Assembly: GCA_030445245.1 (NCBI GenBank)
Contig: JAUCSD010000001.1
Coordinates: 124,001-188,000, forward strand
Length of the DNA stretch: 64,000 nt
Direction: 5' to 3'
Source of the DNA: Candidatus Saccharimonadota bacterium
GTDB lineage: Bacteria > Patescibacteriota > Saccharimonadia > Saccharimonadales > Saccharimonadaceae
The notes below the pieces were generated by a model that saw only the letters and a program-made list of their open reading frames with translations, searched no databases and was not told where the DNA came from. Position numbers and translations under genes: made by a program. Shown piece by piece: positions 1 to 64,000 of this stretch (positions are counted from its first letter, which is position 1; each line of letters starts with the position of its first letter).

Positions 1-1
1 G

Positions 2-166
2 GAGCTGCGTGTAGAAGGGGTTGTTTACCCTATAAAGCTTTCAGTAGACAGGCCGGCAGGTGAGCAGACCGAAGATATGACGAGAGTAATCAAGTATCTG
101 CAAACACGGAGTATAACACCAGAATATGTTGACGTGCGAGTCGCAGGGAAGGCCTTCTATAAATAG
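2..166 (+). CDS. FtsQ-like cell division protein, C-terminal fragment
   Basis: An open frame enters from the left edge and stops at TAG 164-166, giving the last 54 residues of a protein. The end contains YVDVRVAGKAFYK, the pattern seen at the C-terminus of FtsQ/DivIB (final beta strands, 'YIDVR' followed by a short basic tail). FtsQ is a single-pass divisome protein whose extracytoplasmic domain bridges FtsB/FtsL. Only this tail is visible, so membrane and POTRA segments cannot be checked. No ftsA/ftsZ follows on the right; the gene is followed by a hairpin and then the provirus. Confidence 0.55.
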   Translation, partial: ELRVEGVVYPIKLSVDRPAGEQTEDMTRVIKYLQTRSITPEYVDVRVAGKAFYK

Positions 167-186
167 GGTAGCAGTCTACCCTATTT
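161..186 (+). terminator. Hairpin at the end of the ftsQ-like gene
   Basis: A perfect 11-bp inverted repeat (161-171 with 176-186, 4-nt loop) overlaps the stop codon of the upstream gene. A T-rich stretch begins about 10 nt later, so it is a plausible but not textbook intrinsic terminator. Confidence 0.55.
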
Positions 187-641
187 AAAATGATGTTCTA
201 TTTTTGTTCTATTATCGTATATCAGCTAAAAATATATACTACTATATCAAAATAACAAAAAAGCAAATAACACAAGGCAAGGGTAGAGAGGAGAGTGGGG
301 CAGTAAAGGAAGAATAATCCGTGCAGGTGATCAAAAAACTATATAAACATACTTAATTTTAAGGAAAGTCAAATGTTCATATGACTCGCGGTGTGGATAA
401 CTATTGCGACGCATATAACAAAATTGCACAACGAGTCGCATCGTCGCCTCGTTGCTGAAGATATGCTTCAGGAGGTTTGTTTGAGAGCGTACGGTTAAAT
501 GTTTATGTATGAATGTGGTTGTAGATCGTATTAAATAGTGAGTATGTACAGGATACCCTGTTTGTAGGAGTAATGTAGTATTTATTGGTTATATGAGGAC
601 GTATGAGTAATCAACTATATCTCTTATATCTAATGTCGTAA
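187..641. other. AT-rich intergenic region with two adjacent hairpins
   Basis: I see no convincing gene in this stretch between the ftsQ-like gene and the provirus. It contains two neighbouring stem-loops: CAACGAG (429-435) with CTCGTTG (448-454), then CTGAAG (455-460) with CTTCAG (466-471). The second is followed by an AGGAGG-like purine run at 470-475 but no good reading frame. It could hold a small RNA or chromosomal sequence around the dif site. Confidence 0.4.
195..209. promoter_or_regulatory. GTTC-N7-GTTC motif, copy 1 (LexA-box-like)
   Basis: GTTC at 195-198 and 206-209 are separated by 7 nt. The surrounding 20 nt (192-211) recur with one mismatch inside the provirus at 922-941. GTTC-N7-GTTC is the known LexA operator of alphaproteobacteria; its use here is inference. 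Confidence 0.35.
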
Positions 642-667
642 AAGATATATTGTGCGACCCATAATCT
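642..667. repeat. Left attachment repeat (dif-like)
   Basis: 26-bp sequence identical to 5630-5655. The reverse complement contains GGTCGCACAAT-ATATCT, comparable in layout to a XerC half-site plus 6-bp core; the adjacent would-be XerD half differs between the two copies, which is what XerCD-mediated inovirus integration leaves behind. The dif assignment is inference. Confidence 0.65.
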
Positions 668-704
668 CTGGATGTATTACTACCCATAACGTGCAAAGGA
701 TTTT

Positions 705-917
705 ATGAACGCGGACAATATCGTATCAAAAGTTACACGGGTTTACGTCAAAACTGCCCTATCAAAGAAAACCAACGAAAAGTACTCCCAGCTAAAAATT
801 GAGTTTGTTAATGGCTATACATTTACAGCCTTTTTAAATGACGAGCAAATCTTTGCCGTTAAAGATGCCATGAAAACTCAAACCAACAATAATGACTTGC
901 TAGATCAGGTCGACTAG
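705..917 (+). CDS. Small inovirus protein, candidate ssDNA-binding protein
   Basis: 70 aa, first gene of the provirus, with an AAAGGA Shine-Dalgarno 5 nt before ATG. The sequence is mixed beta-type and charged (KVTRVYVKTALSKKT, YSQLKIEFVNGYTFTAFL) with no membrane segment. Position and size match the pV-like single-stranded DNA-binding proteins that coat phage DNA before assembly, but I see no diagnostic motif, so the role is inferred from position only. Confidence 0.6.
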   Translation: MNADNIVSKVTRVYVKTALSKKTNEKYSQLKIEFVNGYTFTAFLNDEQIFAVKDAMKTQTNNNDLLDQVD

Positions 918-924
918 CAAGGAT

Positions 925-939
925 GTTCTAGTTTTGTTC
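925..939. promoter_or_regulatory. GTTC-N7-GTTC motif, copy 2, in the provirus
   Basis: Lies between the first phage gene and the coat-like gene at 972. The 20 nt at 922-941 match 192-211 outside the phage with one mismatch. The second half is part of the palindrome GTTCTAGAAC. Could be an operator that ties coat gene expression to a host repressor. Confidence 0.4.
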
Positions 940-971
940 TAGAACCTTAACCCTAGAAAGGAATACACACA

Positions 972-1154
972 ATGCAACCAGTCGCAACACTTGGCGCAGC
1001 CATATTTGCACCAGCTGACGGTACAGCGCTTATCGGTTCTATCACTACCATGATCACCGATAACCTCCCTGGCCTTCTTGTCCTTATCGGATTTGGTGTC
1101 GGTTTTGCCATTTTCCGCAAGATGTTAAACAAGTCCCACAAGGGCAAAATTTAA
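972..1154 (+). CDS. Coat-like small membrane protein (pVIII candidate)
   Basis: 60 aa with AGAAAGGA upstream of ATG. Layout: a short N-terminal part with few charges, a hydrophobic segment at about residues 33-48 (LPGLLVLIGFGVGFAIF), then a basic tail RKMLNKSHKGKI. A transmembrane helix followed by a positively charged C-terminus that contacts DNA is the signature of filamentous phage major coat proteins. There is no cleavable signal peptide in front, so if it is pVIII it is a YidC/Sec-independent or unprocessed type. A longer run of non-coding sequence after it fits high expression as its own unit. Confidence 0.6.
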   Translation: MQPVATLGAAIFAPADGTALIGSITTMITDNLPGLLVLIGFGVGFAIFRKMLNKSHKGKI

Positions 1155-1214
1155 CCCCCTGTCCCCATTTGACCTCACTCACTTGGGGACACCATATTAA
1201 TTTGAAAGGCAATC

Positions 1215-1328
1215 ATGGAAACATTATTACTCGCTGTCGCAATAATCATCCTCGTACTAACGTACAAAAAGGTGGAAGCAATTTTAAAACTTCTGCTAAT
1301 TGACGAAAAAGAGGCTGATATTAAATGA
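1215..1328 (+). CDS. Tiny phage membrane protein, 37 aa
   Basis: ATG preceded by GAAAGG. The product starts METLLLAVAIIILVLTYKK: one membrane helix at residues 3-16, then an amphipathic charged tail. It ends with ATGA shared with the next gene, showing translational coupling. Tiny single-helix proteins of this type form the tips of inovirus particles (pVII/pIX), which is the likely role. Confidence 0.6.
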   Translation: METLLLAVAIIILVLTYKKVEAILKLLLIDEKEADIK

Positions 1329-1507
1329 GTCAGATAATTTCCGGCGAGCAAATGACATTAACTGTCGGTGCGATAGTTAATTTCTTTAAAGAAAATATCT
1401 CAGGTGTTTTACTTCTCGTCGGATTCATTATCGGATTCAGTATTGTCGCAGCATTATTTGATGATTGGAACGAAGAACGTAATTTTAAGAAAAGGTATCA
1501 CCTATAA
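1325..1507 (+). CDS. Small phage membrane protein with coat-like layout
   Basis: 60 aa; start codon overlaps the previous stop (ATGA). One strong membrane helix (GVLLLVGFIIGFSIVAALF, about residues 27-45) flanked by an N-terminal amphipathic part and a charged tail (DDWNEERNFKKRYHL). It resembles the protein at 972-1154 in the motif LLxxGFxxGF and is an alternative candidate for the major coat protein or a paralogous minor one. Confidence 0.6.
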   Translation: MSQIISGEQMTLTVGAIVNFFKENISGVLLLVGFIIGFSIVAALFDDWNEERNFKKRYHL

Positions 1508-1674
1508 TGACTCCCCTCTCCCCTGCTGATCTTGTTGCTTTGATTACTCAGCAAGTTGCACTATCTATGCCGACGTTAGTGCCGATCATTGCTGCATGTG
1601 CTGGAGTAAAAATCGTATTAGATCTTATTTTTGATTACACCATGGGAATTACTGGCCGAACAAGAGGTCGGTAA
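1507..1674 (+). CDS. Small phage membrane protein, 55 aa
   Basis: Starts at ATG within TAATG, coupled to the gene before. Hydrophobic stretch at about residues 20-42 (MPTLVPIIAACAGVKIVLDLIF) and a basic end GRTRGR. No family recognised. It sits among the coat-type genes and ends in TAATG shared with the next gene, so it is probably a minor structural protein. Confidence 0.55.
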   Translation: MTPLSPADLVALITQQVALSMPTLVPIIAACAGVKIVLDLIFDYTMGITGRTRGR

Positions 1675-1784
1675 TGCCAGATCTTAATTTTTACGACAAG
1701 GTCATTCTGTTAGCTACAGCTGGCATAGATTTTTTAATTATTTGGTACTTTGTACAGAAATTAACAGGTAAACGACGTGACTAA
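1674..1784 (+). CDS. Tiny phage membrane protein, 36 aa
   Basis: Coupled start in TAATG. One membrane helix (VILLATAGIDFLIIWYFV) and a basic tail KLTGKRRD. It overlaps the GTG start of the pIII-like gene by 8 nt. Candidate pVII/pIX-type tip protein. Confidence 0.55.
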   Translation: MPDLNFYDKVILLATAGIDFLIIWYFVQKLTGKRRD

Positions 1785-3222
1785 GGAAACTAAACCATGG
1801 GCAGGACGATTAAAAGCATTGTCATTCGCGTTATTGCTGGCATTATCATCGGTTTGTTCTTTACTTATTTCGCCATTAGCTAAGGCTTCTAGTGATTATG
1901 GAATACGTACTACAACTTCAACTTCTTTAGGAGGTGGTGATTGTCCTGCTACAGATACGACATATATTTGGTCTGAGTACTGGTCTCAAGATCAAAGTCA
2001 TAGTATCTCTTATAGGAATACTTGGAACTATTCTTACAATTATGATAATGCCAGGGCAACATTAGACGAGGCTCATGATCGTTTTGTTTCTAATTTAGCT
2101 GCTGGTGCTGGTTATGCTGTTGGAACTCAAGATTTAGGTGGTGGTAATCATAGTACCATTTTGTATTTGTTTGACCCTAACGCGAATGTTACTATTCGTG
2201 CCGGTGACGCTGGAACTTTGGACATTTCTGGTGCTCCTGTTTGGACTAATACTATGTTTTATAATGCTGGTTCTGGCTGTCGATATCAGGATATGACGTA
2301 TAACCATAATGGTAATTCTAGTCATACGATTCAGGCCGATCAGTATACACCTTTACTTTTTATAGCATCAGATCATATTTCTTATCCTAGCGACTATACT
2401 GGTACTCATCTCTCTACGACTAATAATCAAAATCCTAAGGTGTTCCCAGAGGTCGAATATACCGTTGAAAACAAAAAGGTAACTCTTCGCTATAAAGGTA
2501 ATATTGGTGGCTGTTCTATTACTTGGGGATACCAAGGGGAACATGATGGAGACCCCTTAATTACTCATGGCCAACCATCTGGCGATCCTTTTATTTTTAA
2601 TGCTGATGAGTATAAAAAGTACACTGTTATCGTAGACCTGAAATACTTCGGACCACCTGCTATTTGTGAACCTTTCCCTGATCATGTTGATGTTAGTATT
2701 CTTACGTTCACTCTTGATGTTAACGGTCAGGACTTTAGTGGAGACACTGGCCATATGGATTGCTCGACAGTCGGGAGTCATACCAGCTGTCTTGTCCCCT
2801 CCCCCTTTGAAGACTGTAGTACGTATGGTGCTAATTTAGTTGGTGGTTTCGGCTGTGTTATCCGCAATTTTGGCGTTGCGCTTTCTATTTTATTGAAAAC
2901 TCTCTTTGTTCCAAATCAGCAGGCACTGACTTCAAGACTTAATAATTTGAGGGATAGTTTTAATGCTCAAATGGGTTTCCTTCTTTCGCCGTTCACCTTT
3001 TTGTCGGGTGCTTTGCAGGCTATTATTGATACCCCTGCTACCACTGGATGTTCGGTACATCTAGGGAATATTTTTGGCCATGATTCCACTGTTGACCCCT
3101 GTAACCTCGCCTCTCGTATTCCAGCGTTGTTTAGTTTCATCCAAATTGCTGTTCAAGCGGGTGTCCTACTCATGGTAATGGGTGGATTGATGAGTAAATA
3201 CCACGAGGTACTAAAGGCATGA
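1777..3222 (+). CDS. pIII-like adsorption / minor coat protein
   Basis: 481 aa, GTG start inside the end of the preceding gene. It has a clear Sec signal peptide (basic KPWAGRLK then a long hydrophobic core, residues 12-33, cleavage near LAKASS), a large extracytoplasmic domain rich in Tyr, Asn, Ser, Thr and several Cys, and a C-terminal membrane segment near residues 455-470. This is the layout and gene position of inovirus pIII, which binds the host receptor (usually a pilus) and anchors in the membrane during assembly. Codon use in the middle is T-rich. The receptor in this host is unknown. Confidence 0.75.
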   Translation: MTKETKPWAGRLKALSFALLLALSSVCSLLISPLAKASSDYGIRTTTSTSLGGGDCPATDTTYIWSEYWSQDQSHSISYRNTWNYSYNYDNARATLDEAHDRFVSNLAAGAGYAVGTQDLGGGNHSTILYLFDPNANVTIRAGDAGTLDISGAPVWTNTMFYNAGSGCRYQDMTYNHNGNSSHTIQADQYTPLLFIASDHISYPSDYTGTHLSTTNNQNPKVFPEVEYTVENKKVTLRYKGNIGGCSITWGYQGEHDGDPLITHGQPSGDPFIFNADEYKKYTVIVDLKYFGPPAICEPFPDHVDVSILTFTLDVNGQDFSGDTGHMDCSTVGSHTSCLVPSPFEDCSTYGANLVGGFGCVIRNFGVALSILLKTLFVPNQQALTSRLNNLRDSFNAQMGFLLSPFTFLSGALQAIIDTPATTGCSVHLGNIFGHDSTVDPCNLASRIPALFSFIQIAVQAGVLLMVMGGLMSKYHEVLKA

Positions 3223-3485
3223 TAGTAGACGCTGTTTTATCTGCTGTCTTTGGGGTTTTAACGGCTCTCTTTCAAGTGTTGCCTGATATTCCCCCATTGC
3301 CAACACAACTTAATTCTATTCTGAGTTTTATTACAAATTCAGTTACATCGATTATGATGTTTGTCTTTTATGTTGTTGGCAAGCCTTTTGTCGTTATTAT
3401 TGCTGGTATGTGTCTTGTCATGGTGTTTTTCACCCCGATCTATCACCTCACGATGTTCATCTTTAACAAGGTACGAGGTGCATAA
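3219..3485 (+). CDS. pVI-like minor coat membrane protein
   Basis: 88 aa, start overlaps the pIII-like stop by 4 nt (ATGA). Three hydrophobic segments (about residues 2-20, 33-53 and 54-72) and a basic end. Size, number of membrane helices and location between pIII and the Zot/pI gene match pVI of filamentous phages, which caps the particle end together with pIII. Confidence 0.7.
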   Translation: MIVDAVLSAVFGVLTALFQVLPDIPPLPTQLNSILSFITNSVTSIMMFVFYVVGKPFVVIIAGMCLVMVFFTPIYHLTMFIFNKVRGA

Positions 3486-4270
3486 TGGCTGGCTATACCC
3501 CTGTTCTTAAGAAAGAGAGTCGACCGTATATTGAGTCATTGCGCGATGATATTGCTGCTCGCAAAGACCCCGATTTCTTTTGGCCGACAGGTACTCAGGT
3601 GTACGTTGGCCGTCAGGGGTCGGGCAAAACAATCTCAGCGGTATATCATGCCTCCAAATTTCGCAAACGCTATCGAAAAATGATCACCGTTACCAACCTC
3701 GTCCTTAAAGGCATGAAGCCACTGCATTTTCAAGGTAAACACGATCTCCGCCAGGCCATCGCGAGAATAGACCCGCAAAAGGAATACATCTATTTTGAGA
3801 ACATGGATCAACTTGCTTTAGCTTTAGTTGAAGTCAATAATGATAAGTTTGGTGTGCTCTATCTCGTTGATGAGATTCACACATACTTCAATGCGCTCGA
3901 CAGCAAGAATATTCCCATGTTCGTTTTTACTGAAATTTCCCAACAGCGCAAACAACGTAAGGCAATTATAGGCACGTCACAGCTCTTCCTACGTATGGCA
4001 AAGCCATTTCGTGAGCAATGTGACAACATAATCATCTGCAACACGCATTTCGGCATTCTGACGACTCAGACGGCCTATGATGGCATGACTTTGGAACAGG
4101 ATTATGACGGGAAGTTGATAGGACAGAAACGAAAATCAGGTTGGTTTTTTCAAAACCGAAGAATTAGAAGTATGTATGACACTTTCCAAAAAGTAATAAG
4201 CGGAGCAGAACAATATGATCAATCAATCAGAAATACCATAAATATAAACGATAAAAAGTTTAAGAACTAG
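3485..4270 (+). CDS. Zot/pI-family morphogenesis ATPase
   Basis: 261 aa. Walker A GRQGSGKT at residues 42-49 and Walker B LYLVDE at 125-130 place it in the Zot family, the inner-membrane ATPase that drives filamentous phage assembly and extrusion. Starts with TAATG coupling to the pVI-like gene. It lacks an obvious C-terminal membrane helix and periplasmic domain, unlike CTX Zot or f1 pI; this may reflect a monoderm host with no secretin partner. It is the hallmark gene that identifies the element. Confidence 0.85.
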   Translation: MAGYTPVLKKESRPYIESLRDDIAARKDPDFFWPTGTQVYVGRQGSGKTISAVYHASKFRKRYRKMITVTNLVLKGMKPLHFQGKHDLRQAIARIDPQKEYIYFENMDQLALALVEVNNDKFGVLYLVDEIHTYFNALDSKNIPMFVFTEISQQRKQRKAIIGTSQLFLRMAKPFREQCDNIIICNTHFGILTTQTAYDGMTLEQDYDGKLIGQKRKSGWFFQNRRIRSMYDTFQKVISGAEQYDQSIRNTININDKKFKN

Positions 4271-4305
4271 CAAAATCAGGGAGCGGTAGAAAATCCGGAA
4301 CCCGA

Positions 4306-4330
4306 GGCGCTAAGCGCTGTGCGCTGCGCC
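4306..4330. other. GC-rich nested hairpin after the Zot gene
   Basis: GGCGC (4306-4310) pairs with GCGCC (4326-4330) and AGCGC (4313-4317) with GCGCT (4321-4325): a 10-bp stem with a 2-nt bulge and a 3-nt loop. It stands out in this AT-rich phage. Could be a terminator, a packaging signal or part of an origin. Confidence 0.55.
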
Positions 4331-4375
4331 GATGGTGTCCACTTCCCCACTTTAACCACCACTAAAGGAGAATAT

Positions 4376-4648
4376 ATGAATCAAGATTATTACCAAATTT
4401 ACGAAGGTATCTATCCTCTTAAAGACAAATGCTATCCAGATATTCGAACCGCTCGTGTCCGATTAAAAGAATTATATTCAATTCTTCAGGATCACGGTTC
4501 TACCCTTGGCTATACTGTTGAAAATCGTATACCAATGATACCAATTCGTAATACTTTGGGGGTTCGTCTTACTTATGCCGACGGCAGTTCAATACATCGT
4601 ACGTACACTATTCGTCATGTTCAGTTACGTGCTATTCAAGTTATTTAA
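4376..4648 (+). CDS. Phage protein of unknown function, 90 aa
   Basis: I take the ATG at 4376 because AAAGGAG lies 5 nt upstream; the frame is open 57 nt further but passes through the GC-rich hairpin. The protein is soluble, with many Arg and Tyr residues (IRTARVRLKELYSILQDHG, VRLTYADGSSIHRTYTI). It lies directly before the rep gene and may be a replication or regulatory partner. No family recognised. Confidence 0.65.
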   Translation: MNQDYYQIYEGIYPLKDKCYPDIRTARVRLKELYSILQDHGSTLGYTVENRIPMIPIRNTLGVRLTYADGSSIHRTYTIRHVQLRAIQVI

Positions 4649-4666
4649 CAGAAAAATTTAATTTTG

Positions 4667-4698
4667 GGGACGGCGTCCCTACTTGAGAATAGGGACGC
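4667..4698. promoter_or_regulatory. Two mutually exclusive hairpins before rep
   Basis: GCGTCCCTA (4673-4681) pairs perfectly with TAGGGACGC (4690-4698), 8-nt loop. The strand GTCCC (4675-4679) can instead pair with GGGAC (4667-4671). Only one can form at a time. Placement 16 nt before the rep start suggests an origin/nick structure or an attenuator for rep. Confidence 0.5.
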
Positions 4699-4713
4699 AT
4701 TCGGGGTACTTCT

Positions 4714-5472
4714 ATGCTAGAATCAGAATATAGAACAATCAAAAACATAAAAAAAGTGTACCCCATGAAAACAAAATATGTTGTTTATAACAAACCTTAT
4801 AATATCCCCATTGGAGCTAAAGACCCCACCGATGCTGAAAGTACTCGAGAGAAAAAACAGAAACACAAAAATAAATTACTAAACAGATTGGAGCAATTCG
4901 AATACCTCTCAAAAGAACGTAGTTTACGCCGAACTAAAACAGAAATTAAAGATATAATACTATGCAATCACTTTGATCTCTTTGCCACATTCACATTCAA
5001 TAAAGACCGACAAAATGTTGATGTCTGCAAATCAAAAATGCAATACTGGCTCCAATCACAACAAAAAATACACGGTAAGTTTGATTATTTAATCGTTCCC
5101 GAATTCCACAAAGATGGTGTATCTATTCACTTCCATGCCCTTCTTTCAAATTACACAGGTAAAATTGAAGACTCAGGACACAAAAGCGGAAAGACACAAA
5201 AAATTATTTATAATATCACTAGCTATCGTTCCGGATTTTCTACCGCAACAGAGATAGATGGTGACAAAACTAGCCGTGATATGGTTGCTAATTACGTAAC
5301 AAAATATATAACAAAAGATATGCCCCAATTTGCTGGAAAGAAAAGATATTGGGTATCTAAGGGGTTAATTCGTCCAATCAAATCATATAATGAAGATGTT
5401 CCTGAACCAGATTTGTTTACTGATACATTTGAGGACGAATATTATACCATCCATAACTTTCCAAAGATTTAA
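4714..5472 (+). CDS. Rolling-circle replication initiator (HUH Rep)
   Basis: 252 aa. A beta strand DLFATFTFNKD at about 88-98 (motif I), the metal-binding HxH motif SIHFHALL with H139 and H141, and the tyrosine motif NYVTKYITK with Y194 and Y198 define an HUH endonuclease. Such enzymes nick the plus strand and initiate rolling-circle replication. The Y-x3-Y pair suggests a two-tyrosine mechanism. Start at 4714 has no strong Shine-Dalgarno; ATG 4765 is a possible alternative, neither removes a motif. Last gene of the provirus. Confidence 0.85.
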   Translation: MLESEYRTIKNIKKVYPMKTKYVVYNKPYNIPIGAKDPTDAESTREKKQKHKNKLLNRLEQFEYLSKERSLRRTKTEIKDIILCNHFDLFATFTFNKDRQNVDVCKSKMQYWLQSQQKIHGKFDYLIVPEFHKDGVSIHFHALLSNYTGKIEDSGHKSGKTQKIIYNITSYRSGFSTATEIDGDKTSRDMVANYVTKYITKDMPQFAGKKRYWVSKGLIRPIKSYNEDVPEPDLFTDTFEDEYYTIHNFPKI

Positions 5473-5503
5473 CATATTAAAACATAGTTCTAAAGTACTT
5501 TAA

Positions 5504-5565
5504 CCTACCCTTACGGGACTCGAACCCTAAATATTACAACAATTTTTCTATTGTTGCTTTGGGTA
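5504..5565. other. tRNA-like multibranch structure in the phage intergenic region
   Basis: TACCC (5506-5510) pairs with GGGTA (5561-5565) and encloses two hairpins: GGG 5515-5517 with CCC 5525-5527, and CAACAAT (5537-5543) with ATTGTTG (5550-5556). Read on the minus strand it carries a T-arm-like GGGTTCGAGTCCC. It lacks a D arm and proper T stem, so it is not a normal tRNA. In inoviruses this interval normally holds the origin and packaging signal, which I think more likely. Confidence 0.45.
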
Positions 5566-5629
5566 AAACAATATATAGTGAAAGCAATCCATAAAGATTA
5601 TGTTAAGTCATAAATTTGACTGTTTGTAC

Positions 5630-5655
5630 AAGATATATTGTGCGACCCATAATCT
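5630..5655. repeat. Right attachment repeat (dif-like)
   Basis: Second copy of the 26-bp direct repeat, 4988 bp from the first. It marks the right end of the provirus after the Rep gene and its structured intergenic region. Confidence 0.65.
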
Positions 5656-6086
5656 ATATATACTATTATACCTAAATCATTTAATTTTTGCCGGCTCCTA
5701 CTATATATATTTTCGTTAGAATTTTTAATTGTATACTTCTCTCTTCGTATGCACATCCATTTTTATAACCATGTTCGGTTATTTGTATGTGTCTATATTA
5801 TTTTTTATAGTAATTACATAATTTTAAACTTGCCACAACTAGTCTAATCATGGGTCGTTTATTATCATTGATGACTATGTGTTATGTTCTAAATATGTTC
5901 GTATTTATGTTCGAACGATACAGTCAAACAAATTTAAAGAAAAGAGCAGGGCACTTCCCCTTCCCTGGCGTCTTTATAAATTATATGAAGCAGAATTCTA
6001 TATTATTTTTGGATTGTCGGGAATCTGTCACATTGTGTTATCATGCACATATACGTTGTTTAATATCTTTGTAGTGAGGAGTATAT
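5656..6086. other. AT-rich intergenic region right of the provirus
   Basis: About 430 nt between the right attachment repeat and the Abi-alpha-like gene. Short open frames exist here but have no Shine-Dalgarno and no recognisable product. It probably holds the promoter of the downstream gene (for example GTTTAATATC before GAGGAG at 6077-6082). Confidence 0.4.
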
Positions 6087-6761
6087 ATGAAGGCAAAACT
6101 TAATGTAGGACCCGATCAATCGGGTGAGGTTGAGATTACCGTTGAGGAGGTGGAGGGTTTTATTAAGGCTATTGTGCCTGATGCAATTTTACATTTAGGT
6201 GGCATATTAAGTGATAACGTGCAGAGTTGGCGTTATAAAAATCAATTAAATATTGTTAAAAAAGCTGAGATAAATATCAAAGCTTCTGGTCTTCCATCTA
6301 ATAAGATTCCGCTCAAGGTCTTGCTTCCGATAATGGAAGGATCTGCCCTTGAAGAGGATGAATCTATTCAAGACAAATGGTCAAACTTGCTTGCTAATGC
6401 AGCAACTGGAAGAATCGATGTTACTCCCAATTACGCCGCTATACTTAGCCAGCTGTCATCTTTCGAAGTGAAGATGCTAGATGATTTGTACGACTCGATG
6501 ATGCAAAGCTCAGCGAGCGTTCAAGGGCCGGTGCAATTTTTTACAGACAGTATCGTAGCGCATTATCAGGTCGACAAGTCTACTCTTACGTTGGCTATTG
6601 AAAATTTATCTCGTCTCAGCCTCTTTCGCTCACCTTCTTCTAAGGGCATGCAGTTTGGCGACTATCCATTAGTTATGCAAACTACGGATATTTTTGAGTT
6701 TACAGTTACCGGAAAGCACTTTGTTGAGGTGTGTCGATGGGTTACTCTAGAGATGAAATAG
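6087..6761 (+). CDS. Abi-alpha (DUF4393)-like protein, putative phage defence
   Basis: 224 aa with GTGAGGAG upstream of ATG. The stretch IPLKVLLPIMEGSALEE followed by IQDKWSNLLANAA matches the signature of the DUF4393/Abi-alpha family (PLLEAAslEddeelqdlWAnLLAnA). Family members have been linked to abortive infection; biochemical activity is unknown. No membrane helix or enzyme motif is visible. It lies immediately outside the right phage boundary and ends in a strong terminator, so it is monocistronic. Whether it came with the phage or protects against it cannot be told from sequence. Confidence 0.7.
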   Translation: MKAKLNVGPDQSGEVEITVEEVEGFIKAIVPDAILHLGGILSDNVQSWRYKNQLNIVKKAEINIKASGLPSNKIPLKVLLPIMEGSALEEDESIQDKWSNLLANAATGRIDVTPNYAAILSQLSSFEVKMLDDLYDSMMQSSASVQGPVQFFTDSIVAHYQVDKSTLTLAIENLSRLSLFRSPSSKGMQFGDYPLVMQTTDIFEFTVTGKHFVEVCRWVTLEMK

Positions 6762-6806
6762 TCTAAAGTTCTAACCGTGCACGTATGTAGAGGAGGAGCG
6801 TGTACC

Positions 6807-6832
6807 CGCTCCCGTATGGGAGTTTTTATTTT
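6807..6832 (+). terminator. Intrinsic terminator of the Abi-alpha-like gene
   Basis: CTCCC (6809-6813) pairs with GGGAG (6818-6822) over a GTAT loop, followed directly by TTTTTATTTT. It also sits between two convergent genes. Confidence 0.8.
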
Positions 6833-6847
6833 ATAACTAATTTGTAC

Positions 6848-9664
6848 TTAGCGTAGTTTAATCTCAGTCTCATGTGTAATCTCACGTGGTTCGTGGGTCT
6901 GTTGTTGAGGTTGGCTAGCCACTGGAGGCAAAGAGACCTCCCCTGCTGCAGCTGCACGAGCAGCTGGTGACTTACGTTTACGGTTACGTGAACGCTTTTT
7001 CTTGGCGGGCACTGGATTTCCGAACTCATCAACAGCTACTGGCTGAGATGAAACGACGGGTGCTTGTATTTCTTGTTGTGGGGTAATAGGCTGACTCCCC
7101 TGCTCTGGACGCGCTGGGACATGTATGGCTGGCTGCGTAGCGGCTTTGGGTGCAACGGGAGTATCAGGCGTTATAACATTGCTCTGCGCGTTAATTGGCC
7201 ACTGTTTTGGAGCGGGTGCTGGCACATGAGCTTTCGGAGCGTTTGCGGTGTTAATGGCGTTTGAAATCTCGATTTCCACCTCTGCTCGAGTACGACTATA
7301 GAGGCGGCGGGTATTCTCAACGATCTTATCCGAGTTGTCTATTTGTGCAGGGGGGAGATTTAATGTAGTTGCGCTGAAGGCGGGTGCCTTTTCACCGGCA
7401 ATTACCATGTTGATAATGAAGTGACGGTTGTGCATTTGGATAAGGTCGTTTGGTTCGAATTGTGGTTCAAATTGCTTGCCAAGAAGTGCTGCATCCCCTG
7501 CTGCCACGCGGAAGCTAATCATTGTGCCAACGTTACCAAAGACAGCATCACGAACAGTTTCACTCATTTGTGAGGTGTATTGGTTGGCTACGGTTAGATT
7601 AAGGCCATATTTACGAGCTTCAGAAAGGATAGTAGCGAATGAATCGGTGGCGAAGTTCTGGAATTCGTCCACGTAGAGGTAGAACGGACGACGATCTTTA
7701 ATATCAGGGATATCTGAACGACTCATAGCAGCGAGTTGGATCTTAGTTACGAGGAAGGCGCCGAGGATTGAGGCATTGTCTTCACCAATCAAACCCTTTG
7801 AAAGGTTAACGATGAGGATTTTACCGTCGTCCATGATCTCACGAATGTTGAAGGTCGACTTTGGCTGACCAATGATGTTACGAATAATCGGGTTGGCAGT
7901 AAATGCTCCTACCTTGTTAAGGACTGGGGCGATGGCTTCTGCCTGGAATTTTTCTGTCCAGCTGGCAAATTCAACATTCCAGAATTGGAGGACGACAGTG
8001 TCCTGGCTATAGCTAAGTGTTTCCTTGCGAAACTTCTTATCAGTTAACATGCGGGTGATATCAAGCATGGTTGTCGTTGGACGATCCAGCAGCGCCAAGA
8101 TTGTATAACGCAGAATATACTCAAGACGTGGTCCCCAGCTTTCGCCGAACATACGCTTGAGCACTCCGATCACCTCGGAGCTAATGTTTGTCTTTTGCTC
8201 TGGGTTTGTTACCTCGAGCGGGTTAAATCCGAGCGGGTAGGCTGTATCGGCTGGGTTGAAATAGACAACTTGGTCCATGCGTGAGCCTGGAATGAACTTC
8301 ATATTATCAACGGCGAAGTCACCGTGCGGGTCGATGATCGCATATCCTTGACCATGGAAAATGTCGGAGAGTGCAAAAAGTTCGAGTGTACCTGATTTAC
8401 CGGCACCGGTCTGTCCGATGATGTATACGTGACGTGAACGGTCAGATCGAAGCATGCCGAATTGGTGGTTAATACCACGGAAGTTGGTCAGGCCAAAGGC
8501 ACTGATATTTTCATCAATTGCGTCGTTGCCGGTGATCACAGGTAACTTTGCAGGTGGTTCAGCGGTCTTACTGCTTGCCCAAACGATATTTGGGGTCTCT
8601 ACGTTCGTATGTGGCAGGTGGAAGACACTGGCAAGTTCTTCGATATTAAGGATATATCCGCGATCAATAAAGAGACGTGACTTATATTTAGCCAAATCTT
8701 CCTTCTTGAAGCTAGTATTTGTCATGGTGAAACCGTTTAGGTTGGTGCTGTTGAACTGTTTGAAGGTTCCCACGATTGCCTGCATACGAAGTTTGGCGTT
8801 AGTAGTGCTGTCCCCTAGGTATGCCATGCGGATTTTTACCTGGTAGCCAAGCTTGGTCGCCTTCTTTTCAGCTTCAGAAATACGCGTTTTATCACGCTCA
8901 GATAGCTCTTTAGGTCCAGAGCCACCACTAATCCCCTGCTCAGGAGGTGCGGATAGAGCGCCGATCAACCCACCGATCCATTTAAAACTAAAGTTGCCTT
9001 CACCACTGAGGAAAGCGAATGGGCTTCCGTTTTTAACGCTCTTTATCCATTTATCAGATGATTTGTGCCACTCATCGGCAATTGGTCGGACAAGTACTTG
9101 CACCCATAGCTCTTCTCCGGTTGATTCAAGCTTAGCAAGCGTACCTGTAATACCAGCAAGGGGGTCAACTTCAAAGCTTTGGAATGTCTTGATTGGTAAG
9201 AACTCACTGGTCGAGAGTGTAATTTCAGAGGTGTATACGACACTGTGACGTCGTTCATGGGCGACATAGTCTTCATCGGCTGAGTGAATTTGGACGGTTG
9301 GATATTGCGAATAGATCTGTCCTTCGACGAAGCTTTGTAGCGTTTTTGGTACCCATACGTAAAAACGAATCTGACCATCAACTGAGGCGATCTCGAAACT
9401 GAGGTGCTCTTGGATGCCGGCTGTAAGGCGTAGCTCTTGCTTATCACGAAGAATACCGTGCAAGCTGGCAAACAGCTGCTCGGCGGCAAGCTCTGATTTA
9501 TCATTAGCTTTCGGTATCTCAAGTGTCAGTAAGACACTTTCGGTAGCTTTAATGACGTCGATTCGTTTATAGTTACGAAACGTGAGAAAGGCTAACAGGA
9601 GTACGATGGGAAGCCACACGTACCACTGCAGTAATAGATTCATCATCCACAAAAGAACGGTCAT
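6848..9664 (-). CDS. TraG/VirD4-like membrane-anchored ATPase
   Basis: 938 aa from ATG 9664, chosen because AGAGGTAG sits just upstream; a TTG 13 codons earlier is weaker. One N-terminal membrane segment (about residues 8-28), a large middle domain, then a P-loop ATPase: Walker A GQTGAGKS near 417-424, Walker B FYLYVDE near 661-667, and the TraG/VirD4 C-terminal signature around SEARKYGLNLTVANQYTSQM. Family members couple DNA or protein substrates to type IV secretion/conjugation channels; such proteins are widespread in CPR genomes. The C-terminal 150 residues are proline-rich with a very basic patch (KKKRSRNRKRK), likely disordered and nucleic-acid binding. The sigma4/HARE gene lies 44 nt upstream, so they may be cotranscribed. 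Confidence 0.8.
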   Translation of the reverse strand: MTVLLWMMNLLLQWYVWLPIVLLLAFLTFRNYKRIDVIKATESVLLTLEIPKANDKSELAAEQLFASLHGILRDKQELRLTAGIQEHLSFEIASVDGQIRFYVWVPKTLQSFVEGQIYSQYPTVQIHSADEDYVAHERRHSVVYTSEITLSTSEFLPIKTFQSFEVDPLAGITGTLAKLESTGEELWVQVLVRPIADEWHKSSDKWIKSVKNGSPFAFLSGEGNFSFKWIGGLIGALSAPPEQGISGGSGPKELSERDKTRISEAEKKATKLGYQVKIRMAYLGDSTTNAKLRMQAIVGTFKQFNSTNLNGFTMTNTSFKKEDLAKYKSRLFIDRGYILNIEELASVFHLPHTNVETPNIVWASSKTAEPPAKLPVITGNDAIDENISAFGLTNFRGINHQFGMLRSDRSRHVYIIGQTGAGKSGTLELFALSDIFHGQGYAIIDPHGDFAVDNMKFIPGSRMDQVVYFNPADTAYPLGFNPLEVTNPEQKTNISSEVIGVLKRMFGESWGPRLEYILRYTILALLDRPTTTMLDITRMLTDKKFRKETLSYSQDTVVLQFWNVEFASWTEKFQAEAIAPVLNKVGAFTANPIIRNIIGQPKSTFNIREIMDDGKILIVNLSKGLIGEDNASILGAFLVTKIQLAAMSRSDIPDIKDRRPFYLYVDEFQNFATDSFATILSEARKYGLNLTVANQYTSQMSETVRDAVFGNVGTMISFRVAAGDAALLGKQFEPQFEPNDLIQMHNRHFIINMVIAGEKAPAFSATTLNLPPAQIDNSDKIVENTRRLYSRTRAEVEIEISNAINTANAPKAHVPAPAPKQWPINAQSNVITPDTPVAPKAATQPAIHVPARPEQGSQPITPQQEIQAPVVSSQPVAVDEFGNPVPAKKKRSRNRKRKSPAARAAAAGEVSLPPVASQPQQQTHEPREITHETEIKLR

Positions 9665-9708
9665 ATCTACCTCTATTGTCCCATCACCGCTTACGCTTTG
9701 CAAGGGAG

Positions 9709-10773
9709 CTATTTAGTTGCTGGTGCATCAAGGGCATACGTTGCCTTGGCGACGCGTTTGAACTGTGGTTTGCTCTGAAGATTGAGCAAAATAGTGGTTT
9801 CTTTCACCTGACGGCTTTTGAGTACACGCTTGACGATTTCGTCACGGTGAAGTGGTTCGCCTGCGGTTTTAAGGACATCAGTGATAATATCAGCGACAGT
9901 ACCTTTAGAGAAGCCCCAGTTATCAAGTGCGTAGATACCACGGCCAATCAATACGAAACGCTTGTCTTTAATCAACTCATTGTGGATTGCCTGAGTTGTA
10001 ACATCTTTGCGCTTGAACGTACTTCCCTTTATCGTCTTGGCGATATCAGAAAAGTGCATAGGCGCACCGTTCTCTGCTAAGATTACGTAAATCTTGTCAC
10101 GAATATTCTTAGGATTAACGGTTGGCCACTTAGTAAGGCCCCAGTTGTCCTTAAGGTGAGCGAGGTGTTTGCTCGTACTTGCGAGAGCTCGTACTTGCGT
10201 AGGATTTTCGTGTTTTAGCTTGCCATGAAGTTCTTCAACTTGAAGTGGCTGACCGTGTTTCTTGATCGTTTTAACAATCTCGTCAACGTTGGCTTTAACC
10301 TTTTTCTCATCAGCGTGTTCTTTAATGCCGACCGCATGATAATAGTGGTCGTTCTCGCTGATAACAACGAGATTTGGAGACAGTTCAGCGATAAATGCGA
10401 TATGTGCACGGTGACGAGCGTCACTGTCTTTGCCGACAAGTCGTTCAGTAAGATCCTGAACACGAGCAACGCGACCGGTCTCAGAAAGGTCACGGATTAA
10501 GAGACGTTCAACATCGTGGATGGCTGGAACCTTATTGTCATCAGCAGCGATTTTAAGACGAATAAGAATCGCCTTTTCAAGTTGGCGAACACGTTCACGA
10601 GTAATACCAAGTAGTTCCCCGATCTGTTCAAGGGTCTCGCGGCGATCAAAAAGACCAAAACGACGCGTGATGATCTCACGTTCTCGTTCCTGTTCAATAA
10701 CCTGCAGGATATCATTAACTGCGGTTTTTAGCTTTATCGCGGTGTCGGTGTCTGGCTTTGTAGCTGCATCCAT
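9709..10773 (-). CDS. Sigma-70 region 4 / HARE-HTH transcription protein
   Basis: 354 aa. Residues about 30-75 look like sigma-70 region 4 (EREIITRRFGLFDRRETLEQ then LLGITRERVRQLEKAI, the -35 recognition helix-turn-helix). Sigma regions 1-3 are absent. The C-terminal half carries HARE-HTH winged-helix repeats (GAPMHFSDIAKTI, GEPLHRDEIVKRVL), as in the RNA polymerase delta subunit. It may modulate RNA polymerase at -35 elements. A perfect consensus promoter precedes it. Known as a CPR-type architecture; function untested as far as I know. Confidence 0.75.
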   Translation of the reverse strand: MDAATKPDTDTAIKLKTAVNDILQVIEQEREREIITRRFGLFDRRETLEQIGELLGITRERVRQLEKAILIRLKIAADDNKVPAIHDVERLLIRDLSETGRVARVQDLTERLVGKDSDARHRAHIAFIAELSPNLVVISENDHYYHAVGIKEHADEKKVKANVDEIVKTIKKHGQPLQVEELHGKLKHENPTQVRALASTSKHLAHLKDNWGLTKWPTVNPKNIRDKIYVILAENGAPMHFSDIAKTIKGSTFKRKDVTTQAIHNELIKDKRFVLIGRGIYALDNWGFSKGTVADIITDVLKTAGEPLHRDEIVKRVLKSRQVKETTILLNLQSKPQFKRVAKATYALDAPATK

Positions 10774-10833
10774 AACGCCGGGGGTCCTTTCTATACCTCG
10801 TGGGAGATTAGTGTTGTTTTTTATCTAAGGTCG

Positions 10834-10862
10834 ATTATAGAACAATATATATATAATGTCAA
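10834..10862 (-). promoter_or_regulatory. Consensus promoter of the sigma4/HARE gene
   Basis: On the minus strand TTGACA (10857-10862), 17 bp, TATAAT (10834-10839): perfect sigma-70-type boxes. The leader is about 55 nt. Confidence 0.8.
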
Positions 10863-10963
10863 GTGATGTCCTTATATAACTAATTATAGCATGAAATAGA
10901 CGCGATTAGTAAAGAGTGTTTTGGGAGTTCCTAAAAGCTTATGTTATGGTATGATTTGTATGA

Positions 10964-13258
10964 TTAAGAGGCGCGACGAATGACGCGACGACGAGTCTTT
11001 TTGGCTGGAGTCTTCTCTAACAACTCTTTGGCTTGCTCGTGTGTAACAGAGGCAGGCTCAGTGTCTTTAGGTATTTTGGCATTTTTCTTGCCATCAGTAA
11101 TGTAGGGTCCAAAACGGCCTTTGAGGATCTTAATGCCGTCACCAAAATCAGCAATATTCTTCTCGGCTTCACCCTTAAGTTTAGCTTCGTATAATTCTAA
11201 TGCTTGATCAAGTGTAATGGTATGCGGATCATGGGGTTTGATACTGACAAATAGCTTGTCTATCACGATATAAGGTCCAAAACGACCGATATTTGCCTTG
11301 ATGTCTTTGCCGTCCTTCGTTTGGCCAACAGTTCGGGGCAACTTGAACATTTCAAGCGCCTGCTCGAGGGTAACTGTCTCGATTTTACTACCGGTTGGGA
11401 GCGGTGCGAAAGTTGGTTTAGGGTCGTCAGACTGCTCACCCTTTTGGAGCATTGGGCCATAGCGGCCAAAACGAGCGAAGATTGGGAGGCCTGATTTAGG
11501 GTCATCGCCTACGTGACGAGTCTGGGTAGCTTCAGCTCGTGAGATGTCGGCGCTTTCTTCGACGAGTTTGTGGAACGGCTTATAGAATTCAGTCAACACC
11601 TTAACTCGATCCTTTTTACCAATGGCAATCTCGTCAAGTTCGGCTTCAATCGAACTCGTGAAGGTGTAGTCCATAACGTGGGCGAAGTGCTTAACAAGAA
11701 AATCGGTTACTACCTTGCCGGTATCAGTTGGGAATAGCTTATTACTGTCCTTACCGTATTGAATAGTCTCACTTACCTGGGTAATCTTATCGCCTTTTAG
11801 GCTGAGCTTGGCGATTTCTTTTGGTACGCCTTCAAGTTCACCGCGCTCAACATAGCCACGAGTCTGCACTGTGTTGATAGTACTTGCGTATGTTGATGGT
11901 CGACCGATGCCCATTTCTTCTAATTTACGTACGAGGCTAGCCTCGGTATAGCGAGCTGGACCACGAGAAAGACTCTCAAGTGCTTCGGCGGACTGCAGTG
12001 TTAGCGGATCACCCTTATTCACCTCTGGCAATAGGACGTCGTCGCCGCTTCGGCCGTAGACTTTCAAGAAGCCGTCAAAAATAACGATTTCACCTTTGGC
12101 TTCCATAATTTCTTTTGTCTCACTCGCTTTGATAGAGATAGTCGTCTTCTCGAGAGCTGCTGGAGCCATTTGGGTTGCGAGGGTTCGACGCCAGATAAGG
12201 TTATATAGTTTGGTTTGCTGTGCGTCTGCTCCGGCAAATTCCTTATTAAAATCACTTGGACGGATCGCTTCGTGAGCTTCCTGTGCATTAGCTGACTTTG
12301 ACTTAAACGTGCGGAATTGGTGATACTTCTCACCGTACTGCCCTTTAATGTAGTCCGTCATGGCGCTAAGTGCTTGTCCCGAGAGGTTAACCGAGTCAGT
12401 ACGCATATAGGTGATTAAACCAGCTTCGTATAGACGCTGAGCGAGTTGCATAGTACTACGTGGGCTAAAGCCTAACTTATTACTTGCTTCCTGCTGCAGT
12501 GTACTGGTTGTAAACGGTGCTGAGGGGCTTCGAGTTGCTGGTTTCTTCTCGATATCAGCGACGGAAAAGTTTGATTTGGCGAACGCCTCGAGGATCTCAC
12601 GGACATCTTCGATCGTTTGGTGCTTTTTGCTACTTGTCGCAGGAAGCAGTGTACCGTCCTCAAGCATAAATTCAGCCGTTAGCTTGAATGTAGACTCAGG
12701 AGTATGTGCATCGATTTCAGATTCGCGCTCCACAATAAGTCGAACGGCAACGGATTGTACGCGTCCAGCTGAAAGCTGTGGGCGAACCTTGCGCCACAGT
12801 ACTGGAGAAAGTTCAAAGCCAACGAGGTAATCAAGCGATTGTCGTGCCTGCTGTGCTTCAACGAGGGGCATATCAATAGTGCGAGGGTTTTTTACGGCCT
12901 CGTCGAGTGCGCTCTTTGTAATTTCATGAAAGACGATGCGTTTCGTGGTCTTTGGGTCAAGTTTAAGGACTTCCGCTAAGTGCCAGGCAATCGCCTCCCC
13001 TTCGCGGTCTTCATCGCTTGCTAGCCAAACGGTATCCGCAAGTTTCACTTCTTTTTTCAGCTCACTGATTGTCTTCTTCTTATCGGCGTTCACTTCAAAG
13101 CGAGGCGCAAAATTATTGGCAACATCTACACTGCCATTTTTGCTTGGCAGCCCACGGATGTGGCCAATACTACTTTTCACCACAAAGTCTTTACCGAGGT
13201 ATTTCTCGATAGTTTTGGCTTTGGCCGGTGACTCAACGATAACTAGATTTTTGCTCAT
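10964..13258 (-). CDS. topA: DNA topoisomerase I
   Basis: 764 aa starting MSKNLVIVESPAKAKTIEKY, the classic TopA N-terminus (Toprim domain); an upstream in-frame extension is unsupported. Relaxes negatively supercoiled DNA. Visible: DREGEAIAWH acidic metal site, active-site region GLITYMRTDSVNLS with the catalytic Tyr, and the GIGRPSTYASTI motif. The C-terminus has Topo-C repeats (GRFGPYI seen three times) and a basic tail (KKTRRRVIRRAS) instead of zinc ribbons, as in actinobacterial-type enzymes. AAGGA lies 12 nt before ATG. Confidence 0.95.
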   Translation of the reverse strand: MSKNLVIVESPAKAKTIEKYLGKDFVVKSSIGHIRGLPSKNGSVDVANNFAPRFEVNADKKKTISELKKEVKLADTVWLASDEDREGEAIAWHLAEVLKLDPKTTKRIVFHEITKSALDEAVKNPRTIDMPLVEAQQARQSLDYLVGFELSPVLWRKVRPQLSAGRVQSVAVRLIVERESEIDAHTPESTFKLTAEFMLEDGTLLPATSSKKHQTIEDVREILEAFAKSNFSVADIEKKPATRSPSAPFTTSTLQQEASNKLGFSPRSTMQLAQRLYEAGLITYMRTDSVNLSGQALSAMTDYIKGQYGEKYHQFRTFKSKSANAQEAHEAIRPSDFNKEFAGADAQQTKLYNLIWRRTLATQMAPAALEKTTISIKASETKEIMEAKGEIVIFDGFLKVYGRSGDDVLLPEVNKGDPLTLQSAEALESLSRGPARYTEASLVRKLEEMGIGRPSTYASTINTVQTRGYVERGELEGVPKEIAKLSLKGDKITQVSETIQYGKDSNKLFPTDTGKVVTDFLVKHFAHVMDYTFTSSIEAELDEIAIGKKDRVKVLTEFYKPFHKLVEESADISRAEATQTRHVGDDPKSGLPIFARFGRYGPMLQKGEQSDDPKPTFAPLPTGSKIETVTLEQALEMFKLPRTVGQTKDGKDIKANIGRFGPYIVIDKLFVSIKPHDPHTITLDQALELYEAKLKGEAEKNIADFGDGIKILKGRFGPYITDGKKNAKIPKDTEPASVTHEQAKELLEKTPAKKTRRRVIRRAS

Positions 13259-13333
13259 ATATAATAATAGTCCTTGTGCTAGATAGCTAAGCACAGTGGC
13301 TGATTGTATGCAAATGCGCAGCAACAGTCAAGG

Positions 13334-13443
13334 GGCAAAGGAAAAGCGGCCGTCATCGACGGCCGCTTGCTCCCCTTGCAGGTACTTCTTGGATGGTTCC
13401 CTTGCTAGGGTTGAGCGTGACAGTTTGCGACGTGTCAGTCGGT
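13334..13443. repeat. 110-bp direct repeat, copy 1 (3' region of lipoprotein gene 1)
   Basis: Identical over 110 bp to 14482-14591. It covers the last codons and 3' untranslated region of the lipoprotein gene, and contains an 11-bp perfect hairpin. Perfect identity beside diverged coding regions points to a recent duplication, gene conversion or a functional 3' element. Confidence 0.9.
13344..13368 (-). terminator. Terminator of lipoprotein gene 1
   Basis: AAGCGGCCGTC (13344-13354) pairs with GACGGCCGCTT (13358-13368), loop 3 nt; on the minus strand it runs into TTTCCTTT. An 11-bp GC-rich stem. Confidence 0.8.
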
Positions 13444-13986
13444 CTGGACGGGAGGACGAAATCCGGAGCCGCCGAGACAGAACACCAGCGAGGTGATCTT
13501 GCCGACGTTCCACTTGCCGGTCTTCAGCGTGAGCTGCGTGTAGGTGGCCTGGGCGACGTCGGGAGTCAGAGGCGTGCCCTTCATCCCGTTGACGATCACC
13601 GATTCCACCGACAGGAGCTTGCCGTCGGCCGTGATGACGACCGTCGAGCTCGTCACTTTCGTCTTGACCGAAGCCTTGTCGATTGTGACGGTTCCGTTGA
13701 GCGTGAGCTCCTGGGAGTCGTAGCCCTCCGCGCAGACAGCCGTGCTCTCGGTGGAGCGTTCGATAGAGTCGACCTGTCCCTCTTCGGGGACCAGTTCGGC
13801 CTTCACTCGGTCGACTGCGGGAGCGATGGGAGCTGCGTCGGACGGCGATGCCGCCGCGCTTGCACCAGACGCTGTCTGGGCAGATGTGGTGTCGGTGCCG
13901 CCACACCCGCTAAGGGTGACGATAATGGTGACAGTGACGGCGGCGAGTGCGGCCGTCATGGGACTGAACTTCCGGGAAATGTTCAC
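13435..13986 (-). CDS. Secreted lipoprotein, GC-rich paralogue 1
   Basis: 183 aa from GTG 13986. N-terminus MNISRKFSP then a hydrophobic core and lipobox VTLSGC (Cys near residue 29), so it is exported and lipid-anchored. After the Cys comes an Ala/Ser/Thr/Pro-rich linker, then a globular beta-type domain with two Cys (VCAEGYDSQE, LVFCLGG). It has the same length as the protein at 14599-15150 and a similar plan; the two share the 110-bp 3' repeat. GTG is chosen because a -10 box ends 6 nt before it, which predicts a leaderless mRNA. Coding region is far GC-richer than topA next door. Function unknown. Confidence 0.75.
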   Translation of the reverse strand: MNISRKFSPMTAALAAVTVTIIVTLSGCGGTDTTSAQTASGASAAASPSDAAPIAPAVDRVKAELVPEEGQVDSIERSTESTAVCAEGYDSQELTLNGTVTIDKASVKTKVTSSTVVITADGKLLSVESVIVNGMKGTPLTPDVAQATYTQLTLKTGKWNVGKITSLVFCLGGSGFRPPVQTD

Positions 13987-13992
13987 GTATAA

Positions 13993-14021
13993 GTAATAAC
14001 ACTTATAACAAGATATGTCAA
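13993..14021 (-). promoter_or_regulatory. Promoter of lipoprotein gene 1 (leaderless)
   Basis: Minus strand TTGACA (14016-14021), 17 bp, TATTAC (13993-13998), then 6 nt to GTG. Transcription would start at or next to the start codon. Confidence 0.65.
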
Positions 14022-14101
14022 TGTCATTTATGAAGAGGCTATCCCCCGGTAGCAAGTACCTATTACGTGTACTATCGCCTATCTTTGTCTAAAATAGCAA
14101 A

Positions 14102-14121
14102 AAACGGTTCAAAGAACCGTC
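14102..14121 (-). terminator. Secondary terminator downstream of the 52-aa gene
   Basis: ACGGTTC/GAACCGT hairpin with a 3-nt loop, followed on the minus strand by TTTTTTGC. It backs up the longer hairpin at 14145-14183. Confidence 0.6.
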
Positions 14122-14144
14122 AAAAAATAAACTGTGTTGCTTCT

Positions 14145-14183
14145 GGAGAGAGCTATCGTGCGCGTGGCACGATAGCTCTCTCC
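14145..14183 (-). terminator. Long hairpin after the 52-aa gene
   Basis: A perfect 17-bp stem (14145-14161 with 14167-14183, loop 5 nt) starts 10 nt after the stop codon. One of the set of unusually long 3' hairpins attached to GC-rich genes in this window. Confidence 0.75.
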
Positions 14184-14193
14184 GTGTGGAGCC

Positions 14194-14352
14194 TCAGGAC
14201 TCCTCGAAGTCCCCAAGGTCCTTGGCCCAGTCCAGGTTCTCCTCGTTTACGCGGGCTCGGACTTCCCGCAGCCTGCCTGTCGCAGCAATGGCATTGATGC
14301 CCGCCTTGTTGGACTTCGTGCCGCGCGTGGTGTTTTTCTTGGCCTTCGCCAT
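14194..14352 (-). CDS. Small basic protein, 52 aa, GC-rich
   Basis: ATG 14352 with GGAAAG 8 nt upstream. The N-terminal half is very basic (MAKAKKNTTRGTKSNKAG), the C-terminal half acidic and helical (NEENLDWAKDLGDFEES). No known family; the layout suggests a nucleic-acid or protein-binding adaptor. It has its own promoter and a 17-bp terminator hairpin, which is the best evidence that this short frame is a gene. It lies between the two lipoprotein paralogues. Confidence 0.65.
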   Translation of the reverse strand: MAKAKKNTTRGTKSNKAGINAIAATGRLREVRARVNEENLDWAKDLGDFEES

Positions 14353-14404
14353 TTAAATCACTTTCCGTCCATGTGCGATCTTTTGGCTGGGTGAGTCTTA
14401 TTTA

Positions 14405-14433
14405 GTCATACCATCTTAATAGTAACGAGTCAA
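14405..14433 (-). promoter_or_regulatory. Promoter of the 52-aa gene
   Basis: Minus strand TTGACT (14428-14433), 17 bp, TATGAC (14405-14410). The spacer contains TATTAAGATG, also found in the spacer of the promoter at 15158-15186, so the two promoters are related. Confidence 0.6.
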
Positions 14434-14481
14434 TTATCGTGAGGATATAATCTTCGCTTATGATGCTGGAAAGAATAAAAA

Positions 14482-14591
14482 GGCAAAGGAAAAGCGGCCG
14501 TCATCGACGGCCGCTTGCTCCCCTTGCAGGTACTTCTTGGATGGTTCCCTTGCTAGGGTTGAGCGTGACAGTTTGCGACGTGTCAGTCGGT
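14482..14591. repeat. 110-bp direct repeat, copy 2 (3' region of lipoprotein gene 2)
   Basis: Identical to 13334-13443, offset 1148 bp. It begins just after the stop codon of the second lipoprotein gene, so the repeat sits at the 3' end of both genes. Confidence 0.9.
14492..14516 (-). terminator. Terminator of lipoprotein gene 2
   Basis: Same 11-bp hairpin as at 13344-13368, carried within the 110-bp repeat. Confidence 0.8.
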
Positions 14592-14598
14592 GAGCGGC

Positions 14599-15150
14599 CT
14601 ACTGGCCGCCGTAGCAGACGGCGACCTTATTGATCGGTCCCCAGTCCTTCACGTACAGATTGACGTGGGTGGTGAGCGCCGTGAGGGCCGCTTTCGGGAT
14701 GTTGGCGGCCTTCGTTCCGTTGACGATCAGCGAGTAGCCGGAGAACGGTCCGTTCGCGTTGAACTGAACGAGCCCGTCCCCACTTTCCGTGATGATCTGA
14801 GTGCCCTGGATCGTGATGGTGCCGCCGAACTTGAGCTCGGCCGGGATCGATGTGGCCCCGTTGCATTCCATCTTGCCGCCGCGGTCCTGGACGACACTGT
14901 CGACGATACTCATCTCCGGGTAGAGCGTCGTCCGCAGATCCACAACCGCCGGCGGAGCCGAGGGGCTGGACTGCACGACGACGGGCTGACTGGCGACGAC
15001 CGAAGGCGAAGCAGGAACGACTACTGTCGCTGTACTGCTGTCGACTGCTGTCGCAGTATCCGATGGATCGTTGGAGCCGCCGCTACAGGCGGTCAAGGTG
15101 ATGACGGCTGCTACGCAGGCCGCCGGGAGCAAGATACGCGAGATTCTCAC
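14599..15150 (-). CDS. Secreted lipoprotein, GC-rich paralogue 2
   Basis: 183 aa, GTG start at 15150. Signal peptide MRISRILLPAACVAAVITL and lipobox LTACSGG (Cys near residue 22), then a Ser/Thr/Ala/Val linker and a domain with one Cys in MECNGATSI and one near the end (VAVCYGGQ). Parallels the 13435-13986 protein in length, lipobox, linker, Cys placement and ending. The -10 box ends 7 nt before GTG, so the mRNA is probably leaderless. No enzyme motif; likely a surface-exposed lipoprotein. Confidence 0.8.
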   Translation of the reverse strand: MRISRILLPAACVAAVITLTACSGGSNDPSDTATAVDSSTATVVVPASPSVVASQPVVVQSSPSAPPAVVDLRTTLYPEMSIVDSVVQDRGGKMECNGATSIPAELKFGGTITIQGTQIITESGDGLVQFNANGPFSGYSLIVNGTKAANIPKAALTALTTHVNLYVKDWGPINKVAVCYGGQ

Positions 15151-15157
15151 GTGCTAA

Positions 15158-15186
15158 TTTATATCATCTTAATAATGATGAGTCAA
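15158..15186 (-). promoter_or_regulatory. Promoter of lipoprotein gene 2 (leaderless)
   Basis: Minus strand TTGACT (15181-15186), 17 bp, TATAAA (15158-15163), then 7 nt to the GTG start. Confidence 0.7.
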
Positions 15187-15353
15187 TGATTAATTGCATG
15201 TATCTATCCGTATGTATGAACCTCCAGATACAGAGGTGAGATAAATATGAAAGCATATTCAAATGCAATTGTAATATAATGATAATTACGCATAAACACT
15301 CATGCTTACGAGGGGTGGGCTATTGATTTTCATAAGCTTTATGTCAAAAAGTA

Positions 15354-15382
15354 TTGACGTAATGTCAAATTAGTGCTAATAT
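15354..15382 (+). promoter_or_regulatory. Promoter of the structured RNA
   Basis: TTGACG (15354-15359), 17 bp, TAATAT (15377-15382) with an extended TGC before it. Predicted transcription start near 15390. Confidence 0.75.
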
Positions 15383-15389
15383 CAAACAC

Positions 15390-15648
15390 GATTGGTTGGT
15401 ACCTGCGAGTTCAACCAAACGCACCTTATACCCCCTATTCTAACTTTTAAAGTTAGGTTGTGCGCAATGAGTTACTAAGTATCTACCCTCCACTTTGTAA
15501 CTAAAAAATCATTGCGTGCATACTAATCCCTTTAACCGGCGGGCCTCTCGTATGTGTGAGGTGGGTCACGCTTTATCCTTTCGGGGATGCGTTAAAGGGC
15601 CAAAATGGCGCTCATAGTGATGCCCACCCTTACTATGAGCGCTTTTTT
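15390..15648 (+). ncRNA. Structured non-coding RNA, about 260 nt, family unknown
   Basis: Bounded by a strong promoter and an intrinsic terminator, with no open frame. Visible stems: TTGGTTGG/CAACCAA near the 5' end; CTAACTTT (15440-15447) with AAAGTTAG (15449-15456); CGCAATGA (15463-15470) with TCATTGCG (15509-15516), enclosing GTTAC/GTAAC and AAGT/ACTT; CCCTTTAAC (15528-15536) with GTTAAAGGG (15591-15599), enclosing two smaller hairpins. Single-stranded parts are C-rich (ACCCCC, CTACCCTCC), able to pair with Shine-Dalgarno sequences. I do not recognise RNase P, tmRNA, SRP or 6S RNA. It may be an independent small RNA or a leader controlling the ZIP gene 70 nt downstream. Confidence 0.65.
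15608..15648 (+). terminator. Terminator of the structured RNA
   Basis: GCGCTCATAGT (15608-15618) pairs perfectly with ACTATGAGCGC (15632-15642), followed by TTTTTT. Its loop contains CCCACC, complementary to GGTGGG at 15560-15565. Confidence 0.85.
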
Positions 15649-15716
15649 GTTACCAAAAAATAAATGAAATCATTCACACATATGTGTCTTCGGATCTTTA
15701 GGTTATCGCCGAGCTG

Positions 15717-16511
15717 ATGGTGGCTACGTGGCATTTTCTTGGCGGTGGTGGTATTATTTCTGTAATGACTATTTTCTTAATGATGCTCGTAATTATAATC
15801 GGGAGTGCCCTATCCTTAGCTGGTGGTATCGCCTTACTTCGGTTTAAGAAACGCCGTCAGGCTGCCCTGCTTCTTACGATGCCGTTTGGGGCGGGTGCGT
15901 TACTTGCCGCCGCTTTTTTTGATCTTTTGCCGGAGTCGCTTGATCTGGCAGAGCCTCGTTCGATGCTTCTTTATTGTCTCGGTGGCTTTATGTTTTTCTT
16001 CATTCTCGAGCGCTGTGCGACGTGGTTTCATCATCATCACGAACATGAGCACAATTCCCAGAATGCCCAGCAGCGTCGCCTAATTATGCTTGGAGACATG
16101 ACTCATAACGCAATAGATGGTATCGCTATCGGTGCTGCTTTTTTGGTCAGTATTCCAACGGGTATCATCACAACACTGGCTGTTTCGGCCCATGAAATTC
16201 CAAAGGAACTCGGTACCTTTGCCCTGCTTCTTACGAAGGGTTGGAAAGACAAAACAGTCATCTTGGCCAATCTTGCGACGGCACTCGCGACTATCCTAGC
16301 AGCACTCTTAGTCTATACGCTCGCAAAGGATCTTCATGAATTTGTCGCGCCGTTATTGGCGATGACATCAGGCTTCTTTATCTATGTTGCGGCGAGCGAT
16401 ATTATTCCAGACATTCACGAACAACCGCAAAAAATCGGCACCATTCAGGCGTTAATGCTTGTTGGGGGTGTGGTAATTGTTGGTTGGGTCATCACTCTTC
16501 TAGGGGTGTAG
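15717..16511 (+). CDS. ZIP-family metal transporter
   Basis: 264 aa, about eight membrane segments. The family signature is clear: HNAIDGIAIGAAF (helix 4, metal-binding His/Asn/Asp) and HEIPKELGTFALL (helix 5, HExPxExG). A histidine-rich cytoplasmic loop HHHHEHEHN precedes helix 4. ZIP proteins move Zn2+, Fe2+ or Mn2+ into the cytoplasm. ATG 15717 has only a weak Shine-Dalgarno; ATG 15765 is also possible and keeps all helices. The structured RNA and its terminator lie upstream, so metal-dependent control is possible. Confidence 0.88.
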   Translation: MVATWHFLGGGGIISVMTIFLMMLVIIIGSALSLAGGIALLRFKKRRQAALLLTMPFGAGALLAAAFFDLLPESLDLAEPRSMLLYCLGGFMFFFILERCATWFHHHHEHEHNSQNAQQRRLIMLGDMTHNAIDGIAIGAAFLVSIPTGIITTLAVSAHEIPKELGTFALLLTKGWKDKTVILANLATALATILAALLVYTLAKDLHEFVAPLLAMTSGFFIYVAASDIIPDIHEQPQKIGTIQALMLVGGVVIVGWVITLLGV

Positions 16512-16524
16512 GCATAAGCGTCTA

Positions 16525-16553
16525 TTGACATATAATACTTTATAGTCTATAAT
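16525..16553 (+). promoter_or_regulatory. Perfect consensus promoter
   Basis: TTGACA (16525-16530), 17 bp, TATAAT (16548-16553). Drives the 45-aa gene at 16609 and possibly the membrane protein behind it. Confidence 0.85.
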
Positions 16554-16608
16554 TATAAATAGTGTACCAAACGGCTACATGTACGTTACCCACGAGGGAG
16601 TTATACTC

Positions 16609-16746
16609 ATGGTGAAGCATCACAGTGCTAAGTGTAATGAGGAAGCGTCACTGCGTGCGGAGGGTCGGCTTGAAGAAGCAGACGTCATTCACAGGCAGTG
16701 TGTAACCGGCTGTAACTGCCCGAACCACGGCATAACGCGGGACTAG
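16609..16746 (+). CDS. Small Cys/His-rich protein, 45 aa
   Basis: ATG with GAGGGAG 10 nt upstream and a perfect promoter about 55 nt before. The sequence has HH near the start, Cys9, and a C-terminal cluster C-x3-C-x-C-x2-H (CVTGCNCPNH), which could bind zinc or another metal. No signal peptide. It follows the ZIP transporter gene, so a metal-related role is possible but unproven. Confidence 0.6.
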   Translation: MVKHHSAKCNEEASLRAEGRLEEADVIHRQCVTGCNCPNHGITRD

Positions 16747-16777
16747 GAAATTTAAAAGCCTTCTTCTGTTCCATATA

Positions 16778-16817
16778 TTTGTGGGGCAGGAGGATTGCCG
16801 TCCTCCTGCCCCACAAA
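16778..16817 (+). terminator. 17-bp hairpin after the Cys/His-rich gene
   Basis: TTTGTGGGGCAGGAGGA (16778-16794) pairs perfectly with 16801-16817, loop 6 nt. No T-run follows, so it could act as a terminator or as an RNA stabiliser/processing site before the next gene. Confidence 0.6.
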
Positions 16818-16866
16818 GTTGTCCATACTCTTTGTTGAATCCATAATTCTTTCACTGGAGGTCGCT

Positions 16867-17130
16867 ATGGCTCTGATTATGTCCGGTCTCGCACTTGCCA
16901 TCGTTCTTCTGATGGCAGGCGTGTGGCAGGAGGCGGGCGAAGTCGTCGCGTGGTACTTCGCTGCTGCGAGTTTTACTCTCATCACCCTTGTCTTCGTCCT
17001 TGCCGGCTTCATCATGAATACCATCACGGACGGATTCGTCTACGGGGGTCTCAACCTCGTGAGCGCCATCGGCTGCGCCATCTACGGATTCTTACAGAGT
17101 CCGGCGCCAGTGCGAAGCTCTTGTCGCTGA
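16867..17130 (+). CDS. Small membrane protein, GC-rich, unknown
   Basis: 87 aa from ATG 16867, with GGAGG 5 nt upstream; an earlier in-frame ATG lies inside the hairpin and is unlikely. Three hydrophobic segments (MALIMSGLALAIVLLMAGVW; WYFAAASFTLITLVFVLAGFIM; LVSAIGCAIYGFL) and a short polar end. No family recognised. I see no separate promoter, so it may be read through from 16609. Confidence 0.65.
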   Translation: MALIMSGLALAIVLLMAGVWQEAGEVVAWYFAAASFTLITLVFVLAGFIMNTITDGFVYGGLNLVSAIGCAIYGFLQSPAPVRSSCR

Positions 17131-17144
17131 GGTCAGGTAGCGTA

Positions 17145-17184
17145 GGTAGGACGGGTGAGGTGTTTTGCACTTCCCCGTTCTACC
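17145..17184 (+). terminator. Hairpin after the GC-rich membrane protein gene
   Basis: GGTAGGACGGG (17145-17155) pairs with CCCGTTCTACC (17174-17184), one G-T pair, with a further 6-bp inner stem. Convergent with pth. Confidence 0.65.
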
Positions 17185-17196
17185 AAGTGAATTCTT

Positions 17197-17772
17197 CTAG
17201 TCTTCTATAGACGGAAGTGAAACTTTAGTTATTTCAAACTTATTATCAATAAAACTATTTAAAAAACGCTCAGCGAGTATATAGACGTCCGATAGGGCGT
17301 TTTTTTCTTTGGTTGAAAAATGACTCAAGACGAAATCAGCATCGGGCATACGCTTGCGCAAATCAGTATAGATACCAATTCGAATACGTCGGTAGTTAGG
17401 GCCTATGTGCGCATTGAGCGACTTGATGCCGTTATTACCCGCGTCACTACCCTTCTCGCGCGTACGGATAGTGCCGAATGGCAATGCTAGGTCGTCATGA
17501 ATGACGAGAAAGTCAGTTGCTGGGTCGAGCTTATAAAAATCGATAAGCAGACGGGCGGCCTGTCCCGTCTCGTTATAGAATGTCGTGGGCTTAACAAGCA
17601 GGACTTTCTCACTACCAATATGCGTCTCGGCAATGTCGGCGTGAAACCTTGGCTTTTTAATAAATTCGGCCCTATGGCTATCTCCATAGCGATCCAACAT
17701 AAGAAATCCGACATTATGACGTGTTGTTGTGTATTCGTTTCCTGGATTGCCTTGAGCGAAGATGATTTTCAT
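17197..17772 (-). CDS. pth: Peptidyl-tRNA hydrolase
   Basis: 191 aa. Cleaves peptidyl-tRNAs released from stalled ribosomes. Conserved: GNPG (8-11), catalytic His19 and Asn20 in TRHNVGF, KPTTFYNETG with Asn67, IHDDLALPFG with Asp93, and the helix NNGIKS with Asn114. Length matches bacterial Pth1. FYNETG replaces the usual FMNxSG. Monocistronic, start with a TATA-rich promoter upstream. Confidence 0.93.
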   Translation of the reverse strand: MKIIFAQGNPGNEYTTTRHNVGFLMLDRYGDSHRAEFIKKPRFHADIAETHIGSEKVLLVKPTTFYNETGQAARLLIDFYKLDPATDFLVIHDDLALPFGTIRTREKGSDAGNNGIKSLNAHIGPNYRRIRIGIYTDLRKRMPDADFVLSHFSTKEKNALSDVYILAERFLNSFIDNKFEITKVSLPSIED

Positions 17773-17794
17773 ACTTGTTTTAGTATACCGTAGA

Positions 17795-17823
17795 TTGACT
17801 TATAGATGTAAATGATGTATAAT
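17795..17823 (+). promoter_or_regulatory. Promoter of the 89-aa membrane protein
   Basis: TTGACT (17795-17800), 17 bp, TATAAT (17818-17823); divergent to pth. Confidence 0.8.
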
Positions 17824-17873
17824 AACTTTTAGTTATTCATCGTTCGGATGGATACGAGAGAAAGCGGCCTGAC

Positions 17874-18143
17874 ATGCGAAAATTCCTTGCAGTGGCCTTG
17901 TGGGTCGTGGCTATCTACGAGATCTATCTGTTCTGGCATCTCCTGGGTGCGGCCGGAGCGGCGGAACTGAAGACTCAAGCTCTTCAGGGGATCGTCAGCT
18001 CGGGAGGCTACCCCACGGACAACCAGTGGAGAGAAGTGGAGTTGGGCTGGATCGACGCGGGACTCACGTTCGGTGGCGTCCTGGCCGTTCCGTTCATCTT
18101 CCTCCTCACCTTCTGGCTTCGTAAGAAGTACAAGCGGTCGTAA
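17874..18143 (+). CDS. Two-helix membrane protein, GC-rich, unknown
   Basis: 89 aa; purine-rich GAGAGAAAG upstream of ATG. A first helix near residues 5-27 (LAVALWVVAIYEIYLFWHLLG), a polar loop of about 35 residues, a second helix (GGVLAVPFIFLLTFWL) and a basic end RKKYKRS. Self-contained: own promoter, own terminator, GC-rich coding sequence in AT-rich flanks. Function unknown. Confidence 0.7.
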   Translation: MRKFLAVALWVVAIYEIYLFWHLLGAAGAAELKTQALQGIVSSGGYPTDNQWREVELGWIDAGLTFGGVLAVPFIFLLTFWLRKKYKRS

Positions 18144-18156
18144 ACCGCAATCCCGA

Positions 18157-18234
18157 CCTACGCGGTTCGCTGGATTGGTCACTAAGAAGTGTCCGATCAA
18201 TCCAGCTGGAGCCTATGCGTAGGCTTCTTTTTTT
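18157..18234 (+). terminator. Terminator between convergent genes
   Basis: Outer stem CCTACGC (18157-18163) with GCGTAGG (18217-18223) and an imperfect inner stem (GCTGGATTG with CAATCCAGC), followed by CTTCTTTTTTT. It overlaps the last base of der on the other strand. Confidence 0.8.
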
Positions 18235-19621
18235 ACTCTTCGTCGGTATCAGTTTTTTGGGCGAGTTTTTCTTTAGCTAACTGTTCTTTTTCACGGTTGG
18301 CTTTGATCTGTTTTTCATCGCGGAAACTAAATTTGATCGGTGTTCCTGCGTAGTTATAGGTTTCGCGAACAAGACGTTCAAGGTAACGTTTGTAGCTCCA
18401 GTGAATGTACTTAAGATTAGAACCGTAAATTACGAACCATGGTGGCGTGGTATCAGTCTGTACCATATAGCGAAGCTTTGGGTGGGTGTTCTTAAGACCA
18501 GCTGGTGGGTGGCGCTGAATAGCTTTTTGAAGCATGTCATTAAGGACACGAGTCTTTGTCTCTTGGCCACGACGAGCGTCGATGTCGAGTGCAAGATCAA
18601 ATAATTTTGTAACGTTCTGACCGGTTACGCTACTGGTAAAGATGAGCGGTGCCCAGGGGACGAACTTGAAGTTGTGAGCGATCTTAGGTGCGAGCGCGTC
18701 GCGTGTGTACGCATCTTTATCTTCGACAGAGTCCCATTTGCTAATGACGATGACGAGACCTTTACCTGCTTCGTCGATAATACCGGCGAGGCGTTGGTCA
18801 AGTTGCGTGTTGAGCTCGTTTACGTCCATAAGAAGGAAACAGACGTCGGATTCTTCGATTGCTTGTAGCGTACGAAGAACGCTGAATTTTTCGATGCCAA
18901 CTTCTTGCTTGCCTGGCTTACGCATACCTGCGGTGTCGAGGAGCTCAATATGGCGACCACCGTAACGGATAGCGATACGGTTAACGTCGCGGGTAGTACC
19001 AGCGATGTTGGCAACGATTGCTTGTTGCTTGCCAGCAAGGGTGTTAAAGAGGTTTGACTTACCAACGTTTGGTCGGCCGATTAGTGAGACGCGAAGGATT
19101 TCGTCAGGCTCTTCCTCGTGTGCCGCTGGGATAAGTTCAACAATTGCGTCAAGAACGTCAACGATGCCGTTTGTGTGCTCAGCAGAAGTTGAAATGATGT
19201 GCTTGATGCCAAGTCGCTTAAATTCATCAGGGGAAACGGTCGTTTTAAGATCGGCTTTGTTTGTAACAAGGATAACTTGCTTCTTTGAACGCAATGCTTT
19301 CTTAGCGACAGTGCGGTCTTGGTCACTTACGTACTGACTACTGTCTACGACTACGAGGATCACATCGGCAGCATCGGCCGCTTCGGTAATCTGTTCCTGG
19401 ATTGAAGCTTCGAACTCATCATTAGGATCTTTGAGGCCGGCGGTATCGACAAGCCAGAATGTGTGGTGTTTGTGTTCTACTTTTCCGAGTACATTATCAC
19501 GAGTAGTACCTGCTTCACGGGCAACGATTGCCTGCTGGGCGCGAACCATACGGTTAAAAAGCGAACTCTTGCCGACATTCGCTTGTCCAATAATTGCAAC
19601 GGTTGGTAATTTAGAAGCCAT
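18233..19621 (-). CDS. der: Ribosome biogenesis GTPase Der (EngA)
   Basis: 462 aa with two GTPase domains in tandem: GQANVGKS (12-19) with DTAGL and TNKADL, then GRPNVGKS (about 182-189) with DTAGM and SKWD. A C-terminal KH-like domain ([12 protein letters not shown]) follows, then a charged tail. Needed for assembly of the 50S subunit. Architecture and length are standard. Confidence 0.95.
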
Positions 19622-19672
19622 AACTTTTGATAATTATAACAGAGGTTGTATTAGTTAGCGAGCATAAGAAGT

Positions 19673-19801
19673 ATGGATAAAGGGGTCAACACTCTTGGTG
19701 GTAGCTCTGTCGTACTGGGTGGAACGACCACTTGCGTATGGCGACGTGTCATTTCTGGTTGTGTATCTGCAGTTTTAATAAAAAAGAAAGTTGTCGATTA
19801 A
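19673..19801 (+). CDS. Possible 42-aa membrane peptide
   Basis: ATG 19673 with AAGAAG just upstream. The product is Gly/Thr/Val-rich in the first half (LGGSSVVLGGTTTC) then VWRRVISGCVSAVLIKKKVVD: one short hydrophobic stretch with a basic end. It lies in a 260-nt gap between der and a GC-rich gene. Weak: no clear promoter and no homologue known to me. Confidence 0.3.
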   Translation: MDKGVNTLGGSSVVLGGTTTCVWRRVISGCVSAVLIKKKVVD

Positions 19802-19812
19802 CTGGAATACTG

Positions 19813-19877
19813 CCCGGTCGCAGGCAGCTCCAACCTCCAATCTTGTGGAAAATTTTAGATAGCGGCCTGCGACCGGG
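19813..19877 (-). terminator. Long-loop hairpin after the 125-aa gene
   Basis: CCCGGTCGCAGGC (19813-19825) pairs perfectly with GCCTGCGACCGGG (19865-19877); the 39-nt loop is AT-rich. Starts 6 nt after the stop codon of the gene at 19884. Confidence 0.6.
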
Positions 19878-19883
19878 ATCGAG

Positions 19884-20261
19884 CTATAGTCCCTGTACGT
19901 CTGATCTGTCGAGCTTGCTGCTGTTTCTCAGGTGGATGGTGAGGGTGACGAGCTTGGAGCTGACCTGGACGAGTCCCCGCTGGGGGTCATCGGTCAACGT
20001 TTGCTGGCCTCGGAGGTCGAACGTGAACACGTTCGGGTTTCGCTTCGCTGCGGCCCTGTATACTCGCCAGGTGCCATCATCGGCGATCGCGGTCCACTCG
20101 GTGGTGATGATGAGGTTCGGTGCTCTTACTTCGATCGAGACGATGGGACCACGCAGGTGCATCCCTCGCCTGGACTCATCAACGTCGCCGCCGATCACCA
20201 TCCCCTTGTTTTGCGTTACCCAGGCTTGCCACACCTGTACAACTTCGCTAGCGCTTGTCAT
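19884..20261 (-). CDS. GC-rich orphan protein, 125 aa
   Basis: ATG 20261 is chosen because GGAAGTGAG lies just upstream; GTG 20270 is possible. No signal peptide or membrane helix. The middle is beta-rich (GPIVSIEVRAPNLIITTEW, WRVYRAAAKRNPNVFTFDLRG, GLVQVSSKLVTLTIHL), which suggests a small beta-barrel or sandwich. No family recognised. Own promoter with 17-bp spacing and own 3' hairpin. Confidence 0.65.
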   Translation of the reverse strand: MTSASEVVQVWQAWVTQNKGMVIGGDVDESRRGMHLRGPIVSIEVRAPNLIITTEWTAIADDGTWRVYRAAAKRNPNVFTFDLRGQQTLTDDPQRGLVQVSSKLVTLTIHLRNSSKLDRSDVQGL

Positions 20262-20297
20262 GCGACTCACTTCCGTCTAGATGTATAGCGTGTGTAT

Positions 20298-20326
20298 ATT
20301 ATAAATAATTACTAAAGAGCATTCAA
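20298..20326 (-). promoter_or_regulatory. Promoter of the 125-aa gene
   Basis: Minus strand TTGAAT (20321-20326), 17 bp, TATAAT (20298-20303). Confidence 0.7.
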
Positions 20327-20378
20327 TATTAAATAAGTAATATTTCATTTAAGAATAAGGTGAGTGAATATATATCAC

Positions 20379-21062
20379 CTAGCGCATATCGACGGTTTTG
20401 TATTCACCTGGTTTCATATCATCAAGTGAATAATTGCCGAACTGGGTACGATGAAGCGTGACGACGTTGTATCCGAGCGCCATGAATGTGCGACGGATCT
20501 GACGATTACGGCCTTCATGCATCGTAATTTCATAGCGCTTGCCCGCTTCTCGCATGACGGTAAACTTGCTTGGGCCATCCTCAAGTTGGACGCCATGGTC
20601 GCTAATCATTTGTTGGTGTAGCGGAGCGAGCTCGTGGTCTAGTTCAACTGTATATACCTTCGTCTTATTAAACTTCGGGTGGGTCATCCGGTAGGCAAAG
20701 TCACCGTCATTTGAAAGAAGGATTAAGCCAGAACTATCCTTATCAAGTCGACCAACAGGCTTAAACACCTGATAGTCGGGTGGCAGGATAGCATAAATTG
20801 TAGGTGTGTCGCCTTGATCACGGCGTGAACACACATAGCCACTGGGTTTATTAAGCATAATATAGCGATATGCTGTACCGTCGGTGACGGGTGTCCCCTT
20901 GACCGCTATAGCGTCACCTTCGTTAAAACGGGCACCGAGCGTTGCGACGGTGTTGTTAACAGTTACTTGCTCGCGTTCGATTAATTCGTCAGCCTCACGG
21001 CGGGAAATACCCAGTTGAAGTGCGAGGTGTTTATTAAGGCGAAGTGTAGCAGGTTCAGTCAT
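20379..21062 (-). CDS. RsuA/RluB-family pseudouridine synthase
   Basis: 227 aa. N-terminal S4 RNA-binding domain (LNKHLALQLGISRREADELI...VTVNNTVATLG), then the catalytic domain with GRLDKDSSGLILLSNDG containing the catalytic Asp, and C-terminal GRNRQIRRTF, all typical of the RsuA/RluB/RluE/RluF group that modifies rRNA. The exact target uridine (23S versus 16S) cannot be decided from sequence. Its start is 15 nt after the response regulator stop, so they may be cotranscribed. Confidence 0.9.
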   Translation of the reverse strand: MTEPATLRLNKHLALQLGISRREADELIEREQVTVNNTVATLGARFNEGDAIAVKGTPVTDGTAYRYIMLNKPSGYVCSRRDQGDTPTIYAILPPDYQVFKPVGRLDKDSSGLILLSNDGDFAYRMTHPKFNKTKVYTVELDHELAPLHQQMISDHGVQLEDGPSKFTVMREAGKRYEITMHEGRNRQIRRTFMALGYNVVTLHRTQFGNYSLDDMKPGEYKTVDMR

Positions 21063-21080
21063 AGATATACTGATTATACA

Positions 21081-22085
21081 CTAGCTAGCGCTAGGTGGCT
21101 GTGGACCGGGGGTAAATGGCGGTGGTGTGCGAGGTGTTTCCTCGAAATTAATACCTGATGGTGCAACTGGAGCAGCAGGCCGAGGCGCGGAGAACATTGA
21201 TGGCTGTGGCGCTGGAGCGGCTGGTGTTGGCTGTGGCATGCTTGCTTGTACTGGCGGTTGTGTAACCGGTACTGCAAATGTTTGTGGAGCTACTAGTGCT
21301 GGTGGCGGCGGTGGCGCGACTGGCGCAGAAAGAGGCGCTCCTCCCCCATTTAATTCTTGTTCCATGAGGCTGTTAAGATCAGGCTTTGGTGGTTGTCCGG
21401 CTGGTGCAGCTATAGGGTGAATAATACGATCCCCTAGGTTAGCTGGGCGTGTCGTTGAAAAAGGCGCAGTAGGTTGAGGAAGATTACTCGGAGCATTTAC
21501 CTGAGGCTGAGCCATAGGTCGAGGTGCCTGAGGTGGTCGCTGAATGGTTGGTGGAGGTGTTGGTGGCGTAAAGCTTTGTGGGGCGGCTTGAGCGACCGGT
21601 GCTACAGCTGGAGCGGCAGGCGCAATAGGCCGTGGTGCAACAGTTTGAGTGGGTCGTGGCATACTGCTTGGGGCAGGACCACCAAATGTTTGAGCAGCTG
21701 AGACGGTCGTGACCGGCGCGTCTCCAAGTACTTCATGGACAGTGCGAACGACGTCCTCGATACCGACTTGGGATTTAACTAGGTAGCGGTCAGCACCAAG
21801 TGCCTCACCACGTGCACGCTGATCTTCGCTTGAGAGCGCGGTCATCATGATAACTTTAATAGCCTTTGTCTCGGTCGTTGAGCGAAGGATATCGAGCATG
21901 TCAAAGCCACTAATTTTTGGCATCATCACATCACTAACAATCAGTTGAGGACGTTCTTTGATTGCCATGGCAAGCGCTTCTTCTCCGTCGCCGGCAGATA
22001 CGATATCGTATCCCTCGGCTAGTAGTCGTACGCCGTAGATTTCACGTAAGCTCTTGTCATCCTCTACCAGTAATACTTTGGTCAT
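21081..22085 (-). CDS. Response regulator with proline-rich tail
   Basis: 334 aa. Residues 1-120 are a receiver domain: acidic pocket E8-D9-D10, phospho-acceptor D52 (VSDVMMPK), the switch residue in MMTALSS and Lys in YLVKSQ. Instead of a DNA-binding output domain there is a tail of about 200 residues made mostly of Pro, Ala, Gln and Val with repeated PAP/PPP motifs, likely disordered. It pairs with the histidine kinase 50 nt upstream. Output is probably by protein-protein contact. Confidence 0.85.
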   Translation of the reverse strand: MTKVLLVEDDKSLREIYGVRLLAEGYDIVSAGDGEEALAMAIKERPQLIVSDVMMPKISGFDMLDILRSTTETKAIKVIMMTALSSEDQRARGEALGADRYLVKSQVGIEDVVRTVHEVLGDAPVTTVSAAQTFGGPAPSSMPRPTQTVAPRPIAPAAPAVAPVAQAAPQSFTPPTPPPTIQRPPQAPRPMAQPQVNAPSNLPQPTAPFSTTRPANLGDRIIHPIAAPAGQPPKPDLNSLMEQELNGGGAPLSAPVAPPPPPALVAPQTFAVPVTQPPVQASMPQPTPAAPAPQPSMFSAPRPAAPVAPSGINFEETPRTPPPFTPGPQPPSAS

Positions 22086-22135
22086 ATTATCTCTATTGTA
22101 CTAAGCGCCCGTTAAAAATGCTATAGCCCTTATGC

Positions 22136-24265
22136 TTAATTTTGATTCCTCGGCGGTATAGGAACTCCATCGGTACGTGTACGCCTGTATTCTGCCGGGT
22201 TTTGTTCGATGCTCGTGAGTGGTACGTTGGTGTGTTCGGGTGATAGATAAGTCGGTTGAACTGGGGGCTGTGGTGTGGGTACTATTGCTGGCGTGGGGGG
22301 TGCAACGGGTTGTTGTTGGATCACGCTGCCATTCATAGACTGGAGCTGCTGGACTACGGTCTCGACGGGAGAGTTTGTATAGGCAATCTCACTCGTGTCA
22401 ATCGGAGGTTCTGGTGCGACGGCCATAACAGACTCAGGGCTAGGTATTGTTGGTGCAATCGCAAGCTCTTCAATAGCAGTTCCCGCGTATAGCGGTGTAA
22501 CGGCTGGCGTAGGGTCTGCCTCATGCTCTTCTTCTATACTCGCTGCTTCAATGAGACGAGTAGCCTCTTCATGGTCGATGCGTGGTAGTTCAACATTAAA
22601 CGTGCTGCCCTGTTTGTACTCACTTTCAACCCAGATCCGTCCATTCATAGCTTCGGTAAGGCGACGGCAGAGGTAAAGGCCTAGCCCGGTACCACCGATT
22701 TCACGAGTATCGCTGTTATCAACACGGTAGAATTTTTGAAACAAGTGTCCCTGATCTTCGCGTGGGATACCGATGCCGCTGTCGGCGACACTGATCGTGA
22801 CGTGCTCGGCGTCACCACTCACGTCAATCGTGACATCACCCTTCGGTGTATATTTGATAGCGTTTTCGATTAAATTGGCGATTACTTCACGGAGATGGTC
22901 ATTATCAACATTGACATAGAAAACGGGATTGAGTCGACGTTCTCCTGCTTTGTCGTCATCATCGTCTGGTAAGGGCTTGAATAGGAAATGCAGGCCCTTC
23001 TCTTCAGCCTTTGGTCGAAGCCCCTGGGCTACGTCATGGGTGAATGCAACGACATCTGTAACTTTTGGATCATTGATAAGCCTGCCGTCATCGGCTTTAC
23101 TGACATCAAGAAGATCCTGGAATAAGTGTCCAAGGTGCTGGACTGACTCGTGAGCTTTAAGTACGTAGCTACGGGCCTTCTCATCGATGTTGGCTGTAGC
23201 TGGATTGAGGGTCAGGCCTAGATAGCCCTCGATAGCCGCAACTGGCGTACGCATTTCGTGGGCTGCAGTACTAATAAATTCGGCTTGTTGACGCTCCTCC
23301 CCTTTTTCTTTGGTGATATCGCGAAATACCACAATGACACCTGACCCAAGTTGTCCTACGGGTGATACGATAACTGATACGAGAATTTTTTTTCCTGAAT
23401 TTGTTACAAGACTCAAGTCGTTAACGGTAACCTCTTTATTCGTGGCCAGTCCGAGGGCGATGGGATCATTAGCTGGGGTCAATTCGTTACTTGATTTATC
23501 GATAAGCTTTAAGACTGATTTGTAATCGAGTGAGATAGCGTCTTGTTTGCCCCAGCCGATAATTTGTTGAGCGGCCGGGTTGATAAGCTGAATGACACCC
23601 TGGCTGTTGAGTGATATAACACCATCGGCGATGGCATTAATTAAAACTTCGGATTTGCCAGAAACCTGGCTCAACTCTGAGGCTAGCTCATTGTACGCTT
23701 TGTTGGAGGTGGTATCAGTCTTGGCTTTGGTGTGCCATATAAGGTAGCTGACTGCTAGTGGCAATATGCCAGTTAGGATGATAGTTAAGACAGCCTCTCT
23801 GGTTAGAGACCCTCCAGTATATTCGAGAATCATATATGAAACTATCGCGAGGAGTAGCGGCAATAATCCGTAGAGTCCAAATATTCCTGCAAATACTGAA
23901 ACGATCATCCAAAGCGCAATAAACGGCGAGGAGATGCCGCCCGTACTTAAAATAAGCGTGGCCGAGGTGGCGCATAGGATGACGAAGGCTGTAAGGGATC
24001 CCCGGAGTAGAAACTTTTTAGGTGCCCAAAAATATGATACAAGACCGGCGACGAAGGCCAATCCAGCCGTAATAGCTGATATATTACTGACGAGAAATGC
24101 CGATTCGGTGTGTCCGGTGTTAGCAAAATATGCCCAAAAATAAAGACCTAATATAGTGAGGGCGACAAGCATCACAGCCTCGCAAATTCGGCGATGCCAA
24201 AAACGTGTGAGCGTCAGTGGTTTGATAGTGTGCCCCCTATTTAATTCGGTATAATACTTAAGCAT
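22136..24265 (-). CDS. Membrane PAS histidine kinase
   Basis: About 709 aa from ATG 24265. Several membrane helices in the first 200 residues, a PAS domain (VLINAIADGVISLNSQGVIQ onwards), HisKA with phospho-acceptor in AAHEMRTPVAAIEGYL, and HATPase_c with N box NLIENAIKYTPKG, G1 DSGIGIPRED and G2 GGTGLGLYLC. The last about 130 residues are Pro/Gln/Glu-rich, like the tail of the partner response regulator. Start is uncertain: no Shine-Dalgarno, and a -10-like CATAAT overlaps the region, so a leaderless or more internal start is possible. Confidence 0.85.
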   Translation of the reverse strand: MLKYYTELNRGHTIKPLTLTRFWHRRICEAVMLVALTILGLYFWAYFANTGHTESAFLVSNISAITAGLAFVAGLVSYFWAPKKFLLRGSLTAFVILCATSATLILSTGGISSPFIALWMIVSVFAGIFGLYGLLPLLLAIVSYMILEYTGGSLTREAVLTIILTGILPLAVSYLIWHTKAKTDTTSNKAYNELASELSQVSGKSEVLINAIADGVISLNSQGVIQLINPAAQQIIGWGKQDAISLDYKSVLKLIDKSSNELTPANDPIALGLATNKEVTVNDLSLVTNSGKKILVSVIVSPVGQLGSGVIVVFRDITKEKGEERQQAEFISTAAHEMRTPVAAIEGYLGLTLNPATANIDEKARSYVLKAHESVQHLGHLFQDLLDVSKADDGRLINDPKVTDVVAFTHDVAQGLRPKAEEKGLHFLFKPLPDDDDDKAGERRLNPVFYVNVDNDHLREVIANLIENAIKYTPKGDVTIDVSGDAEHVTISVADSGIGIPREDQGHLFQKFYRVDNSDTREIGGTGLGLYLCRRLTEAMNGRIWVESEYKQGSTFNVELPRIDHEEATRLIEAASIEEEHEADPTPAVTPLYAGTAIEELAIAPTIPSPESVMAVAPEPPIDTSEIAYTNSPVETVVQQLQSMNGSVIQQQPVAPPTPAIVPTPQPPVQPTYLSPEHTNVPLTSIEQNPAEYRRTRTDGVPIPPRNQN

Positions 24266-24424
24266 TATTATGCCGAAGTTTGAACAAGTATGCAAGTTTT
24301 AATAGAAGCGGCAGCTACTCTAGTATATGTCAGTTATGTATATGATTTTTTTGTGTTTTTAGCAATCTTACTAGGTGGACAGAAAGGTGTTTTTTTGATA
24401 CAGTTACGAGGGTAAAATTACAAT

Positions 24425-24499
24425 GGTCTCATCGTCTAACGGTTAGGACACCAGGTTCTCATCCTGGCAATCCGGGTTCGATTCCCGGTGAGATCACCA
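24425..24499 (+). tRNA. tRNA-Glu (CTC)
   Basis: Full cloverleaf with encoded CCA. Acceptor GGTCTCA/TGAGATC (one G-T pair), anticodon stem CAGG/CCTG with loop TTCTCAT giving anticodon CTC, and T-arm CCGGG-TTCGATT-CCCGG. Sits at the edge of the Ubl island and may have been its insertion point. Confidence 0.93.
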
Positions 24500-24520
24500 T
24501 AGGATCATTTTCTGCTTTCA

Positions 24521-24676
24521 GTAATTGGAACACCAAAAACACCCCTGTAAAAAGGGGTGTTTTTGGTGTTCCAGGAAATATCGTATCTTAGCTAGAATTT
24601 TAGTAATATCGGTTGGCTTCTCGCCCTCTTTTTTGGCTTTGAGTGTGACGTCCTTTCCGTTATCGGTACGGATGCC
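24521..24676 (-). pseudogene. Possible 3' remnant of a gene
   Basis: A minus-strand frame open for 52 codons between two stop codons reads GIRTDNGKDVTLKAKKEG and on through ITKILAKIRYFLEHQ, which looks like real protein, but it has no start codon and its end runs through the tRNA terminator. May be the decayed tail of a gene disrupted when the island inserted near tRNA-Glu. No family recognised. Confidence 0.3.
24527..24572. terminator. 19-bp perfect hairpin after tRNA-Glu
   Basis: 24527-24545 pairs perfectly with 24554-24572 (GGAACACC...GGTGTTCC), loop 8 nt. Runs of A and T inside the stem allow function in both directions. Confidence 0.7.
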
Positions 24677-24698
24677 TCATAGATATTGTGTATAAAAA

Positions 24699-24726
24699 TA
24701 AGACCCTAGCAAACGCTAGGGTCTTA
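24699..24726 (-). terminator. Bidirectional terminator at the left edge of the Ubl island
   Basis: TAAGACCCTAGC (24699-24710) pairs with GCTAGGGTCTTA (24715-24726), loop AAAC, flanked by A-runs and T-runs on both sides. Confidence 0.75.
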
Positions 24727-24749
24727 AAAATAATGTCATAGAGGGGCAT

Positions 24750-24784
24750 GCCCGGCGTTCCGCTTGAAGCGCGGAACGCCGGGC
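24750..24784 (-). terminator. GC-rich hairpin after the E1 gene
   Basis: GCCCGGCGTTCCGC (24750-24763) pairs perfectly with GCGGAACGCCGGGC (24771-24784), loop 7 nt, 22 nt after the E1 stop. A second T-flanked hairpin follows at 24699-24726. Confidence 0.7.
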
Positions 24785-24806
24785 TGGTTTCTGCCCTTCC
24801 CTGTAC

Positions 24807-25520
24807 TCAGTTCTTGTCTTCGAGGACGATGGTCTGGAAGAACGGGACGGCCCCGAACATCTGATCCGTCTGAACCGGGACCTTCTCGCCACGACTCCAG
24901 GCGGCCAGGTAGGCCGCCATGTGAGCGCCGAGCGCGACCGCCGGGAAGACGATCGTGCGCGTCGTGCACTGAAGCGGCGCAGCCTTGTCGTCGTCGCGGA
25001 GCTGGTGCTCCTCGTACCAGTCGATGTGCGTCGGGTTGTACGGCTCGAACGACAGGAGGGTCATGAACTGGCTGCCGATGCGGCCGTCCAGGTAGAGCGG
25101 GACGTTCTCGTTCATCACGAGATGCTCCCAGATCTCCTGGCGCGCCTTCATGCTGTCGACGCCGCTGATGACGAGTCCCTTGAGGGGGACCTGTCCGGTG
25201 TAGTGCTCCTGGTGGATCTCGACGCTCTTGGCGCCGAACTCCAGCAGGTACTCACGCACCCGCTCCACCTTCGGCCGCAGGAGGTCCTGGGGCCGGAAGA
25301 TGAGGTTGGTGGTGACGTTGCGCGGCTCGATGAGGTCCTTGTCGAACAGGATGAACTTGGTGAAGCCCATCGTCGCCAGCGTCGGTAGGATGGAGGCACC
25401 GATGCCTCCACAGCCGATGATGGTGACGGTCTCGCTGACCTTGGCCGGATCGAAGATGCCGGTCTGGTCGGAGAAGTCCGCTTCGAACTCGAATCCCTCG
25501 GGAAGGGTCGATGTGGGCAT
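24807..25520 (-). CDS. ThiF/E1-like ubiquitin-activating enzyme
   Basis: 237 aa, AAAGG before ATG. Rossmann nucleotide motif GCGGIG (36-41), DKDLIEPRN (60-68; Asp at strand end and the ThiF/E1 'E-x-x-N' type motif), Lys84 in RPKVER, and GVDSMKAR with D122 form the adenylation site. C185 in LQCTTRTIVFPAVALGAH sits where E1 enzymes carry the cysteine that takes the Ubl thioester. E1 enzymes adenylate the C-terminal glycine of a ubiquitin-like protein. It follows the JAMM peptidase gene by 30 nt, and a Ubl and an E2-like gene lie upstream, so an E1 role is more likely than ThiF/MoeB cofactor synthesis: no thiamine or molybdopterin genes are near. Confidence 0.85.
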   Translation of the reverse strand: MPTSTLPEGFEFEADFSDQTGIFDPAKVSETVTIIGCGGIGASILPTLATMGFTKFILFDKDLIEPRNVTTNLIFRPQDLLRPKVERVREYLLEFGAKSVEIHQEHYTGQVPLKGLVISGVDSMKARQEIWEHLVMNENVPLYLDGRIGSQFMTLLSFEPYNPTHIDWYEEHQLRDDDKAAPLQCTTRTIVFPAVALGAHMAAYLAAWSRGEKVPVQTDQMFGAVPFFQTIVLEDKN

Positions 25521-25550
25521 GGCTGTGCCTTTCTGTGCGAAGGTGGCGTG

Positions 25551-26165
25551 CTACTTGGCGGTGGTACCGCTGATGACGACTTCGCCGCGTGGGCGCTTGC
25601 CGCCTCTGATGGTCTTGACCAGCCTTTCGACGTCCTCGCGGGCGCGTGCTTCCAGGCCGGCGTCCACCTCGCGGTAGAGCTGGATCTGCATCTCGACGCC
25701 GAAGCGCTCGGGACGGAACCTGTCGAACCGCGCGTGAAGATCACCGTCCCGGTTGGTAACCAGGCTGATGAACCACTCGCCGCCGGCGTTGCCGAAGTTC
25801 TCGATGTTGGTCATGTCGGTCGGACTGAAGTACGCGTCGCTGGGGTGGCTGTGCCACTGGAGCCTGAGCTCTGCGTCGCGCCCGCACTCGACGGCATGGT
25901 CGAGTGCGAGGGCGTAAGCCGAGCCGTTGACGTGCGCCGATCCGGCCGTAACGGTCTGCTGGGTGATGAACACGTCCTGCGCCGAAGCGACGAAGAACAC
26001 GTCCGAGCCGACCCTTCCGATGTAGCCGAACCCGTTGATCTCGGTGGTCACGGGCGTGTTGACGTACGTGGCGATCATGTCGAGCGCGCCCTGCGATAGC
26101 AGGAGCTTCGGCCTGATCAGACCGGGGGCATCCGGGGGACTTGCGAGCGTATGCAGAAGCTGCAT
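25551..26165 (-). CDS. JAB/JAMM metallopeptidase (deubiquitinase-like)
   Basis: 204 aa, GAGGAGGAG before ATG. The JAMM zinc site is readable: Glu42 in TEINGFG, then WHSHP with H105 and H107, and SPTD with S114 and D117. The H-to-S spacing is one residue shorter than the textbook HxHx7Sx2D. Family members cleave after the C-terminal glycine of ubiquitin-like proteins, either maturing the precursor or removing the modifier. First gene of a two-gene unit with E1; own promoter. Ends with a charged helix. Confidence 0.85.
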   Translation of the reverse strand: MQLLHTLASPPDAPGLIRPKLLLSQGALDMIATYVNTPVTTEINGFGYIGRVGSDVFFVASAQDVFITQQTVTAGSAHVNGSAYALALDHAVECGRDAELRLQWHSHPSDAYFSPTDMTNIENFGNAGGEWFISLVTNRDGDLHARFDRFRPERFGVEMQIQLYREVDAGLEARAREDVERLVKTIRGGKRPRGEVVISGTTAK

Positions 26166-26234
26166 GGCTCCTCCTCGTGTATGAGTGATGGGAAGGTTCT
26201 GTACCCCTTGAAAAACAGGGGGAAACCGTCGATT

Positions 26235-26263
26235 ATTATATCATAAAATAAAAAATAAAGCAA
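26235..26263 (-). promoter_or_regulatory. Promoter of the JAMM-E1 unit
   Basis: Minus strand TTGCTT (26258-26263), 17 bp, TATAAT (26235-26240). The leader forms a CCCCTTG/CAGGGG hairpin. Confidence 0.7.
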
Positions 26264-26264
26264 T

Positions 26265-26396
26265 TTAAATAGGCCGGAGTAAATCCGGCCTGCCCCGTAG
26301 GGCCTTTGTGATGTGTGGCGCCCCGGGCGCCGCTGCGAAGCCTAATAATAGCTTCTTGACATCGGCCAAATGGTGCCGGAGACGGGGTTGGGACAT
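26265..26396 (-). CDS. Candidate 43-aa ORF inside the Ubl island
   Basis: ATG 26396 has GGAGG 8 nt upstream. The product begins MSQPRLRHHLADVKKLLLGF and ends RGRPDLLRPI: basic, with a hydrophobic helix in the middle. The GGCCGGA/TCCGGCC hairpin (26271-26289) lies within its last codons, so this may instead be the trailer of the Ubl mRNA. It would be cotranscribed with the Ubl gene 92 nt upstream. Confidence 0.4.
   Translation of the reverse strand: MSQPRLRHHLADVKKLLLGFAAAPGAPHITKALRGRPDLLRPI
26271..26289 (-). terminator. Hairpin ending the Ubl transcript
   Basis: GGCCGGA pairs with TCCGGCC across a 5-nt loop; on the minus strand it runs into an AT-rich stretch (TATTTAAATTGC...). It overlaps the end of the candidate 43-aa frame. 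Confidence 0.5.
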
Positions 26397-26488
26397 ATTA
26401 ATGTCCTCCACCTGCTCAACGGACGTACCATTGACGTTTGTCAGTGCAGCGGCGCCACAGGGGCCACAGAGGAGCTACCGCGCGAGCG

Positions 26489-26722
26489 TCAGCCGTTGCG
26501 GACGGCGGGCCCGGCGGTCACCCGACGGGTGTCCGGCGTGACCGGGTCGCTCAGCTTCGCCGGCTTGGAGTCGACGACGGGGGTGAGGTACTCGACCATC
26601 GCCACCGGGTTCTCCAGGCCGAGGTGCTTGGCGGCCTCGACGAGCACGTCCTTGACGGTGTAGCCGTCCTTGACGTCGACGTCGAGCGAACCGGCGTTGC
26701 CGGCGATCGTGACCTTTGCCAT
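26489..26722 (-). CDS. Ubiquitin-like (beta-grasp) protein
   Basis: 77 aa from ATG 26722, with GGAGG 8 nt upstream; an in-frame extension overlaps the promoter and is rejected. Sequence order fits a beta-grasp fold: strand KVTIAGN, strand SLDVDVKDG, helix TVKDVLVEAAKHLGL, strands AMVEYLTPVV and KPAKLSDPVT. It ends GPAVRNG, so the mature C-terminus may be a single glycine rather than Gly-Gly. With E1, JAMM and E2-like genes beside it, it is the probable modifier. MoaD/ThiS-type sulfur carrier is the alternative, but those end in GG and no sulfur-pathway genes are near. Confidence 0.75.
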   Translation of the reverse strand: MAKVTIAGNAGSLDVDVKDGYTVKDVLVEAAKHLGLENPVAMVEYLTPVVDSKPAKLSDPVTPDTRRVTAGPAVRNG

Positions 26723-26807
26723 GACTCTGTCCTCCAGGGGATGTTTGGTCCGGCCTTGTTGCCGATACCCAATTAAAAACAACACACTCCCCTCGTGTGC
26801 TTGATCT

Positions 26808-26836
26808 AATATACTCCCCGTGTGGTTACATGTCAA
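26808..26836 (-). promoter_or_regulatory. Promoter of the Ubl gene
   Basis: Minus strand TTGACA (26831-26836), 17 bp, TATATT (26808-26813). Just downstream the leader carries CACAC/GTGTG with a 7-nt loop followed by TTGTTTTT, which looks like an intrinsic terminator inside the leader. Confidence 0.75.
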
Positions 26837-26879
26837 GGCACTTTATTGACTTTTTTAAAAATAAATTCGTTGCAGTGTG

Positions 26880-26916
26880 ACCCACGGTCCGCAGCATAGC
26901 GCTGCGGACCGTGGGT
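26880..26916 (-). terminator. 16-bp hairpin after the E2-like gene
   Basis: ACCCACGGTCCGCAGC (26880-26895) pairs perfectly with 26901-26916, loop 5 nt; T-rich sequence follows some 20-30 nt later on the minus strand. Confidence 0.7.
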
Positions 26917-26930
26917 TGTCACTGTGTCAG

Positions 26931-28388
26931 TCATACCAGATTGAAGTTCAGAAGCCCCGCCAGTCGACGCCGACGACGCGGGCGAACCGCCTCGACAGGA
27001 GGCGTCCACGTCGCGTCCATCGGAATCCTCTCGTAGTCGTACGAGATGCTGTACTGGTCCCCGCTGTTGATGCTGTTGAGCGAGTTGATGGCCATGTGCA
27101 CGAACTCGCCGAACTCCCCCTTGTGGAAGAGCTGGCGCAGTGCCTCGGCTCGGTTGCCGAAGCAGAACCAGTTGTACTGGGCGCTCCCGTAGGTTCTGCC
27201 CGGGTGGTAGTAGTAGCTTTGACCTCGCATCGGTGCCCGCGTCCGGTTGACGCGGATGACCGCTGCGGATGAGTCGTAGCTGTCGTACTCCACGAACATG
27301 AGCTCGTAGTCGCCCAGGTCGTAGCGCTCGCCGTCGTAGACGGTGGACGTACGCACGTGGATGGTCGGAACCTGCTTACCGTGGATGGTCGTGAACTGGA
27401 TGCCCATAACCCCTGTGAGCGACGTGATGTAGCGAAGCTGCTCGCGAGCAGCTTCCTCGTCGAACTCCTTTTGGCCGACGATCCGCTCCATCTCGGTGAG
27501 CTCGGAGCGCAGCCGTGTTAGCCTGAGGCTGCAGGAACGGATGGAATCCGCCTGCTCCTTTGCGTATCGGCTGTACTCGTTGATGCACGACTCTTGGGAC
27601 CGGATTGCCGCAAGGGTGTGCCGGTTGACCGAGATCTCGATGGTGCGAGCCAGCATCTTCTCCAGGCCGGAGGTGATGCCGGACCACGTCGGGTCGGTAG
27701 GCTGGGCGTCGGCATCGAACATTCTCTTAGCGACCCCGGTGGTGACGATCTGCTCGGCGACGGTGTCGATGAGCTCGGGTAGCCGGCCTTCTGTGAGCAA
27801 GCCGCGGATGCGATCCAGACCGTAAAAGGAGACTGTCCCGTAGGTGACGCCGTCACGGAACTCCGCGTTGGTGAAGCCGCGGCTCCACCTAGTGCTGGAA
27901 GGGTCGTCGGTCTGTGTGACCGGCAGCGTCTCGTGGTCCTTGGAGGGCAGGCCGACTAGCAGGTAGACCTCGAAGTCACCGACATAAGTCGGCTCCTCCT
28001 CGTCCTCCACCTCCGGCTTGAACAGACGGAGGTGAATGACCAGGCGGCCGCCGCTGTCGGCACGAATGCCGATAACGGACGGGTGCTCCATGAGCCCAAT
28101 GAGACCTTCGTCGAAGCGCGACAGATCGTCGAGCGACACGATGGTCTCATTGAGCTCGGTGAGTCGCTTGCGGGCGGCCGTGATGGTCGCTCGGTACGAA
28201 CGGGCGTTTTGGGCGCTCCGCCGCTTCTGGTACTCGAGCTCTTCGACATTGTCGCGAACTTGTCGCAGTCGGCTTTCCAGCCGAATCTGCGAGCCGTTTC
28301 GGACGAAATCGACGAACCCCTGCACGAGGTTAGCGGGCGTTCCGTGCCATGTAGGCATGGGCAGTGATTTCAACTCCGGCATCTCCAC
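26931..28388 (-). CDS. Coiled-coil protein with tandem E2-like domains
   Basis: 485 aa, AAGGAGTGGAG before ATG. It looks like an internal duplication. Each half has a coiled coil (about 35-85 and 250-315) followed by a beta-rich domain: first half VIGIRADSGG, VIHLR, YVGDFEVYLLV (about 105-145); second half VMGIQFTTIHG, TIHVR, DLGDYELMFVEY (about 327-369). The second half then has YYYHPGR (H395-P396) and NWFCFGN with C409, reminiscent of the HP...C(L/F)GN active-site region of E2 enzymes in prokaryotic Ubl operons. The first half has VSFYG with Ser187 where the Cys would be. Inference: one active and one inactive E2-like domain. Ends in a basic patch PRRRRR. Confidence 0.65.
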   Translation of the reverse strand: MEMPELKSLPMPTWHGTPANLVQGFVDFVRNGSQIRLESRLRQVRDNVEELEYQKRRSAQNARSYRATITAARKRLTELNETIVSLDDLSRFDEGLIGLMEHPSVIGIRADSGGRLVIHLRLFKPEVEDEEEPTYVGDFEVYLLVGLPSKDHETLPVTQTDDPSSTRWSRGFTNAEFRDGVTYGTVSFYGLDRIRGLLTEGRLPELIDTVAEQIVTTGVAKRMFDADAQPTDPTWSGITSGLEKMLARTIEISVNRHTLAAIRSQESCINEYSRYAKEQADSIRSCSLRLTRLRSELTEMERIVGQKEFDEEAAREQLRYITSLTGVMGIQFTTIHGKQVPTIHVRTSTVYDGERYDLGDYELMFVEYDSYDSSAAVIRVNRTRAPMRGQSYYYHPGRTYGSAQYNWFCFGNRAEALRQLFHKGEFGEFVHMAINSLNSINSGDQYSISYDYERIPMDATWTPPVEAVRPRRRRRLAGLLNFNLV

Positions 28389-28456
28389 TCCTTCGGGTAG
28401 ATGACATATGCCAGTGACAAACTTCCCGTCTTTAGGGCGGGAGAGTCATGACGAAT

Positions 28457-28485
28457 ATATTACCATATTTAGGCAAAAATTACAA
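28457..28485 (-). promoter_or_regulatory. Promoter of the E2-like gene
   Basis: Minus strand TTGTAA (28480-28485), 17 bp, TAATAT (28457-28462). A CCCG/CGGG hairpin lies in the leader near 28423-28441. Confidence 0.6.
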
Positions 28486-28518
28486 CTCGTACCTGGAGGT
28501 GGCGAGTCAAAAAGTCGT

Positions 28519-28815
28519 TTAAGGCCAAAGTATGCCGGCTATAACCAAGACTTCCATGATGAGCCATAATATCCCGGTGAGTATGAGCGGCTTGTTGTGG
28601 TTATATAGGCCGTACACGAGCCACATAAGCGAAGCTACGGCATAGAGCACCCAGGTAAGGACGGATATGTAACCTTCGCCGGGGTGGCTGTAAATATCTA
28701 TGATTTGCGGAATCGTCATTAGCGGTTCAAAGATAGCAACAATAAGCATCGCCTGTTCGAGCGGTTTACTTTTTTGTTTGATCCACTTAAGTCGATGGTG
28801 ACTTTTACTAGGCAT
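28519..28815 (-). CDS. SemiSWEET/PQ-loop-like small membrane protein
   Basis: 98 aa, three membrane helices after a basic N-terminus. PLMTIPQIIDIY followed by SVLTWVLYAVASLMWLVYGLY matches the PQ-loop repeat of SemiSWEET sugar transporters (P-Q in helix 1, 'S..tW.l......W..YG' in helix 2). A paralogue lies at 49577-49939. A sugar or small-metabolite carrier acting as a dimer is likely; substrate unknown. Confidence 0.7.
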   Translation of the reverse strand: MPSKSHHRLKWIKQKSKPLEQAMLIVAIFEPLMTIPQIIDIYSHPGEGYISVLTWVLYAVASLMWLVYGLYNHNKPLILTGILWLIMEVLVIAGILWP

Positions 28816-28856
28816 TACTTTATCTTATCAAATCTAACAGGCAGGAACTAAATTAC

Positions 28857-28885
28857 TTGAATAAATATTAAGATTATGATATGGT
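28857..28885 (+). promoter_or_regulatory. Promoter of the four-helix membrane protein gene
   Basis: TTGAAT (28857-28862), 17 bp, TATGGT (28880-28885). It overlaps the ATG at 28876, which argues that translation starts further down. Confidence 0.55.
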
Positions 28886-28956
28886 ATTATTTATTGGATG
28901 TGGAAGTAGCTGCCGCAATTGTGGCGCACCCACTCCGACGACCCGAGGGAGTACTT

Positions 28957-29436
28957 GTGAATTGGGTTTTGAGACGGTACGGTCTCCAGACGACCGCGCT
29001 GCTCAGGGAGCGGCTTGGCTACTGGGGAGTACTGGTCTTCCTGCCACTGTACGGTGTTCTGGGTGGCAATCTGCTGTGGAGAGTGGTCTATAAGGCCATA
29101 TACGACTTTCTAAATGGTTGTGTCGACGAGCGTGCCAACTTGGCATGGCTCGACGAGCAGCCGTACAAGCCGTCTCAGCAGTATCTGGGCTGCGTGCATG
29201 GTCCGATGATCACGGCGACGGTCATGGCGTGGGTGGCGACGGCTGCGTTCGCGCTGTTCGTGCTGGTGGTCCTGACGTTCATCACCAACGCATTCATCGA
29301 AGAAAGGTGCGAGAAGGTCACGATCGTGGGAGTCAGGCCCTGGAGACCTGTCATCCGTCGCATCTACCGCGTCTGCGGCTGGAGCGCGCTTGTGTTGGCC
29401 ATCATCACCCTGATCGTGATGGCGCCTTCCAGCTAG
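28957..29436 (+). CDS. GC-rich membrane protein, unknown
   Basis: 159 aa from GTG 28957, preferred because GAGGGAG lies 6 nt upstream and the promoter covers the in-frame ATG at 28876; TTG 28894 or GTG 28900 are alternatives. Membrane segments near YWGVLVFLPLYGVLGG, MITATVMAWVATAAFALFVLVVLTFI and WSALVLAIITLIVMA; the loops have a Cys each (NGCVDERAN, YLGCVHG, EERCEKV, RVCGWS). No family recognised. GC-rich, with its own promoter and terminator, next to the Ubl island but on the other strand. Confidence 0.7.
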   Translation: MNWVLRRYGLQTTALLRERLGYWGVLVFLPLYGVLGGNLLWRVVYKAIYDFLNGCVDERANLAWLDEQPYKPSQQYLGCVHGPMITATVMAWVATAAFALFVLVVLTFITNAFIEERCEKVTIVGVRPWRPVIRRIYRVCGWSALVLAIITLIVMAPSS

Positions 29437-29452
29437 CAACACCCCTCGGATG

Positions 29453-29509
29453 AGCCGGGCTGGTGGCCGCGTGTGAGTATCTACTCCTCGCGGTCGCCGC
29501 CCGGCTTTT
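29453..29509 (+). terminator. Terminator of the GC-rich membrane protein gene
   Basis: AGCCGGGC (29453-29460) pairs with GCCCGGCT (29499-29506), with an inner stem GGCCGCG/CGCGGTC, then TTTTCC. Confidence 0.75.
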
Positions 29510-29596
29510 CCATTTGTGCGATTATCTTTATTATTTGTTTAAAAAACTCAGATAAGTTGCTTGTAATTATGTTCAGTCCTTCTTATACTTAAGAAT

Positions 29597-30106
29597 ATGA
29601 CACGCCTACCGAATCCTGGCAGTGATAATGGTATATGGGGAGCGATACTCAATGACTTTCTTTCACAAACCCATAAAACGGACGGCACACTCAAGGACGA
29701 TATCATCACCGGTGCGGCAATTGCCGATGGCGCCGTCAGCGACGTTCATCTTGCTGCTGACGTTCAAACACAGCTCGACCAAATCGCCCTATTGCCTCTG
29801 TTGACCACCACCAGCCAGGCAAGTACTACCTATACGCTTGCACTTGCAGACGCTAATACCGTGGTCGAGACTACAAATACTAATCCCGTCACGGTAACCA
29901 TACCGCCGAACAGCTCTACGGCCTTTCCTGTAGGTACCACGATTGAGCTCTTCCAATATGGTACCGGTGCCCTGATCGTTGCTGCTGGCGTAGGAGTTAC
30001 GATTCGCTCCACGGATGGTCTACTCTCGGCTCGCACTCAATATTCGGCCTTGTCACTGCGCAAGCGGGGCACCAACGAATGGGTGCTCGCCGGGGACCTT
30101 GCATGA
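29597..30106 (+). CDS. Surface/tail-fibre-like protein with TRLPxPGSDNG start
   Basis: 169 aa. N-terminus TRLPNPGSDNGIWGAILNDFL...DGTLK is shared with the protein at 32360-32884. The rest is Thr/Val/Ala-rich and beta-type (LALADANTVVETT, VTVTIPPNSS, GTTIELFQYGTGALIV), as in phage fibre or appendage proteins. No signal peptide. It is coupled to the next gene through ATGA at 30103-30106. Likely an extracellular or virion-like adhesin part; export route unknown. Confidence 0.6.
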   Translation: MTRLPNPGSDNGIWGAILNDFLSQTHKTDGTLKDDIITGAAIADGAVSDVHLAADVQTQLDQIALLPLLTTTSQASTTYTLALADANTVVETTNTNPVTVTIPPNSSTAFPVGTTIELFQYGTGALIVAAGVGVTIRSTDGLLSARTQYSALSLRKRGTNEWVLAGDLA

Positions 30107-31641
30107 TAGGTTCGCATGCTGCACGCAGGACGGTTGTATCGCAATCGCGCCGGTCGCAGCTGGCGGCTAGCAAGCGCGCATCTCGTGGCAAAGTGGGTTA
30201 TATTGGTTCGCAGGCTATACTGACAGTGTTGCATAATAACGATTCGCTCCCGGTTGGATGGAACGCACACTGGGACACCGGCGCACTCATTGTTAATGGT
30301 AATAACGTCACAATCGACCATTACGAAATACACGGAGCGGTGGTATTTCAAGGTGACAATCCGACTATGACTCACTGCAAAGTGTTTAGTAACCCTGGTG
30401 ATTTTTTTGGTGTCACGGTAAGTGGTGCTGGTCACGGCGTTCTGAATATTAGTGACACGACAGTGGTCGGCAATGCCAGTAGTGGCGCGGCACAGGTAAA
30501 CGGCATATCTTCAGATTCGGGCTTGGTTGCCCGACGCTGTGATGTCTCGGGTACCGGTGACGGAATACATATGGTATCGCAAGCTAGTCCGGCTGACGCC
30601 ATAATATCTCAATGCTACGTACATGATCAGGCATTTGTAGATGAAGCTCAGCATTGTGACGGTATTCAGATTTTTAACAATCCCGGCGCTGCCAGCTTTT
30701 TCAAAATCGAGCACTGTTACATCGGCCTTACATTATCGACTATTGGTACACCTCTGAACTCGGCAATGACCTGCGGGACGCCAACGGCAGACACTACACC
30801 GCTAGCAGCGGCAACTATTGATAACAATTATTTTGAATCAGGCCTATTCCATCTCCGAGTAAATTTCCGTTTGCACAACACTACTATTACGAACAATGGC
30901 ACAGGCCCGCAGCTTAGCGGTGAATTTGGCACATGGGATATGGAGACGCCAGTTGCTGCCTGGACGAATAATAAGAACTCCAATGGTACTACCGCCGCCA
31001 ATCCGTTCCCGCTCACGCCACCAACGATAAAAGAATCGTTGCAAACCACCAATAGCAATACTACTGGCCAGACGCTTTCAACGACGACGGGTACTACTAC
31101 TGCCGGCGATACGCTGTTGATTGTATTTGCTACCGACAATAATACTGCCGCCGACCCAACCAGTACTGCTGGCATGCTGACGCAGATTGGTACTACCGTC
31201 GTTGATGGTAACAACAGCGGCGTTTTGCGGATGTACACGGTGCCAGTTACCACTAGTGGCAGCAAGGACATTGTCATACCAGCAGCTGGCGGATTTGACG
31301 TGTATGGCGCCGTTATGGTGATTGGCGGCCCGATTGAAGTTGAGGGCTTTGCCTCCATGAACTTTCCGTCATCCAACACGACTTTCGCTACGCCAGCTAC
31401 TTCATTCGCCGGTGGTAAGGATCTGCTAGTGGCTACAATGATTACGCAACAGGGTGCCATATTCGATCTGACGGGCTCAGGTCTCACGCAGCGGGCAAGC
31501 CCTAACGCGCCACCATTTAGTTCCATGGTGGTCGGCACAGCGGCGCTAAATGGGCCTGGCGTCACGCCAACCTATACATTTACTACAACTAACGCTGCAA
31601 AGCCTGGTATTGGGATATTTGGATTACAGCGCCTCGGATAG
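30103..31641 (+). CDS. Right-handed beta-helix surface protein
   Basis: 512 aa from ATG 30103, coupled to the gene before (ATGA). Basic N-terminus (HAARRTVVSQSRRSQLAASKR), then repeating short beta strands typical of pectate-lyase-like parallel beta-helices (VTIDHYEIHGAVVFQGDNPTM..., GISSDSGLVARRCDVSGTGDG, DGIQIFNN). The last about 200 residues form a Thr/Ser/Gly-rich beta-sandwich-like region (TTTAGDTLLIVFATDNN) resembling the protein at 31681-32358. Such folds bind or degrade polysaccharide. Substrate unknown; perhaps host-cell recognition. Confidence 0.65.
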   Translation: MIGSHAARRTVVSQSRRSQLAASKRASRGKVGYIGSQAILTVLHNNDSLPVGWNAHWDTGALIVNGNNVTIDHYEIHGAVVFQGDNPTMTHCKVFSNPGDFFGVTVSGAGHGVLNISDTTVVGNASSGAAQVNGISSDSGLVARRCDVSGTGDGIHMVSQASPADAIISQCYVHDQAFVDEAQHCDGIQIFNNPGAASFFKIEHCYIGLTLSTIGTPLNSAMTCGTPTADTTPLAAATIDNNYFESGLFHLRVNFRLHNTTITNNGTGPQLSGEFGTWDMETPVAAWTNNKNSNGTTAANPFPLTPPTIKESLQTTNSNTTGQTLSTTTGTTTAGDTLLIVFATDNNTAADPTSTAGMLTQIGTTVVDGNNSGVLRMYTVPVTTSGSKDIVIPAAGGFDVYGAVMVIGGPIEVEGFASMNFPSSNTTFATPATSFAGGKDLLVATMITQQGAIFDLTGSGLTQRASPNAPPFSSMVVGTAALNGPGVTPTYTFTTTNAAKPGIGIFGLQRLG

Positions 31642-31680
31642 GATGCTGATCAGTAGTATTTCCAGAAATTTTACTATACC

Positions 31681-32358
31681 CTACTCAAAAAAAGTCATGA
31701 ATGCGCCTGGTGATGGTAAAACCTGCGCTTGCAGTTCGATACCCGTCATTACCCACGCCTGAGTGCTAGGAGTAGACATACCGATTGTTTGACTCCCGGC
31801 GACCGCGGCGTTTTGATATGCGTAATAGTGCACACTACTCACGCTAGTATGGCCATCTGCTATGCCATCTTCCGTCGCACCCGATACGTAGACGCGACCG
31901 GTTGGATCGCGGCTATTCTCATCCATGCTCGCCCAAGTGACGATTGAATTGGCAGCCGTTGTCGTAACGGTAGCGGATGGAGCTCCGCTACCGTTACCAG
32001 GACTGCTAGTAGCTGGTGTGCCGGCAAGTTGAACACCCGTCCAGCGCTCAACAACCATCGAGTGATAACAGTTACCGGCGGGTGCAGAAAGTGTAACGAC
32101 CATTGAACCGGGTAGTCCTAATACGACAGATGTAAAAATAGTTGCATACCCATTGAAACCGCCTGGAGCGACGATCGATCGTCGCGTGTATGTCTGCCCT
32201 CCCCCGCTCGGCGTACCAGCGGGCGTACCCGTATCCCAGGTGACTGCCTTTATCACGAGTACTTCACCAGTAGCGGGCGTAAAAGATGGTGTGCTTAGCG
32301 TACTGGTGTCTCCAGCAACAGAAGATTGTAGGAAGTAGCTCGTCACGAGTGTGGGCAT
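31681..32358 (-). CDS. Beta-sandwich surface protein
   Basis: 225 aa, Thr/Ser/Gly-rich. Pattern TLSTPSFTPATGEVLVIKAVTWD, then VVLGLPGSMVVTLSAP and SMVVERWTGVQLAGTP resembles the C-terminal domain of the beta-helix protein on the other strand. It starts 1 nt after the stop of the gene at 32360-32884, so the two form a unit. No signal peptide or membrane anchor visible. Confidence 0.6.
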   Translation of the reverse strand: MPTLVTSYFLQSSVAGDTSTLSTPSFTPATGEVLVIKAVTWDTGTPAGTPSGGGQTYTRRSIVAPGGFNGYATIFTSVVLGLPGSMVVTLSAPAGNCYHSMVVERWTGVQLAGTPATSSPGNGSGAPSATVTTTAANSIVTWASMDENSRDPTGRVYVSGATEDGIADGHTSVSSVHYYAYQNAAVAGSQTIGMSTPSTQAWVMTGIELQAQVLPSPGAFMTFFE

Positions 32359-32359
32359 G

Positions 32360-32884
32360 CTAGTAACCTTTGGTAAATGCGATTACGTACCACTTACCTG
32401 TGGTGGCATTGTACACGGCGCCCAAGAAATCTCGTTTATTAACAGCGGTAGTTAGTGTGATTGAAGTAATGTCCGTGCCAAGAGTAAAATTAGATCCAAG
32501 TGTGATAGTGCGTGATCCCGTTACATCTTGGATGAGTTCCCATATGACCTTTTGGCCATCAATAGGATTGGTAGGATTGCCTAATGTGCGGTTTCCACCC
32601 AAGGTAACTCGAAAAAGATTGCCGAGACTTGCATCGGTTGCAATGGTTGGAGCATCGGTAAGCGCAACGGGCGCTACTGCGAGTGGTAAATTCGTTGCCG
32701 GTACTTTGCTGCTAGCATTGAGTGGCGCATAGCCATTGGCAGCACCCTTGTTAGATGCGAGTTCCATGGTGCCATCGGTACGTATCTTTAATGTACCGTT
32801 GACATCATGCTCAATCAGCAGGTAATCATTAAGGAGATTACCCCATGCACCATTGTCAGAACCAGGAGTAGGTAGACGTGTCAT
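32360..32884 (-). CDS. Surface/tail-fibre-like protein, TRLPxPGSDNG paralogue
   Basis: 174 aa. Starts MTRLPTPGSDNGAWGNLLND and continues with DGTLKIRTDGTMELASNKG, then a beta-rich C-terminal part (FRVTLGGNRTLGNPTN, SRTITLGSNFTLGTD). N-terminal motif identical in plan to the 29597 protein. With its partner it mirrors the plus-strand pair, so the two pairs converge at 31.65 kb. Function inferred only as appendage-like. Confidence 0.6.
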   Translation of the reverse strand: MTRLPTPGSDNGAWGNLLNDYLLIEHDVNGTLKIRTDGTMELASNKGAANGYAPLNASSKVPATNLPLAVAPVALTDAPTIATDASLGNLFRVTLGGNRTLGNPTNPIDGQKVIWELIQDVTGSRTITLGSNFTLGTDITSITLTTAVNKRDFLGAVYNATTGKWYVIAFTKGY

Positions 32885-33021
32885 AAATCTTCTTTTTTAT
32901 TTCAAATTGACTAATTTATTATAATCCAATTGTAACATAACCGGAATGCTATTGTATTGCAAATTGATGATAATTTTACAGTATGAGAACCGTTAGCGTT
33001 GTTTATGCTATAGTGTTTTTT

Positions 33022-33894
33022 ATGAACTCTTTTGGAACAAACTCAAATTTTAGCCATGAGCTTAACTCAGAAATGATTATGGGCTCACTTGCAACCGTGC
33101 GTGAAGTATTTCGTGGGTTCCGTTCAACTATTCTCGAGCGTGCCGGAAATACCGAGTATATTAGCAAGCAAGGAGACGGCTCACCTGTCACGGATAGTGA
33201 CATGGAGATTGAGGTTGCTTTGCAAGCCGAAATGAAACGCTTGTATCCCGGGATGGCTGTCTTTGGTGAGGAAACAGGATATGGAGATAATATGCCTGAT
33301 ACCTATTGGCTCATTGATCCCATCGATGGCACAAAGGCCTTCATTGAAGGCATCCCTAGCTTTACGTGTATGGCGGTGCTCATCCAAAACGGCGAGGCGG
33401 CGGCGAGCGAGATTTACAACCCGACTCTTGATGTTGGATATAGTGCGCAAAGAGGTAAAGGCGCCTATAAAACGTCGTATATTGATAGTGTCGAGCGTAC
33501 TGAAAAAATTGATCTTACAGACGCTACAGAAATGCCCATGCCTTCTATTGCCTACTGCAAGAAACAGTTCACGGAGGAGCTTAGCAACATACTACAGCCA
33601 CAAGGCGTGCTCTGTGAGGAAGCGCCTACCGGTGGCGGCTTTGGTTTCACAACCGTACTTGATGGCATTGCAGCCGCTCGATTTAATCTGCACCCTGGTG
33701 GATATACGCATGACTATGCGCCGGGTGCCCTTCTCGTTCGTGAAGCGGGAGGCGTTTTATGGCCAATTCGAGATGATCCAAACAGATCATTTGAAGCACG
33801 TAGCTTCATCGCTGCTCACCCAAAATTAGAATTCACCGAAGCCGATCTTGAGAAGATTCGTAGTTGGGAAAAACCGCTACAAGAAACGAAGTAA
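33022..33894 (+). CDS. Inositol monophosphatase-family phosphatase
   Basis: 290 aa from ATG 33022; the frame is open further left but TATAGT ends 6 nt before this ATG, suggesting a leaderless start. Metal site motifs: DGSPVTDSD, GEET (Glu), DPIDGTKAFI, and HDYAPGALLVREAGG near the C-terminus. Family members dephosphorylate inositol phosphates, sugar phosphates or PAP (CysQ, HisN-like). The exact substrate is not decidable here. Confidence 0.85.
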   Translation: MNSFGTNSNFSHELNSEMIMGSLATVREVFRGFRSTILERAGNTEYISKQGDGSPVTDSDMEIEVALQAEMKRLYPGMAVFGEETGYGDNMPDTYWLIDPIDGTKAFIEGIPSFTCMAVLIQNGEAAASEIYNPTLDVGYSAQRGKGAYKTSYIDSVERTEKIDLTDATEMPMPSIAYCKKQFTEELSNILQPQGVLCEEAPTGGGFGFTTVLDGIAAARFNLHPGGYTHDYAPGALLVREAGGVLWPIRDDPNRSFEARSFIAAHPKLEFTEADLEKIRSWEKPLQETK

Positions 33895-33897
33895 GAC

Positions 33898-34503
33898 TTA
33901 CTCGAGCTCTTTAAGCGCGTTCATGATGGTTGATGTAGAGACGGATATATCATCCTGACCGTTAACTGTTACCGTAGTATAACCCTCGTCTGAAAAGCTT
34001 CTATATTGGCCGATGAATCGCTCAAAAGCATCTTCTGGCACATCATGTCCACCTTGCGCGGCTCTCTGCGCGATTCTCTGTTTGGCTATGCCACCATCAA
34101 TCTCAACCTCTACGACGAGTGTTGGCAGCTGTCTGTCATGTTCTGTGGCATAGCTCTGTAGGTTGATGACCGTTTTGTTAAAACCATCTAAATCGATGAA
34201 ACCTTGGTTCCAAATTATTGTTTTGTTATTGATAATAGCCTTATGCGCGTTTGACCGTAAGAATCGATAAGGATGTAATTTGACGTTAACGTCATCTCGA
34301 GTGAGTGCTTCTGAAAGTGCTTTGTACTCCTCACTTGTCTGGTCTATCGAGTCGGGATCAAGAACAACGACTTGCTCTTCGCCAATCGTTTCACGAAGCT
34401 GAGTTGCTATGTATGACTTACCACTACCAGGCACGCCTCTGACCATAATGAGAGTGGGATGAATTGCTCGCGAGGTAATATCAGCTTCTGTATTCATAAG
34501 CAT
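33898..34503 (-). CDS. P-loop kinase / AAA-like ATPase
   Basis: 201 aa from ATG 34503 (a TTG 28 codons earlier is less likely). Walker A RGVPGSGKSY near residue 20-28, then VVVLDPDSIDQ and IIWNQGFIDLDGF, a plan like zeta-toxin/polynucleotide-kinase type small-molecule or nucleic-acid kinases. No antitoxin-like partner is adjacent. Convergent with the IMPase gene, 3 nt apart at the stops. Confidence 0.65.
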   Translation of the reverse strand: MLMNTEADITSRAIHPTLIMVRGVPGSGKSYIATQLRETIGEEQVVVLDPDSIDQTSEEYKALSEALTRDDVNVKLHPYRFLRSNAHKAIINNKTIIWNQGFIDLDGFNKTVINLQSYATEHDRQLPTLVVEVEIDGGIAKQRIAQRAAQGGHDVPEDAFERFIGQYRSFSDEGYTTVTVNGQDDISVSTSTIMNALKELE

Positions 34504-34603
34504 ATCGTAATATATTCTTGAATCAAAAGCTATAGGATGGCTTTTACTCTGGGTGATATGGTAAAGTAATTTAAGATCAATTTGCAATATAAAAAGGAAT
34601 TAT

Positions 34604-35632
34604 ATGCTCACACTCGAACAATTTACGCATGAAGCGATAACTATCTTCTCATTAAGTTTTCTTACTTTTTGCGTTGCCATGTTGCTTACTCCAATCTATA
34701 CATTTTTTGCCTACCGTTATAAATTTTGGAAGCAGAAACGAGTTACTTCTACTACAGGTGAGGCGCTGAGTGTCGTCGCATCACAGAGTACCCGTACGCG
34801 TAACGTACCTACTATGGCTGGACTCATTGTGCTTGTTGCCGTTACTGCTGTTACGCTTGTATTCAATCTTGATCGTGAACAAACATGGTTGCCACTCGCG
34901 GCGCTACTCGGAGGCGGTTTGGTCGGTCTTATTGACGATATTATTAACGTACGAGGCAATGGTCAGGGTGTTGCGGGTCTACGAGCTCCTATAAAGTTTG
35001 CCATGATTACGGCTGTTGCCGCTCTTGGTGCCTGGTTCTTTTACTATAAGCTTGGCTATACAACGATTCACATTCCCTTCTTCTCTGGAGACCTAGTACT
35101 TGGCTGGTGGTTAATACCAATCTTCACACTTGTCGTTGTTAGTACGGGTAACGCTGTCAATATTAGTGACGGACTTGATGGACTCTCTGGTGGGTTATTG
35201 ATGAGCGCTTTCGGTGCCTTTGGCGTCATCGCCGTTATGCAGGAAAACTATGGCATTGCCGCATTCTGTCTGACGATTGTTGGCGGGTTACTTGCGTATC
35301 TTTGGTTTAACATTGCACCAGCACGTTTCTTCATGGGTGACGTAGGGTCATTCGCGCTTGGGACGGCTCTCGGCGTCGTAGCTATGCTAACAGACACTCT
35401 CTTCTTGCTACCGATCATCGGCCTCGTTTTTGTGCTTGAAGCAGGATCCAGCTTGTTGCAGATACTTTCTAAAAAAATATTCCATCGAAAAATATTCATT
35501 GCTGCACCGCTGCACCATCATCTGCAGGCGCTTGAATGGCCAAAGACAAAAGTGACGATGCGCTTCTGGGTCATCGGCCAAGTATGTGCTGCTATGGGTG
35601 TTATCTTAGCACTTATTGGTGGACATATTTAG
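34604..35632 (+). CDS. mraY: MraY-family phospho-MurNAc-pentapeptide transferase
   Basis: 342 aa, AAAAGGAAT before ATG, about ten membrane helices. Signature stretches: LVGLIDDI (DD motif), NAVNISDGLDGLSGG, RFFMGDVGSFALG and the PLHHHLQALEW motif of MraY. It transfers phospho-MurNAc-pentapeptide to undecaprenyl phosphate to make lipid I. The HHH motif favours MraY over WecA/TagO. It is not in a dcw-type cluster here. Confidence 0.88.
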   Translation: MLTLEQFTHEAITIFSLSFLTFCVAMLLTPIYTFFAYRYKFWKQKRVTSTTGEALSVVASQSTRTRNVPTMAGLIVLVAVTAVTLVFNLDREQTWLPLAALLGGGLVGLIDDIINVRGNGQGVAGLRAPIKFAMITAVAALGAWFFYYKLGYTTIHIPFFSGDLVLGWWLIPIFTLVVVSTGNAVNISDGLDGLSGGLLMSAFGAFGVIAVMQENYGIAAFCLTIVGGLLAYLWFNIAPARFFMGDVGSFALGTALGVVAMLTDTLFLLPIIGLVFVLEAGSSLLQILSKKIFHRKIFIAAPLHHHLQALEWPKTKVTMRFWVIGQVCAAMGVILALIGGHI

Positions 35633-35656
35633 TCAGTATCTGACACCTTAAGTCGC

Positions 35657-35707
35657 CGACAAGACAAAGAAAGCCTCTAGTGTATAGAGGCTTTCTTTGT
35701 CTTGTCG
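35657..35707 (+). terminator. 23-bp perfect terminator hairpin after mraY
   Basis: 35657-35679 pairs perfectly with 35685-35707 (CGACAAG...CTTGTCG ends), loop 5 nt. One of the longest hairpins in the window. Confidence 0.8.
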
Positions 35708-35816
35708 TTCTTCCATATTTTATTCACCATAATGTGAATTTTTTCACATTATACGCATACGCGATGTAGTAAAATCGATACTGTTGCGTATATATAAAAA
35801 AAGGGGGGAAATTACG

Positions 35817-36452
35817 GTGACGATCGCATCTTTATTGGCGTTTATTGGTATTGGATTAGGAGGTGCCGGGACACTTATTTATGGAGCACATACCTGGCAG
35901 CGCAAGAATAAGCCACGTGTTGCTTCATGGCTTGCTTGGGCGGTTACAAATACTGTTTTTGCTTGGCTCGCCTACTCGCATGAGGCATACTGGGCTGCTG
36001 CATTTAGTGCGTCGGCGGCGACTCTAAACTACAGTGTTCTTATCATCTGTGTAGTGAGAAGAAGAGGCAGCTTCCAGGGTATAGATGCGGTTTGTCTTGC
36101 GGCTGTTGCCGTCTGCTTGCTCCTGGTTACTACATCCGCTAATGATCTGACCCTTGCTTGGGTGAGCGTTGTCGCTAATCTAATTGCTACGGCTCCTACC
36201 TTCCATAATGCCTGGCGTCATGCTCGGCGTGAAACATGGCACTTATTTGGAGCCAATGCGCTCGCTAATTTATTAGGTGTACTGTGCGCTGGAGGCTTTG
36301 ATGACTTTGCTAAGATTGCTGGCCCATTAGTCGGCATGAGCGCAAATATAGCACTCACCTCAATTATTCTTTGGCGACGCTGGGAAATTCAATACCATAC
36401 GATCTCCGCTACTGCCGCTCTTCATATTGCTAATACTGTTTCGGAAATGTAG
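35817..36452 (+). CDS. Polytopic membrane protein, unknown
   Basis: 211 aa from GTG 35817, chosen because GGGGGG lies 8 nt upstream. About seven hydrophobic helices (ASLLAFIGIGLGGAGTLIY, ASWLAWAVTNTVFAWLAY, AAAFSASAATLNYSVLIICV and others) with W-rich loops. The pattern recalls PQ-loop-like transporters but no clear PQ motif is present. No family assigned. Confidence 0.65.
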   Translation: MTIASLLAFIGIGLGGAGTLIYGAHTWQRKNKPRVASWLAWAVTNTVFAWLAYSHEAYWAAAFSASAATLNYSVLIICVVRRRGSFQGIDAVCLAAVAVCLLLVTTSANDLTLAWVSVVANLIATAPTFHNAWRHARRETWHLFGANALANLLGVLCAGGFDDFAKIAGPLVGMSANIALTSIILWRRWEIQYHTISATAALHIANTVSEM

Positions 36453-36562
36453 TTCATGAGGCCTTTTGCCTCATGCGATTCTACCCATATCATGATTCGG
36501 CTGTTAATTTTGTTATGATAGGTATACGACTAATTGGATATTTTCCAGTAAAGGAGCCGAAT

Positions 36563-37087
36563 ATGGGACATATTTTTGAATTTATGAGACGAATGGCTGA
36601 GGGGAAGCCTGTTTTTGAAGACGCCGATGCACATGATGAGCTTAAAAAGCAGGAGGATCAGTCTATTCCCTCTGATCCCGTTGCACAGCAGCCAGAGTCA
36701 CTTATCCGCAAAAACGAGGATCAGACATTTCCGGTTGTTGAGATTAAGCATGTTACTACCCATCTCGATGGTGATAATATACAAATATATTGTCATTTTA
36801 AAAATACTTGGGAACAGGAAGTGATGCTCGACAAGATCCGTTTGCTTGATACGACACGCGAACTCGATACCTTCTTGCGAGGTGGTGAGGATCGAGAATT
36901 CTTAGTCTACAAAGGACCAAAACTTCGACATGAGTATCACGAGGCGCAGCTTGATTACAAGACAGTTAAAGAGGGCGACTATTTTCGTGCAGTGTATGAC
37001 GTGACATTTACCTATAATTCAATGGATAAATCGTATACCGTCAATGAAATGGAGCTGCACTTACCTATCCGTGATATTTATGAGTAG
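36563..37087 (+). CDS. Soluble protein of unknown function, 174 aa
   Basis: ATG 36563 with AAAGGAG 6 nt upstream. N-terminal helix MGHIFEFMRRMAEGKP, an acidic, glutamine-rich linker, then a beta-rich domain (VVEIKHVTTHLDGDNIQIYCHFKN, EYHEAQLDYKTVKEGDYFRAVYDVTFTYN). Looks like a small beta-sandwich adaptor. No enzyme motif. Confidence 0.7.
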   Translation: MGHIFEFMRRMAEGKPVFEDADAHDELKKQEDQSIPSDPVAQQPESLIRKNEDQTFPVVEIKHVTTHLDGDNIQIYCHFKNTWEQEVMLDKIRLLDTTRELDTFLRGGEDREFLVYKGPKLRHEYHEAQLDYKTVKEGDYFRAVYDVTFTYNSMDKSYTVNEMELHLPIRDIYE

Positions 37088-37099
37088 ACTCTCTATCTT

Positions 37100-37501
37100 C
37101 TAAGCAGTAGGCTTTGCCGGCGGAAGGTTATTAATCCTATCGATGACCGCGAGAAGCTTCTTTGGGGTGATCTCAGCTTTAATAAGATATGCATCTGCAT
37201 TGTGTTGCATGGCGGCACGTGACTCATCGTCTTGGTCGAAGTTGGTCATAACGACAACGCGTGTTTGAGGAATAAGATCTTTATCACCGCCCCGAAGCGC
37301 TGCAAGTATTTCTGTACCGCGACGCTCCGGTAGCATGATATCTAGAAGAATTAAATCGTAGGGCTTGTTGCGTGCAGCCACAAGGCCATCATTGCCATCT
37401 ACCATCCAGTCGACGTCGTAACCTGCTTTTTTGAGACTGCGGACGTACATTTCGCCAATAAAGCGATCGTCTTCAATACATAAAATCGTCTTAATCGCCA
37501 T
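37100..37501 (-). CDS. Single-domain response regulator
   Basis: 133 aa receiver domain only: E10-D11-D12, phospho-acceptor D54 (LLDIMLPE), VVMTNFDQDD with the switch Thr, and YLIKAE with the conserved Lys. No output domain (CheY/Spo0F-like). It follows the histidine kinase gene by 5 nt and must be its partner. Confidence 0.88.
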   Translation of the reverse strand: MAIKTILCIEDDRFIGEMYVRSLKKAGYDVDWMVDGNDGLVAARNKPYDLILLDIMLPERRGTEILAALRGGDKDLIPQTRVVVMTNFDQDDESRAAMQHNADAYLIKAEITPKKLLAVIDRINNLPPAKPTA

Positions 37502-37506
37502 AATTA

Positions 37507-39054
37507 TTACCCCCTGTACATTGCGTGATTTTTAATCCAGCCATCTTCGTTGTGTTCGATGAGGCTTTCGTTGCTATTGTGATCGGCGCTGAGCTTTTCT
37601 GCCACTGCGGAATATACTGGAAGATTGAACTCGAACGTCGAGCCCTCACCTTCAGCGCTTCTCACCCCTATTTTACCACCATGTGACTCAACAATAGCTT
37701 TGGAAATGTAGAGGCCGATTCCCGTACCTGCTACTGTTTCTCGTGAACGGTGTGAGCGGTAGAATTTATGAAACAAGTTGCTCACGACACTTCCAGGCAT
37801 ACCGATTCCATGGTCTTCAACAGATACTTTAACATTCTCACCCTCGTGAGTTGCCGTGACGCTGACCACGCCACCCTCGTTACTGTACTTGATCGCATTA
37901 TCGATTAAGTTCGATAGAACCTCGCTGATACTGCCTCGGTCCGCTGCGACAGTTGGTAGATCTTCGGGGAAAGCAACGGTAAGCATTCGGTTCTGGCTAA
38001 CTGCGCGCAGGCGCATGTCATCACTAATTGTATCGTAGATATCAGCAATTGAGTCTTCTCTCAAATGGACTTTAAGGTGGCGTCGGTCATAACGTGAGGC
38101 GTTGAGAATGTTATTAACATAGCTACTTAGTCGATTGGCGGATACAACGAGACGTTTGAGTAGTTCAGTCTGGTCGACATCGAGTGTTTGCTCTAACTCA
38201 TCGCCAAGCACGTCGAGATACCCACGAATAACAGTGATTGGTCCTCTGAGCTCATGCGCGGCGAAAGCGATGAAGTCAAGATCATCGTCTTCTGGTTGGT
38301 ACTCGTCTGTTCGCTCGAAAAGCATCAAGACGACTTCAGCTTCGCTTCCCTTCTGATATGAAGCAGTAAGGTCGTATATTTTACGGTCTTCCTCGCCTGT
38401 AATCTTGTTAGCGACTCGCTGCCATGTATGTTCTGCGTGAACAGCATGTTCTTCGCAGTCTTTTAGCCAGTCTTCGAGTGTCGGTTCTTCGTCGAAAATC
38501 AGGTCGATAACAACCTCCCCCTTAGGGTTGGTGTGGACTGGAGCTTTGGGGTTGGCGTAAAGCACCTGTTGCTTAGCGGTGAGAATCATAAAGCCGGCGG
38601 AAGTGTTTTCAAGCGCGGTAGAGAGGTTGTTACTCGGCACAACGGGGGTAAGGGCGATATCCTCGGCCGACTCCTTAGTTGCGGCAAGCTGATAAACGAG
38701 CTGAAGTAGAGGCTTAAAGCCATCACGTTCAAAATGGCGTGCGTTGGGGTTTGGTGGCGTTACGAGGCTTGGTTCACCGGATATATGTGTGAGAGCACTC
38801 GTAAGGTCTTTTAATGGTGTCGAAAGGAGATTAACGAGGAGAATGTTAACGCCAATGGAACCGGCTAGGACGGCAATAATGGTAACCCAGAATGGCGGGG
38901 TTGGTTCAGCCGCATCAGTTGCTAGAAGCGCGCTACCAATAGCAACAGTTCCAGCGATCTGCATCAAAATAGTGAGAGCCATAGCATGACGACGAAATCG
39001 CGGCCAATAGTCACGTATCATGGCTGGTTGTTTATTGGACTGTTCTACTGCCAT
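37507..39054 (-). CDS. Membrane sensor histidine kinase
   Basis: 515 aa. Two N-terminal membrane helices (MALTILMQIAGTVAIGSALL; PFWVTIIAVLAGSIGVNILLV) with almost no extracytoplasmic loop, a PAS-like middle, HisKA with AAHELRGPITVIRGYL, and HATPase_c with NLIDNAIKYSNEG, DHGIGMPG and GTGIGLYISK. Gly replaces the usual Thr in HELRTP. Its start overlaps the end of the DUF3048 gene by 10 nt. Confidence 0.88.
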   Translation of the reverse strand: MAVEQSNKQPAMIRDYWPRFRRHAMALTILMQIAGTVAIGSALLATDAAEPTPPFWVTIIAVLAGSIGVNILLVNLLSTPLKDLTSALTHISGEPSLVTPPNPNARHFERDGFKPLLQLVYQLAATKESAEDIALTPVVPSNNLSTALENTSAGFMILTAKQQVLYANPKAPVHTNPKGEVVIDLIFDEEPTLEDWLKDCEEHAVHAEHTWQRVANKITGEEDRKIYDLTASYQKGSEAEVVLMLFERTDEYQPEDDDLDFIAFAAHELRGPITVIRGYLDVLGDELEQTLDVDQTELLKRLVVSANRLSSYVNNILNASRYDRRHLKVHLREDSIADIYDTISDDMRLRAVSQNRMLTVAFPEDLPTVAADRGSISEVLSNLIDNAIKYSNEGGVVSVTATHEGENVKVSVEDHGIGMPGSVVSNLFHKFYRSHRSRETVAGTGIGLYISKAIVESHGGKIGVRSAEGEGSTFEFNLPVYSAVAEKLSADHNSNESLIEHNEDGWIKNHAMYRG

Positions 39055-40139
39055 GATATACTCCCGCTGCCGTTTGGTACGGCAGTGATCCAGGTCTGCC
39101 CTCGTACAAGTGGCACATCTTTGCCTGCTCCATCTGTGAAGGTCATCGAGCTAGCACGGGTTGGTTTATGCCAAGTCACCTCTTGTGCTGTTCCGTTTTG
39201 GAAAATGACCGCAGTTCCATCGCCGATAGCTTTAATATCTTCACGATAGCCATCCTCGAAAACAAGGCTCATATCAACTTTTAGAGCCACTACGACACTT
39301 GGCGTAATAGCCCCATCCTCGCGGTCCATGTGAGGCACGCCAGCCAGGAAACGACTATAGGTGTTAGTTGTCTTGTCGTAGGTGTAGCTCGTGTTGTAGA
39401 GAGGACCACTGATATTAACAGTAACCTTAGTAGCGTTAGGAGTATCACTTGGCTTGCCATCGGTACGTGTAAAGCCAGTGAAGACAGATTCGTTATATCC
39501 TTTGCTTGCATTAAGTGCGTCTAGTTTAGTAAAACTCGTATAGACATTATGGGGTGCATAGCGATCTGTTGCGCGCCAGTAGCTGCCAGCGTTAAAGAAC
39601 TGATCAATATCACGGTAGCTGCCATTTCTAACTTCTTTGAGTGCGGTGGCGCTGCCCCCGACGTGTGCAACACTAGCATTGTATGATGCTAGCCAGTCGA
39701 CATAGTACATACGGACACTTCGCACTGGACCTATCAACTGAGGTTTATCTTGTTGATGAAGAGTTAGAAAGCGAGTGATGCCACCTTCGGCGATGGCCTC
39801 ATAGACGACACCTGCTTGTTTGAGACCAGATTGTGGGCGAGCATCAGGACTATTCTCGATCATAATAGCAGTTACGGGCTGCTTAGTTGCTGCCTCATCA
39901 TTAACTTTCTCGCCAGTTAGTGGAGAGTAATATACAATTGGTGCAGCAATCTTTTGGACATGTTTTTTGACGACAGGAGCTGGTACCTGAACGGGTTTTT
40001 GATAAAGTATAACGAGCGTCACAATACTTGCAGTAAGAATAAGAAGAACACCAGCAATAATGAGACTTAAGGTGTGATGACGACGTATCCAGTCGTGTAT
40101 CTTAGCGAGAAATCGAGATATTTTTGTTTTTTCATTCAT
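39045..40139 (-). CDS. DUF3048-family membrane-anchored protein
   Basis: 364 aa from ATG 40139. TATAAT (40150-40155) ends 10 nt before it, so a near-leaderless mRNA is likely. One membrane helix near residue 20-45 (LSLIIAGVLLILTASIVTLVILY), then an extracytoplasmic domain with PLTGEKV, PVTAIMIENSPDARPQSGL, YEAIAEGGITRFL and IGPVRSVRMYYVDW, the DUF3048 (YerB-like) signature. Biochemical role unknown; found in many monoderms near wall genes. Confidence 0.85.
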   Translation of the reverse strand: MNEKTKISRFLAKIHDWIRRHHTLSLIIAGVLLILTASIVTLVILYQKPVQVPAPVVKKHVQKIAAPIVYYSPLTGEKVNDEAATKQPVTAIMIENSPDARPQSGLKQAGVVYEAIAEGGITRFLTLHQQDKPQLIGPVRSVRMYYVDWLASYNASVAHVGGSATALKEVRNGSYRDIDQFFNAGSYWRATDRYAPHNVYTSFTKLDALNASKGYNESVFTGFTRTDGKPSDTPNATKVTVNISGPLYNTSYTYDKTTNTYSRFLAGVPHMDREDGAITPSVVVALKVDMSLVFEDGYREDIKAIGDGTAVIFQNGTAQEVTWHKPTRASSMTFTDGAGKDVPLVRGQTWITAVPNGSGSISWQ

Positions 40140-40182
40140 GCTAATGGTTATTATAGCAGATGGCGATTGTCGTATTGAAGAA

Positions 40183-40806
40183 CTAGTGGGTGTGGTGGCC
40201 ACGACGAATTAAGGTGTTGTAAGCTTCCTGGACATTATCAGGGATAAGCTGGGGTGATTGGTAGCCCTTCTTGGCATAAGACCTGAGACGTTGGAACTCA
40301 CCGAGTGTTCGCCGAATGGTCTCGCCTCTCCCGTACCTGAGTGAGTATTCAGTCAGGCCAATTGCTTCATGTCGGGCGATAAAAGTTGGTTTTGGGTCAG
40401 ACCATTGGGCTTCAGCTGTTGCAAGAAATGAGCGTGAGCTAAATGGATAGTGAACCAAGATAACGCTCTTTGGTGTAACACTATGTTCGGTAAGCAATAT
40501 TTCAGAAAGGCGAATACTTTCGCCTGGGTTGCGTGCTGTTTGTTCACGCAAAATGGCAGCATCTGGCACGCCGCAGTCACGTAGAGTACGAGCGAGTAGG
40601 TCAGCCTCAGTTTGGTCCATGTCTGGCAGAGCTCGGCCTGAACAGACAATGACCGGTGCAAAATTTAAGGCGTATAATTCGGCCGCATATACAGCAGCAC
40701 CACTATCACTGCCGGCTACAATAATTGCATCTGCTTGAGCGACTGGAGACTGGACCTCCATATAGTTCCAGACGAGTTTTAGTAGTTCATCATCTGATTG
40801 CTTCAC
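40183..40806 (-). CDS. YdcF/DUF218-family protein
   Basis: 207 aa, soluble. AQADAIIVAGSDSG, PVIVCSGRA, EADLLARTLRDCGVPDAAILRE and ARNPGESIRLSEILL follow the YdcF-like DUF218 fold (SAM- or nucleotide-binding Rossmann type). Start overlaps the stop of gltX by 4 nt, so it is translated with gltX. Function unknown. Confidence 0.8.
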   Translation of the reverse strand: MKQSDDELLKLVWNYMEVQSPVAQADAIIVAGSDSGAAVYAAELYALNFAPVIVCSGRALPDMDQTEADLLARTLRDCGVPDAAILREQTARNPGESIRLSEILLTEHSVTPKSVILVHYPFSSRSFLATAEAQWSDPKPTFIARHEAIGLTEYSLRYGRGETIRRTLGEFQRLRSYAKKGYQSPQLIPDNVQEAYNTLIRRGHHTH

Positions 40807-42248
40807 GAGATAGTCACATTCATCGTCTCTATTGCCCGGTTAAGTCGTTTGAGTGTCGCTTCTTTGCCGATAACTGCTAAAGTGTCGTTGAGTGCCGGGC
40901 TAAATGGTGACCAACTGACACTGAGACGAATGAGACTAAATAGAATACCTGGCTTTTGACCAGTAGTGATGAGCAGCTGATTGAGTGCTTCTTGCAAGGC
41001 CTCTGGAGTAAAGTCACTGTCTGAAAGTGAGGCGATGGCATGTTGTAGCAGGCTACGAGTTTCTTCACTCGAGAGTTTAGAAAGCTGTTTGTTCTCTCGG
41101 GCCATTTGCCAGTTAGGAGTCGGCTCTTCAAAGAAGTAACTTGTGAGCGTCTTGAGATCAGCTAAGGTTTTAAGGCGATCCTGAACAAGTGCGAGGAGTT
41201 GTTTTTTATACGCCTCAGTTGCTTTCGCGGCACTTACAGGCCAGAAGTTGATTGTACGGTCATATAGTTCATCTATATTTAAGCGGCGAATCCACTGGCC
41301 GTTCATCCATAGGAGGCGCTGCTTGTCAAAGCGGGCACCGCTACGCTGCACTCGGTCAAGCGTAAACTTAGCAATTAATTCCTCGCGTGAGAAAATTTCT
41401 TGTTCTGTGCCATCATTCCATCCAAGAGAGGCGATAAAATTCGTCAGAGCTTCGGGTAGAATACCCTCGCGAATGTAGTCGAGTACATCTTTGGCGCCGT
41501 CACGTTTACCGAGTTTCTTAGTGCCTGATTCAGCGAGGATATGAGGCATTGTCGCAAAGATTGGCGGAGTAAGACCGAATGCTTCGTACAGGTTAAAATA
41601 GTTTGGCTGGCTCGAGATGAATTCTTGTCCACGAAGGATATGAGTAATGTGCATTTCGGCGTCATCAACAATATGTGCGAAGTTGTATGTTGGGTAGCCA
41701 TCTGATTTTATTAAGATAATGTCATCAATCACCTCTGGCCCAGTCGAGAGATCACCCATTACCTCATCATGCCATGAATAAGCTTTAGGATCAGACTTGA
41801 ATCGTAGCGGCATAGTTCCATCCCAGGCGGGTGGATTCTCAGGTCGATGATTACGGTAAAGGAAGGCACGCTTCTCTACTCTTGCTAGGTCGCGAAATTC
41901 TTGGATTTGTTCAGGAGCGTATGGATCGGCGTAGGCACGGCCGTTCTCAATCAGTTTTTGTGCCCATGTTCTATAGATTTCAAGGCGGTCACTCTGTTTG
42001 TATGGGCCATATGGTCCACCGACGTCAAGTCCTTCGGCGTAGTCGATACCTAGAATCTCAAGACATTCCTTAAGGTGTGCTATACTGCCCTCAACCTCTC
42101 GTTTTTTATCCGTGTCCTCAAGTCGTAAGATAAATGTACCTCCACTATGCTGGGCAACGAGCCAAGCGAATAGACCGGTACGTATGTTACCAACATGTAA
42201 GAAGCCAGTAGGGCTAGGTGCAAAACGAGTTCGAACAGGAGTAGTCAT
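40803..42248 (-). CDS. gltX: Glutamyl-tRNA synthetase
   Basis: 481 aa class I synthetase. FAPSPTGFLHVGNIRTGLF carries the HIGH-type motif, and KKLGKRDGA the KMSKS-type motif. A C-terminal helical anticodon domain follows. Charges tRNA-Glu (and tRNA-Gln if the Gat amidotransferase is used). Length is normal for bacteria. Confidence 0.95.
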   Translation of the reverse strand: MTTPVRTRFAPSPTGFLHVGNIRTGLFAWLVAQHSGGTFILRLEDTDKKREVEGSIAHLKECLEILGIDYAEGLDVGGPYGPYKQSDRLEIYRTWAQKLIENGRAYADPYAPEQIQEFRDLARVEKRAFLYRNHRPENPPAWDGTMPLRFKSDPKAYSWHDEVMGDLSTGPEVIDDIILIKSDGYPTYNFAHIVDDAEMHITHILRGQEFISSQPNYFNLYEAFGLTPPIFATMPHILAESGTKKLGKRDGAKDVLDYIREGILPEALTNFIASLGWNDGTEQEIFSREELIAKFTLDRVQRSGARFDKQRLLWMNGQWIRRLNIDELYDRTINFWPVSAAKATEAYKKQLLALVQDRLKTLADLKTLTSYFFEEPTPNWQMARENKQLSKLSSEETRSLLQHAIASLSDSDFTPEALQEALNQLLITTGQKPGILFSLIRLSVSWSPFSPALNDTLAVIGKEATLKRLNRAIETMNVTIS

Positions 42249-42280
42249 ATAAGGCTACTATAACAGATTGAGCTCTGGTT

Positions 42281-43243
42281 TTACATACTTGTTGCGATGC
42301 GACGGATCTGATCATTAGAAAGTGGTGCGTCGCCTGTAATCTTATATAGAACGCCACCGTTTACCCAAGCGGCATTATTGTCAAAGACATAGATCTTAAG
42401 CCCGTGCTCAACAAATGGAACATATGCGCCATTCGATGCTTCGTTCACGTAGTTCTCTTCAAGTGCACTCGAGTCCCAGCTGCTTTTGGTCTGGGTAATT
42501 GAGAAGTTTTGAGGTCCAGCATTTGCGGCAAATTTCATACTTACCTGTCCTTCATCGTAAGCGACGGGTCCTCGAAGGCTGTAGCCATCAGGTCGGTATT
42601 CGGGATATGTAGCGTTCACGCCAGCTTGGGCTGCGGCAACTCGAACAGAAAGACTTGGCATATTAAGGTATGTGAAGTATCCGCCGAGTAGAAGCAATGC
42701 GAGACTAGCCGAGGCGATGCTTAAGAAACGAGAGCGCTTTGATGTGGACTTATGTTGCTTGTTTCCAGCAGCGTGACTCGGCGCATTGTGTAATGCTTCG
42801 GCGATAGCCTCCTGTTTAATAACCTGAGAAGGCTTTGGCGCAAGTTTTGTGGCGTTGTTTGCTGTTTGTACTTGTTGCTGCGCTTTGGCCTTAGTGGCCA
42901 TTGGGTGCGAAACTGGTCCAATGTCAGACATGGTGCGAACTCGAGGTTTTGCAGCTACTGGATGCGGAGCGAACTTGGTAATCGCAGAGCTTTTTAGAAC
43001 CTGTCGTCGAACATGAGTAGTGGGCGTCGTTACTGCAGCTACTGGAGTCTTCTTGCCTACAGCGTGGCGATTGAGGGTTTGAGATTTCTCTGGGAGGCGA
43101 TGAACAGATTGAGACGGACGAGGTTCAGATGGAATATGGCGTGACGTAGACTTAGCCTCAGTTACGGCACCAAGCTTCTCTAGTGGCATACCTGTATGCG
43201 CATCGTAGATGGTCCCGTTGATTGTAACTGTTTTTTGACTCAT
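42281..43243 (-). CDS. Membrane protein with disordered basic N-terminus
   Basis: 320 aa. The first about 170 residues are Ala/Pro/Gln/Thr/Lys-rich and probably disordered; a single membrane helix (FLSIASASLALLLLGGYFTYL) near residues 179-199; then an extracytoplasmic domain of about 120 residues (NATYPEYRPDGYSLRGPVAYDEGQVSMKF, GLKIYVFDNNAAWVNGGVLYKITGD) resembling DUF4367-type sensor domains. Divergent from the PEGA gene, with a shared AT-rich promoter region. Confidence 0.7.
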   Translation of the reverse strand: MSQKTVTINGTIYDAHTGMPLEKLGAVTEAKSTSRHIPSEPRPSQSVHRLPEKSQTLNRHAVGKKTPVAAVTTPTTHVRRQVLKSSAITKFAPHPVAAKPRVRTMSDIGPVSHPMATKAKAQQQVQTANNATKLAPKPSQVIKQEAIAEALHNAPSHAAGNKQHKSTSKRSRFLSIASASLALLLLGGYFTYLNMPSLSVRVAAAQAGVNATYPEYRPDGYSLRGPVAYDEGQVSMKFAANAGPQNFSITQTKSSWDSSALEENYVNEASNGAYVPFVEHGLKIYVFDNNAAWVNGGVLYKITGDAPLSNDQIRRIATSM

Positions 43244-43382
43244 ATTGGTGTTCTCCCCGTTTTACCCAAAGAATAATCTGTTTTATCGCGTGTGTTTCTG
43301 CATATGGTTTGTTATGTTTTATAGTAGGTAATATACGCAAAATATGCAATAGTTTCCTCTAATGTTGGTATAATAAAAAGTA

Positions 43383-44840
43383 ATGTACCACCAGCCCTCT
43401 AAACGTAAACAAATTATTCAACGTGCCGTCATCTACGGTCTAATGTCGGCGACGGTCATCGGATTAGTGATCGTTCTTGTATTTGTTATGCTGGGGTATC
43501 AGTTTAATGGTGATGATGGCCGTATTGAACAAGGAGGTTTAGTGCAGTTTGATTCACGCCCGACTGGCGGCACAGTATCAATTGATGGTGCGAGTTTCGG
43601 AACGCGGACTCCCTCTAAGACGACACTTTTAGCCGGACAGCATTTTGTGACGATGACACGGGATGGATATAGAAGCTGGCAGAAGTCAGTCAATGTCATA
43701 GCAGGGAGTGTACTATGGCTTAATTACACGCGATTTATTCCAAATGACCTTAAACCCGCGAACGTAGAAGACTTCTCGTCTGTTTCGAGTACCTCTGTCT
43801 CACCGAACTCAAAATGGATGGCAGTGAAAGAAAACCCTAGTGACACGGCTATTCATCTCGTCGATATTAGTGGCGACACGGTGAAGCCTGCGACACTTGA
43901 GCTACCTGCTGGTAGCTACACCCCTTCTTCCGAAGGCAAGACGCATAGCTTCGTTCTTGTTAAGTGGGACCCTGATAGTCGCTATATTATCGTAAAGCAC
44001 ACCTATGACGACACAAAGACGGAATGGCTGGTTGTTGACACGCAAAATGTTGCTGACACTAAAAATGTAACTAAGCTTCTGAGTATCGACGCGAGTAACG
44101 TAGTCTTTAGTGGCAATAATCCTAAGATTCTCTATGCGCAAATTGGTAGTGATGTGCGACGTCTCGACATAGGCCTCGCCACCATGTCTCGTCCTCTTGT
44201 TTCGAATGCGGCTGAGTTCTCTATATACGATGACTCAACTATCGTCTTTAGCACTCTCGTTGATCCAGATACGAAGAAGCGGAGTGTCGGCTACTATGAC
44301 GAAGGTGCTGACAAAATTCAGACCATTCGAACATATACTGACGATGGTACGGCTTTGTTGCATCTGGCGATTGGTAAATACTTTAATGATACATACTTTG
44401 CCATTGCCTACGGCGATAAGGTAGACGTTCTGAAAGGAGACTTTTCTCATCCCTCAAAGGCAAAACAAGTTGCTTCAGCAACAATAGCCGGAGGCGCTCA
44501 GTATCTATCTATTCCGACCGACGGACGTTTTGTCGCCGCTCAGCATGACGACACACTTGTTGTAACTGATCTAGAGCTTAACAAGACTACGACAACAAAG
44601 CTTAAGGGGACGAGCGAAGTTAAAGAACAAATGCAGTGGCTTGATACGTACACTGTCTGGAGTGACCGTGACAGCATGGTACGTCTCTATGAATTCGATG
44701 GTGCAAATCAGCATGATATCATGCCCGTCACTCCTGGTCTCAATGTAACGCTTAACCCTGATGCTAAATATCTCTATGGCATTATCAAGTCCGAAGATGG
44801 CATGTATCACCTTGAACGCGTTCGCATGGTTCTTCCGTAG
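43383..44840 (+). CDS. Membrane-anchored PEGA-domain protein
   Basis: 485 aa. TATAAT (43369-43374) ends 8 nt before ATG, so probably leaderless. One N-terminal helix (GLMSATVIGLVIVLVFVMLGY), a PEGA domain (VQFDSRPTGGTVSIDGASFGTRTPSKTTL cut at the typical 'GxxxG.tP' turn), then a long beta-propeller-like region with repeated VxPDxK/SPNSKW motifs. PEGA domains are extracellular beta folds found in surface proteins. Role likely in cell-envelope architecture. Confidence 0.8.
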   Translation: MYHQPSKRKQIIQRAVIYGLMSATVIGLVIVLVFVMLGYQFNGDDGRIEQGGLVQFDSRPTGGTVSIDGASFGTRTPSKTTLLAGQHFVTMTRDGYRSWQKSVNVIAGSVLWLNYTRFIPNDLKPANVEDFSSVSSTSVSPNSKWMAVKENPSDTAIHLVDISGDTVKPATLELPAGSYTPSSEGKTHSFVLVKWDPDSRYIIVKHTYDDTKTEWLVVDTQNVADTKNVTKLLSIDASNVVFSGNNPKILYAQIGSDVRRLDIGLATMSRPLVSNAAEFSIYDDSTIVFSTLVDPDTKKRSVGYYDEGADKIQTIRTYTDDGTALLHLAIGKYFNDTYFAIAYGDKVDVLKGDFSHPSKAKQVASATIAGGAQYLSIPTDGRFVAAQHDDTLVVTDLELNKTTTTKLKGTSEVKEQMQWLDTYTVWSDRDSMVRLYEFDGANQHDIMPVTPGLNVTLNPDAKYLYGIIKSEDGMYHLERVRMVLP

Positions 44841-44936
44841 TACGAATGTGCATTTTGTACGAACGCAAAGATACAACATGGACTGCTCGATAATTCTATT
44901 CCCTAAGCGTTGTTGATCTGGTTTACTAGTAGCAGC

Positions 44937-45788
44937 ATGTTTCTGGCTCTTATACTTGTATTCTGTTCAGCTATTCTCCATGTCTCTTGGAATGTAAAGC
45001 TTCAGTCAGAGAATGATCCCCTCGATACAACCACCAAGGCATTATCACTGGGGCTCGTATGTCTTTTACCGATATTCGTTGTTTATTGGCTGTATACAGG
45101 ACTACCTGTCGTTTCTGGGCATGCAATGCTTTTTGCAGGATTGTCTGGCGTAGCCGAGCTTGGTTACTTTTGGTTTCTGTCATATAGCTATCGACGAGGT
45201 GAATTATCTGTCGTGTATCCTTTGGCTCGAGGGTCGGCACCAGTCCTTGCATTTATATTTGGCGTCGTCTTTTTAGGTGAACACATCAGCCAGCCGCAAA
45301 TCATTGGCGTATGTTGTTTATTGTTAGGCATTTGGCTTGTGAGGAGTGCTTCAATCTCCGGAGCTCGCGGGGCTATCCCCGCTATAGTAACGGGTGTTTT
45401 TGTTGCATCATTTATGGTTTTAGATAAAGTCGGCCTTCATGGTACCGATCCAATTTTATTTGGATGCCTAAAATATGCTTCTACTGTCGTGTGTCTGCTA
45501 GTCTTCGTGCCATTTAGATCTATGTTAGGAATGACAAAATCATCCAAGATGGACTTTCATTCTTGGAGAAAGTTTCTCTTGATAGGCGTATGCATCATTG
45601 TAACGTATCAGTTGGTGCTATTTGCGCTCACTTTGGCGCCTGTAGCAATCATTTCCCCACTACGTGAGTCTGCGTCGGTCGTAGTTACGATATGGGGCAT
45701 TTGGAAGCTTAAGGAACGTGATGGGCTCGTATCAAAGTTAATCGGCGTCGGGTCAATTTTCACTGGCATTATTCTACTTGCTCTATAG
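44937..45788 (+). CDS. EamA/DMT-family transporter
   Basis: 283 aa from ATG 44937. About ten membrane helices in two EamA repeats (ILHVSWNVKL...; SVVYPLARGSAPVLAFIFGVVFLGE; AIISPLRESASVVVTIWGIWKLKE). Drug/metabolite exporter superfamily; substrate unknown. It ends inside the last codons of the convergent ABC gene (overlap 20 nt). Confidence 0.85.
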   Translation: MFLALILVFCSAILHVSWNVKLQSENDPLDTTTKALSLGLVCLLPIFVVYWLYTGLPVVSGHAMLFAGLSGVAELGYFWFLSYSYRRGELSVVYPLARGSAPVLAFIFGVVFLGEHISQPQIIGVCCLLLGIWLVRSASISGARGAIPAIVTGVFVASFMVLDKVGLHGTDPILFGCLKYASTVVCLLVFVPFRSMLGMTKSSKMDFHSWRKFLLIGVCIIVTYQLVLFALTLAPVAIISPLRESASVVVTIWGIWKLKERDGLVSKLIGVGSIFTGIILLAL

Positions 45789-47793
45789 CGTCAGTAAACT
45801 GGCTACTGTAGAGTGAGCTATAGAATCCGTTCGCTTTAATAAGCTGATCATGCGTCCCCTGTTCAATGATGTTTCCAGATTTCATCACGAGAATAAGGTC
45901 AGCTTTGCGGATAGTCGAAAGTCGATGGGCGATAACGAAACTCGTACGATTTTGTGTTAATCGTTCCATAGCTTTTTGAATCAGAGCTTCCGTTCGTGTA
46001 TCGACAGAGCTTGTAGCTTCGTCAAGAATTAACATTGGCGCATTCGCAAGCATTGCTCGAGCAATCGTCAGAAGCTGCTTCTCTCCTGCTGAAATATTGT
46101 CGGTTTCCTCGCCGAGGATAGTATCATAACCCTTCGGTAAGGTTCGGATAAAGTGGTCGGCATGTGCGGATTTGGCAGCTGCAACGACCTCCTGTTTCGT
46201 GGCGTTCTTCCTTCCGTAGGCGATGTTATGAGCAATTGTACCGTTAAAGAGCCATGTATCTTGTAGGACCATACCAAACAGTTGTCGTACATCGGATCGT
46301 GCTAGCTTACTGCTATCGATGCCATCTATTTTAATCGTGCCACTATTAATGTCGTAGAATCGCATTAAAAGATTAACGATGGTAGTCTTACCTGCACCAG
46401 TCGGCCCAACGATTGCCACATTTTGTCCAGGTTTTATCTCTGCGTTGAAGTCTTGGATGATGGGTTTTTCGGGAACATAACTAAAGTTTACGTCGCTGAA
46501 TTGCACCGCGCCTTTGATTGGTAGCGGTAATGTCTCGGTGCTGGTGTCAGGTACTTCCTCTGGTTCGTCGAGAAATTCAAAGACACGCTCAGCTGCCGCA
46601 ACGGTCACCTGCATCACATTTGCGACGCCCGCTGTTTGAAGAACAGGTTGTGTAAACTGGTTCATGTATTGAATAAAGGCTTGGATATCACCGATACCAA
46701 TTCGACCGTTAACGGCTAGCCATCCACCGGTTACAGCAACGCCTACAAGGCCTAGGTTGCTGATGAACTGCATAATTGGCATCATTAATCCTGACATAAA
46801 CTGCGCTTTCCAGCCATTTTCGAACAGTTTCTGGTTGGTCACGGAGAATGTCTTTATTGATTGAGCCTCACCACTATACGTTCTCATAGCAATATGTCCA
46901 GAGAACATTTCTTCGACATGCCCATCAAGCTCTCCGAGACTTTTTTGCTGACCCATAAAGTAACCCTGAGACTTCTTTACTATAAAGATAGTAAATCCGA
47001 AGCTAAGGGGCAGTACGAGAATCGCAACCACCGTTAATTCCCAGCTGATCGTCAGCATCATAATAGTAATACCAATGATCGTTACAATCGATGTGATAAT
47101 TTGGGTCACGCTTTGATTCAGGCTTTGTCCAATTGTATCGATATCATTCGTGACACGACTAATTACCTCACCATATGGATGATGGTCGAAGTATCCGAGC
47201 GGCATACGATTAATTTTCAGTGAGATATTTCGGCGCAAACGATATACTAGATTCTGTGTAACGCTAGTCATGATCCATCCCTGTAGATACGAGAATAATG
47301 AGCTAATGACGTATAAGCCAATAAGCCACAATCCCAAAATCATTATGGCATGATAGTCAATCTCAGGTCGACCTTTTGAAAAGTCAATCGACTTGAGATT
47401 ATCCTGCTGCTTCGTTGGAATTTTTGCACGGTCTGTTGGTGTAAGATGATCCAAAATCGTTGCACCTGTCGTTCCGGCAGGCAGGCTTGCCCCTTTTGGC
47501 AGAGTTGCAATTACTTTGTCGTATGCCTGGCCATTGATGTATCCATTGACGATGTCATTGGTCATGTTACCTAAAATTCGAGGGCTAACGATCATGAAGA
47601 CAGTACTGATGATCGCAAATACGACAACAACAATGAGTTTGAATCGATATTGTTCCAGGTATCCCCCGATTGTAATGAGGGTCTTTTTGAAATTCTTAGG
47701 CTTTTGGACGGGACCGCCCATCATTCCCCTGGCTGCGCCAGGTCCACCACCGAATCCGACGGGACGCGTTGGTGCTGGTGTGTTAGGCTTCAT
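45769..47793 (-). CDS. Heterodimeric ABC exporter subunit, consensus NBD
   Basis: 674 aa half-transporter: six membrane helices with an extended periplasmic-side insert of about 70 residues (DIVNGYINGQAYDKVIATLPKG...), then an ATPase domain with Walker A GPTGAGKT, signature ISAGEKQLL, Walker B MLILDEATSSVD with catalytic Glu. Its start overlaps the stop of the partner gene by 4 nt. Belongs to the MdlB/LmrD group of multidrug or lipid exporters. The N-terminus is Pro/Gly-rich (GFGGGPGAARGMMGG). Confidence 0.9.
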   Translation of the reverse strand: MKPNTPAPTRPVGFGGGPGAARGMMGGPVQKPKNFKKTLITIGGYLEQYRFKLIVVVVFAIISTVFMIVSPRILGNMTNDIVNGYINGQAYDKVIATLPKGASLPAGTTGATILDHLTPTDRAKIPTKQQDNLKSIDFSKGRPEIDYHAIMILGLWLIGLYVISSLFSYLQGWIMTSVTQNLVYRLRRNISLKINRMPLGYFDHHPYGEVISRVTNDIDTIGQSLNQSVTQIITSIVTIIGITIMMLTISWELTVVAILVLPLSFGFTIFIVKKSQGYFMGQQKSLGELDGHVEEMFSGHIAMRTYSGEAQSIKTFSVTNQKLFENGWKAQFMSGLMMPIMQFISNLGLVGVAVTGGWLAVNGRIGIGDIQAFIQYMNQFTQPVLQTAGVANVMQVTVAAAERVFEFLDEPEEVPDTSTETLPLPIKGAVQFSDVNFSYVPEKPIIQDFNAEIKPGQNVAIVGPTGAGKTTIVNLLMRFYDINSGTIKIDGIDSSKLARSDVRQLFGMVLQDTWLFNGTIAHNIAYGRKNATKQEVVAAAKSAHADHFIRTLPKGYDTILGEETDNISAGEKQLLTIARAMLANAPMLILDEATSSVDTRTEALIQKAMERLTQNRTSFVIAHRLSTIRKADLILVMKSGNIIEQGTHDQLIKANGFYSSLYSSQFTDAIEQVE

Positions 47794-49532
47794 GATGTAC
47801 TCTCCGATAGCTCTTTTGCTGATAACTGTGACTCGGCAATCTCTCGGTATACCTTCGATGAATGAAGAAGTGTTTGGTGTGTGCCTCGATCAACGATGCG
47901 GCCATTATCGAGTACAATAATCTGTTCAGCATGCATAATGGAGCTAATACGTTGCGCGACGATAATAACAGTCTTTTCTTTTGTCTCTTTTGCTAGAGCT
48001 TGGCGAAGTGCTGCATCAGTCTTCATATCAAGCGCGGAAAAACTATCATCAAATAGGTAAACTGCAGGTTTTTTAGCGATCGCTCGTGCAATCGAAATGC
48101 GTTGTTTTTGACCTCCTGATAGATTCGAACCACCGCGAGCTACTTGCTCGTTATATTTATCGGGTAGGTTTTGAATAAATTCATCGGCTTGAGCAACTTT
48201 AGCTGCCTCTATAATACGGCTCTTTGCCAGCTTAGTTGCATAACTAATGTTATTGGTAATCGTTCCGGAAAAGAGTGTTGCTTTTTGCGCGGCATAGCCA
48301 ATGCGACTACGGATATCGGCTTGTGTGGCGTTACGAATATCGACGCCATCAATCAGTATTACACCCTCACTGGCATCGTATAGTCTCGGGATAAGATTGA
48401 TGAGCGTTGATTTACCACTTCCTGTTCCACCGACAATTGCCGTTGTCTGGCCAGGTTCAGCGGTAAACGAGATATGTGAGAGAACGGGTTCTTTAGACTC
48501 TTGATAATCAAAACTGACATCCTTAAATTCAATCTTTCCCTTGCCAGAAGCTGGTATTGATTTCGGGTGGATAGGATCTTGGATACTTGACTTGCTCGAC
48601 AACACTTCGCTGACTCGACCAGCTGAGACTAAAGCTCGCGGTGCTAGGATAAAGATAAACGACAACATGAGGAAGGAACCAACAGCTTGTGCCGAGTACT
48701 GCATGAAAGCAAGAAGACTTCCCAGTTGCAAAGCACCGGTATCAATATACTGTGCCCCGACCCACACGATTGCGAGTGATGTCATGCTCAAAATCAGCAT
48801 CATCGTTGGCTGCAAGATAATCATTGCCCGGTTGACGAATAGGTTCAAAGCAACTGATTGCCTATTGGCCTCATCGAACTTCTGTTCTTCAGAGGATTCT
48901 TTATGAAAAGCACGAATCACACGGATACCGGTGAGCATCTCTCGAGTTACCAGGCTTAGGCGATCTACGAGCTTCTGAATTTGTTTAAATTTTGGCACAA
49001 CGATAGTGAACAGCACAACGATAATAGCCACAAGGACAGCGATCGATACGGCCATAATCCAAGACATCTGTGGTGAAAGTTGGTACGCCTTGATGATTGC
49101 CCCGACGCCCGTGAATGGTGCGATTAAGGCCATACGTAGCAGTAAGACTAATGTTTGTTGCAATTGCTGCATATCATTTGTCGCACGCGTAATCAGTGAA
49201 GCAGTTGAAAAAGTATTGAACTCATGTAGTGAAAAATTTTCAACTTGGGTAAATAGTCCAATTCTTAACCGGCGAACGAATCCCGTTGCTATTCGTGATG
49301 CTGTGAAACCCACGCCGATTGTACAGAGGCCGCCAAATAATGTTACGGCCAGCATGACTACTCCCGTTCGTAGGATATAGTTGGTGTCCGCCCCTACAAT
49401 TCCCTTATTTACAATGTCGGCCATGTAATCTGGCAAGCTCAATGTAGCCTGAACTTGACCATATACTAGCGCCACCAGGGCGACGAACCACAGTAAATAA
49501 GGTTTGAGATAAGGTAATAATCTACGCATCAA
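47790..49532 (-). CDS. Heterodimeric ABC exporter subunit, degenerate NBD
   Basis: 580 aa half-transporter: six membrane helices, Walker A GGTGSGKST, signature LSGGQKQRISIARA, and Walker B VYLFDDSFSALD, where Asp replaces the catalytic Glu. This is the usual asymmetry of LmrC/MdlA-type subunits that pair with a consensus partner. Forms a two-gene operon with the gene at 45769. Confidence 0.9.
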   Translation of the reverse strand: MMRRLLPYLKPYLLWFVALVALVYGQVQATLSLPDYMADIVNKGIVGADTNYILRTGVVMLAVTLFGGLCTIGVGFTASRIATGFVRRLRIGLFTQVENFSLHEFNTFSTASLITRATNDMQQLQQTLVLLLRMALIAPFTGVGAIIKAYQLSPQMSWIMAVSIAVLVAIIVVLFTIVVPKFKQIQKLVDRLSLVTREMLTGIRVIRAFHKESSEEQKFDEANRQSVALNLFVNRAMIILQPTMMLILSMTSLAIVWVGAQYIDTGALQLGSLLAFMQYSAQAVGSFLMLSFIFILAPRALVSAGRVSEVLSSKSSIQDPIHPKSIPASGKGKIEFKDVSFDYQESKEPVLSHISFTAEPGQTTAIVGGTGSGKSTLINLIPRLYDASEGVILIDGVDIRNATQADIRSRIGYAAQKATLFSGTITNNISYATKLAKSRIIEAAKVAQADEFIQNLPDKYNEQVARGGSNLSGGQKQRISIARAIAKKPAVYLFDDSFSALDMKTDAALRQALAKETKEKTVIIVAQRISSIMHAEQIIVLDNGRIVDRGTHQTLLHSSKVYREIAESQLSAKELSESTS

Positions 49533-49576
49533 TTAATACTAATTATACGCGCATATACTCTATTAGGAAGTATTTT

Positions 49577-49939
49577 ATGTTTAAGTCAACGACAAACTCA
49601 GCGAATATGGATAACAAATCAGTATATACTACGTTTATGGTTCGTCATGCTCAAGCACAAAAACATCTACAGCAAAAGGCACGGCGCGATCCCCTTGATT
49701 GGGTCCTTTATACATTTATGGTGGCGACGCCACTTTTCGAGATTCCTCAGGTTGTAGAGATTTATCGTACGAAAAGTGCTCAGAATGTATCTTTAATCAC
49801 TTGGAGTTTCTTCGCTCTGTCAAATTTGGCTTGGATAGCGTACGCTATCCGTCATAAATTGTGGCCTCTGGTGCTCATTTATTCGATCTATTTTGTTCTA
49901 GAGACGTGCATTGTAGCCGGCATTCTTTTATATCGTTAA
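49577..49939 (+). CDS. SemiSWEET/PQ-loop-like membrane protein
   Basis: 120 aa. Three helices after a charged N-terminus; PLFEIPQVVEIYRTKSAQNVSL... cut short here shows the PQ-loop motif, followed by SLITWSFFALSNLAWIAYAI. Paralogous to 28519-28815 (shared 'P-L-x-x-IPQ', 'TW', 'CIVAGILL'/'VLVIAGILW'). Likely a small sugar-type carrier. ATG at 49610 is another possible start. Confidence 0.72.
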   Translation: MFKSTTNSANMDNKSVYTTFMVRHAQAQKHLQQKARRDPLDWVLYTFMVATPLFEIPQVVEIYRTKSAQNVSLITWSFFALSNLAWIAYAIRHKLWPLVLIYSIYFVLETCIVAGILLYR

Positions 49940-49961
49940 AGACTATGTACGACGCTGTACT

Positions 49962-51242
49962 CTAGTTATCTCCACCACCAAAAATTCTTTGTACAAATGT
50001 GGGCGAGTTTCCTGGGATAGACGTCGATCCTGTTGAGCCTGTAGTTGCGGGTGCGGCCGTGGCACTACTTGGGCTTGGGCTGACTTGTTCTGCTGTAATG
50101 AGCAATCGGTTCAACGATGTCCCAAGTGGCGTGCACGTAATAAGCGTTAGAATAGGCTTATCGGTCGCATAGACTAATTTATCAACCTGGGTTGGCTTCA
50201 CCACCTCTTTTCTGGTAACTGTGTAGCTGTATCGCTTGCCTTCGTAGTTAACAAAAATAGTATCGCCGTTCTCTAAGTGATCAAGTCGTGCGAAAATAAA
50301 TTTATAGTCCCCTTGATCGATGACGTCATTGCTTGAGTGTCCTGAGATAACTGTATTGCCTATTTGGCCCGGCTTGCTATTCGCGCCCGGAATACCAAAA
50401 TAAGCTACGCCAGTTTCCATGGCTTTCATCTGTGAATCGTAATCAGGTTTAGCGTCGTAGTTAACGGGTACGTCAACGTTGATCTTAGGGATAATGAGCT
50501 TTGGGTCTGGGCTTACAGCGATATCGGTTGAAGGATCGATAATAATATTCGCCGGGTCGATGCTTCCCGGGCTAATATACGCTTGGACATTAGCGAATAG
50601 CACGCGGTTATACTGGAGGAATAGGAACAGTAATACGACGCATAGCGCTGCGGCAAGAGGCACAAAATGACGGCTCTTACGGACTTTTTTGGCTGAGGTT
50701 TGAATCTGTCCAACGAGTTTACTTCGTAGATCGTACATGGCTTCATCGCGACTGAGGGTCGGAACCTCATCTGGGATTACTTCAAGCGGCTTCATAGTGG
50801 AGGTGGGTTCGTCTTTACCTCTATTTTTACTCGCTTCGCTGACCCGGGTTTCGAGAACTTGTCTGGCTTTATAAACCTGACCTAAGTAGTATCGTTCGTA
50901 GTACTTCTGGTAATAATCTTGCCAAGCACTGTGGTACTGTTTCCACTGATCAGTCTGTATTTCGGTCGGGTTAGTCTGCGTACGTTCGTACGGGTTTTCA
51001 TCTTCAAGTACTTCTTGATTCGCTACTTGCTCATTTGATTCTTGAGCTACTGGTGTCGTTTGAGGAGTGGGAGTTTTTGTGTTGCCACTGTAAATAGAGT
51101 TAAGCTGACTACGTGCTATCTCGGCAGTTGCCGCTACGTGACCTAAAGAATTTCTCTCTTCCGTGCCTGAGGTATGAAGAAGCGAACGCTGTGGTATCAG
51201 CGGCGTGCCCACTCGCCGGTTATTGGGATCATCTGGTCTCAT
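49962..51242 (-). CDS. Sortase (class D/E-like) with long cytoplasmic N-terminus
   Basis: 426 aa. A long charged, Gln/Thr-rich cytoplasmic region, one membrane helix near 200-220 (FVPLAAALCVVLLFLFLQYN), then the sortase barrel with catalytic His in NTVISGHSS, Cys in LTLITCTPLG and Arg in SLNRLLITAE. Sortases attach surface proteins to peptidoglycan or polymerise pilins. The catalytic domain is followed by a Ser/Thr/Ala/Pro tail. No sorting-signal substrate is obvious in the window. Confidence 0.9.
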   Translation of the reverse strand: MRPDDPNNRRVGTPLIPQRSLLHTSGTEERNSLGHVAATAEIARSQLNSIYSGNTKTPTPQTTPVAQESNEQVANQEVLEDENPYERTQTNPTEIQTDQWKQYHSAWQDYYQKYYERYYLGQVYKARQVLETRVSEASKNRGKDEPTSTMKPLEVIPDEVPTLSRDEAMYDLRSKLVGQIQTSAKKVRKSRHFVPLAAALCVVLLFLFLQYNRVLFANVQAYISPGSIDPANIIIDPSTDIAVSPDPKLIIPKINVDVPVNYDAKPDYDSQMKAMETGVAYFGIPGANSKPGQIGNTVISGHSSNDVIDQGDYKFIFARLDHLENGDTIFVNYEGKRYSYTVTRKEVVKPTQVDKLVYATDKPILTLITCTPLGTSLNRLLITAEQVSPSPSSATAAPATTGSTGSTSIPGNSPTFVQRIFGGGDN

Positions 51243-51302
51243 CTCTATGGATTCCTACTGGTATCTATTGTACAATACATTGGTAGTAACTACTATTCAC
51301 GT

Positions 51303-51389
51303 GCCGCGATGGTGGAATTGGTAGACACGCTAGATTCAAAATCTGGTGAGCATTAGCTCGTGCTGGTTCAAGTCCAGTTCGCGGTACCA
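51303..51389 (+). tRNA. tRNA-Leu (CAA)
   Basis: Class II tRNA with a long variable arm and encoded CCA. Acceptor GCCGCGA/TCGCGGT, anticodon stem CTAGA/TCTGG with loop TTCAAAA giving anticodon CAA, and T-loop TTCAAGT. Confidence 0.93.
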
Positions 51390-51424
51390 AAGCAAAAAGA
51401 GACCAATTGGTCTCTTTTTGCTTT
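51389..51424 (+). terminator. Palindromic terminator after tRNA-Leu
   Basis: A perfect 36-nt palindrome (AAAGCAAAAAGAGACC... mirrored) with TCTCTTTTTG in the 3' arm. Works for the tRNA and for convergent genes. Confidence 0.85.
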
Positions 51425-51436
51425 GTATTTAGATCA

Positions 51437-52231
51437 TCATTCTGAAACGAGGCTTGTCGTTATAGCTTCAAGAGGAGATTTTTGATTCCATAGCCAGTAG
51501 ACCGTAGCTTTCGTAGCAACGGTTCCTCGCCAGATAGCCATTGGGTTTCCCCACTCGGTTGACGTCACTTCTCCACCTTTAGCAACAACTATGTAGTCTT
51601 TATGAAGCACGGTAATCGCTGTGGGGTACGTGATCGTAAACTTATGAAGTGCTTCAATTAAACTGGTAAGCTGCATGCTGAAGGTTAAGATCTTTGGGTA
51701 GTAAACACTTTGAAACAACTTTTGAAGTTGAGCGAATGAGACTACTAGAAGCGTGTCGGGGCGATCTATGAGAGTAATGGCGCTGTTCTTGATAAGATCT
51801 ACAGCATCTCGGGTAATAGTGAGCGGACCGGTGTAATCAACGAGGAAATTTTCATAGAGGATTGCCGTTTCGCTGTTGCGACCGGCATCCCCAATGAGCA
51901 GGACCTGATTTGCCCACTGCCCGATGGCGTGCATCTCAGCCTGGGCGCCTTTAGCTAGTCCTCCCGACGGATTACTGGCGCCGAAGATTGTGTCAGTGAT
52001 AGCGTTTGGAATTGTCTTACGTAGTACATCGGGTAGAAGAACACGTACATTGCCGACGCCTGCCTGCAAGGCAGTTGAGTAACCTTCGGCTACTCCGGCA
52101 AAACCGAGTTTATTACCACCAATAATACCAAGATTTCCCGCTCGGTCGCGATGTTCGGGTTTACTCCATTCAATGTCCGGATAAAGTGGAGACCCGGGAA
52201 GTTGTTTGTGCCAATACGGGTGCTGTTCCAT
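51437..52231 (-). CDS. NnrD/YjeF-C-like NAD(P)HX dehydratase-family protein
   Basis: 264 aa. HRDRAGNLGIIGGNKLGFAGVAEG followed by ALQAGVGNVRVLLPD matches the N-terminal half of ADP-dependent NAD(P)H-hydrate dehydratase (ribokinase-like fold). The typical GTGPGLG/catalytic 'NADAL' and 'GTGDVLAG' motifs are weak or changed (LLIGDAGRNSE, MAIWRGTVATKA), so it may be a diverged or inactive member. Last gene of the nucleotide-housekeeping operon. Confidence 0.6.
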   Translation of the reverse strand: MEQHPYWHKQLPGSPLYPDIEWSKPEHRDRAGNLGIIGGNKLGFAGVAEGYSTALQAGVGNVRVLLPDVLRKTIPNAITDTIFGASNPSGGLAKGAQAEMHAIGQWANQVLLIGDAGRNSETAILYENFLVDYTGPLTITRDAVDLIKNSAITLIDRPDTLLVVSFAQLQKLFQSVYYPKILTFSMQLTSLIEALHKFTITYPTAITVLHKDYIVVAKGGEVTSTEWGNPMAIWRGTVATKATVYWLWNQKSPLEAITTSLVSE

Positions 52232-52249
52232 GAGATACTTCCGTTCGGG

Positions 52250-52750
52250 TTATGAAACTAATTTAAGTGGTCTATTTGGTAGTTCGTCGACAATTTGAAC
52301 GTTATGCGTGAGCATGGCCTCATCTTCGGTAAAGGTAAATTCGCCATAAACCTTATCGCCTCCAAGTACTTGTGGAAGCCAGAACTCGTCGTCTTGCCAC
52401 ATCTGAGTATATGGAATATCTAAGACGTTAAACCATTCCGGTGCCATCTCTTCACTTTCAACGGGCTCACCTTCCCACGAGTCAGCTATGTAGACGTGAA
52501 CATACATGCGCCACGGCTCGGCGCCGTGAGGTTGGACGAAGTCATGCTCGGCAACTTTTTGGTATGTAAGTGGCGTGACGCTGATCTCTTCTTGGCATTC
52601 GCGTACGAGTGCTTGCTCGATCGTTTCACCCGGATCGATTTTGCCACCGACGCCATTGTAGCGATTCGCGCCAAAGCCTCGTTTTTTCATAGCAAGTAGT
52701 ATTTCGTCACCGCGACGCAAAAACAGCAGCGTACATATCTTTTCTTTCAT
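52250..52750 (-). CDS. MutT/MTH1-like Nudix hydrolase
   Basis: 166 aa. Nudix box from GGKIDPGE through RECQEEIS (G-x5-E-x7-RE-x2-EE), with Ser at the usual Gly. C-terminal WFNVLDIPYTQMWQDDEFWLPQVLGG strongly recalls MTH1 (8-oxo-dGTP diphosphatase). Would remove oxidised nucleotides. In operon with MazG-like and kinase-like genes. Confidence 0.85.
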   Translation of the reverse strand: MKEKICTLLFLRRGDEILLAMKKRGFGANRYNGVGGKIDPGETIEQALVRECQEEISVTPLTYQKVAEHDFVQPHGAEPWRMYVHVYIADSWEGEPVESEEMAPEWFNVLDIPYTQMWQDDEFWLPQVLGGDKVYGEFTFTEDEAMLTHNVQIVDELPNRPLKLVS

Positions 52751-52762
52751 CTTAGAGTCCCC

Positions 52763-53494
52763 TCATTTTTCGTTTATGGCGAGCTCTAGCATCTGTGCGG
52801 CATATTTTCTTGCACTCACATCACCTTGTTGATTGTATTTTACAATATTTATAATATCTTCGATAGTTCTCTCAGGAGTTTGAATGTTATTTTCAACCCA
52901 GGAAATGTTAACGTGTGGCTTGTCTTCAAGCGCCCACCGTAGACAAATTATGGCCTCTTCGATTCGTTTGGTGCGTTCCGCACTATTTTCTGGGTAGCGT
53001 TTGTTCAGCCATAGTCTCCATACTTCAGGTCGAGCGACAAGGCAGACCGTGTGTGAAGCGGCAAACGGTAGTTTTGCACGTGGTTCGACAGCACCAGACA
53101 GTGTTGCGAGAAGATTATATGGGGCATTGTAGTCGCCGGCTACTGTGCCGTATATGCGTCCTGTCGTTGGATGAACCGTATATTGGATGAGCGTTTTCTG
53201 GTCGATGGCGTCGAAAATTTCAGCAAGTGATTCATCAGTATGGGGTTGAGTACGAAACAGCTCCGGATCTTCACCAGCGCGTGAATCACGTGTAGTAAAG
53301 ACAGGGACGGGCTTGAATTCAGGATCAGTGCGGATGATCTGGTCTATAACAAAACTTTTCCCAATTGCCACAGGACCAACCAGCATAACAAGGACTTTAT
53401 CGTGAAGTGAACGGGCTACATCTTCTGACGGCAGGTAGGTCGTTTCAGTTGCTTGTATCTCACCGAGCTTCTTTTTGGTCTCGTTGCTAAGCAT
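52763..53494 (-). CDS. Guanylate-kinase-like P-loop protein
   Basis: 243 aa. P-loop GPVAIGKSFVIDQI near residues 39-52, TTRDSRAGE (guanylate-kinase-type GMP-binding TTR), and GRIYGTVAGDY. Compared with Gmk it lacks the usual compact lid and has extra helices at the C-terminus. May phosphorylate a nucleotide; exact substrate unclear. Confidence 0.7.
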   Translation of the reverse strand: MLSNETKKKLGEIQATETTYLPSEDVARSLHDKVLVMLVGPVAIGKSFVIDQIIRTDPEFKPVPVFTTRDSRAGEDPELFRTQPHTDESLAEIFDAIDQKTLIQYTVHPTTGRIYGTVAGDYNAPYNLLATLSGAVEPRAKLPFAASHTVCLVARPEVWRLWLNKRYPENSAERTKRIEEAIICLRWALEDKPHVNISWVENNIQTPERTIEDIINIVKYNQQGDVSARKYAAQMLELAINEK

Positions 53495-53501
53495 ACTCTA
53501 G

Positions 53502-53894
53502 CTAGAGACCTGTCTTCTTGTGACTCAGTTTGCTTTTAAGCCATGCTTCTCGTCGTGCGGCGCCTGTCTTACCTTTAAAATTAGCTGCTGGGTATTTCAA
53601 GGCGGCTTTCTGTAGCTTTTTTTCAATGGCGTCAACGATATCAATATTATTTTGTTGAGCGATTTGCATGGCATAGATTAAGACATCGGCCAACTCTTCC
53701 CCTACAGCCTCAGATCCACCAACGGGTTCGTCTCCCCATTGGTAATGTTCGAGGAGTTCACTTGCTTCAAGAGAGAGCGAAATAGCTAGTCCTCGGGTTG
53801 GATTTGCCTGCCAGTCACGAGCAACTAAATGCTCCCAAACACGTTGGTTGAGTGCTTCAATGGTAACGTCTTGCTGCTTTGGTGCTTCTTGCAT
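53502..53894 (-). CDS. MazG-like nucleotide pyrophosphohydrolase
   Basis: 130 aa, all-helical. SLEASELLEHYQWGD and EELADVLIYAMQIAQ carry the ExxE...ExxD metal motifs of MazG/dUTPase-like NTP pyrophosphatases. Sits 5 nt after xthA and 7 nt before the kinase-like gene. Confidence 0.88.
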   Translation of the reverse strand: MQEAPKQQDVTIEALNQRVWEHLVARDWQANPTRGLAISLSLEASELLEHYQWGDEPVGGSEAVGEELADVLIYAMQIAQQNNIDIVDAIEKKLQKAALKYPAANFKGKTGAARREAWLKSKLSHKKTGL

Positions 53895-53899
53895 TGTGA

Positions 53900-54703
53900 T
53901 TAGGCCTTCGCATCAATAGTGATACTAATTGGACAGTGGTCAGATCCCATAACCTTGGCATGGATTTCAGCTGCCTTAACCATCGGTTTAGCTTTCTCGC
54001 TTGCTAAGAAGTAGTCGATCCGCCAACCGATGTTTCGCTCACGGGCATTTGCCCAGTGTGTCCACCAGGTATAGTTACCACCCTCTGTATTGAAGAGACG
54101 AAACGTATCGTAAAAGCCGTTCTTTAGCATCGCGTCAAACCCTTCGCGTTCCTCAAACGTGAAGCCGTGTTTACCAACATTTGGTTTTGGATTTGCTAGG
54201 TCGATCTCGGCATGTGCCACATTGAGGTCACCACAGAAGAAGACTGGCTTTTTCTCGGCATAGCTTCGTGCATACTCTAAGAAAGCGGGGTCCCATTGTT
54301 TGTGACGCAGTTCAAGTCGGGTAAGATCACCTTTGCTATTCGGGGTGTACACAGTAATAAGATAGAATTTTTCAAACTCGAGTGCCAGCACGCGGCCTTC
54401 ATTGGATGGGTCACCGTATTTATCACTGTCGAGTTTGTACTTCGTGACAAGTTCATCAGGTAAGCCGTAAAGTGCTGTGAGCGGAGGAACTTTTGACCAA
54501 ATTGCGGTGCCTGAATAGCCTTTTTTCGTTGCTGAGTTCCAAAACTTTTCGTACTCCGGGAATTCAAGATCAAGCTGATCTTCATGGGCCTTTGTCTCTT
54601 GGAAACAGACGATGTCGGGATTTTCCTTATTAATAAATTCAGCAAGTGCCCCTTTTTTGTCGACTGCGCGGATCCCATTGACGTTCCAAGAATAGAGTTT
54701 CAT
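53900..54703 (-). CDS. xthA: Exodeoxyribonuclease III / AP endonuclease
   Basis: 267 aa. KLYSWNVNGIRAV, DIVCFQETKAHEDQL (metal Glu), FFCGDLNVAH (Asp-Asn), and the C-terminal MGSDHCPISI (catalytic His) are the EEP-family motifs. Removes abasic sites in base excision repair. Confidence 0.95.
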   Translation of the reverse strand: MKLYSWNVNGIRAVDKKGALAEFINKENPDIVCFQETKAHEDQLDLEFPEYEKFWNSATKKGYSGTAIWSKVPPLTALYGLPDELVTKYKLDSDKYGDPSNEGRVLALEFEKFYLITVYTPNSKGDLTRLELRHKQWDPAFLEYARSYAEKKPVFFCGDLNVAHAEIDLANPKPNVGKHGFTFEEREGFDAMLKNGFYDTFRLFNTEGGNYTWWTHWANARERNIGWRIDYFLASEKAKPMVKAAEIHAKVMGSDHCPISITIDAKA

Positions 54704-54731
54704 CGTGTTCCTAGTATACCATCATATAGCT

Positions 54732-55208
54732 TTAGGCATTCATTATGGCGCGGTGAGCATCGCGTTCTTGATCGCGCCGTTTTAGCGTTTCTCGTTTGTC
54801 GTAGTTCTTCTTACCCTTGCCAAGTGCTATCACGACTTTGATGAATCGACCAGCGGTTAGTAGTTTTGTCGGTATAATACTCATACCTTCTTTTCTGCTG
54901 GCGACGAGCGAGTCGATTTGTTTACGGCTGGCGAGGAGTTTACGAGGTTCGGTATCAATAGTACGAGCTCCTACGATCCCCTTCTGATTAAGTTTAAGAC
55001 TAAAGCTGGCATTATTAAGCCAGAGTTCATTGTTGCGTATCGTTACGAACGTTCCCTTTAGTTGGACATGACCGTCACGTGCGGCACGAACCTCAGGTCC
55101 GGTCAGCGCAAGTCCGGCGATAATTTCTTCGCCAAGTTCATAATCAAATCGAGCTCTTCGGTTAAGAACAGCTTTCGGTGTTAGGATGGGCTTTTTTTTC
55201 TGTGCCAT
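54732..55208 (-). CDS. smpB: SsrA-binding protein SmpB
   Basis: 158 aa. NRRARFDYELGEEIIAGLALTGPEVRAARDG shows the SmpB start in shortened form here, and KKNYDKRETLKRRD is the diagnostic C-terminal motif. Delivers tmRNA to stalled ribosomes. First gene of the operon through 51437. No tmRNA gene is seen in the window. Confidence 0.96.
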   Translation of the reverse strand: MAQKKKPILTPKAVLNRRARFDYELGEEIIAGLALTGPEVRAARDGHVQLKGTFVTIRNNELWLNNASFSLKLNQKGIVGARTIDTEPRKLLASRKQIDSLVASRKEGMSIIPTKLLTAGRFIKVVIALGKGKKNYDKRETLKRRDQERDAHRAIMNA

Positions 55209-55267
55209 ATTACTCCTTATTGTAACAGATAGGCTAAAAACATGGCCTGGCTTGCTATACTGGGGCT

Positions 55268-55972
55268 ATGTATAAACGTATCCTTCTCAAACTCTCAGGT
55301 GAACAGCTTCAAGGTAAATTTGACGGTGGCTTTGACGCTGAACGAGCCGCCTGGATTGCCGATGAAATTAAAAAAATTCAATCAGGTACTGAAATTATCA
55401 TTATGATTGGTGGTGGTAACTATGCTCGCGGTGCCCAATTAGTCGGAGGCGGTATCGGCCGCGTAACTGCGGATAATATTGGCATGATGGCAACAATGAT
55501 GAATGCCGTCGCTTTAGCGGATGTATTTAACTCTGTCGGCGTAGAGAGTCGAGCGCTGACAAACATAAAGGCCGACCAAGTGGCTGACCAATTTACGCAC
55601 CGACGGGCACTCAGTCATCTTCAGAAGGGTCGTATCGTAATCGTAGCTGGTGGTATTGGTCGTCCTTTCCTTACTACTGATACTGCGGCTGTTAATTTAG
55701 CTCTTGAGCTAGAATGTGATGCCGTTTTGAAAGCGACAAAAGTTGATGGTGTGTACGACAGTGATCCTGCAATCAACCCTGACGCCAAGAAATTTACGAC
55801 GCTAACCCTTCAGGAAGCGGTTGAGCATCCTGAAGTGAGGATTATGGATAAAGCAGCTATGGCGCTTGCCGAAGATCATAAACAATCACTTATCATTTTT
55901 GAACTTTTACAGGAAGGTAATATCGCTAAGGCTGTGGCTGGCGAACCTATCGGATCCACCATCTCTTCTTAA
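55268..55972 (+). CDS. pyrH: Uridylate kinase
   Basis: 234 aa amino-acid-kinase fold. RILLKLSGEQL, IMIGGGNYARG, DNIGMMATMMNA and TTDTAAVNLALEL are the UMP kinase motifs; KVDGVYDSDPA is the UMP/ATP site. Makes UDP from UMP. No frr follows, unlike most bacteria. Confidence 0.95.
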   Translation: MYKRILLKLSGEQLQGKFDGGFDAERAAWIADEIKKIQSGTEIIIMIGGGNYARGAQLVGGGIGRVTADNIGMMATMMNAVALADVFNSVGVESRALTNIKADQVADQFTHRRALSHLQKGRIVIVAGGIGRPFLTTDTAAVNLALELECDAVLKATKVDGVYDSDPAINPDAKKFTTLTLQEAVEHPEVRIMDKAAMALAEDHKQSLIIFELLQEGNIAKAVAGEPIGSTISS

Positions 55973-56071
55973 TAGGTTAAAATGTACTCGCAGGTTAACG
56001 TAACTACCACATCCCTGTCTTTGAGTTCTGTCTTACTTATTCAGATGGTATAATACAAATCAAACAATCAT

Positions 56072-56869
56072 ATGAATGTTCCTAACGCCATACCGCATCC
56101 ACCGGAGATAATCCCCACTGTTTTCTTGCATGGGTTTTCCGGTGAAGCTAACGGACTGCGGGCATTTGCTGATTTATATTCTGGTCCGAAGGCGATTTGT
56201 ATTAACTTGCCGGGATTCGGCGGGACGTCTACCTCAACACTTGATAAGAGTGATGATATCTATACGTATTGCGTCGATGTGTGGCGGGAGATTCGTCGAG
56301 TTATTCCTAGTGGACCGATTAATCTTGTGGGACATTCTCATGGGGCTATGGTCAGCTATGTACTTGCCACCCAGCACCCCAAAGATATTAAACGGCTTGA
56401 TCTCTTTTGTCCGGTCGCACGTCCACAATTTATCCCACGTTCATTAATCGGGCTAGTTCAGCTACTCAACTCAACCGGGATACCAGCAGACCAGATTGTG
56501 CGCATTGGTGCCCATCCTTTTCTTGTAGGACTCGTTACGCGGTACATGTTTCACCCTGATTGGTCAGTTGAGGATCGTCAGCGCATTATCGATATGCGTA
56601 CGCGTGAAGCAAAATTCTATTCACCTATCATGTTTGATTTAATGCGCCAGACGATACACTTTGCCGATACAATGAAGGATTCTTATTGCACGGTGCCGAC
56701 ACGCATATGTCACGTATCTGATGAAAACGTAGCCAGTCCTACGGACTATCTTTGGTATGAGAGCCACGCGAATGTGAAAAAAATTAAAGAAATCACCGGA
56801 GGGCACTTATGTGTCGTTGCAAATCCTAGGCGCGTCGTTGAGCTATTCGGTCACGAGGAAGAGGCCTGA
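56072..56869 (+). CDS. Alpha/beta-hydrolase
   Basis: 265 aa. Oxyanion HGFSG near residue 19-23, nucleophile elbow GHSHGAM (Ser), later Asp in CHVSDENV and His in GGHLCV near the C-terminus: a complete catalytic triad. Substrate unknown. TATAAT lies 20 nt before ATG. It ends 1 nt before the glycosyltransferase gene, so it may act on the same glycan or lipid. Confidence 0.85.
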   Translation: MNVPNAIPHPPEIIPTVFLHGFSGEANGLRAFADLYSGPKAICINLPGFGGTSTSTLDKSDDIYTYCVDVWREIRRVIPSGPINLVGHSHGAMVSYVLATQHPKDIKRLDLFCPVARPQFIPRSLIGLVQLLNSTGIPADQIVRIGAHPFLVGLVTRYMFHPDWSVEDRQRIIDMRTREAKFYSPIMFDLMRQTIHFADTMKDSYCTVPTRICHVSDENVASPTDYLWYESHANVKKIKEITGGHLCVVANPRRVVELFGHEEEA

Positions 56870-56870
56870 T

Positions 56871-58088
56871 ATGCATGTAGTGATTTTTGTAGATTTCCAT
56901 GACACGTCAGTCGGTGGTGTGCAGACCTCTGTACGAGGCCAGCGTAAGGGCCTTGAAGACCTAGGTCATCAGGTGACCATCGTCTCACCTCCGCCCGTGG
57001 GTAATGTAGCTAGTGATGATGCTGCAACGATTTGCGTACCAGCTATGCCATTCCTGCGACCAAACGGCTTTCCTATGGTTGCTCCGACGAAGTCTAATGA
57101 ACGATTTATTGAAGCGCATCTTGATACTCGTCCACCGATTGACATCATTCATGTACAGACCAATATGGGCGTCGGACTGCTCGGTGTTCATATCGCTAGG
57201 AAACGATCAATCCCATTAGTGCAGACGATGCACGGTCGTGATGATGTGTTTGCACAAAATACTTACCCTTTCCCTCGTCTTATGACAATGGTGTTGCGCT
57301 CTATACACAGGCATTATTTACCCCACAAATCAATAGTGCCCCAGCTTCATGATGATATGACTGCGCACAATGCATGGCAAGTTATGATCAATCACGCACA
57401 GGCAGCTGATTATGTCGTTGTGCCGTCCCATCATTTTTCTGTGAAGTTCAAGCAACATGGACTTACTCGACCTATCGAAGTGATCTCAAATGGTATTAGT
57501 GATGATGTCGTTGCGCACCTCCCTGCTCAAACGGCTCAGTCACCTGCTACCTCAGCGTATTTACGCGTAATATGGTGTGGCCGACTTTCGCCGGAGAAAC
57601 GCCCGCTTGAATCGATTGAGGCGGTCAGCCAAATTCCGGGCTGTCAACTTGATATGTACGGCAACGGCCCGCTTGCTGACGAGCTTCAGTCATATATTGA
57701 TGTGCATAATGTATCAGATCGGATTCATTTGAAAGGTAAAGTGACTCAAAGAGAAATTCTCGAAGCGATGCAAAAACATGACGTGTTACTCTATCCTTCA
57801 TTCGGTTTTGATAATCAACCGATGGTCTTACTCGAGGCTGTGGCCGCCGGGACACCAATTGTCTATTGTGACCCGGATCTTGCCGAATGCATGCCAAGTG
57901 CTGGCGGACTGATCACTAAGGATGGCACGACAGTAGAAGCGCTCACGAGTGCGCTCAAACAGTTGCTCGCTAATCCAAAGCAGCGCACTCAGATGCGTCA
58001 GGCAATGCATGAGCATCGCAGTAAAATTGTACAAAGCTATCACAGTAAAAAGATGATAACGCTCTACGAACGTGTGATTAAAAGCTGA
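56871..58088 (+). CDS. Glycosyltransferase family 4 (GT-B)
   Basis: 405 aa from ATG 56871, with GAGG upstream. FVDFHDTSVGGVQTSVRGQRKGLEDLGH is the N-terminal GT4 pattern; VIWCGRLSPEKRPLESIEA and the E-x7-E motif region (PSFGFDNQPMVLLEAVAAGTP) form the donor site. Such enzymes build glycolipids or cell-surface glycans, using nucleotide sugars. Confidence 0.88.
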   Translation: MHVVIFVDFHDTSVGGVQTSVRGQRKGLEDLGHQVTIVSPPPVGNVASDDAATICVPAMPFLRPNGFPMVAPTKSNERFIEAHLDTRPPIDIIHVQTNMGVGLLGVHIARKRSIPLVQTMHGRDDVFAQNTYPFPRLMTMVLRSIHRHYLPHKSIVPQLHDDMTAHNAWQVMINHAQAADYVVVPSHHFSVKFKQHGLTRPIEVISNGISDDVVAHLPAQTAQSPATSAYLRVIWCGRLSPEKRPLESIEAVSQIPGCQLDMYGNGPLADELQSYIDVHNVSDRIHLKGKVTQREILEAMQKHDVLLYPSFGFDNQPMVLLEAVAAGTPIVYCDPDLAECMPSAGGLITKDGTTVEALTSALKQLLANPKQRTQMRQAMHEHRSKIVQSYHSKKMITLYERVIKS

Positions 58089-58134
58089 CCATCGTCGGGA
58101 TTGTCGTATGCACCCGTGGTATAATAAAACAAGT

Positions 58135-58989
58135 ATGTCTAAATTGCCCTCAGTAGCGATCATAATACCAGCCTATAACGAGGAAGAGACTATTGTTCGA
58201 TGTCTCGAGAGCTGTATCGCTCAAACCTCAAAAGCTGATGAAATTATCGTCGTTAACAATAATTCTGTTGATGCCACTGTAAAATTAGTTAAGAAATTCC
58301 AAAAAGAACATCCAGACCAAAATGTTCGTTTATTAAATGAAAAAGTACAAGGTATCACTCAAGCGCGTAATCATGGTTTTGAAAAGGCCAAAAGTGAAAT
58401 ACTCGGACGCATAGATTCTGACTCTACTATTAGTTCCAATTGGGTAGAGACAGTACGGGAGACGTTTAGTAAAGAAGGCGCCGCCGCCTCAACCGGTCCT
58501 GTGCAGTACTACGATATGCCGCTCGTTGATCTAGGCCTGCGCGTGGACGAGAAGATCCGAAATATGCTCTATAAGATGTCTAAGGACCATAAGTTTTTGT
58601 TTGGCAGCAACATGGCAATCCGTGCCACTGTTTGGGCGGAGGTTGCTAAACTGACAAGTGACGATTTCGACGACCAGATGCATGAAGATATCGATCTTGC
58701 GTTAACTCTTTGTGAGAACGATTACGACGTAGTATACGATCCAAAGATGGTCGGTGCGATGTCAGCACGACGACTCGAAGATTCTCCACGTAAGTTCTAT
58801 TCCTATGTCATGCGATTTGAGCGAACGTTTAAAGCGCATAATGTCAACAGTCTCACGGCGCGCATCCCGATTATTATTTATCTGCTCACCTATTTCCCAC
58901 TTCGGACCGTGCGCAAGTTTTATGACGGCGATACAAACCAGTTCACTTTGCAAAAACTGCGTGATGAACTTTCTCGTCTTAAATCGTAG
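58135..58989 (+). CDS. Glycosyltransferase family 2 (GT-A)
   Basis: 284 aa from ATG 58135; TATAAT (58120-58125) ends 9 nt before it, so probably leaderless. SVAIIIPAYNEEETIVRCLESC, IIVVNNNSVDAT and GRIDSDSTIS (DxD) define GT2; HEDIDLALTL is the catalytic-base region. No membrane helix except a hydrophobic stretch near the end (IPIIIYLLTYFPL). Probably works with the GT4 enzyme upstream. Confidence 0.85.
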   Translation: MSKLPSVAIIIPAYNEEETIVRCLESCIAQTSKADEIIVVNNNSVDATVKLVKKFQKEHPDQNVRLLNEKVQGITQARNHGFEKAKSEILGRIDSDSTISSNWVETVRETFSKEGAAASTGPVQYYDMPLVDLGLRVDEKIRNMLYKMSKDHKFLFGSNMAIRATVWAEVAKLTSDDFDDQMHEDIDLALTLCENDYDVVYDPKMVGAMSARRLEDSPRKFYSYVMRFERTFKAHNVNSLTARIPIIIYLLTYFPLRTVRKFYDGDTNQFTLQKLRDELSRLKS

Positions 58990-59006
58990 GTAGTAATTCT
59001 TTATAT

Positions 59007-59038
59007 GAAAAGACGCCGGGTTGTACCGGAGTCTTTTC
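59007..59038 (+). terminator. Terminator after the GT2 gene
   Basis: GAAAAGAC (59007-59014) pairs with GTCTTTTC (59031-59038), with CCGG/CCGG inside. Confidence 0.65.
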
Positions 59039-59063
59039 AAACTCGACGTATACAAACTCGGCG

Positions 59064-59438
59064 TCAGCCCTTGTCGGCCGGGAAAAAGCTTTGGGCCAGT
59101 TCCAGGTTCAATGTGGCGGTCTCAAGGACCTCCTCGAGCTTGGCCTTGGCCGCTAGGAACATGTCCGCGGCCTGAGCCTCGTCCGTTACCTGTGCGAGGT
59201 ACTGCAGGGCCGGGTTGCGGCCGCTGCGAGCAAGTCGCAAGCATAGATCCATCCAGGTCGTCTGGCTCGCGTTGGCGAGTATGGACTGTGCGGTATGGAC
59301 ATCTTGCGTAGCGACATAGAACTCGATCTGGCACTCCGCAAGATTTGTTTTGCGGTTGAACCGCTTCTTGCCGAGGAGGAGGTACAGCCCAATCCCAAGG
59401 AGGAGAGGGCCGGTGATGCTGAGAATAGTTGCGCCCAT
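59064..59438 (-). CDS. GC-rich membrane-anchored helical protein
   Basis: 124 aa from ATG 59438 with GAAGGATGG upstream; the longer frame is unlikely because it includes the promoter region. One N-terminal helix (TILSITGPLLLGIGLYLLLG), a basic KKRFNRK boundary, then about 90 residues of amphipathic helix (LCLRLARSGRNPALQYLAQ, AKAKLEEVLETATLNLELAQS). Cytoplasmic coiled-coil-like domain likely. Unknown function; self-contained GC-rich cassette. Confidence 0.65.
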   Translation of the reverse strand: MGATILSITGPLLLGIGLYLLLGKKRFNRKTNLAECQIEFYVATQDVHTAQSILANASQTTWMDLCLRLARSGRNPALQYLAQVTDEAQAADMFLAAKAKLEEVLETATLNLELAQSFFPADKG

Positions 59439-59473
59439 GATCCATCCTTCGAACGGTTGATTGGGATAACGTA

Positions 59474-59502
59474 ATAATAACATAATTTATATATAAAAGC
59501 AA
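59474..59502 (-). promoter_or_regulatory. Promoter of the GC-rich helical protein gene
   Basis: Minus strand TTGCTT (59497-59502), 17 bp, TATTAT (59474-59479). Confidence 0.65.
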
Positions 59503-59662
59503 TAGCGTCTCTCTGAACCACCCACACTTCGTGTAACTATAGAGCACAAACGATAGTAGCCGGCGAAGCGCATACGTAGAAACGATAATTGAAGTGGGCG
59601 CACGAGGCCTAGTGAATTGTTTTGGTCACCCTATACTCACAATGGAGAGCTGATTCTGCAGC

Positions 59663-60184
59663 TCATAGAGATTTGAAGAAGACTGCCCGTATGAAGCGGC
59701 CTATCACAGGCCAATATTGCCAGGTTAAGATTATCCCGATAAATCCAAGGAAGCTAGCAATCCCTCGGGCCGTGGTAAATATCCATGTCGTAAAGCGAGA
59801 GGTTGTGCGCCACGCAGGTGATCGTACGTCTGCCGCAATTTCTTGCGACTTCCTGAGCTTACGGATCTGCCGAGTGACATCTTTGCGCGCCTTGTCGAGT
59901 TTCCCTTGATCCAGAGACATGAACTTGAAGTGCATACTCCAAGAATCATATGAGCCTCGAACTCCTTTGATATCAGCAGCAATTCCAAAATTGAGCAACA
60001 TCTCCATATGTTCTAATAGCTCACCGAGGGGGAGATCGTTATGAGAATCGCCGAACGAACGAGCGCCGATGTTGAAAGATTTGTTCGATGTTCGGAGCGC
60101 GACTGAGGAGATGACGTCAAGGATATCTGCTCGCTGCCGAAGTGTACGCATTTCCGAGTTTGAGGTTACATAATGATGAGCCAT
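59663..60184 (-). CDS. Membrane protein of unknown function, 173 aa
   Basis: Soluble, helical N-terminal two thirds with Arg/Lys-rich stretch (QGKLDKARKDVTRQIRKLRKSQE), then one or two membrane helices at the C-terminus (IFTTARGIASFLGFIGIILTWQYWPVIGRFI). A tail-anchored plan. No known family. Codon use is closer to core genes than to the GC-rich cassettes. Confidence 0.6.
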   Translation of the reverse strand: MAHHYVTSNSEMRTLRQRADILDVISSVALRTSNKSFNIGARSFGDSHNDLPLGELLEHMEMLLNFGIAADIKGVRGSYDSWSMHFKFMSLDQGKLDKARKDVTRQIRKLRKSQEIAADVRSPAWRTTSRFTTWIFTTARGIASFLGFIGIILTWQYWPVIGRFIRAVFFKSL

Positions 60185-60268
60185 ACTTCCTCAAGTATAC
60201 GCCCCGACGTCATCGACGGGTAGCGCAAGAGTCACACAATTAAAGAGATCTGTTATTATATCTTATAT

Positions 60269-61000
60269 ATGAAGCGGGAAGATATTCTAGCCGAGATTCG
60301 GCGCACGGCACAGGAGAATGAAGGTAAGCCGCTTGGTGCGGCACGATTTGAGCAGGTCACTGGTATTAGACCATATGACTGGAGCAGATATTGGCCACGC
60401 TTTGGCGATGCGCAAGTCGAAGCCGGATTCGAGGCCAATAAGTTTAACAATTCATTCTCCGATGACTACTTAATGGAGAAACTTATCTCTATGACTCGCG
60501 AACTTGGTCATTTTCCCGTTGAAGGTGAGTTGCGCATCAAGAGGATAAATGATCCGGATTTTCCACATAGGGATGTTTTCAGAAGACTTGGGAGCAAGAG
60601 TGAGCGAGCGCGAAGGGTGCTTCTGTATAGCGCGGGCAAGATTGCCTACTCTGACATGGAGGTACTACTGATACCCGTAGTTGGCGAGGCGGCTCCTGGT
60701 GAGAGCCGAGAAACTATGGACGATACTCAGAATGATAAGTATGGATTTGTGTACTTAGTCAAGGGGCATCCGGGAGAGTATAAGATCGGCCGTACCAATT
60801 TTGTTGATCGCCGTCTATCAGAGCTCGGAGCTACTGCCTCGATAGCGCAGGAGTTAATTCATGAGATCAAAACTGATGATCCGGCAGGGATCGAAGCCTA
60901 CTGGCATAGGCGCTTTGACGAAAAGCGGATGAAGGGTGAATGGTTTAAGCTGAGCGCTGCTGAGGTGAAGATGTTTAAGCGTTGGCGACGGATATATTAA
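60269..61000 (+). CDS. GIY-YIG/T5orf172-like nuclease-family protein
   Basis: 243 aa. N-terminal half has two helical repeats with an RxxFGS/RRLGS-like pattern, as in homing-endonuclease-associated repeats (DWSRYWPRFGDAQVEAGF; DVFRRLGSKSERARR). C-terminal domain: YGFVYLVKGHPGEYKIGRT, DRRLSELGATASIAQELI, then AYWHRRFDEKRMKGEWF, the MUG113/T5orf172 branch of the GIY-YIG superfamily. Possibly a DNA nuclease linked to mobile DNA; an IS lies next to it. Confidence 0.75.
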   Translation: MKREDILAEIRRTAQENEGKPLGAARFEQVTGIRPYDWSRYWPRFGDAQVEAGFEANKFNNSFSDDYLMEKLISMTRELGHFPVEGELRIKRINDPDFPHRDVFRRLGSKSERARRVLLYSAGKIAYSDMEVLLIPVVGEAAPGESRETMDDTQNDKYGFVYLVKGHPGEYKIGRTNFVDRRLSELGATASIAQELIHEIKTDDPAGIEAYWHRRFDEKRMKGEWFKLSAAEVKMFKRWRRIY

Positions 61001-61134
61001 AGGCTGAGAACCTCCTCTCTAGTTGGCCTGGCACCTTAATTTGACGGCAACGACACCTCGTATCTAGCGTCTACAACGGTCTTCCAAGGTCGTGTCCATC
61101 TTGTTATACGTCTCGTGACTCGTGAGCTCATACG

Positions 61135-62202
61135 CTATCCATACGCCCAGGCCAGCCCTCCAAGCTCTCGCAGGTACGCTTCCTGCGCCTTGCGCAACCA
61201 GGAGATTCGCTTCTTCGGATTCGTGAACCGCTGTTCGGCTTTATCCGGCTTGGTTAAAAGGTAGAGTAGCGCGATGCCGAGCGACACGAACCACAAGATA
61301 GCCTTCACGCTGCCAGGTTTGTTGAGTCGGGTACGCTTTAACTCCCAGATATGCTTCATATCGCGGAAAGTTTCCTCGATCTCAAAGCGATGATAATAGA
61401 TCTTAATGATCTTATCCCGGCTCGAGGCGACATCATTGGTGAGGATATACCACGGCTCTTCGCACCGTTTCACCTTGGGCGAACGGATCACGCGGAGCTG
61501 CAGGCCGAATAAGCGCACGGCTGCGTCGGCCTGCTTGAGGTGGTCTACCCTGTAGCGTTCGCCGCCCAGCATGACGTACCGGCCGGCCTTCAGACGGATG
61601 TAGAACGTCGCGTCCTCGGCCACCAGGTGCCGGATAAGCGACTCGTTACCGAACCCTCGATCGAAGACCAGTCTCGGCCAGAAGCCGAGCCGGTCAGCGA
61701 AGTCCTGCAAGCTGTCGATGACGTGACCGGTGAAGGACTGGAACCGCCGGCTGGCCTGCATCGCCGCCCGGAGGTGCCGGGACCACGGCGTACTGGCGGC
61801 GCTGCCGTTCGCCGGGATGTTCAAGGCGTACGTCGCCTCGACCATGCAAGGGATGGCCCGTCCAGCGCGGGTCTGGACTGCGCCGACGAGGGCAACGATC
61901 CCGTGCATGTCACTGTGATCGACATTGACGTAGCTGGCCGGCTTGACGAGGTTGAAGGTGTCGAAGACCTGGCCGAGCTGCTCAGCGAGCCGATGGTTGG
62001 CCAGCAGGCGTTCGGACTTCCTACTGGCGGTGTTGGGATTGGCGACGACCATCCGAGCGTTGCCTGTGGCGCTCTGGAAAGAGCGCAGGGCGTAGGCCTT
62101 CATCCCAAAGTTGAACTGATGTTGCCACTTTGGGGAGACCTTGGGTAGCAATTGTTTTTGCGTTAGACGGCGAATACCGGTTATAATGTTAAGGTGCGGC
62201 AC
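61135..62202 (-). CDS. IS4-family transposase
   Basis: 355 aa DDE transposase. Catalytic Asp in YVNVDHSDMHG, Asp in LVFDRGFGN, and the exact IS4 signature Y-x2-R-x3-E-x6-K in YYHRFEIEETFRDMK. Frame appears intact. C-terminal helices (AILWFVSLGIALLYLLT) are normal for the family. The gene is GC-richer than its surroundings. Confidence 0.9.
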   Translation of the reverse strand: MPHLNIITGIRRLTQKQLLPKVSPKWQHQFNFGMKAYALRSFQSATGNARMVVANPNTASRKSERLLANHRLAEQLGQVFDTFNLVKPASYVNVDHSDMHGIVALVGAVQTRAGRAIPCMVEATYALNIPANGSAASTPWSRHLRAAMQASRRFQSFTGHVIDSLQDFADRLGFWPRLVFDRGFGNESLIRHLVAEDATFYIRLKAGRYVMLGGERYRVDHLKQADAAVRLFGLQLRVIRSPKVKRCEEPWYILTNDVASSRDKIIKIYYHRFEIEETFRDMKHIWELKRTRLNKPGSVKAILWFVSLGIALLYLLTKPDKAEQRFTNPKKRISWLRKAQEAYLRELGGLAWAYG

Positions 62203-62220
62203 GGTGTATACCTCCTTTGT
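61135..62220 (-). mobile_element. IS4-family insertion sequence (ends undefined)
   Basis: Only the transposase gene and its Shine-Dalgarno (AGGAGG before the start region, 62208-62213) can be delimited. I looked for terminal inverted repeats and target duplications on both sides and found none convincing, so the true ends are unknown. The element could be a decayed or single-gene remnant. Confidence 0.6.
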
Positions 62221-62335
62221 TTAGAAGCTTGGTGGAAGGGCTGTGCCGCTCTCTGGATAAGCAGCACATTAGATAAGAACATCTTTATTAACAGTACTTT
62301 TAGACGAGTGATAGCGCCCACTCAGCCGGGTAAGG

Positions 62336-62362
62336 TTCAGCATCTTTAGATGCTGAGTTTTT
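62336..62362 (+). terminator. Terminator flanked by an outer inverted repeat
   Basis: TCAGCATC (62337-62344) pairs with GATGCTGA (62349-62356), then TTTTT. An outer imperfect repeat, CTCAGCCGG at 62321-62329 and CCGGCTGA at 62378-62385, surrounds it. Confidence 0.7.
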
Positions 62363-62392
62363 CGGGGACAGCCTTAGCCGGCTGAATGAGCA

Positions 62393-62872
62393 CTATTTAT
62401 CGTCGTCGGTACCTCCTTTCATAGTTAAGGTCAACTCGAACTTGCAATCATGCAGTTCGCGGAATCGTTTGATATCGCGTGTGATGGATTCAAACGTTGG
62501 TTCGTCTTGTTGGGTGAGAGAAGCGGACGCCGGCTGGCTGTTGTCTTGGGCCGGTTTCGGTACGGCCGCATCCCGTTGCTCTTGCGCGAGCGTGTCACTC
62601 AGAATTTGCTCACCTCTGTTGGTCAGCTGTATATGGGTGACACTCGTATTCTTTCCGCCTGGTCGGATGCGCTTTACTAAGCCCAATCTAATTAGTTCGG
62701 TCGTTGTATTGCGCAGCCAAATTGTATTCTCCTGTTGCGTGTAACCGCTGCTGCGACCCACCGCAGCGTAGATATCTTCAACAGGACGCCTGTGAGGCTC
62801 AAGCTTACTAGCGAAGAGTCTTTTTAAAGGCGTGGTGGCATTGGCATATGATGAGTTTTTCGAGGACGTCAT
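62393..62872 (-). CDS. Winged-helix-like protein, 159 aa
   Basis: Residues about 15-95 look like a winged helix-turn-helix (RRPVEDIYAAVGRSSGYTQQ, LIRLGLVKRIRPGGKNTSVTHIQLTNRGEQIL: helix plus wing). Then a Gln/Pro/Ala linker and a helical end (ITRDIKRFRELHDCKFELTL). A DNA-binding regulator is plausible. Target unknown. Confidence 0.6.
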   Translation of the reverse strand: MTSSKNSSYANATTPLKRLFASKLEPHRRPVEDIYAAVGRSSGYTQQENTIWLRNTTTELIRLGLVKRIRPGGKNTSVTHIQLTNRGEQILSDTLAQEQRDAAVPKPAQDNSQPASASLTQQDEPTFESITRDIKRFRELHDCKFELTLTMKGGTDDDK

Positions 62873-62995
62873 ATACGTTACCTATTATAACCATGACCCG
62901 CTGGAATTCAAAATTAATTGCGCGAGTAGTGTGTGGCCAGGCGGTCAGGCTGTGAGACAAGTGTGGGTGGTTCAGAGCGTCTCTATACTAAAAGT

Positions 62996-63044
62996 GCGCC
63001 ATGGTTCCGGAGCACCTCTAGTGTGCTCGACGGAACCATGGCGC
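62996..63044 (-). terminator. Long hairpin after the 131-aa gene
   Basis: GCGCCATGGTTCCG (62996-63009) pairs with CGGAACCATGGCGC (63031-63044), plus inner GAGCAC/GTGCTC with a 2-nt bulge: 20 base pairs. On the minus strand ACTTTTAG follows. Confidence 0.75.
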
Positions 63045-63046
63045 GA

Positions 63047-63442
63047 TCAGGCTGCACCGGCCAGGATACTGTAGGTAGTGATCTGTCCCCTTTTGATCTG
63101 CGGATGATCGGTCGATAATTCCACCGTGAGACGCTTTTGCTTGATTAGATCGAGGATCAGCGCTGCTAGGAATTGTATCGAACGAATTCGGTCGCTAACA
63201 TCTCGTGTAGGCAAGCTGCTGAGGAAGTTGACGTTCTGTCCGGAGGGGTGTGGGGCTTGGAGACCATGTCCCGGTCTACCTTCTACGTACAGCGCGAACA
63301 AGGCGAATGCCAGATCGGCCGGAACGCTACGCTTAACAGCACGTATTGTCAGCACACCCTCGCACGCTAAGTCGATGACTCCACGAGCGATAGCCTCCTG
63401 CTCCTTTTCGTCAACAGGTGGGTCTTTGTAAGAACGGGGCAT
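63047..63442 (-). CDS. GC-rich orphan protein, 131 aa
   Basis: ATG 63442 with GGGAGG 5 nt upstream; the longer frame is not supported. Acidic N-terminus (DPPVDEKEQEAIARGVIDLACEG), a hydrophobic helical stretch ADLAFALFALYVEG, and RIRSIQFLAALILDLIKQKRLTVELS. No signal peptide. The C-terminal YSILAGAA is short and apolar. No family recognised. Own promoter and 20-bp 3' hairpin. Confidence 0.65.
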   Translation of the reverse strand: MPRSYKDPPVDEKEQEAIARGVIDLACEGVLTIRAVKRSVPADLAFALFALYVEGRPGHGLQAPHPSGQNVNFLSSLPTRDVSDRIRSIQFLAALILDLIKQKRLTVELSTDHPQIKRGQITTYSILAGAA

Positions 63443-63480
63443 GTATCCTCCCGTGTAGGCGGTGGTTACAGTCGCCAAAA

Positions 63481-63509
63481 ATATTACCATATAAATATCA
63501 AAATAGCAA
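63481..63509 (-). promoter_or_regulatory. Promoter of the 131-aa gene
   Basis: Minus strand TTGCTA (63504-63509), 17 bp, TAATAT (63481-63486). Back to back with the ABC-F promoter. Confidence 0.65.
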
Positions 63510-63532
63510 AGATGTGCTATACTTCTACAGAT

Positions 63533-64000
63533 ATGATCGCGGATATTACAGTCACAGAAAAGAGTTTTGGTCCCAAGGTGCTAATGCATGGGATTAAATT
63601 TTCTATTGATGATGGCGAAAAAGTTGGAGTAATCGGCCGTAACGGTGTTGGTAAATCAACCCTATTCGGTATTGTTACCGGTGCTGACAAAGACTTTACT
63701 GGTGATATTATTTTTAAACGTGGCACTGTCGTAGTAGCCACAGCCCAGGAACATCATGATGTTGGCGATCAGACGGTCTTGCAATACATTCTTTCTGGCT
63801 TACCGGAATACTCTGCTCTAAGTCACATTGTTGAAACATATCCACTTACCATGGGCGACGATATGAAGATTATCAATGAGTATACCGATGCACTGCAACG
63901 GTTTGACGACAAGGGATTCTACCAGATTGAGGAACAGATCGAGCGTGAGTTGGATAATTTTCAATTACCTTCAGGTGTTGCTCACCGGACATTCGCCTCC
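63533..64000 (+). CDS. ABC-F family ATPase, N-terminal part
   Basis: The first 156 codons are present; the gene runs off the right edge. TATACT ends 9 nt before ATG, so it may be leaderless. ITVTEKSFGPKVLMHGIKF, Walker A GRNGVGKST and the following layout without membrane helices mark the first nucleotide-binding domain of an ABC-F protein (ribosome-associated translation factor such as Uup/EttA/antibiotic-protection types). Confidence 0.88.
   Translation, partial: MIADITVTEKSFGPKVLMHGIKFSIDDGEKVGVIGRNGVGKSTLFGIVTGADKDFTGDIIFKRGTVVVATAQEHHDVGDQTVLQYILSGLPEYSALSHIVETYPLTMGDDMKIINEYTDALQRFDDKGFYQIEEQIERELDNFQLPSGVAHRTFAS

Follow-up and report, generated by a model that had tools for sequence, protein, structure and literature searches.

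Do four neighbouring genes of a Saccharibacterium specify a complete apparatus for ubiquitin-like protein conjugation? The genes lie within a stretch of 64,000 nt (hereafter, the window) from Candidatus Saccharimonadota bacterium, assembly GCA_030445245.1, contig JAUCSD010000001.1, positions 124,001 to 188,000. The original prediction, made from the DNA alone, read them as an E1-like enzyme, a JAMM (JAB) peptidase, a ubiquitin-like modifier (Ubl) and an E2-like protein, all encoded on the minus strand, and the open reading frames, their coordinates (24807-28388) and their motifs have now been verified. Their sequences make it quite likely, in my judgment, that the four genes constitute a self-contained ubiquitin-like protein conjugation cassette. 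A complete conjugation set, as first proposed, is the best reading: the four components are found together from genome to genome, and their predicted catalytic residues are invariant.

The E1 gene (24807..25520, minus strand) encodes a minimal ThiF-type adenylating enzyme of 237 amino acids, without a separate Cys domain. The window protein matches Pfam ThiF above the cut-off (1.1e-17), and the models of Pfam, NCBIfam, PADLOC and PHROGs gave it only ThiF-type matches. The GCGGIG motif, D122 and the candidate catalytic residue C185 are present as predicted, and an alignment of 26 sequences shows N68, K84, D122, R127, R147 and C185 to be invariant (26/26). In every aligned row, including those of phage relatives, C185 is aligned with the catalytic cysteine in the crossover loop of ThiF. 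The next gene (25551..26165, minus strand) encodes a JAMM/MPN+ metallopeptidase of 204 amino acids, whose metal-site motif, consisting of the four residues picked out earlier (E42, H105, H107 and D117) and S114, is kept in 22 of 22 aligned proteins. The JAMM profile found its best match in Rpn11 (9e-8) and also matched archaeal JAMM1, and the window protein by itself scores below the cut-off of Pfam's Prok-JAB. The spacing between H107 and S114 is one residue shorter in the window protein than in most of its relatives.

The Ubl gene (26489..26722, minus strand) encodes 77 amino acids with the C-terminus VRNG. Its AlphaFold model is a beta-grasp (pLDDT 87), and both length and fold agree with the original prediction. 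Compared to the PDB, the model resembles MoaD, SAMP1 and ubiquitin (TM up to 0.69, E above 0.001), equally close to sulfur carriers and to ubiquitin, and the Ubl profile matches SAMP2 (~1e-6), with MoaD, TtuB and ThiS also found amongst the profile and fold matches. Such resemblances, together with an E1 of the minimal ThiF type, are what one would expect of a sulfur carrier, in which case the Ubl, activated by E1 and thiocarboxylated, would deliver sulfur for tRNA thiolation or to a small molecule, the JAMM protein would open the precursor as in the QbsD and CysO-Mec pathways, and the supposed E2 would be a scaffold or sulfur acceptor. SAMP2 itself serves in protein modification as well as in sulfur carriage, and the match to it is for that reason indecisive between the two. 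However, no match to the ThiS, ThiG or MoaE families was found in the genome (controls were matched), making sulfur-carrier pathways unlikely, genes for a rhodanese, a synthase or a biosynthetic enzyme do not recur beside the cassette, and the E2-like protein, with its invariant cysteine, is present every time. The original prediction had allowed that a ThiS/MoaD-like Ubl with linked thiamine or molybdopterin genes would speak against it: the resemblance exists, but with ThiS, ThiG and MoaE absent, a role in either pathway was rejected, and I regard sulfur carriage of any kind as improbable.

The end of the Ubl had been described as a single glycine. The conserved feature is instead the pair Asn-Gly, found in 22 of 22 Saccharibacterial Ubls and followed by one further residue in three of them (NGC, NGR and NGQ). 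A JAB gene is present in all three of the cassettes with extended Ubls, and in the two Saccharibacterial cassettes that lack a JAB gene (L014 and L057) the Ubl ends exactly in NG.

The E2-like protein (485 amino acids; 26931..28388, minus strand) begins with a coiled coil and a degenerate E2-like domain (about residues 95-220), continued by a second coiled coil (242-306) and an E2-like domain of the catalytic type (311-460). The latter contains Cys409, within a WFCFG motif, invariant in 25 of 25 aligned sequences. AlphaFold gives this domain the topology helix, four strands, Cys loop, helices, with pLDDT ~80-89 over most of its length, and the top matches in a fold search were UEV domains, the best being that of TSG101 (E 0.066, probability 0.80). 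The first profile of the E2 domain, compared with PDB sequences, reached UBE2L3 alone (E 0.68), aligned through the region of the catalytic cysteine; in a later profile search a ribosomal protein stood above UBE2L3, at E 0.15. The E2 matches of the two profile searches had E values of 0.36-0.7. Family models, profile searches and fold searches produced no significant single match of the E2 domain to a known E2 family, and the models of Pfam, NCBIfam, PADLOC and PHROGs gave no useful match to either the E2-like protein or the Ubl. These lines of evidence are individually weak and convergent, and as far as prediction can tell, the C-terminal part of the protein is an E2/UEV-like domain, in keeping with the E2/RWD-like fold on which the original prediction had staked its reading. 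The motif preceding the cysteine is HPHV..G..CLGN in outgroups, YPxY...FCFG in Saccharibacteria and HPG in the window protein, the HPN-type motif being degenerate in Saccharibacteria. A second, degenerate E2-like domain, fused via coiled coils, is found in the window genome and its nearest relative, and the E2-like protein of genome G003 has a second E2 domain (E 1.9e-13) that has lost its Cys.

Predicted transmembrane stretches (one or more) precede the E2 domain in 14 of 21 Saccharibacterial E2-like proteins. This is a point in favour of conjugation of the kind carried out with Atg8, to a membrane lipid or membrane protein, where the E2 would act at the membrane in attaching the Ubl, its N-terminal helices would hold the reaction in place, and the soluble tandem form in the window would be derived. 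Single-Gly ends preceded by a residue other than Gly, such as that of the Ubl, also mark Atg8 and Atg12. On the other hand, the window protein and six others of the 21 have no transmembrane stretches, and no lipid-specific feature was found, leaving this alternative very unlikely.

The distribution of the genes was surveyed in 393 genomes of the host order, using the E1 and E2-domain profiles separately. The E1 profile matched 17 genomes, and the E2-domain profile matched the identical 17, plus one degenerate fragment with stops. The agreement between the two separate searches is more than chance would give. Components, motifs, the Asn-Gly end, co-occurrence and patchy distribution are all visible in the sequences. 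The four genes belong to a previously unnamed family scattered through Saccharibacteria. A recurring fifth partner (an E3, for example) was sought next to the cassettes of the relatives and not found.

Most Saccharibacterial relatives have one tight operon, E2-JAB-E1-Ubl. The order and spacing in the window (E2-like, Ubl and then JAB-E1, with long gaps) differ from this, as might be expected if unrelated genes with no joint function had come together by chance or were decaying remnants. That is hardly credible, contradicted as it is by conservation: the genes share one set of 17 genomes out of 393, all four window genes are open frames without stops, their motifs are invariant, and the same arrangement is found in genome G015. 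Within the window, JAB and E1 are separated by only 30 bp, and there can therefore be at most three units (E2-like, Ubl and JAB-E1), the E2-like and Ubl genes being set off by long gaps containing hairpins. Of the three promoters claimed at first, the one for Ubl is near consensus (TTGACA-17-TATATT, 11 of 12 positions, a sequence match only; 26808..26836, minus strand), but the other two are weak, whether judged by eye or by scan. Between the genes for the E2-like protein and Ubl, a perfect inverted repeat of 16 bp (26880..26916, minus strand) is a possible terminator, lacking a clean T run, and terminator-like hairpins lie downstream of Ubl (26271..26291, minus strand) and, with a T run, downstream of E1 (24699..24726, minus strand).

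The genes are GC-rich, as had been stated (GC3 0.82-0.95 vs 0.46), and the island was probably acquired. The support for this comes from composition and not from the bordering tRNA-Glu gene, which had also been invoked. The tRNA gene is weak evidence of integration, since it lies ~300 bp away, no att-like direct repeats were found flanking the island, and the tRNA is absent at the corresponding place in six orthologous kinase neighbourhoods. Integration at tRNA-Glu is accordingly unsupported.

The cassette has distant relatives in other parts of the phylum and in large phages. Gene modules of crAss001 (gp76-gp78), Flavobacterium phage Fpv and Dulem virus 41 contain an E1, matched by the profile at E 1e-39 to 1e-41. 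It adjoins a protein with a JAB domain (1e-10 to 1e-12) and a gene that carries an HSHV/HSHL..C.G-like motif. The phage modules share the adjacency of E1 and JAB with the cassette, but their genes are very diverged, and their E2-like and Ubl components are candidates, identified by motif reading and gene order rather than by profile match. The window E2-like protein had no match in plasmids and phages by tblastn, single window proteins had none in IMG/VR, and a search of a viral fold library gave nothing interpretable. Plasmid E1 matches were discarded as relatives, being generic ThiF proteins; the one locus opened was an ordinary thiamine operon. The literature searched, which did not include subscription papers or preprints, contains no report of the cassette family in Saccharibacteria or crAss-like phages.

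How such a conjugation cassette would work is inferred throughout: the individual reactions, the way in which the Ubl is passed on, and what it is attached to. The JAMM protein would trim the Ubl precursor to its C-terminal Asn-Gly where an extra residue exists, the window Ubl being already encoded in mature form. The minimal E1 would adenylate the terminal Gly and take the Ubl onto Cys185, from which it would move to Cys409 of the E2-like protein, to be transferred, with no dedicated E3, to an amine or other nucleophile of the target. The JAMM protein would also take the Ubl off again, and the degenerate second E2-like domain may serve as a UEV-like cofactor or in target recognition. No proteasome-family protein was found in the genome, and degradation via the proteasome is therefore unlikely.

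For Saccharibacteria, the best explanation makes the cassette an accessory trait that moves horizontally. Its likeliest physiological use, suggested by analogy and patchiness, may be in conflict with phages or mobile elements, an idea I hold tentatively. An antiphage role in particular is a guess, and modification of host-contact proteins, the other role suggested at first, is conjecture as well. I think it unlikely that the family is a distinct bacterial lineage of ubiquitination, shared with large phages, whose modifier ends in Asn-Gly and whose E2 is a membrane-anchored protein in most species and in others is joined to a UEV-like pseudo-E2 of its own, serving to modify membrane or surface components of these epibionts or to build chains of Ubl on a single polypeptide. 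Bacteria with larger genomes, and chiefly their antiphage systems, are the main known source of complete E1-E2-Ubl-protease sets. Here a separate version is inherited patchily in genomes of ~1 Mb. Its Asn-Gly tail is invariant, and E1/JAB modules related to it are found in large phages, crAss-like ones among them. This gives ubiquitin-type chemistry a wider evolutionary base, and the four proteins are a minimal set that lends itself to reconstitution in a tube.

How does the cassette compare with known systems? Amongst the operon types 6a-6e of Iyer, Burroughs and Aravind (2006; PMC1779556), type 6d is similar in combining, in one sporadic operon, an E1-like protein, JAB, a Cys-bearing E2-like protein and a small Ubl whose C-terminal Gly is conserved. 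Type 6d also possesses a JAB-N domain, a further protein of alpha-helical type and, in its E2, a downstream His, whereas the cassette has no constant fifth gene, a plain JAB domain of ~200 amino acids and a Ubl ending in Asn-Gly. The PRTRC_ThiF model gave 25 bits, against a cut-off of 145, and no other PRTRC model matched, which sets the cassette apart from PRTRC/type 6d. Bil (BilABCD) likewise has four genes, for Ubl, E2, JAB and E1, but BilA has two Ubl domains, BilB a CEHH motif, and BilD inactive and active adenylation domains plus a Cys domain (PMC11354881), in contrast to the single Ubl domain of 77 amino acids and the minimal E1 of 237 amino acids seen here. The models for BilA, BilB and BilC did not match the window proteins, that for BilD matched in part (2.5e-7 over 104 residues), and the cassette was not counted as Bil. 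Nor does it belong to type II CBASS, there being no adjoining CD-NTase, E1-E2 fusion or recurring partner. What the cassette would share with Cap2 and Cap3 of type II CBASS is a Ubl-like transfer reaction that involves E1, E2 and JAB. The archaeal system of SAMP2, UbaA and JAMM1 is similar in its minimal E1, in SAMP2 as the best match of the Ubl profile and in JAMM1 as a match of the JAMM profile. SAMP systems are not known to have an E2, whereas the cassette always has an E2-like protein, and the SAMP tail is Gly-Gly rather than Asn-Gly. The cassette is best placed, as a new variant, among the E1/E2/JAB/Ubl conjugation systems of bacteria that have been catalogued since 2006.

The four minus-strand genes of the cassette code for an E1 (24807-25520), a JAMM peptidase (JAB, 25551-26165), a 77-aa ubiquitin-like modifier (Ubl, 26489-26722) and a 485-aa E2-like protein (26931-28388), and such genes form a family across Saccharibacteria. 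With the E2-like protein as query, seven relatives were found among 150 related genomes, all beside an E1 and a Ubl and all but one beside a JAB. A profile built from the seven E1s matched 17 of 393 genomes of the order (12 of 156 genera). An E2-domain profile, run separately, picked out the same 17 and one more, where the match is weak and carries three stops. Both profiles were seeded partly from the genomes searched, and the informative part is therefore that neither revealed an intact E1-only or E2-only genome among the 393.

The source genome is a single contig of 1.16 Mb (completeness 99.45%), of which the window covers bases 124001-188000, and the host assignment is sound, since the named cassette-bearing relatives are mostly Candidatus Saccharibacteria or Saccharimonadia MAGs. 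All four genes lie at the predicted positions. These are GC-rich, as had been claimed: their GC3 is 0.82-0.95, whereas 55 other ORFs in the window average 0.46 (sd 0.09). Directly upstream lies a SemiSWEET-like transporter (28519-28815; NCBIfam 1.3e-16, below cut-off), and beside the island a 169-aa ORF (29597-30106) that matches phrog_8780, a family of phage minor tail proteins (2.5e-27), followed by a repeat-rich, 520-aa tail-spike-like ORF (30079-32358). At 53180-53377 of the window, a weak tblastn match (3e-4) to a relative's JAB protein may reflect a RadC-type gene or some other gene with the JAB fold. The genome's second ThiF-domain gene (L018; G000:C1 743908-744336, about 415 aa), which neighbours a 486-aa candidate CoA ligase gene, is unrelated to the cassette.

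Most cassettes are compact, with the order E2-JAB-E1-Ubl. The window and genome G015 share a different layout (E2-like, Ubl, then JAB-E1) and pair in the E1 tree, joined next by G197, from another family (support 99/91 and 97/89). Two Saccharibacterial cassettes (L014 and L057) have no recognisable JAB, and no recurrent fifth gene was found beside the cassettes. One genome (G311, locus L056) has two adjoining cassettes. In one of them the E1 is a fused double protein (432 aa) whose first half has no cysteine region left, and the Ubl is extended at its N-terminus by a long stretch rich in Ala and Glu.

Judged by its sequence, the window's E1 is a minimal ThiF-type E1: it matches Pfam ThiF at 1.1e-17, and profile matches include UBA7, UBA3, yeast Uba1 and ThiF. 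Invariant in 26 sequences are N68, K84, R127, R147 and the two residues originally singled out, D122 and C185; the ThiF cysteine aligns with C185 in all rows, including those from phages. The predicted JAMM residues (E42, H105, H107, D117) are likewise invariant in 22 sequences, as is S114; in the window copy the H107-S114 spacing is one residue shorter than in most relatives. The JAMM profile matches Rpn11 (9e-8), JAMM1 (2e-7) and a Caldiarchaeum Rpn11 homologue (1e-6).

The Ubl was described as ending in a single Gly. The terminal Gly stands, but the conserved end is an Asn-Gly pair, found in 22/22 Saccharibacterial Ubls, three of which carry one extra residue (Cys, Arg or Gln). Among the eight Ubls aligned first, invariance is limited to G20, N76 and G77. 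For the window's Ubl, AlphaFold (11-sequence alignment, pLDDT 87) gives the beta-grasp order with a disordered tail, and the fold matches MoaD, TtuB, SAMP1, ubiquitin and NEDD8 (TM-scores about 0.5-0.69, E-values >0.001). The top profile match is PF1061 (9e-7), in an alignment that extends to the last residue, followed by SAMP2 (1.4e-6). Matches of these types place the Ubl in a superfamily holding both sulfur carriers and modifiers, which fold by itself cannot tell apart. No ThiS, ThiG or MoaE was found in the genome, nor any proteasome-family protein. A distant Patescibacterial Ubl candidate (L060:4384-4995, 203 aa) has a 22-residue tail with CxxC beyond PNG, possibly an extension taken off by JAMM.

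The conjugating enzyme is the least secure assignment. The C-terminal domain of the E2-like protein has an invariant cysteine, C409, which sits in an FCFG motif, and two conserved glycines, G359 and G411. At the same place, members from more distant Patescibacteria and from phages have HPHV..G..CLGN or a sequence like it. AlphaFold modelled the whole protein middlingly (eight sequences, mean pLDDT 64) and this domain mostly at 80-89, except the loop preceding the cysteine, in the order helix, four strands, Cys-bearing loop, helices. In the PDB, the closest folds are those of TSG101 UEV domains (E 0.066, probability 0.80). Searched against the whole PDB, a 13-sequence profile found nothing but UBE2L3 entries (E 0.68), the alignment stopping at their active-site cysteine region; a 15-sequence profile put a ribosomal protein first (E 0.15) and kept UBE2L3 (0.36). 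None of these matches is significant alone, and the case for an E2-like fold is that they converge on one superfamily. The N-terminal half of the window's protein resembles a degenerate version of the domain: the predicted topology fits and there is an internal BLAST match (3e-4, perhaps inflated by coiled coil), while the E2 profile detects the equivalent domain weakly in G015 (0.002), misses it in the window (1.9) and finds a clear second domain, without cysteine, in G003 (1.9e-13). By hydropathy estimate, 14 of 21 Saccharibacterial E2-like proteins have transmembrane stretches N-terminal to the E2 domain, and the window's has none. Its N-terminus shares PTWHGTPANL with that of a protein at L011 8233-9660 (~29% identity overall).

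Viruses also carry relatives of the cassette. E1, JAB and Ubl occur together on three IMG/VR contigs, of which two are 172 kb and 156 kb long and the third is short; on one of the three an E2 is also recognisable. In crAss001, Dulem virus 41 and Flavobacterium Fpv phages, E1 and JAB adjoin a gene whose product has an HSHV..C.G-like motif. A Xanthomonas jumbo phage has E1, an E2-like motif and a candidate Ubl ending SGG; E2 and Ubl calls in these named phages come from motif and gene order, not profile matches. In crAss-like and Flavobacterium phage loci (L070, crAss001 gp75-gp79; L069; L068), the E1-JAB pair is annotated as thiamine biosynthesis and metalloprotease, with candidate E2-like and Ubl-like genes upstream and primase and uracil-DNA glycosylase genes nearby. 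The E1 tree gives no donor-recipient direction between viral and bacterial relatives.

From components supported by sequence I infer a cycle in which the Ubl precursor would be trimmed where needed, adenylated, held as a thioester on E1 and handed to C409 of the E2-like protein; a target would then be modified, and JAMM would take the Ubl off. JAB is present in all three Saccharibacterial cassettes with extended Ubls, and the Ubls of the two JAB-less cassettes end exactly NG, which fits precursor trimming, in small numbers. Antiphage defence may be a reasonable first hypothesis for the role, because of the patchy distribution and by analogy.

No published description of the Saccharibacterial family was found in the literature searched. 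Its proteins fail the models both of Bil, the BilABCD antiphage system (summarised in PMC11354881), and of PRTRC (type 6d), itself an E1/JAB/E2/Ubl cassette. Iyer and colleagues (2006; PMC1779556) distinguished five types of operon, scattered among bacteria, that encode E1, JAB, E2-like and Ubl proteins.
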